Positions 1-21,609 of a stretch of DNA of 21,609 bases are shown here, in pieces; position 1 is the stretch's first letter, and every line of letters starts with the position of its first letter. A program made the translations under genes and the position numbers. The DNA lies in IMG/VR virus record IMGVR_UViG_3300020445_000093, positions 1-21,609 of that record. The stretch is one strand, 5' to 3'. The notes beneath the pieces were generated by a model. The model ran no database searches, was not told the origin of the DNA, and saw only the letters and a program-made list of their open reading frames with translations. Source of the DNA: a virus.

Positions 1-1
1 C

Positions 2-3000
2 ACTATTACATATAATTCCTCTACTAAGAGAGTAACAGTAGGGTTTAATACAGGATTTAGTGATCTATTCCCATTCGCTGTTGGTGATAATGTTTTAATT
101 GAAAATACGAGTGTTGGAGTAGGATCTACTGCAAAGGGATATAATTCAGCGGCATATAATTATAAGTTATTCCCAATAACTGAGGTTAATACTGCTTTAG
201 GTGGTAATACAGGATCTCTTGTTTATGATATGTCTAGTGTTTTGGAGAGTGGAGCATATCCTGGTTATTATGATCCTAACACTTCATTTGGTAGAGTAAT
301 TCCTGAAAAAGAATTCCCTATATTTGATATTAAATTAAAAGTTAATGATTTCTTGGTGGGAGAAACTGTTGCTACTGGTGACAAAGAAGGAATAGTTGAA
401 AGTTGGAATAATAAGATTGAAACTCTTAAAGTTTCAACTAATAGTGAACTTGAAATTGGAGAAATTCTTAGTGGTCAAACTTCATCTACGAAAGGAGTTA
501 TTAATAGTAAAATTGATTTTGATTCTTATATTAAATTAGGACCCTATTCATCAGTTAATAAGGGATGGATATATGATACAGGAATGCTGAATAATAATGT
601 TCAAAGAATGCCTGATAACAGTTATTATCAGTATTTCTCTTATGCTTTGAAATCTGAAGTTCCTTATCAAACTTGGAATGAGCCAGTTAGTGCTTTAAAT
701 CACACTGCTGGATTCTTGAAGTTTTCTGATTTAATTATCGAGAGTAAACCAGATAATCCAAATGTAGGATTTGCTGAAACCAGTACTGCTGATGTTACTG
801 TTGATATGTTTGGTAAGGGAAATCTGAATTGTGTTTATACTTTTGATCTTGCTTCAGAAGAAGCAGTTAGGATAAATGATGGATTAGTATCTAATGAAAT
901 AGTTTTTGAAAATAGAGTATTAAGTGATTATTCAGAATCCAAAGGAAATAGAGTTCTTACAATAGATGATTTTAGTGGTAAATTTAATCACCAACCAAGA
1001 GCAACAAGATTTGCTGTGGTTGACAATAATGAATTAACTGCAGCAAGAAGCAGGAAATTTTTCACCTATGTAAGAGATAAAAGATATACCCAAGAAAGAC
1101 AAGTTCTTGTTGTATCTTTATTGCACGATGGAGTTAATGGATATCTTAATCAGTATGGAAGAGTAGAAACTCATCCTGATTTGGGTTCATTTGATTGGAG
1201 TATAAGTGGAACTAAAGGACAACTTCAGTTCTATCCAATTAAGTATTCAGTTAATGATTATGATGTTACATTTATTTCTCATGATCTTAAGAGTAATAAT
1301 TCAGGAATAGGCAGCACATCTTGTGGAAGTATTGTTCAAATCAATTCTCATCACACTGAAATTGCTAGTGGATCAAGTTCGGCAACAACAATTGTAGGAA
1401 TTGCTTCTACATATCGTTCTGCTAAGGTTATAGTAGAAATTGGAGCAAATGATGATTCTTATTTTGAATTTGATGAATTAAATCTTATTCATGATGGATC
1501 AACTGTTGATATGGTTGAGTATGGTCAATTAGCGGATAATAATTTGACTCCTTATAATATTGGTGGTTTGGGAACTTATTATTCTTACCTTGAAGGATCA
1601 AGAATTAAAATTGACTTTACACCAGATTCTGCTCTTGGAGTGGGACATAGTATTAATGCTCTTAGTGTTTCTATTGCCAGCAGCACTTCTGGTGCTACTG
1701 GAGTTGGAACTGCAGAAGAATTAAGCACAGGTCTTCTTGATTCTTGGTATACTTCAATTGCTGCTTCAGGAACTCCTGGAATAAACACTATTGCTGAATA
1801 TCATGCAGATTCTCATGGTGCATATTATGTTGTTCAATTAGAAGATACAACTAATAAGCGTTATGAAATGTGTGAGGTTGTTGCATGTGATGACGATGAT
1901 TATAATACCTTAACTGAATATGGTAATGTTCAATTACATACAACTGGTTTAGGAACGATAGGTGCAAATATTGATGGTTCTGATAGAAAGCATTTAACCT
2001 TTATTCCTAATCATAATATTAAGGTTCAGGTAAGAGTCTTCCAAAATGTTTTGAGTCTTGTTAAATCAAGCATTAATAACAGTTCTATTGATTTCAATAA
2101 TGCAGTAATTAATTCCAGTTATGGAGAATATTACGGAACAGAGAGTGATATTAAGAGAACATTTGGTTTACTTCATAACGAGAGACCAATCTTCCAGAGA
2201 TTTGTTGATGCAAGTGATACCTCCTTAGTTAGTGTTTCTGCAGATACTGTTACTATTCCTGATCATTACTTTGTAACTGGAGAAAAACTTGAGTATTCTT
2301 ATGCAGGATCTGGAACTACTCAAGCAATTAGTATTGCTTCTAGCACTGTTCCTGGTATTGGAGTAACTACTAAATTACCTTCTACAGTATATGCAGTTAA
2401 GAGTAATGATAGCACTCTACAATTTGCCGCTAGTGCAGAGAAAGCTTTACTACAAAACCCTGTAGTATTTGATATTAGTGCTGTTGGTATTGGAACTTCT
2501 CACTCCTTTACATCTACTAATCAAAATGCTAAAGCAATAGTAGCAATTGACAACTTCTTCCAGTCACCTATTGTTGGTGGATCAGTTACTACGACTCTTG
2601 CAAAAGATTTAACTCTTTTAGATGAAAAATTAACCTTTAGTGGAATAACATCATTCTTCAGTGGAGATCTGATAAAGATTAATGAAGAAATTATGAAAAT
2701 TAATACTGTTGGTTTAGGAAGCACAAACGTAGTATTAGTTAAGAGACCATGGATGGGAACTGGTCTTTCTACTCATAGTTCTGGAGATATGATTCAGATC
2801 TATGAGGGTAATTATAATATTCGTGAAAATAAAATTCATTTTGTTGAAGCACCTTATGGACCTGATCCTATCTCCTCAACTACTAATGCACCAGATGATA
2901 GGGATTGGGTAGGAATATCCACTCATTCTACTTTCCAAGGTAGAACCTTTATGAGGAGTGGAGTCACTGGTACTATTGCAGAGACTTATGCTAATAATAT

Positions 3001-6000
3001 TATCTTTGATGATATTTCTAACCAATTTACCGGAATTGCTAAAACCTTTACTCTGAAAAAAGATGGAGGATCTAATGCAACAGGATTCTCTACAAGTAAT
3101 GCTGTTGTCTTAGTTAATGGTATATTCCAAGGACCGCAGGGTGTTCAAAGTGAAGTAGAAGATTATGAGATGAAAGAAAGTGCTGGAATTTCTAGTATAT
3201 TCTTTACAGGAACTGCATCTTCTGCTACCTATGATCCTAATAATGCTAATGTTCCTGTTGGTGGAGTAATTGTTTCTGTTGGATCTACCGAAGGATTTGG
3301 TTTACAACCTCTTGTTGCGGCAGGTGGAACCGCTGTAGTTTCTGTTGCAGGAACCATTTCAGCCATTGGTATTGGAACAAGTGGATCTGGTTATAGACTT
3401 GATATTCAACCAACTGTTAATGTTGCTATTCAAACATCCAGTTTGTATGCCGCAAATTACACTGGAATTGGTACTGCACAAATTGTTAATGGTGGAATTA
3501 CTGGAATAGCAATTACTAATCCACAAGTATTCTACAAACCTCAAATACTTACAAATATTGAGTATAGTGGAGCATCTGGATTAGCAACAATTACTACTTT
3601 CTTGCCTCATAAGTTAGAAAGAGGTGAAGATGTTATTCTTTCGGGAATTGCAATGACATGTGAGTATGCTCCTCCACTTTCAATTTCAACCGCTGCATAC
3701 ACCAGTACCACTGGTATTATGACAGTTACAACAACTAGTGCTCATGGATTTAATGCAACTGGTAAATCAAGCGTTGTAATCTTTACTGGATTAGGAATGA
3801 CCTGTGCTATTGATTCAGGTGTTTCTACGCATTATTATCCTAGAGGTCAGGATTATGCGTATAATAATTCCGTATCTATTGCATCCACATCTACTACTGA
3901 TATTACAGTTAATGTTGGAGTAGCAGCAGGTGGAGATCAATACGCTCATACATTTAAACGGGCTTCTGCTAACGCTATAGTTTCTGGTGGTGATTATCTA
4001 CACTCCTTTGTTAGTGCAGCAAGTAGTGCTTTAACATCTAATACTGGATTGGGATATACTCCTTCTAATGCACAGTATACTGGTTCTACTGGTATTATGA
4101 CAGTTACTGTAGCTAATCATGGATTGTTAGCAGGAACTAATACCGTTTCTATTGCACAAAGTTCAATAGTATTCAGATGTGCAATGGATGATAATGCAAC
4201 ATTGCATTCATATCCAAGAGCAACAGATCCATATTATGATACTGCGATTTCAATTGCATCTACCACTGTAAATACTCTTACATTACAAGTTGGTATATCT
4301 AGTCTGAAGTATGATGATGTATCTGCTGCTACGTATAATGCTGCTACTGGTGATCTTGTAATGACAGTTGGTGCAGGTCATAGTTTGACTGCTGGAAGAA
4401 ATATAAAGATTGCACAAAATTCTCTTACCTTTACTTGTGCTAGAGATGCTCATGCTACTGAGCATAGTTATCCTAGAAAACCTGATCCAGGTTATGGTGG
4501 AGTTCCCATTCAAAGTGTTGGAACCACAACTACATTCACAGTCAATGTTGGTATATCTACTGTTCCTACATTCTATCAAGGTGGTGGAACTGTTCAGGCT
4601 GCTATTATGGCACCTAGAGCAAATAACTTCTCTTCAAGTAAGCAAGATCCTGCATCTGGTGGAACCCCTGTTAGCAGAATAGTTAATGAGAAAGCATTTG
4701 AAGTAAATGTTGGTGTATCAACTAGAGAGCACATTTATGCTAGAGGTGGAAAGGTTGAGAAAAAACTAGGAGTTAAAATTGATGATCCACTTTCATATTC
4801 TAATCTTGCCTTAATTTATAGTTCTGAATCTGCACAAGGAATTGGAACATTTGCGACAATTGATGTTGTAGTTGGTCAGGGATCTAGTGTAATTGATTTT
4901 GAAATTAGACAAACAGGATATGGATTCGGTCAAGGTGAAATTCTCACTGTTAATACTGGTGGAAGTGCCGGAATTCCTACTGATCCTAGTCTACCATATA
5001 AAGAATTCCAGATTTCATTAGAAAATACTTTTAGTGATGCATTTGCTGGTTGGTCTATTGGAGATCTTCAAGTATTGGATAATTGGGATGCTTTATGTGA
5101 TGGAAATAATAAGACATTCCCTATTAAGCTAAATGATAATTTCTTAACTATTAGATCTGCAAAGGGATCTAGTATAGATGTTCAATCAACTCTTCTTATA
5201 TTTGTAAATGATGTTCTTCAGAAACCTGGAGAAGCATATACATTTAGTGGAGGAAGTATTGTTAAATTTACTGAACCTCTGAAAGCAGGTGATTCAACTA
5301 AAGTTCTTTATTATAAAGGAACTGGTAGTGTAGATGTTGTCTTTAAAGATGTATTAGAAACAGTAAAAGTTGGTGATGAATTACAATTAAGAAATGAACC
5401 TCGTTTTGACCAAGGATTTGGAATGCTTCAAGATGAAAGAGTTGTTACTGGAATTAATACTACTGATTCTGTAGAAACTAATCCCTATGCTGGTCCTGGA
5501 ATTACTACTGATACTACTGTTTTAAGACCTGTTAAATGGTGTAGACAGACTAAGGATAAGATTATTGATGGTATTAGAATTGGAAAAGATAGAAATCTTT
5601 ACGAACCTATTATTCAACCCACTTCACATTTGATTCAAAATGTTGGTGTTGGTTCAACATGTGCATGGGTTCAAAATGCTAGACCATTTTTTGATCCTTT
5701 AAATGAGAATAATACTACTACTAATACTGATACTATAGAACTTATCTCTCAGGATAGTAAAGTTGCCGCTGCTGCTACTGCTAATGTTTCTACTGCAGGA
5801 ACTATTACTTCTATCAGTATTAGTGAGGGTGGATATGGTTACACATCTGCACCTATTGTTACTATTGGTTCTCCTGTTGGATTGGGAACTACTCCTGGAG
5901 ATAATCAAGCATATGCAACTGCAACTCTAAGTAGTGGTGTAGTAAATGCTATTACTATTGGTTCTACTCCAGGATCGGGATATACTTCTACTAATCCACC

Positions 6001-6598
6001 TGAAGTATTGATTGCTGCTCCAAATCTCATTAAAGGAAAAGCAACCGAAGTAACTTATCAAGGTGATTTTGGAATTATTAGTGGTGTGCATACAACTACT
6101 GTTGGTGTAGCATCAACTGGATTGGTATTTGATCTATTCATTCCACCTGATTCAGAACTTAGAAATTCTGATATTGTTGGAGTTACTACCGTAAGTGGTA
6201 TTGCAACAGGATATTACTTTACTGTTAGCAATTCTAGAATTGGTAATGGAGTAACCTCTCTCTATCAAAATAGTAGCACCTTAGGAATAGGATCTACCTT
6301 TATAGATAATGTGTATGAAGTTGCTGCTGTTTCTATTGGAGTAACCGCAGCAGAATCTAAGACAGGTGCTGGTTTAACTGCAGTTGCTAAGGTAACTGTT
6401 AGTGTTAAAGATTGGAATTCTATAAGTGGTCTTGGATATAGTTCTTACTATGGTAATTTCTCTTGGGGTAAAGTTCTCTTTGGAAACAGAAAGAATGCTC
6501 AAGCATATAATGCATATACTGATGATGGAGTGGTCGGAATTTCTACTGGCGGAATAGTCAGAAGAGTTCATCCACTTAAGGCGAATAATTATAGTTAA
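2..6598 (+). CDS. Giant virion structural protein, 5'-truncated by window (gene 7 position)
   Basis: The frame is open from base 2 to the TAA at 6596-6598, giving at least 2199 residues. The first ATG at 230 has no ribosome-binding site and the frame runs on upstream of it, so the true start is outside the window. The protein is rich in Gly, Ser, Thr and Ile, with frequent GIGST or VGVST-like strings, and has no visible membrane segment or catalytic motif. Modules seen (numbering from base 2): a GE...G..S segment near residues 112-170; an 'INEEIMKI ... H-S-S-G' segment near 860-937; three tandem repeats plus one truncated copy at 1188-1522; and GSGY-type segments near 1110-1180 and 1927-2010. 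The C-terminal end, reading IVRRVHPLKANNYS, looks like a conserved terminal tag of cyanophage virion proteins. It lies directly before gp8, the slot of T4 gene 7 (baseplate wedge initiator), but I see no direct gp7 similarity. A virion, probably baseplate or fibre, role is inferred. Confidence 0.8.
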   Translation, partial: TITYNSSTKRVTVGFNTGFSDLFPFAVGDNVLIENTSVGVGSTAKGYNSAAYNYKLFPITEVNTALGGNTGSLVYDMSSVLESGAYPGYYDPNTSFGRVIPEKEFPIFDIKLKVNDFLVGETVATGDKEGIVESWNNKIETLKVSTNSELEIGEILSGQTSSTKGVINSKIDFDSYIKLGPYSSVNKGWIYDTGMLNNNVQRMPDNSYYQYFSYALKSEVPYQTWNEPVSALNHTAGFLKFSDLIIESKPDNPNVGFAETSTADVTVDMFGKGNLNCVYTFDLASEEAVRINDGLVSNEIVFENRVLSDYSESKGNRVLTIDDFSGKFNHQPRATRFAVVDNNELTAARSRKFFTYVRDKRYTQERQVLVVSLLHDGVNGYLNQYGRVETHPDLGSFDWSISGTKGQLQFYPIKYSVNDYDVTFISHDLKSNNSGIGSTSCGSIVQINSHHTEIASGSSSATTIVGIASTYRSAKVIVEIGANDDSYFEFDELNLIHDGSTVDMVEYGQLADNNLTPYNIGGLGTYYSYLEGSRIKIDFTPDSALGVGHSINALSVSIASSTSGATGVGTAEELSTGLLDSWYTSIAASGTPGINTIAEYHADSHGAYYVVQLEDTTNKRYEMCEVVACDDDDYNTLTEYGNVQLHTTGLGTIGANIDGSDRKHLTFIPNHNIKVQVRVFQNVLSLVKSSINNSSIDFNNAVINSSYGEYYGTESDIKRTFGLLHNERPIFQRFVDASDTSLVSVSADTVTIPDHYFVTGEKLEYSYAGSGTTQAISIASSTVPGIGVTTKLPSTVYAVKSNDSTLQFAASAEKALLQNPVVFDISAVGIGTSHSFTSTNQNAKAIVAIDNFFQSPIVGGSVTTTLAKDLTLLDEKLTFSGITSFFSGDLIKINEEIMKINTVGLGSTNVVLVKRPWMGTGLSTHSSGDMIQIYEGNYNIRENKIHFVEAPYGPDPISSTTNAPDDRDWVGISTHSTFQGRTFMRSGVTGTIAETYANNIIFDDISNQFTGIAKTFTLKKDGGSNATGFSTSNAVVLVNGIFQGPQGVQSEVEDYEMKESAGISSIFFTGTASSATYDPNNANVPVGGVIVSVGSTEGFGLQPLVAAGGTAVVSVAGTISAIGIGTSGSGYRLDIQPTVNVAIQTSSLYAANYTGIGTAQIVNGGITGIAITNPQVFYKPQILTNIEYSGASGLATITTFLPHKLERGEDVILSGIAMTCEYAPPLSISTAAYTSTTGIMTVTTTSAHGFNATGKSSVVIFTGLGMTCAIDSGVSTHYYPRGQDYAYNNSVSIASTSTTDITVNVGVAAGGDQYAHTFKRASANAIVSGGDYLHSFVSAASSALTSNTGLGYTPSNAQYTGSTGIMTVTVANHGLLAGTNTVSIAQSSIVFRCAMDDNATLHSYPRATDPYYDTAISIASTTVNTLTLQVGISSLKYDDVSAATYNAATGDLVMTVGAGHSLTAGRNIKIAQNSLTFTCARDAHATEHSYPRKPDPGYGGVPIQSVGTTTTFTVNVGISTVPTFYQGGGTVQAAIMAPRANNFSSSKQDPASGGTPVSRIVNEKAFEVNVGVSTREHIYARGGKVEKKLGVKIDDPLSYSNLALIYSSESAQGIGTFATIDVVVGQGSSVIDFEIRQTGYGFGQGEILTVNTGGSAGIPTDPSLPYKEFQISLENTFSDAFAGWSIGDLQVLDNWDALCDGNNKTFPIKLNDNFLTIRSAKGSSIDVQSTLLIFVNDVLQKPGEAYTFSGGSIVKFTEPLKAGDSTKVLYYKGTGSVDVVFKDVLETVKVGDELQLRNEPRFDQGFGMLQDERVVTGINTTDSVETNPYAGPGITTDTTVLRPVKWCRQTKDKIIDGIRIGKDRNLYEPIIQPTSHLIQNVGVGSTCAWVQNARPFFDPLNENNTTTNTDTIELISQDSKVAAAATANVSTAGTITSISISEGGYGYTSAPIVTIGSPVGLGTTPGDNQAYATATLSSGVVNAITIGSTPGSGYTSTNPPEVLIAAPNLIKGKATEVTYQGDFGIISGVHTTTVGVASTGLVFDLFIPPDSELRNSDIVGVTTVSGIATGYYFTVSNSRIGNGVTSLYQNSSTLGIGSTFIDNVYEVAAVSIGVTAAESKTGAGLTAVAKVTVSVKDWNSISGLGYSSYYGNFSWGKVLFGNRKNAQAYNAYTDDGVVGISTGGIVRRVHPLKANNYS
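335..511 (+). repeat. 'GE-x-x-x-G-x-x-S' protein module, copy in giant protein
   Basis: The encoded segment has two GE-containing halves, VGETVATGDKEGIVESW and IGEILSGQTSSTKGVINS, separated by about 20 residues. The same pattern appears in gp14 near 18690-18851 (VGETVTGAASSTTGIVNSW, then KGEDIVGASATREVRI). This is protein-level similarity; the DNA is diverged. Confidence 0.55.
2579..2812 (+). repeat. 'E-x-M ... R ... GT ... H-x-x-G' protein module, copy in giant protein
   Basis: The segment runs through DLIKINEEIMKINTVG, then VVLVKRPWMGTGLSTHSSGD. Its layout (a hydrophobic strand ending in E-x-M/I, a second strand, a V-x-R strand, then G-T/S and H-x-x-G/S-D) recurs in the DUF4815-type protein near 14578-14806 and at the C-terminus of gp15 near 19738-19950. 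Such segments are common in phage tail proteins; the fold is inferred to be a small beta domain. Confidence 0.55.
3563..4567 (+). repeat. Tandem beta-type repeats with C-x-x-D ... HSYPR signature
   Basis: Three full units of about 76-78 residues start at 3698, 4076 and 4334. Each begins Y-x-x-x-T-G, has a T-V segment, then H-G/S, a strand ending in T/R-C-A, H-Y/S-YPR, and closes with a V-x-VG(I/V) strand. A shorter unit starting at 3563 (YSGASGLATITTF...) keeps only the first half and stops after the MTC strand. Between units 1 and 2 there is about 50 residues of extra sequence with HTF and HSF motifs. Units 1 and 2 share an identical 20-base stretch (3710-3729 and 4088-4107). Repeats with this signature occur in many marine phage virion proteins; their function is not known to me. 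Confidence 0.75.
5780..6034 (+). repeat. GGSGYT-type protein module, copies in giant protein
   Basis: Two successive units are encoded: ISISEGGYGYTSAPIVTIG and a second ending GSGYTSTNPPEVLIAAP, with an AYATATLSSGVV linker between them. A weaker related region lies near 3328-3545 (GTSGSGYRLDIQP). The same module is found in gp8, the DUF4815-type protein and gp14. Confidence 0.6.
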
Positions 6599-6606
6599 CT
6601 ACACCG

Positions 6607-6613
6607 CTAAATA
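6607..6613 (+). promoter_or_regulatory. Candidate late promoter element CTAAATA before gp8
   Basis: CTAAATA lies in the 36-nt gap between the giant protein gene and gp8, 21 nt before the gp8 ATG. It resembles the T4 late promoter TATAAATA, recognised by RNA polymerase carrying the phage sigma gp55. Equivalent elements lie in the gaps before gp13, gp15 and the coiled-coil gene. The assignment is by motif and position only. Confidence 0.5.
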
Positions 6614-6634
6614 AGTAAAAAAACTATTGTCAAA

Positions 6635-8200
6635 ATGGCTGCCATTATAACTGATCAACTTCGTATATTAAATGCCAAGAATTTTGTAGCAGGAGTTGCT
6701 TCAACAGCCAACTCTTATTATTCTTTTGTTGGTTTACCTAATCCTACGGATTATGAATCGGATTGGGATACTACCCCACCTTCTCCTGTTGACAATTTTA
6801 ATCAGGAGAATAATTATTGGGATACGATGATTGCATTGAAAAAGATTAATAAAAGTGATGTAAGGCAAGTCATTAGAAAGACAACTTGGACTTCTGGTAT
6901 TAGTTACGATATGTATCGTAATAATATTAGAGCAACTGATGTTTCTAAACCTTCTGATGCAGTAGACTTATATTCTGCAAATTACTATGTGATGAATAGT
7001 GATTATAGAGTTTATATTTGTCTTCAAAACGGAACTTCTCCTGATAATCCTTCAGGGAGACCTTCTCTTGATGAACCAACCTTTACTGATTTAGAACCAA
7101 GATCAGCAGGAACTAGTGGAGATGGATATGTTTGGAAGTATCTTTATACTATTAGCCCAAGTGATATTGTTAAATTTGATTCTATAGAATATATGCCTGT
7201 TCCTCAGGATTGGGCAACTAATACTAGTGATGCTGCTGTTAGAAAAAATGCTGCTACTAGTGGTCAACTTAAGATTGTCACTATTACTAATAGAGGAGTT
7301 GGTGTAGGAACTGCTAATAAAGTTTATACACAAATTCCTATTAGGGGTGATGGATCTGGAGCACAAGCAACAGTTACAACTAATAATGATTCTAAGGTAT
7401 CTAGTGTAACCATTTCTAATGGTGGATCTGGATATACTTTTGGAACTTTAGATCTTGCTGCTAAAGGTATTACTGGAACTACGGATGCTGCATTTAATGT
7501 TATTATCCCTCCTCCAGGAGGTCATGGTGCAGACATTTATAGAGAGTTGGGTGCTTATAATGTTCTTCTTTATTCTAGAATTGAGAATGATACCGACAAT
7601 CCTGACTTTGTAACTGGTAATCAAATTGCTAGGGTTGGAGTTGTAGAAAGTCCTAAAGCATATGATTCGGATTCAAATCTTGAATCTGATAAAGCAAGTG
7701 CAGTTTATGCATTAAAATTAGCAGGTGCAGGATATAGTGGAGTAACTTATGATCCCGATGATCAAATTACTCAAACTATTGGAATTGGATCAACTGCTTT
7801 TGGTAGAGTAGTTTCTTATGATCAGAATACTGGAGTTCTGAAGTATTGGCAAGATAAATTCCATTGTGGTTTTAACACAGATGGAACTAAAAATACTTCG
7901 CCAACTTATGGGTTTATAATGCAAAGATTTACTGCCGATATAGGTAGTGGAGGATCTTTTAACATTATTGGTGGGAGTGCTACTTTGGGAATTGAAACTA
8001 CTTTTGGTAGCACCGCAAATCCTGGTATAAATACCGTAATAAATAGTCGTACCTATAACTTAGGACAATCTTTTATTAAGGGTGTTGCACAGCCAGAAGT
8101 GAAAAAATATTCGGGTAATATTATTTACGTTGATAATAGACCGGCAATTACTAGATCATCCAACCAAAAAGAAGATATCAAAGTTATTTTGCAATTCTAA
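6635..8200 (+). CDS. 8: Baseplate wedge subunit gp8
   Basis: The 521-residue product is homologous to T4 gp8 (334 aa), a baseplate wedge protein that links inner and outer parts of each wedge. Family signatures: the block from NYYVM to VYICLQNG (residues 116-133); SGDGYVWKYLYTI (161-173) followed by EYMPVP (185-190), matching the T4 GDGYVWEYLFEI ... EYIVVP; and a C-terminal block SGNIIYVDNRP ... EDIKVILQF (493-521), matching T4 SGEMIYMENRP ... EEINILFTF. The extra length lies mainly in the middle: residues about 208-293 form a GGSGYT-type insertion ending in a Pro/Gly stretch (IPPPGGHG), with further Gly-rich loops around 365-470. The ATG at 6635 starts MAAIITDQ, usual for cyanophage gp8. A candidate late promoter lies just upstream; no strong Shine-Dalgarno is seen. 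Confidence 0.93.
   Translation: MAAIITDQLRILNAKNFVAGVASTANSYYSFVGLPNPTDYESDWDTTPPSPVDNFNQENNYWDTMIALKKINKSDVRQVIRKTTWTSGISYDMYRNNIRATDVSKPSDAVDLYSANYYVMNSDYRVYICLQNGTSPDNPSGRPSLDEPTFTDLEPRSAGTSGDGYVWKYLYTISPSDIVKFDSIEYMPVPQDWATNTSDAAVRKNAATSGQLKIVTITNRGVGVGTANKVYTQIPIRGDGSGAQATVTTNNDSKVSSVTISNGGSGYTFGTLDLAAKGITGTTDAAFNVIIPPPGGHGADIYRELGAYNVLLYSRIENDTDNPDFVTGNQIARVGVVESPKAYDSDSNLESDKASAVYALKLAGAGYSGVTYDPDDQITQTIGIGSTAFGRVVSYDQNTGVLKYWQDKFHCGFNTDGTKNTSPTYGFIMQRFTADIGSGGSFNIIGGSATLGIETTFGSTANPGINTVINSRTYNLGQSFIKGVAQPEVKKYSGNIIYVDNRPAITRSSNQKEDIKVILQF
7256..7525 (+). repeat. GGSGYT-type insertion inside gp8
   Basis: This codes for residues about 208-297 of gp8: a strand KIVTITNRG, then GDGSGAQATVT, then VSSVTISNGGSGYTFGTL. 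It falls between the conserved EYMPVP region and the conserved ELGAYNVLLYSRI region, so it looks like a module inserted into, or expanded within, the gp8 core. T4 gp8 has no such segment. Confidence 0.6.
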
Positions 8201-8206
8201 GGAATT

Positions 8207-11200
8207 ATGTCTCAGGAAACCAATCTCAACGTAGCTCCCTATTTTGATGATTTTAATGAACCAGAAATAGGCGGTAAAGCACAAGACTACTATAAAGTCT
8301 TATTTAAACCTGGGTATCCGGTTCAAGCGCGAGAGCTTACTACTTTGCAGTCGATGCTGCAAAATCAGGTTGAGCAATTTGGCAATCACTTCTTTAAAGA
8401 AGGTGCCAAAATAATTCCTGGTGATTTAACTTATATTAATAGATTTTATGCCGTAGAAGTTGAAGATAATTTTCTTGGGATTCCTGTATCTTTATATCTG
8501 GATAACTTAGTTGGTGTTTACATCAGAGGAGAATCTAGTGGTGTAACTGCAAAAATAGAAAAGGTAATTACTGCAGACGAATCTGATAGGGGTCATATTA
8601 CACTCTATGTAAGTTATGGAGAATCTGGTACCAATAATTCTGTAAGAGATTTTAGTGATGGAGAGAATTTAATTACAGATTCTAATATCACTTTTGGAAC
8701 AAGTTTTATTACTGCAGGAGAAGGATTCTCCAAAACAATTTCATCTAATGCATGTTCTATTGGATCTGCATTTAGAATGAATGAAGGAGTTTATTTCTTA
8801 AGAGGATATCTAGTAGAAGTTGACACCGAGATTTTAATTCTAGATCAATATAGTGATAAGCCAAGTTATAGAATAGGATTAGATATTCTTGAAGAAATTG
8901 TAAATGCTGATCAAGATTCTTTTCTAAATGATAATGCTAATGGTTTTAATAACTTTGCTGCTCCTGGTGCAGATAGATTAAAAATTACAGCAACGTTAGC
9001 AAAGAAATCTTTAGATACTTTTGATGTTCCTAATTTTGTTGAACTAGCTAATGTAAAAAATGGTGTTTTAAGGAAGATAAACAATAAGACTGAATATAAT
9101 ATTTTAGCACAAGAGTTTGCTAGAAGAACTTTTGACGAATCTGGAAATTATTATGTTAAAGCATTTGATGCTTTCTGTAAGGAAAGTTTAAATAATGGAA
9201 AAGGTAATGGTGGTGTTTTTAACGATAACCAATTAACTGATTCTGGTCAGAAACCATCTGATGATTTGATGGTTTATAAATTGGGACCAGGAAAGGCATA
9301 TGTAAGAGGATTTGAAGTTGAAACAATATCTCCTTCTTTCTTAGATACTCCAAAACCCAGAACTACTAATTTACTAGAAAGTCAAGCAGTTAATTTTAGT
9401 TTCGGTTCTACACTTCGATTAGATAGAGCATCCGGGTCTCCAAAGATTGGTTTAAGTACTTCAGAAACTCTTAGTTTAAGAAAAGAAAGAGTTGGTATAA
9501 ATTCATTAACCCCTGCAGGAAAAGAAATTGGTATTGCTAGGATATATGATTATGCTTTGGAATCTGGTGGTTATGAGTTAAGTAATTACAATTTAAATAG
9601 ATGGGATCTTTCAGTATATGATGTTCAGACTTTTGGAGATATTGAACTTAATGAACCAGTTACTTTAAGTGTTCCAACTCATATTAAAGGCGATTCTAGT
9701 GGAGCAACTGCATTCCTTAAAAATGCCGTATCTGCTGGTGCTGCATTAACTGTTTATCAAATATCTGGAAACTTTATTAATGGTGAAAAATTAGTTTTTG
9801 ATAATTCTACTGATACTAGAGTAAGTGTTGGGTGGACTAATTATGGACTAGGAGATGTTAGATCTGTATATTCTTTAGTCAATCATGATAATGCTGGTGC
9901 AGGATCTACATTCTCTGCTGATGTTATTCCTTCAGATGCCATTAAAATTGGTGTTGGTAGCATAACTGGTATTACTCAAACAAAAGGATTTATTGCAACA
10001 TTTACAAGTCCTACTACTACTTTCCCTGGGATTGTAACAAGCGGTAATTATGTTAAGTATACTCGTGATGGAAAAACTGATCCATCTTTTGCTAAGGTTG
10101 ATCAGGTAAATACAAACTCTCTTGTTCTTAGTGGAGTAACAACTGTTAGTGGAATTTGTGATGGTGGGTTTGATCTTAATGCTATTTCAGTAACAGATCT
10201 TACTGTTTTGACCACAGAAACTGAGAGAACTGAAAATAACGAAAGAATTTTTGCACCTCTTCCTAAGAAGAATATTTCTTCTGTAGATTTGGAAGGTTCT
10301 TCTATTATTATTCGTAAAGAATTTGATGTAACTATTACAAGTAATTCTTCTAATGTTATTTCCGTCGCGTCTGGTTCTGATCTAGTCTTTTTACCTTTTG
10401 ATGAAGAAAGATATGTATTAACTAGAGGTGATGGATCTACTGAAAAACTTGCTGCTGATCAATTTGATTATACTAATGGTAGCACAAGTCTTCAAATTAA
10501 TGGATTAGGTGCTAATGATAGTAGTGGGGAAGCAAGATTGATTGCTACTCTTAGAAAGAGTAAGGTAACTTCTAAGTCTAAGAAAAAAGGAATAATAGAA
10601 ACACTTATAGTTAATAAGTCTAATGAAGAAGGTTCTGGAACTAATGCAGGAACTCTTTCTACAACTAGAAATGATGGATTAACTTATGGTAATTATCCAT
10701 ATGGAACTAGAGTTCAAGATGAAAAGATTTCTCTTAATGTTCCTGATGTAATTAAGATTCATGGAATATATGAATCAAGTAATACTGATGAGGCTGTTCT
10801 TCCCAATATTGTCCTTGGTTCCATGGATGGACCTACAGGAAAAACTGATGATTTAATCATTGGAGAAGAATTTGTAGGAACGGTGAGTGGTGCTAGAGGA
10901 ATGTATGCTGTTCAAGTTAATAGTAGTAAAATTTCCTTTATTTACTTAAATAAAAATGTTTTCCAAAATGGTGAAATTATTAATTTCTTAGATTCTGGAG
11001 TTAATGCTATTTCTTCTACTTTAGATCAAGGTAGCACAAATATAACAGATAATTATACTTTTTATAACGGTCAAACTTTAAATTACTATGACTTTAGTTA
11101 TATTCTAAGAAAACAGGGTGTTCCTGCTCCAAGAAAGAGTGTAAAAATAATTTATTCTAAGGGATATTATGAATCTTCAGATACTGGAGATGTAACTACT

Positions 11201-14200
11201 GTTAATTCTTATAACGGGTTTAATTATGGAACTGAAATTCAATCTATAGGAGCATTTAGAAATACTGATATTATTGATGCAAGACCTAGAGTTAATGATT
11301 ATACTGTTGCCGTAGATACTGCATCTCCATTTGAATTTGGAGGAAGATCATTTACAGGTGATTTACATAGTGCAAAATATATCTTTGCTTCTGACGAATC
11401 AGAAACTTTATCATTCCGTTATTATCTTCCTAGACTTGATAGAATTTATCTTACTAAGGATGGCGTATTCCAAGTTAAAATAGGAGAACCATCAGATAAT
11501 CCTAAACTACCTGGAGCAGTTAATGATGCTATTAACGTAGCTAATATTGCTCTTCCACCATACCTCTATGATGTTAAGAATGCTCAAATTACTTATGTAG
11601 ATCATAAGAGATATCAGATGACTGATATCTACAAATTAGAGAATAGAATTAAAAACTTAGAGTATTATACCACTTTATCACTATTAGAGAATAATACTGC
11701 TAACCTCTTTGTTGCTGATGCTCAAGGGCAGAATAGGTTTAAGTCAGGATTCTTAATTGATAATTTTTCTTCCGTAGGAGTTCAGGATCTTACTGTTGGA
11801 GTTAAAAATAGTGTAGATCTTAAGATGGGTCAAATGAGACCTTCTCATTATACTACTTCTGTTAATTTGGAGTTGGGTTCGGATGCAATTGCTGGACTTG
11901 GAACAACTACTAATACAAATGCTGATTTAAGCTATCTTAAAAATATTACAGGCACTAATATTAAGAGAACAGGTGATGTTGTAACTCTTGATTATGATGA
12001 TGTTGAATGGTTAGATCAACCATTTGCAACTAGAGTTGAAAATGTAACTCCTTATTTGGTAATGAACTATGAGGGATCTATTCAACTTGAACCTAGTGTT
12101 GATGTATGGATTGATGTTAATAGGTTAGAACTGAGAGATGTAATGATGGAAGGTTCTTTCCGTGGTGTTGCTGAAGCATTGAGGGCAGAAATTACTGATC
12201 AACCTGATGGATCAAGATTAGGTGTAACTCCTATTATCTGGAATTCATGGGAAACTAACAATATTAGTCAAGATCTTGGGATGACTTTAGGTGTAGATGT
12301 TGATACATCTATGAGTTCTAATAATACTGGTCCTGGAGGAAGTACAGAATCTATTGAAAGCACAACTTCTGTTAGTGTTAATGGTAGTGTAAGTTTAGAA
12401 ACTAATCTAGATCAACAAAGAACTGGTGTTCAATCTACTATTAGAGAACAAATTGATACTGAATCTTTGGGAGATAGGATTGTAAGTAGAAACATTATCC
12501 AATTTATGAGGCAGAGGAACATCCGCTTCACTGGTAAGAGGATGAAACCTAATACTCAGGTTTATGGATTCTATGATAATGTTGATGTTAATAGTTTCTG
12601 TTCTCCAAAACTATTAGAAATTGTTATGGAATCTGGAACATTCCAAGTAGGAGAGCAAGTTATTGGAGAGATGCAAATTAGTGATCAGATTGCTTCCATT
12701 GATCAAAGTACTGTTCCATATATTTCATTTAGAGTTGCTAATTCAAATCATAAGTATGGTCCTTTTAATGATCCGACTGATGTTTATGACCAGAATCCAT
12801 ATGATAGAGAAAATAATGTTCCTTCAGCATACTCTTCAACTAGTACAACTTTAAATATTGATTGTGCTAGCCTTGCCAATGAAAGACAGCCTGAATATTG
12901 GGGATGGATTCAGAACGGTATGACTTTAAGAGGTCAAACTAGTGGTGCAGTTGCAACTATCAATAATGTAAGATTGTTATCTGATAGAGTTGGAACTGTA
13001 ATTGGATCTTATATGGTTCCTGATGGAAATGTTTCTGGCAATCCTCAGTTTGAGACTGGTCGTGGTGTCTTTAGATTAACTAACAGTTCTACAAATGATA
13101 GAACTGGTGGAGTGGTAACTACTTCTGCAGAAGAAATATTCTACTCTCAAGGTGATCTTGATAACACACAAGAAGTTACTCTTTCTCTTAGAAATGCAAG
13201 AGTTACTCATGAAGACTTTACAGAAACTAGAACTTTAACTGCTTCTTCAACTGCAACAGCTGAAGCCAGTGATACTTCTACTTCTTCTACTCAGATTGTT
13301 GCTCAACAAATTACTAACGTTACTAATGTTACTAATGAAACAAACATAATTGACCCATTAGCACAATCTTTCTTTGTTGATGATCAAACAGGCATCTTTA
13401 TTACAAAGGTAGATGTATTCTTTAGAACAAAAGATAATACATTACCAGTATTTGCTCAATTAAGAGAAATTCAAACTGGTCTTCCTACTTTAAAAATTCT
13501 TCCTTTCTCAGAAGTTGAAGTACCTGCAGCAAATGTTAATGTTTCTGATGATGCATCAGTTGCTACTACAATAACATTTGATTCCCCTGTTTATCTAAAT
13601 GGTCAGAGAGAATATGCACTTGTTCTTCTTTCTCATTCTACAGAATATACGGTATGGATTTCTAGGATTGGAGAAGCAGATGTAACTTCTACTTCTCAAG
13701 AAGCAGGAACTGTTTTAGTAACAAGTCAGCCTATTTTAGGATCACTATTTAAATCTCAGAATGCTTCTAGTTGGGATGCTAGTCAGTATGAAGATCTTAA
13801 GTTTAAGTTATACAGAGCAGACTTTACTAGTGAAGGATCCGTTCAATTCTTTAATCCTAGTCTTCCAACCGATATTGGATTACTTAGACAAAATCCATTT
13901 GATATTGATTCAAAAACTATTAGAGTTGGTGTTGGAACTACAATTCAAGATACTGGATTGGCTAAGGGTAATACTGTTATTCAATCGACTTCTAATGCAA
14001 CAGGTAAGTATGTAGGAAGTGCTGGAACTGCACATGGTGATCTTAGGATTCTTAATGCTGGTATTGGATACACTCCAAGTAGCGGATCTGCTACATTTAG
14101 TGGACTAACTCTAACTAATGTTACCGGTAATGGAAGAAATGCAACTGGAGTTGTGACTGTGACTGCTGGTGCAGTAAGTGCTGCAAGTATAACAAATGGT

Positions 14201-15820
14201 GGAACTGGATATTCTGTTGGCGATGTTCTTACTGTTTCCAGTATTGGTATATCTTCACTGGGTAGAAATCTTAGATTAAGTGTTCAAGAAATTGCTGGTA
14301 TTAATGAGCTAAAACTTACTGAAGTGCAAGGAGACTTCCAAGTAGGTACGGCATATAGTTTAAGTTACTATACAAGTGTTGGTGTTGCAACCACAATGAA
14401 TGGTGCTTATCAAGGACCTAATGGTGCCGTTATATTATCAGGAACTCCTGAAACTGTGTATGATGGATTACATTTCAAAGTAAATCAAAGAAATCATGGA
14501 ATGATTGCTGATGTTAATAAGGCAACTCTTACTAACGCATTATCTGATGTTACACCTACAACATTAAGTTCTGATTATTCTGCATCTTCTACAGGAAGTA
14601 TTGTAGTGGCAAGCACAACAAACTTTACTGAGTTTGAAAATGTGGGGGTTGGAACTACTAATCCTGGTTTTGTTAAGATTGGAAATGAAGTTATTAAGTA
14701 TACTGGTTATTCTGGCAATAATCTTACAGGCATTACCAGGGCAAGAGATGGTAGTGTTGCTTTCCCACACTCTAGTTCAGATTTAGTTTATAAGTATGAG
14801 ATGAATGGAATATCTCTACTAAGAATTAATAAGACTCATGATTTGAGCGATGGTGACATTACAGAGCAAATAGGTTTAGATCATTTCTATCTTAAGGCAG
14901 ATATGTCTTCTGGAACTGATATAACTGATAGAACTGGTGCGACTTTCCCTAAATTATTCTTTAATGAAACAAAGAAAGTAGGTGGAACAGATGTTAAATC
15001 TACTTATAATGTTCCATTTGAAATTATAACACCTGAGATTCAAACTATTACTCCTAAATTTACTAATCTTTCTGCTTCAGTAAGAACAGTAAGTGGTAAG
15101 AGTGTTAATGGAAATGAAAGTCCTTATGTAGATAAGGGATTCCAACCTATTTCATTAGGAACCCAGAATTTCTTTGATTCGCCTAGAATAATTGCTTCTA
15201 AGGTAAATGAGGATGCACGTCTTCAGACTCTACCTGGAAGAAAATCATTCACAATGAATATGAATTTATTAAGTGTAGATTCTCGGTTATCTCCATGTAT
15301 TGATATGTCAAGAAGTAATGTAATATTTACTTCTAATAGAATTAATAATCCTATTACTGATTATGTTAGTGATAAGAGATCTAATAGTCTTGAAACTGAT
15401 CCTAACGCATTCTACTATGCTTCTAAACCAGTTAATTTACAAAATTCTGCCACTGCTATTAGAGTGATATTAACCGGTGCAATTCAAGATTCTAATGATA
15501 TTAGAGCATTCTATGCTATTCAAAATGATATGGAAGAAAGTGTAATATTTACACCATTCCCTGGATTTGCAAATCTTGATACAGGAAGAAATAATGGAAG
15601 AATAAAAGATCCTTCAGCAAATAATGGAACTCCGGATGTTCAATTGAAGAAGAATTCTTTATATGATTTTGTTCCTGGTCCTAGATCATTTAAAGAAATT
15701 GAGTGGACAGTTGATGAACTTCCTGCATTTAAGATATTCCGGATTAAATTAATTATGACTTCAACAAATCAGGCTATTGTTCCTGTTATTGCTGATCTAC
15801 GAGCTATAGCACTTGCATAA
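8207..15820 (+). CDS. Giant DUF4815-type virion structural protein
   Basis: 2537 residues. The N-terminus (NVAPYFDDF ... YYKVLFKPGYPVQARELTT, residues 8-46, then QNQVEQFGNHFFKEG) is the start of the DUF4815 family, found in large structural proteins of cyanomyoviruses. Further landmarks: a helical segment with DIYKLENRIKNLEYYT near 1140-1157; FMRQRNIRFTGKRMKPNT followed by VYGFYD near 1433-1456; an Asn/Thr heptad-like stretch VTNVTNETN near 1706; IDPLAQSFFVDD from 1715; a GGTGYS-type module near 1942-2030; an 'E-x-I ... TRARDG ... H-S-S-S-D' module near 2125-2200; and the end MTSTNQAIVPVIADLRAIAL. AAGGA overlaps the gp8 stop codon and the gap is only 6 nt, so translation is probably coupled to gp8. 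It fills the slot of T4 genes 9-12 and wac; a baseplate-periphery or fibre role is inferred. No enzymatic motif is seen. Confidence 0.88.
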   Translation: MSQETNLNVAPYFDDFNEPEIGGKAQDYYKVLFKPGYPVQARELTTLQSMLQNQVEQFGNHFFKEGAKIIPGDLTYINRFYAVEVEDNFLGIPVSLYLDNLVGVYIRGESSGVTAKIEKVITADESDRGHITLYVSYGESGTNNSVRDFSDGENLITDSNITFGTSFITAGEGFSKTISSNACSIGSAFRMNEGVYFLRGYLVEVDTEILILDQYSDKPSYRIGLDILEEIVNADQDSFLNDNANGFNNFAAPGADRLKITATLAKKSLDTFDVPNFVELANVKNGVLRKINNKTEYNILAQEFARRTFDESGNYYVKAFDAFCKESLNNGKGNGGVFNDNQLTDSGQKPSDDLMVYKLGPGKAYVRGFEVETISPSFLDTPKPRTTNLLESQAVNFSFGSTLRLDRASGSPKIGLSTSETLSLRKERVGINSLTPAGKEIGIARIYDYALESGGYELSNYNLNRWDLSVYDVQTFGDIELNEPVTLSVPTHIKGDSSGATAFLKNAVSAGAALTVYQISGNFINGEKLVFDNSTDTRVSVGWTNYGLGDVRSVYSLVNHDNAGAGSTFSADVIPSDAIKIGVGSITGITQTKGFIATFTSPTTTFPGIVTSGNYVKYTRDGKTDPSFAKVDQVNTNSLVLSGVTTVSGICDGGFDLNAISVTDLTVLTTETERTENNERIFAPLPKKNISSVDLEGSSIIIRKEFDVTITSNSSNVISVASGSDLVFLPFDEERYVLTRGDGSTEKLAADQFDYTNGSTSLQINGLGANDSSGEARLIATLRKSKVTSKSKKKGIIETLIVNKSNEEGSGTNAGTLSTTRNDGLTYGNYPYGTRVQDEKISLNVPDVIKIHGIYESSNTDEAVLPNIVLGSMDGPTGKTDDLIIGEEFVGTVSGARGMYAVQVNSSKISFIYLNKNVFQNGEIINFLDSGVNAISSTLDQGSTNITDNYTFYNGQTLNYYDFSYILRKQGVPAPRKSVKIIYSKGYYESSDTGDVTTVNSYNGFNYGTEIQSIGAFRNTDIIDARPRVNDYTVAVDTASPFEFGGRSFTGDLHSAKYIFASDESETLSFRYYLPRLDRIYLTKDGVFQVKIGEPSDNPKLPGAVNDAINVANIALPPYLYDVKNAQITYVDHKRYQMTDIYKLENRIKNLEYYTTLSLLENNTANLFVADAQGQNRFKSGFLIDNFSSVGVQDLTVGVKNSVDLKMGQMRPSHYTTSVNLELGSDAIAGLGTTTNTNADLSYLKNITGTNIKRTGDVVTLDYDDVEWLDQPFATRVENVTPYLVMNYEGSIQLEPSVDVWIDVNRLELRDVMMEGSFRGVAEALRAEITDQPDGSRLGVTPIIWNSWETNNISQDLGMTLGVDVDTSMSSNNTGPGGSTESIESTTSVSVNGSVSLETNLDQQRTGVQSTIREQIDTESLGDRIVSRNIIQFMRQRNIRFTGKRMKPNTQVYGFYDNVDVNSFCSPKLLEIVMESGTFQVGEQVIGEMQISDQIASIDQSTVPYISFRVANSNHKYGPFNDPTDVYDQNPYDRENNVPSAYSSTSTTLNIDCASLANERQPEYWGWIQNGMTLRGQTSGAVATINNVRLLSDRVGTVIGSYMVPDGNVSGNPQFETGRGVFRLTNSSTNDRTGGVVTTSAEEIFYSQGDLDNTQEVTLSLRNARVTHEDFTETRTLTASSTATAEASDTSTSSTQIVAQQITNVTNVTNETNIIDPLAQSFFVDDQTGIFITKVDVFFRTKDNTLPVFAQLREIQTGLPTLKILPFSEVEVPAANVNVSDDASVATTITFDSPVYLNGQREYALVLLSHSTEYTVWISRIGEADVTSTSQEAGTVLVTSQPILGSLFKSQNASSWDASQYEDLKFKLYRADFTSEGSVQFFNPSLPTDIGLLRQNPFDIDSKTIRVGVGTTIQDTGLAKGNTVIQSTSNATGKYVGSAGTAHGDLRILNAGIGYTPSSGSATFSGLTLTNVTGNGRNATGVVTVTAGAVSAASITNGGTGYSVGDVLTVSSIGISSLGRNLRLSVQEIAGINELKLTEVQGDFQVGTAYSLSYYTSVGVATTMNGAYQGPNGAVILSGTPETVYDGLHFKVNQRNHGMIADVNKATLTNALSDVTPTTLSSDYSASSTGSIVVASTTNFTEFENVGVGTTNPGFVKIGNEVIKYTGYSGNNLTGITRARDGSVAFPHSSSDLVYKYEMNGISLLRINKTHDLSDGDITEQIGLDHFYLKADMSSGTDITDRTGATFPKLFFNETKKVGGTDVKSTYNVPFEIITPEIQTITPKFTNLSASVRTVSGKSVNGNESPYVDKGFQPISLGTQNFFDSPRIIASKVNEDARLQTLPGRKSFTMNMNLLSVDSRLSPCIDMSRSNVIFTSNRINNPITDYVSDKRSNSLETDPNAFYYASKPVNLQNSATAIRVILTGAIQDSNDIRAFYAIQNDMEESVIFTPFPGFANLDTGRNNGRIKDPSANNGTPDVQLKKNSLYDFVPGPRSFKEIEWTVDELPAFKIFRIKLIMTSTNQAIVPVIADLRAIALA
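14032..14300 (+). repeat. GGSGYT-type module in DUF4815-type protein
   Basis: The encoded segment contains LRILNAGIGYTP, then NATGVVTVTAGAVS, then ASITNGGTGYSVGDVLTVSS. It matches the layout of the gp8 insertion and of the gp14 repeats. Confidence 0.6.
14578..14806 (+). repeat. 'E-x-I ... R ... G ... H-x-x-S' module in DUF4815-type protein
   Basis: The segment reads STGSIVVASTTNF, then VKIGNEVIKYTGYSG, then LTGITRARDGSVAFPHSSSD. It is the counterpart of the modules at 2579-2812 and in the C-terminal part of gp15. Confidence 0.55.
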
Positions 15821-16032
15821 TGGAAAATAATCTTATTCCAGTTGAAGGTGAGAATTATCTCTTTAGAGATACTAATTCTAATGCCATTATTAATACTAAT
15901 GAATCTGGATATGAATCTTACATGGCTCGTAAGAAATTTCAAGAGAATGAACATGATCGATTAAATCATTTAGAATCTGAAATTAGTGAAATTAAATCTT
16001 TACTTAAAGCCTTAGCAGAGAGAAGTATCTAA
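15820..16032 (+). CDS. Small coiled-coil protein, 70 aa
   Basis: A hydrophilic 70-residue protein. The first half (PVEGENYLFRDTNSNAI, residues 7-23) looks like a short conserved 'VEG-x-x-x-L-(F/Y)RD-x-x-(S/T)-x-AI' motif that I associate with small proteins near phage baseplate and neck genes. The second half (about 38-66) is charged with hydrophobics at 51, 55, 58, 61/62 and 65, typical of a short coiled coil. The ATG overlaps the upstream stop as TAATG, and its own stop overlaps the next start in the same way, so it is very probably translated by coupling. It may be an oligomerisation or assembly factor, perhaps in the place of T4 whisker or fibre genes; this is inference. No Shine-Dalgarno is evident. 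Confidence 0.75.
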   Translation: MENNLIPVEGENYLFRDTNSNAIINTNESGYESYMARKKFQENEHDRLNHLESEISEIKSLLKALAERSI

Positions 16033-16670
16033 TGGCACAACATTCTTTCAAATTTGATCCTGATGCAGGAGTAGCACAAGGTGTTAATTTAGTAATTAAT
16101 ACTAGATCAACTTTTAAAGATGGGTTTACTATTACTAGACCCAATGGATCCGCTTTTGATTTTACGGGATGGAGTGGTTCTTCTCAAATGGCAAAAAGTG
16201 TTGCTGTAGGAGCAACTTTAGGTGCAAATAGAACTTTTAATGTTGGATTTACCAGTGCTGCTGGTGGTAAGTTTGATGTATCCTTAGCAGCAACTCAAAC
16301 TACGGATTTAAGTGCAGGAAGATACGTTTGGAATCTTTTACTTACAGGAGATACTGAAACAGAAAGTGTATTAACTACTGCTATTTCAGCAGGATCTACT
16401 GCTGGTATTGGAACAACTGCATTTACTATAAATTCTAAATCCAATGTTGCTGTCGGAGATTCTGTTACTTTTTCCAGTATTAAAGATGCTCCGGTAGTGG
16501 GAATAAGTACCAATACTAATGTTATTGAAGTGGGAGCTGCTAATACCATTTCTTCTAAAGTCATGCCAGGAACAGCAGTGACATTCACTAGAGCTGGAAC
16601 TGCTTCAACAATCTATGATGTAGCATCTGGAACTATTTTAGTAGTAGCTGGTATCTCTTCATCTCCATAA
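16032..16670 (+). CDS. Small virion structural protein, 212 aa, with interrupted beta domain
   Basis: Residues 11-112 resemble the small beta domain seen in phage baseplate/receptor-binding-type proteins (BppU N-terminal-like): F-T-I-x-R (33-37), FDFTGWSGSSQMAKS (42-56), FDVSLAATQTTDLSAGRYVWNLLLTG (split over 81-106). In such domains a final strand 'v-x-x-G-x-x-x-V-x-x-G-I-S' usually follows at once. Here that strand (TIYDVASGTILVVAGISSS, 193-211) is separated by about 75 residues of Gly/Ser/Thr-rich sequence (about 115-190) with a VGDSVTFSS motif, suggesting an inserted module. GAGAG-type sequence GAGAG at 16018-16022 lies 9 nt before the ATG, and the start overlaps the previous stop as TAATG. 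It directly precedes the neck genes. The function is unknown; a structural role is inferred from context. Confidence 0.72.
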   Translation: MAQHSFKFDPDAGVAQGVNLVINTRSTFKDGFTITRPNGSAFDFTGWSGSSQMAKSVAVGATLGANRTFNVGFTSAAGGKFDVSLAATQTTDLSAGRYVWNLLLTGDTETESVLTTAISAGSTAGIGTTAFTINSKSNVAVGDSVTFSSIKDAPVVGISTNTNVIEVGAANTISSKVMPGTAVTFTRAGTASTIYDVASGTILVVAGISSSP

Positions 16671-16673
16671 ATA
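16666..16673 (+). promoter_or_regulatory. Candidate late promoter element CATAAATA before gp13
   Basis: CATAAATA overlaps the stop codon of the 212-aa gene and ends 20 nt before the gp13 ATG. It differs from the T4 late promoter TATAAATA at the first base only. Identified by motif and position. Confidence 0.5.
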
Positions 16674-16693
16674 TACTCAGGGTAATTGTATAA

Positions 16694-17533
16694 ATGCAAC
16701 CATCAAGTAGATCGGATTTTAAAACATATTGCTTAAGGCAGTTGGGTGCTCCTGTGCTGGAGATTAACCTTGCTTCGGAGCAGTGTGAAGATTTAATTGA
16801 TGATGCTTTACAGATGTTCCAGGAGAGAGCATATGATGGTGCTGCACAAACATATTTAAAGTATAAGGTAAGACAAACAGATATTGATAGGGCAAAAGGT
16901 CCTGGTGCATCAGAACCTGTAGGAATAACAACTACAACTGCAACATCTACTGTTGGTATAACATCCTCCTTTAATTGGGAAGAAAATAATAATTTTTTAC
17001 AAGTTCCTCCAGAAGTTTTAGGAGTAAGTAAAATCTTCCATTTTGATGGAAGTAACACTATGACAAATAATATGTTTAGTGTTAAGTATCAATTATTTTT
17101 GAATGATATTTATTATTGGGGTTCTACTGAACTTTTAAGTTATGCAATGACAAAAACATACTTGGAAGATATTAATTTTCTTTTAACTACAGAAAAGCAA
17201 ATTAGATTTAATAAAAGACAAGATAGATTATATCTAGATATTGATTGGGGAAGTTTGACAGAAGGTGATTGGTTGATAATGGATTGTTATAGACTTTTAG
17301 ATCCTAGTGATTATGATAGAGTTTGGAATGCTCAATTCTTAAAAATGTATGCTACTGCTTTAATGAAGAGGCAGTGGGGTCAAAATTTACTTAAGTTTGG
17401 AGGAGTAAAACTTCCTGGCGGAATAGAACTTAATGGTAGACAAATCTATGATGATGGTCAAAGAGACATTGATATGTTATTGGAGAAAATGTCTAGTACA
17501 TACGAGTTGCCACCGTTAGACATGGTAGGTTAG
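16694..17533 (+). CDS. 13: Neck protein gp13
   Basis: 279 residues, homologous to T4 gp13 (309 aa), a neck protein that with gp14 completes the head and joins it to the tail. The N-terminus RSDFKTYCLRQLGAPVLEIN (residues 6-25) followed by CEDLIDDALQMFQERAYDG (31-49) is the typical start of cyanophage gp13. The rest of the core is also recognisable: VPPEVLGVSKIF (104-115), FLNDIYYWG (135-143), and the C-terminal KFGGVKLPGG ... IYDDGQRDID. Residues about 64-100 form a Gly/Thr/Ser-rich loop (VGITTTTATSTVGITSS). It is followed after 4 nt by gp14. A candidate late promoter lies upstream; AGGG at 16679-16682 is a weak, distant ribosome-binding site. Confidence 0.92.
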   Translation: MQPSSRSDFKTYCLRQLGAPVLEINLASEQCEDLIDDALQMFQERAYDGAAQTYLKYKVRQTDIDRAKGPGASEPVGITTTTATSTVGITSSFNWEENNNFLQVPPEVLGVSKIFHFDGSNTMTNNMFSVKYQLFLNDIYYWGSTELLSYAMTKTYLEDINFLLTTEKQIRFNKRQDRLYLDIDWGSLTEGDWLIMDCYRLLDPSDYDRVWNAQFLKMYATALMKRQWGQNLLKFGGVKLPGGIELNGRQIYDDGQRDIDMLLEKMSSTYELPPLDMVG

Positions 17534-17537
17534 TGCC

Positions 17538-18959
17538 ATGGCTCTTAATCCGTATTTTCAACAAGGTGCAACCAGTGAACAAAATCTTGTTCAAGATTTA
17601 ATTAATGAACAACTACGCATGTATGGCGTAGAAATTTATTATCTACCTAGACAGTATATGAAAAAGAATACTGTTATTAAAGAGGTAGTAGAATCTAAGT
17701 TCACTGATGCATATCCAATAGAAGCATATGTTGATACCTATGAAGGATATGAAGGAGTAGGAACATTATTATCTAAGTTTGGAATTCAAGAGTTAGATGA
17801 TTTAAATCTTATCATCTCGCAAGAAAGATATAGTAGTTATATTACCCCTCTTATTAAAAATATACCCAATATAGAATTATCTACCAGACCAAAGGAAGGC
17901 GATTTAATATACTTCCCTCTAGGAGACAGACTATTTGAAATTAAGTATGTTGAGCACGAAAAACCATTCTATCAACTACAAAAGAATTATGTTTATGAAC
18001 TAAGATGTGAACTCTTCCGTTATGAGGATGAGGTTGTTGATGTTGGTGTAGATGATATTGATGATACTGTAATTGATAAGGGTTATATCCAAACTCTTAC
18101 ATTGGTTACAGATGCTGTTCAAGCAACTGCTATTACCGGAATTGTAACCGAAGGTGGATTGAGAACAGTTACTCTTACCAATAGAGGATATAATTATGTT
18201 ACCTCTACTTCTAGTCAATATCCACCTAGAGTTGCTATTTCATCAGTAAGAGATAGTATTCCAGGATCTGCTAATAAAACATATACTGCAGTTGGAATTG
18301 CTACATTAATTGATAATATTATTAATTGCGATGGGGTATTAGATACTAAGGTTCAAGGTGTTGAAATAAGAAATCCTGGTTATGGATATAGTGTTGCACC
18401 TGGTATTGGATTTATTCATAATACAGGGGTAGGTGCTGCTGCAACAAGCGAAATAGCTGATGGCACCTTAGGAATCGTTACAATCACTGAGGGCGGTTCT
18501 GGATACATTACAGAACCAATAGTGACTATTGCTGCTCCTGGAGTAGGTACTACTGCTACTGCAAGGGCAGTTATTAGTACAGCAGGTATTGTAACTGCTA
18601 TTAGATGGAAGGATGCTGGTGTAGGATACACTGGAGGGGATACTCCTACTCTTACAATTGCTGCACCTGATACAGGTGCCTTTGGTGATTATGCGGTAGG
18701 TGAGACTGTTACTGGTGCTGCAAGTAGTACTACTGGTATTGTTAATAGTTGGGATGCAAGCACTGGTATTCTTGAACTGAAGATTGTAGATGGTACTTGG
18801 ACTAAGGGAGAAGATATTGTTGGTGCAAGTGCAACTAGAGAAGTCAGAATTATAAACACTGATGATTTAGTTACTCCTTATGCAGATAATGACAATATTG
18901 AAACTGCTGCAGATGATATATTAGACTTCTCCAAGAAGAACCCATTTGGTGATCCCTAA
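17538..18959 (+). CDS. 14: Neck protein gp14 with large C-terminal expansion
   Basis: 473 residues against 256 in T4 gp14, the partner of gp13 in the neck. The N-terminal core is clear: LNPYF (3-7), RMYGVEIYYLPRQYM (27-41), YEGYEG (68-73), and PKEGDLIYFPLGDRLFEI (118-135) with PFYQLQKN (143-150), matching T4 PKEGDLIYFPMDNSLFEI ... PFYQLGQN. The very end, NPFGDP, resembles the T4 terminal region (SPFDNDFMD). Between them, residues about 190-440 are not in T4: GYNY/GYGY/GGSGY/GVGY units at 217, 281, 319 and 360, then a GE...G..S module at 388-438. AGGT at 17527-17530 precedes the ATG at 17538. The extension probably sits on the outside of the neck; this is inference. Confidence 0.92.
   Translation: MALNPYFQQGATSEQNLVQDLINEQLRMYGVEIYYLPRQYMKKNTVIKEVVESKFTDAYPIEAYVDTYEGYEGVGTLLSKFGIQELDDLNLIISQERYSSYITPLIKNIPNIELSTRPKEGDLIYFPLGDRLFEIKYVEHEKPFYQLQKNYVYELRCELFRYEDEVVDVGVDDIDDTVIDKGYIQTLTLVTDAVQATAITGIVTEGGLRTVTLTNRGYNYVTSTSSQYPPRVAISSVRDSIPGSANKTYTAVGIATLIDNIINCDGVLDTKVQGVEIRNPGYGYSVAPGIGFIHNTGVGAAATSEIADGTLGIVTITEGGSGYITEPIVTIAAPGVGTTATARAVISTAGIVTAIRWKDAGVGYTGGDTPTLTIAAPDTGAFGDYAVGETVTGAASSTTGIVNSWDASTGILELKIVDGTWTKGEDIVGASATREVRIINTDDLVTPYADNDNIETAADDILDFSKKNPFGDP
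18105..18672 (+). repeat. GGSGYT-type repeats within gp14
   Basis: Four related units code for residues about 190-378 of gp14. Each has a strand of the type V-x-x-(V/I)-x-(I/L), then (G/R)-x-G-Y, then P-x-(V/L)-x-I(A)APG. The best pair is ITEGGSGYITEPIVTIAAPG and WKDAGVGYTGGDTPTLTIAAP. The units are diverged at DNA level. Confidence 0.65.
18690..18851 (+). repeat. 'GE-x-x-x-G-x-x-S' module in gp14
   Basis: Residues 385-438 of gp14 carry VGETVTGAASSTTGIVNSW and, after about 15 residues, TKGEDIVGASATREVRI. This closely follows the arrangement at 335-511 in the giant protein (VGETVATGDKEGIVESW ... IGEILSGQTSSTKGVI). Confidence 0.55.
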
Positions 18960-18962
18960 ATA
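18956..18962 (+). promoter_or_regulatory. Candidate late promoter element CTAAATA before gp15
   Basis: CTAAATA overlaps the gp14 stop codon and ends 22 nt before the gp15 ATG, nearly the same spacing as the element before gp8. It resembles the T4 late promoter TATAAATA. Confidence 0.5.
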
Positions 18963-18984
18963 AAGCTAATACGTGTATTGAAGA

Positions 18985-19998
18985 ATGTTTGAGTATTTTT
19001 ATCACGAAATTTTAAGAAGAACCATTATTTCTTTTGGTACTTTGTTTAATGGAATGACCATTAAACATAAAGATAGTGATGGTGAGACGGGAAGTGTTAT
19101 TCGCGTTCCTCTTGCGTATGGTCCTACTCAAAAGTTTTTAGCACGTTTGGAGCAATCTCCAGATCTTAATAAGTCAGTTCAGATTACATTACCTAGAATG
19201 TCATTTGAAATGATTGGAATGCAATATGATCCTGCTAGAAAAGTAACTACTACTCAGACATTTCTTGCTGGTTCAGATTCTGATAAATCTGTAAATAAAA
19301 AAGCATATATGCCTGTTCCATATAATATGCAATTTGAACTTGCTATTATGTGTAAATTAAATGATGATGCTTTGCAACTTGTAGAACAAATTTTACCTTA
19401 TTTTCAACCACAATATTCTTTAACAGTAGATTTAGTTGAATCATTAGGAGAGAAGAGAGATATTCCTGTAACGTTAGAAAATATTACTATGGTTGATGAT
19501 TATGAAGGAGATTTTAGCACACGAAGAGTTCTTCTTTATACTTTAAGATTTAGTGCAAAAACATATCTATTTGGCCCTGTTTCTTCTGTTACCGACGATA
19601 TTATTAAAAAGGTTTCTATTGGATACATTGCTGCCGAGTCTTCTGGCACTAAGGCAAGAACTGGAGGAAGAGATGTTACTTATTCTGTTACTCCAAGAGC
19701 AACAAAGAATTATGATGGAGTGGTTTCTACTAACCTATCAGACAATATAAGTTTGGGAGATGTAACCTTCCTTGTAGATGATGGAACTGCATTGACTGTT
19801 GATAATTATATTGTTGTTGATAATGAATCCATGTATGTTGATAAAATTGACGGTAATGAAATAACTGTTCTTCGTGGACAAGATGGAACTACTGCAGCAA
19901 CTCACGTAAAAGGTGCGGATGTTGGCACAATTACTACCGCAGATAATGATCTTATCGAGGTTGGTGATAATTTTGGATTTGATGGGTCTTATGCATGA
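18985..19998 (+). CDS. 15: Tail terminator / sheath stabiliser gp15 with C-terminal extension
   Basis: 337 residues, homologous to T4 gp15 (272 aa), which caps the tail tube and sheath and binds the neck. The start MFEYFYHEILRR (1-12) matches T4 MFGYFYNSSFRR, which fixes the initiation codon. Other shared blocks are VIRVPLAYG (38-46), LPRMSFEM (69-76), NMQFELAIM (114-122) with QLVEQILPYFQPQYS (131-145), the last near-identical to T4 QIVEQILPYFQPHFN, and STRRVLLYTLRFS (178-190). From about residue 215 the sequence is unlike T4: a Gly/Arg/Ser/Thr linker, then a module at 252-322 (YIVVDNESMYVDKIDG, then ITVLRGQDGTTAATHVKGAD). The stop overlaps the gp16 start as ATGA. GAAGA immediately before the ATG is a poor ribosome-binding site. 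Confidence 0.93.
   Translation: MFEYFYHEILRRTIISFGTLFNGMTIKHKDSDGETGSVIRVPLAYGPTQKFLARLEQSPDLNKSVQITLPRMSFEMIGMQYDPARKVTTTQTFLAGSDSDKSVNKKAYMPVPYNMQFELAIMCKLNDDALQLVEQILPYFQPQYSLTVDLVESLGEKRDIPVTLENITMVDDYEGDFSTRRVLLYTLRFSAKTYLFGPVSSVTDDIIKKVSIGYIAAESSGTKARTGGRDVTYSVTPRATKNYDGVVSTNLSDNISLGDVTFLVDDGTALTVDNYIVVDNESMYVDKIDGNEITVLRGQDGTTAATHVKGADVGTITTADNDLIEVGDNFGFDGSYA
19738..19950 (+). repeat. 'E-x-M ... R ... GTT ... H-x-x-G' module at the gp15 C-terminus
   Basis: Residues 252-322 of gp15 form a compact segment with VDNESMYVDKIDG and ITVLRGQDGTTAATHVKGAD. The same pattern is found at 2579-2812 and 14578-14806 in two other virion proteins. It is absent from T4 gp15. Confidence 0.6.
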
Positions 19999-20417
19999 GT
20001 AAGCAACTAGATAAAGCATTTAATATTACCCCTACTGATGTTGTGGTAGAGGAAGCCGCACCTGTGGGAATCCAAAAACCCTCTCGACTTACTCAAGATG
20101 ATATTACTAAAGATTATGAATATACAAGAGGTAATCTTTATAGTATTATAGAAAAGGGACAGGAAGCAATAAATGGAATTCTTGAGCTTGCTCAAGAAAG
20201 TGAAATGCCTAGAGCATATGAAGTTGCAGGACAATTAATTAAAAGTGTTTCAGATGCAACTGATAAATTAATGGATCTTCAAAAGAAATTGAAGGATGTA
20301 GAAGAAGAGACAAAACCAAAAGGACCAAATACAGTTAATAATGCACTCTTTGTGGGATCAACTGCAGAACTTGCAAAGATGATAAAAGAAAGTGACCTTA
20401 GTAGTTCGTCTAAATAA
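19995..20417 (+). CDS. 16: Small terminase subunit gp16
   Basis: 140 residues against 164 in T4 gp16, the small terminase that forms a ring and controls DNA cutting and packaging by the large terminase gp17. The order of features matches the family: an acidic N-terminal segment, a DITKDYEYTRGNLYSIIEKG block (36-55) at the start of a long helical hairpin (about 38-105) with PRAYEVAGQLIKS (72-84), and the conserved end NNALFVGSTAELAKM (115-129), equivalent to T4 NATVFMGSPTELM. Its ATG overlaps the gp15 stop (ATGA), so coupled translation is likely. In T4 gene 17 follows at once; here another long reading frame intervenes. Confidence 0.9.
   Translation: MSKQLDKAFNITPTDVVVEEAAPVGIQKPSRLTQDDITKDYEYTRGNLYSIIEKGQEAINGILELAQESEMPRAYEVAGQLIKSVSDATDKLMDLQKKLKDVEEETKPKGPNTVNNALFVGSTAELAKMIKESDLSSSSK
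20410..20416 (+). promoter_or_regulatory. Candidate late promoter element CTAAATA after gp16
   Basis: CTAAATA overlaps the gp16 stop codon and lies 47 nt before the coiled-coil gene start. The larger spacing leaves room for the hairpin at 20420-20437 in the leader. Confidence 0.45.
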
Positions 20418-20419
20418 AA

Positions 20420-20437
20420 TTGGGAGAAAAATCCCAA
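20420..20437 (+). other. Small perfect hairpin between gp16 and coiled-coil gene
   Basis: TTGGGA and TCCCAA form a perfect 6-bp stem around a GAAAAA loop. No T-tract follows on the + strand, so a standard intrinsic terminator is unlikely. If the CTAAATA at 20410-20416 is a promoter, the hairpin would lie at or very near the 5' end of the new transcript, where it could stabilise mRNA. Otherwise it is a processing or weak pausing site. Confidence 0.45.
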
Positions 20438-20463
20438 AGTAATAACTACTAATAAATTGTAAC

Positions 20464-21609
20464 ATGTCTGACGACAATATTGAAAATCTACCCTCTATTA
20501 ATGATTTTCTCGAAGAAGAGAACTCTGAGGAATTGCCGTCAATAGAAGAATATGTTGAAAAAGAAGAAGAAGTAATAGAAGAAGAAAAAATAGAAGAGCC
20601 TGTATTAGAAACAACTGCAGGTGACCTTACAGAAGTATTACGTCTTATTAGTGATGTAAGAAGGGATATTCCAAATATTCCTGAAATTAAATGCTACGAT
20701 GAAGAATTAAGGTTACTTTCAGAAGAACTTATAGAACTTAGAAAGAGTATTCCTGAAGTTCCAGAAATACCAGAACAAAAAAGTTATGATGGAGAAGTAG
20801 AAGCAATATGTGAACAAATTGATTTAGTAAGAGAAGAAATAAGAAAATTACCTGAACCAAAATATTATGATGAACAAGTAACGGTAATTGAGGATAGACT
20901 GGATAGTCTTCAAACTGATGTAACTAATTTACCGGAAGTAAAATATTATGATTCTGAAATAGCAGCAATATGTGAACAAATTGATCAGGTAAAGTCTGAT
21001 ATTCCTCGTTTACCTGACTGGGTTAATGAAGATAGTCTTCCAGACCTTTCATGGGTTGGTAGAACTTTTAGTATATTAGATGAGAATGTCACGAAGGTTG
21101 ATGATGCATTACATACGGTTAAGGATAGATTAAAATGTGAAGTTGAACAAATTACAGAATCAATAAGTACTAAACAATTTGAAACTGGTGTTGAAATTGA
21201 AGGTGTTAGAAAAAATATAGAAGAAACAAAAGAAGAAATAAGGGATAATATAAAAGAAGTTACAGATAAAATATATGACGAATTAAAGGAAGCTGCTTTA
21301 CAGATTACAGGTCATCATAGGGAATTTAAAGATGATGATAGAAAATTAAGAAAGCAGATACTTGGTGAATATAATGTATTAAAACAGAATGTTAATGAAA
21401 AGATAAAGGAATTTAATGAGAAAAATATTGAATCTCAAAATGTTATTACAGGATCTCTTAGAGATTATTTTGATCAATTACAAAAGGAGATTACTGAACT
21501 TCCTGAAGTAAAATATTATGATAAAGATGTTGAAGGATTAAGAAAAGACCTATCTTCATTAGATGAAAAATATGGAGAGACATCTACTAATATTAGAGAA
21601 CTTTATAGA
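20464..21609 (+). CDS. Long coiled-coil protein with LPEVKYYD-type repeats, 3'-truncated by window
   Basis: The frame is open from the ATG at 20464 to the last base (382 codons, no stop), so the gene continues beyond the window. The protein is very rich in Glu, Lys, Asp and Ile, with a strongly acidic N-terminus (residues 13-50) and long amphipathic helical stretches. A motif of the form (I/L)PE(V/I/P)-x-(K)-x-YD recurs with YD ending at residues 79, 109, 136, 163 and 353; the first four are 27-30 residues apart, the intervals filled with heptad-like helix (for example VEAICEQIDLVREEIRKL). VEAICEQID and IAAICEQID are near-duplicates. A break at about 180-202 (IPRLPDWVNEDSLPDLSW) separates the repeats from a long second coiled coil. 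No Shine-Dalgarno is evident. The place after gp16 suggests a virion or packaging-associated protein; the function is unknown to me. Confidence 0.85.
   Translation, partial: MSDDNIENLPSINDFLEEENSEELPSIEEYVEKEEEVIEEEKIEEPVLETTAGDLTEVLRLISDVRRDIPNIPEIKCYDEELRLLSEELIELRKSIPEVPEIPEQKSYDGEVEAICEQIDLVREEIRKLPEPKYYDEQVTVIEDRLDSLQTDVTNLPEVKYYDSEIAAICEQIDQVKSDIPRLPDWVNEDSLPDLSWVGRTFSILDENVTKVDDALHTVKDRLKCEVEQITESISTKQFETGVEIEGVRKNIEETKEEIRDNIKEVTDKIYDELKEAALQITGHHREFKDDDRKLRKQILGEYNVLKQNVNEKIKEFNEKNIESQNVITGSLRDYFDQLQKEITELPEVKYYDKDVEGLRKDLSSLDEKYGETSTNIRELYR
20674..20952 (+). repeat. 27-30-residue coiled-coil repeats (PE-x-K-x-YD)
   Basis: Four successive units end in KCYD, KSYD, KYYD and KYYD (residues 76-79, 106-109, 133-136, 160-163). 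A fifth copy, LPEVKYYD, lies far downstream at residues 346-353 (21499-21522), suggesting that a second repeat array begins there. Confidence 0.7.

Follow-up and report, generated by a model that had tools for sequence, protein, structure and literature searches.

A probable self-nested array of small barrel domains in the gp7-like baseplate protein of a marine T4-like phage

The gp7-like baseplate wedge initiator of a marine T4-like phage carries, in the C-terminal third of its open reading frame (ORF), an array of three full-length repeat units that probably lies inside a split unit of the same kind, whose two parts we call H (the leading half-unit) and C' (the trailing half-unit). Taken as a whole, the observations are best explained by a nested array of barrels in this baseplate protein, with an inferred role in host contact, an explanation that we hold with somewhat better than even confidence. 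The fold itself is already known; no earlier description of its multi-copy, self-nested form in a baseplate protein was found, and neither the repeat as a domain nor its nesting appeared in the literature searched, which was made up mostly of papers available without subscription. If the explanation is right, a repeat with no Pfam match above cut-off acquires a fold and, as its candidate role, contact with glycans at the baseplate, and the nesting of domains of one family would offer a natural case for studies of protein evolution.

The stretch of DNA that was analysed (the window) is a virus record of 21,609 bases whose gene block corresponds to the baseplate and neck of a T4-like phage; all the features described here lie on the plus strand. 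The ORF at 2..6598, which is open at its 5' end and encodes 2198 aa here, matched phrog_2885 (baseplate wedge subunit) with E 0 and a best stretch of aa 3-1323, presented 47.9% identity with the "baseplate wedge initiator" of Bellamy, and is directly followed by a gp8-like baseplate wedge protein (6635..8200; Pfam Phage-Gp8, E 3.1e-15). Because of these two matches and the adjoining gp8, its sequence identifies it as a gp7-like baseplate wedge initiator of a marine T4-like phage. The block continues after gp8 with a 2537-aa phrog_358 protein, a head-tail adaptor Ad2, the gp14 neck protein, the gp15 sheath stabiliser and the gp16 small terminase, and no tRNA genes were found in the window. In P-HM1 and Bellamy, whose homologues are annotated as baseplate wedge initiators, gp6 or a wedge subunit lies upstream of gp7, and the window itself starts inside gp7. 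The location of gp8 downstream and the phrog_2885 match are shared with T4 gp7 and its cyanophage homologues; however, complete ORFs of the window's clade have about 4,000 to 4,800 aa (4,571 aa between stops in L003, a relative with four units), while T4 gp7 has about 1,030 aa. The accession numbers DQ111067 and MH629685 belong to the background of this analysis. Against Pfam, the gp7-like ORF matched zero families at E 0.1, and pieces of it gave a best E of 0.14, below the cut-off. The YHYH domain, a name carried by the Sf-FS3 homologue, was absent both from the Pfam matches of the ORF at E 0.1 and from the weak matches of the units.

The array is contained in an inserted cassette (3530..4771, aa 1177-1590) that is missing in relatives without units, which at this site read, for example, ITNP-GFGYTTTNPPI-VVFDDPLSYS. 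H (3557..3673, aa 1186-1224) has four predicted strands, ends in ..MTCEYAP, stopping just after TC, and lacks D..HxYPR. It is followed by unit 1 (3698..3922, aa 1233-1307, with HYYPR), unit 2 (4076..4300, aa 1359-1433, with HSYPR) and unit 3 (4334..4558, aa 1445-1519, also with HSYPR); the units are about 74 aa long and each presents C..D...H[SY]YPR. The half-unit and the three full units described by an earlier, sequence-only reading of this DNA are therefore all present where that reading had located them. Between units 1 and 2 there is a linker (3923..4075) with two YxHxFxxAxxxA-type stretches and short predicted strands. Downstream of unit 3 lies C' (4610..4762, aa 1537-1587), of sequence APRANNFSSSKQDPASGGTPVSRIVNEKAFEVNVGVSTREHIYARGGKV, which carries the pattern of a unit's C-terminal half, ..PR....DP....V..I....F.VNVG.S, and begins at about the unit position where H stops. 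C' is located beyond the range covered by the sequence-only reading and had been overlooked there. Judged by these letters, complementary half-units flank full units, which is what we call a self-nested array.

That reading had proposed to compare the copy number of the unit among relatives, and the comparison showed that it is not constant. Fifty close gp7 relatives in which both flanks could be seen were considered, a close relative being one with at least 43% identity in the C-flank (a limit chosen after the values had been seen); 13 re-fetched loci are not counted, nor are contigs that do not show both flanks, and the window is merged in the count with the identical L002. Twenty-six of the 50, namely Bellamy and 25 others, differ from the window in having no array, and in them ITNP passes through a short GxGY turn into V.FDDPLSYS or a close variant. 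The remaining 24 present at least one unit, and their flanks are separated by 192 to 961 aa. By profile, 0, 1, 2, 3, 4 and 6 full-length units were detected in 26, 8, 1, 2, 8 and 5 relatives, respectively. A looser count (E<1e-5, any length) gave five units in L092, seven in L135 and eight in both L140 and L159.

H and C' occur together. Both were found by profile in 24/24 of the array-bearing close relatives (E no worse than 2.7e-10 in the case of H and 5e-7 in that of C', with a profile built from 8 of those 24; in L103 and L111, H lies beyond the position limit of the 50-relative count and was detected by profile), with 1 to about 8 units between them, and neither was found in the 26 array-free close relatives. 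The one-unit relatives shown have the order H-unit-C', and in multi-unit arrays the N-terminal half of the first unit and the C-terminal half of the last one align with the single unit of the one-unit relatives. When H and C' were joined, the resulting profile gave 183 matches to contiguous units elsewhere with more than 75% coverage and a domain E of at most 1e-3, the best being in L111 (E 3.3e-17). It is thus more plausible to see in the half-unit one part of a split domain than mere debris. Twelve more distant gp7-like proteins contain units (only a partial one in L155) without recognisable H or C', so that the bracket is confined to one clade. In addition, two Cys residues, one following the DPx[YF] of the last unit and the other located within C' (e.g. 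YARCG), are both present in 7 of the 24 relatives and both absent in 17, with no mixed case (p 2.9e-6, in a test that ignores phylogeny). This pairing in the sequences fits a bridge or a shared site between the last unit and C'. L181 has both Cys, and L100, which is similar by eye, has neither.

The predicted fold points in the same direction. AlphaFold2 models, both of moderate confidence, were made of the one-unit region of L086 (317 aa, mean pLDDT 72.4, pTM 0.57) and of the window (526 aa, 78.4 and 0.51); in ten-residue blocks of the latter, pLDDT was 84-97 for unit 2, mostly 77-92 for unit 3, 58-89 for unit 1 and 51-93 for C'. The four strands predicted for H resemble strands one to four of a unit, and C' supplies the rest. 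A short helix before the C' strands is seen in the one-unit model only. In that model, the unit matched the FCCH domain of Uba1, a ubiquitin E1 (Z 9.7, 82 residues, 2.2 A), and H plus C' matched the endosialidases of phi92 (Z 8.2) and endoNF (Z 7.6-7.8) over 79-80 residues, it being understood that, by the tool's own note, a Z of about 8 can be reached by unrelated folds. The aligned range of the model is 43..243/244, yet the stretch of the endosialidase chain is contiguous, with 82-83 residues. Likewise, the window model gave fold matches at Z 8.6 and 8.4, the former to endoNF over 75 residues (rmsd 2.0 A, model 43..452), and its E1 match covers 87..401, which means that at least the closing strand of the unit 1 barrel may come from behind unit 3. 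It should be noted that unrelated barrels (a ribosomal protein, LumP, tail-tube proteins) reached Z 6-7.5 over the same ranges, that Foldseek against the PDB returned weak E-values (best 3.3e-3), and that the packing of H and C' was judged from aligned ranges, that is, first and last residue only, and from strand order. With these reservations, the models support H and C' as one barrel, fitted to a contiguous barrel of endosialidase. The matches in BFVD include the baseplate wedge initiator of S-SSM7, a cyanophage "endosialidase" and an uncultured-phage protein named E1 FCCH.

Independently, sequence comparisons with Pfam gave weak likenesses to the same families. When 141 units were compared with 24,736 families, E1_FCCH came first by number of members (10 units, best E 0.0012) and End_beta_barrel fourth (5 units, best E 0.0032); between them were Cthe_2159 (8 units, 6.3e-4) and DUF7243 (6 units, 1.1e-4), both with a better best E. 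Weak matches to the barrel families are not peculiar to these phages, since 8 and 4 of the 14 control genomes show them too. None of six records passed the cut-off of End_beta_barrel, PF12195 (35 bits), or that of E1_FCCH, PF16190 (29.5 bits; best 19.2 bits), and the units are not filed as sequence members of either family. The endosialidase barrel (PF12195; residues 424-505 of endoNF and 256-338 of phi92) is the best structural match of the modelled H and C' pair, and the HGLxVGDxV core and the V-I-D-x-x-x-F-T-V strand can be seen by eye in endoNF. The difference is that the two core strands of endoNF stand about 12 residues apart (SNSAVTGVSGDM), while the units are longer there and carry C..D..HxYPR; the sequence alignment of the unit with endoNF is weak and two profiles put the gap at different places. 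The endosialidase barrel is itself inserted in another domain and occurs as a single copy in an enzyme, and it is not known to host further copies of itself. The E1 FCCH half-domain, the best structural match of the unit and the family hit by most units, is a eukaryotic enzyme domain with another role, and the likeness is one of fold. Two further hits were discarded: that to iota-carbonic anhydrase in the PDB (E 0.00099) is the sum of three weak repeats, none of which passes singly, and those to CTP synthase (E 0.63-0.64) were rejected.

H and C' could also be two independent capping modules at the ends of a linear, bead-on-string array instead of one barrel. Caps would be expected to co-occur too, and the Cys pair suggests contact only between the last unit and C'. 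On the other hand, the strands of H match the first four of the unit and those of C' the rest, endosialidase barrels align across H and C' at once, and complementary splitting around guest units is also seen at other loops (see below), so we consider independent caps improbable. We continue with the one-barrel reading, under which H and C' together would host the array in the loop where the full units carry C..D..HxYPR.

The history of the units bears on a further alternative, which the sequence-only reading had favoured when it took two features, the half-unit and the additional stretch that separates unit 1 from unit 2, for traces of unequal recombination. According to this explanation, the half-unit is a truncated copy that a crossing-over between tandem units left behind, and slippage makes the array longer or shorter. 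One argument for it is a run of 20 bases shared by units 1 and 2 at a distance of 378 bp, and the run was confirmed: ACTGGTATTATGACAGTTAC occurs at 3710..3729 in unit 1 and at 4088..4107 in unit 2. The ORF contains no longer exact repeat, and codon shuffling (500 shuffles for the region, 100 for the whole ORF) gave repeats of at most 17. The run lies in the homologous motif TGIMTVT, and identical codons between units 1 and 2 are 19/28 versus 15.9 expected from codon usage; since the motif is homologous and codon identity only slightly exceeds expectation, the 20-bp identity is a weak signal. The other two pairs of window units gave 17/25 and 23/36 identical codons versus 14.8 and 19.8 expected, so that all three pairs are slightly above expectation, as unequal recombination would have it; in the relatives, however, codon identity between units falls on both sides of expectation (65/66 pairs were compared, one misaligned pair of L054 being left out), and Tandem Repeats Finder reported zero arrays in the region. 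A recent duplication or gene conversion of the units was also considered, and codon identity gives it little support.

The tree of the units speaks against slippage as well, since copies group by position and not by phage: unit 1 of the window groups with the unit 1 of its relatives, unit 2 with the unit 3 of four-unit relatives (branch support 81/30) and unit 3 with their unit 4. The tree includes 56 units and 75 columns, with 17 open forks, from 14 array-bearing sequences (the multi-unit L135, L159, L173 and L103 were left out), and only its positional groups and one clade of guest units (97/94) were used. Because the units group by position without a marked excess of codon identity, they are, on these comparisons, old. 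The window lacks the second unit of the four-unit relatives, which it may have lost or never gained, and the junction of the missing unit falls at a linker/unit boundary. At unit 2 of the window, a linker that looks like that of the relatives' unit 2 leads into a body like that of their unit 3, which is what an in-register loss of one unit would leave; this, together with the variable copy number, agrees with unequal recombination. Nevertheless, the additional stretch after unit 1 proved to be a linker conserved in seven aligned relatives, and the half-unit has a complementary partner in every array-bearing close relative, whatever the number of units between them, the aligned ranges of the two models fitting both halves to one barrel. 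For neither feature is the meaning first given to it supported. The alignment of inserted regions comprises 15/24, nine one- or two-unit rows having been dropped because MAFFT set their half-unit on unit 2. Unequal recombination may be the source of single gains and losses of units, while as an account of the half-unit and of the array we regard it as very improbable. In the nested reading that we prefer, arrays would change in size as whole modules are added or removed at permissive loops, and not through continuous tandem homogenisation.

Conservation within the units was evaluated in 52 of 63 non-redundant units, which come from named phages and from close relatives and include none from contigs found by pattern. 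The Cys, the Tyr-Pro-Arg and the later Asp (of DP) never vary, and 51/52 units have an Asp three residues after the Cys. The His of HxYPR, which had been thought invariant together with Cys, Asp, Pro and Arg, is His in 41 units, Lys in 10 and Thr in one, so that this part of the earlier claim does not hold. In the larger set of 141 units, which combines the window's three with 138 out of 140 that were picked, no substitution is seen at Cys or Pro, and Tyr, Arg, His19 (of HGL) and Asp55 reach at least 90%, although this conservation is partly by construction, since the pattern-found contigs had been selected for having F-T-C, D, Y-P-R and D-P once per contig. The suggestion that the motif is a conserved element of the fold rather than filler was right; Cys and Tyr-Pro-Arg are near-invariant. 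Since the C/YPR/D element is nearly invariant across phages isolated on different hosts, it is more likely a structural clasp for the long loop than a determinant of specificity.

As to the role of the array, we propose that small beta-barrels of the E1-FCCH/endosialidase-like type would be extruded from one loop of the gp7-like wedge protein as an exposed, variable decoration of the baseplate, which might touch glycans of the host surface, weakly or with avidity, while the phage adsorbs. In the endosialidase barrel, the same host loop would be short and would carry residues of the sialic-acid site. According to a deep-mutational preprint (PMC12632334), this site in the endoNF barrel comprises S460, S468 and G504 and is a hotspot of host discrimination, and the barrel as a whole is largely tolerant to mutation. 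In our weak alignment, S460 and S468 fall between the two endoNF core strands that are alignable to the unit. In S-SM1 (PMC3037559), 18 hypothetical structural proteins of the virion await assignment.

The same anatomy is compatible with an array that acts as a structural spacer or stiffener without ligand and whose copy number drifts neutrally. The near-invariance of the core motif in phages of different hosts would be expected of a spacer, and the finding of 0 to about 8 units in related phages implies that copy number is not critical. Against it, the modelled fold is that of a phage barrel with a glycan site, and in an experimental-evolution study of S-TIM4 adapting to hosts (PMC6224464), all but two of the eight mutated particle genes with an ascribed function were tail-fibre or baseplate genes; these mutations point to the baseplate and tail fibres in general, not specifically to this domain. 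On balance we find a ligand-free spacer rather unlikely, and keep glycan contact as the candidate role.

The unit is not restricted to the window and its close relatives. At the DNA level, 8 phage records, whose names are Synechococcus phage or Marine virus, matched with 67.5 to 75.6% identity; at the protein level, units 2-3 matched 327 of 50,697 phage records, all of them named Synechococcus, Cyanophage, Prochlorococcus or Marine, and the upstream part of gp7 matched 206. A scan of viral contigs gave 39 loci, and a DNA pattern of the core motif was found in at least 120 stretches of viral contigs and in 25 of genome contigs, mostly MAGs. With an iterated profile, the same 74-position unit was found in giant structural proteins, with 18 copies in one ORF of P-RSM6, 10 in P-SSM7, 7 in Sf-FS3, 6 in gp7 of P-HM1, 5 in P-TIM40, 4 in Syn1 and one in S-RIM8, all counted in the stretches fetched. 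The giant repeat-bearing virion proteins of cyanophages (phrog_701, 5342 and 18802) resemble the window ORF in having the same unit, with 1 to 18 copies per fetched ORF stretch, and the ORF matches them across its units; they differ in that the host proteins are other than gp7.

Nesting was also found outside the window. A scan of 187 ORFs, in which 989 profile hits were classed as full, N-half or C-half, gave 43 distinct triples of N-half, full unit and C-half; the triples are partly related, their hosts forming 34 clusters under 70% alike, 19 of which have the guest at loop A, 9 at B2 and 6 at B1. The breakpoints match within 6 positions in 30/43 triples, the other 13 being non-complementary by more than that, and the mean misfit was 4.8 positions versus 15.5 when the C-halves were permuted, with 0/10,000 permutations as low. 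The clearest case is L092, where host positions 1-48 are followed by a full guest and then by host positions 47-73. Interior halves amount to 195 N-halves and 113 C-halves (duplicates kept), most of them outside such triples; some belong to multi-unit inserts or have undetected partners, and the remaining ones are only partly explained.

The guests present features of their own: a Trp after YPR is found in 28/43 of them versus 129/528 other units, though in none of the six guest clusters at the FTC/YPR loop (B1), and an HTF stretch following it in 34/43 versus 213/528. It is possible, and we hold it with a little less than even confidence, that marine T4-like phages possess a self-nesting barrel in which three preset loops (after HxL, from FTC to YPR, and from YPR to DP) admit guests belonging to the same family, building branched and not linear adhesins; the guest subfamily, often with Trp after YPR and HTF, would then be the insertable module. 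If so, the giant structural proteins of abundant ocean phages would be trees of one small barrel rather than featureless repeats, and there would be a testable rule for the sites where new modules join. The array of the window may itself be nested twice in the model, with H and C' around everything and, inside them, the start of unit 1 completed by a strand located after unit 3. In the gp7 tree, seven units read as guests form the one clade mentioned above, two of them (L092_u3 and L140_u4) recognised by the triple rule and five by eye. Within this clade, L140_u2 has a long branch and an unusual letter make-up.

The profile built by joining the leading and trailing half-units (H and C') that bracket the array of HxYPR units also matched a variant unit, found in L097, L107, L124, L148 and L157, in which TTTIFPDP replaces HxYPR. 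The E-values were between 5e-10 and 3e-7, and this suggests that the variant units are a sister subfamily of the HxYPR units.

Upstream of the array and in the same ORF, weak matches to PF12195, the beta-barrel domain of phage endosialidases, were observed at positions 5235-5405 and 5700-5822 of the record of the four-unit relative L003, and at 7225-7392 and 5932-6063 of that of the one-unit relative L086 (G004). All of them were below the cut-off, the best value being 2.9e-7 in one record, and 8 of 14 control genomes also gave matches. Possibly, gp7 carries additional endosialidase-like barrels ahead of the portion covered by the window.

HxYPR units were also present in the assembly of the isolate Nonlabens xiamenensis 1Q3 (L200, on the 188-kb contig NZ_RMVE01000006.1), together with a T4-type gp23 capsid gene (G006 contig C10, E 2.1e-145); the presence of both in one assembly suggests that a T4-like phage genome was assembled with that of the flavobacterium. 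The motif of the unit was likewise found on a 189-kb contig (QCLS01000003.1; L202, L205 and L213) from the single cell Prochlorococcus AG-418-C09, and this contig is perhaps the genome of a phage infecting that cell.

Elsewhere in the window, the last ORF, which is open and encodes a repetitive, charged protein, contains a 22-bp exact repeat (20802-20823 and 20964-20985), longer than the 20-bp repeat of the HxYPR array. The gp14-like neck protein (17538-18959) presents a C-terminal extension that matches phrog_5342, 708 and 701, which are tail and baseplate families.
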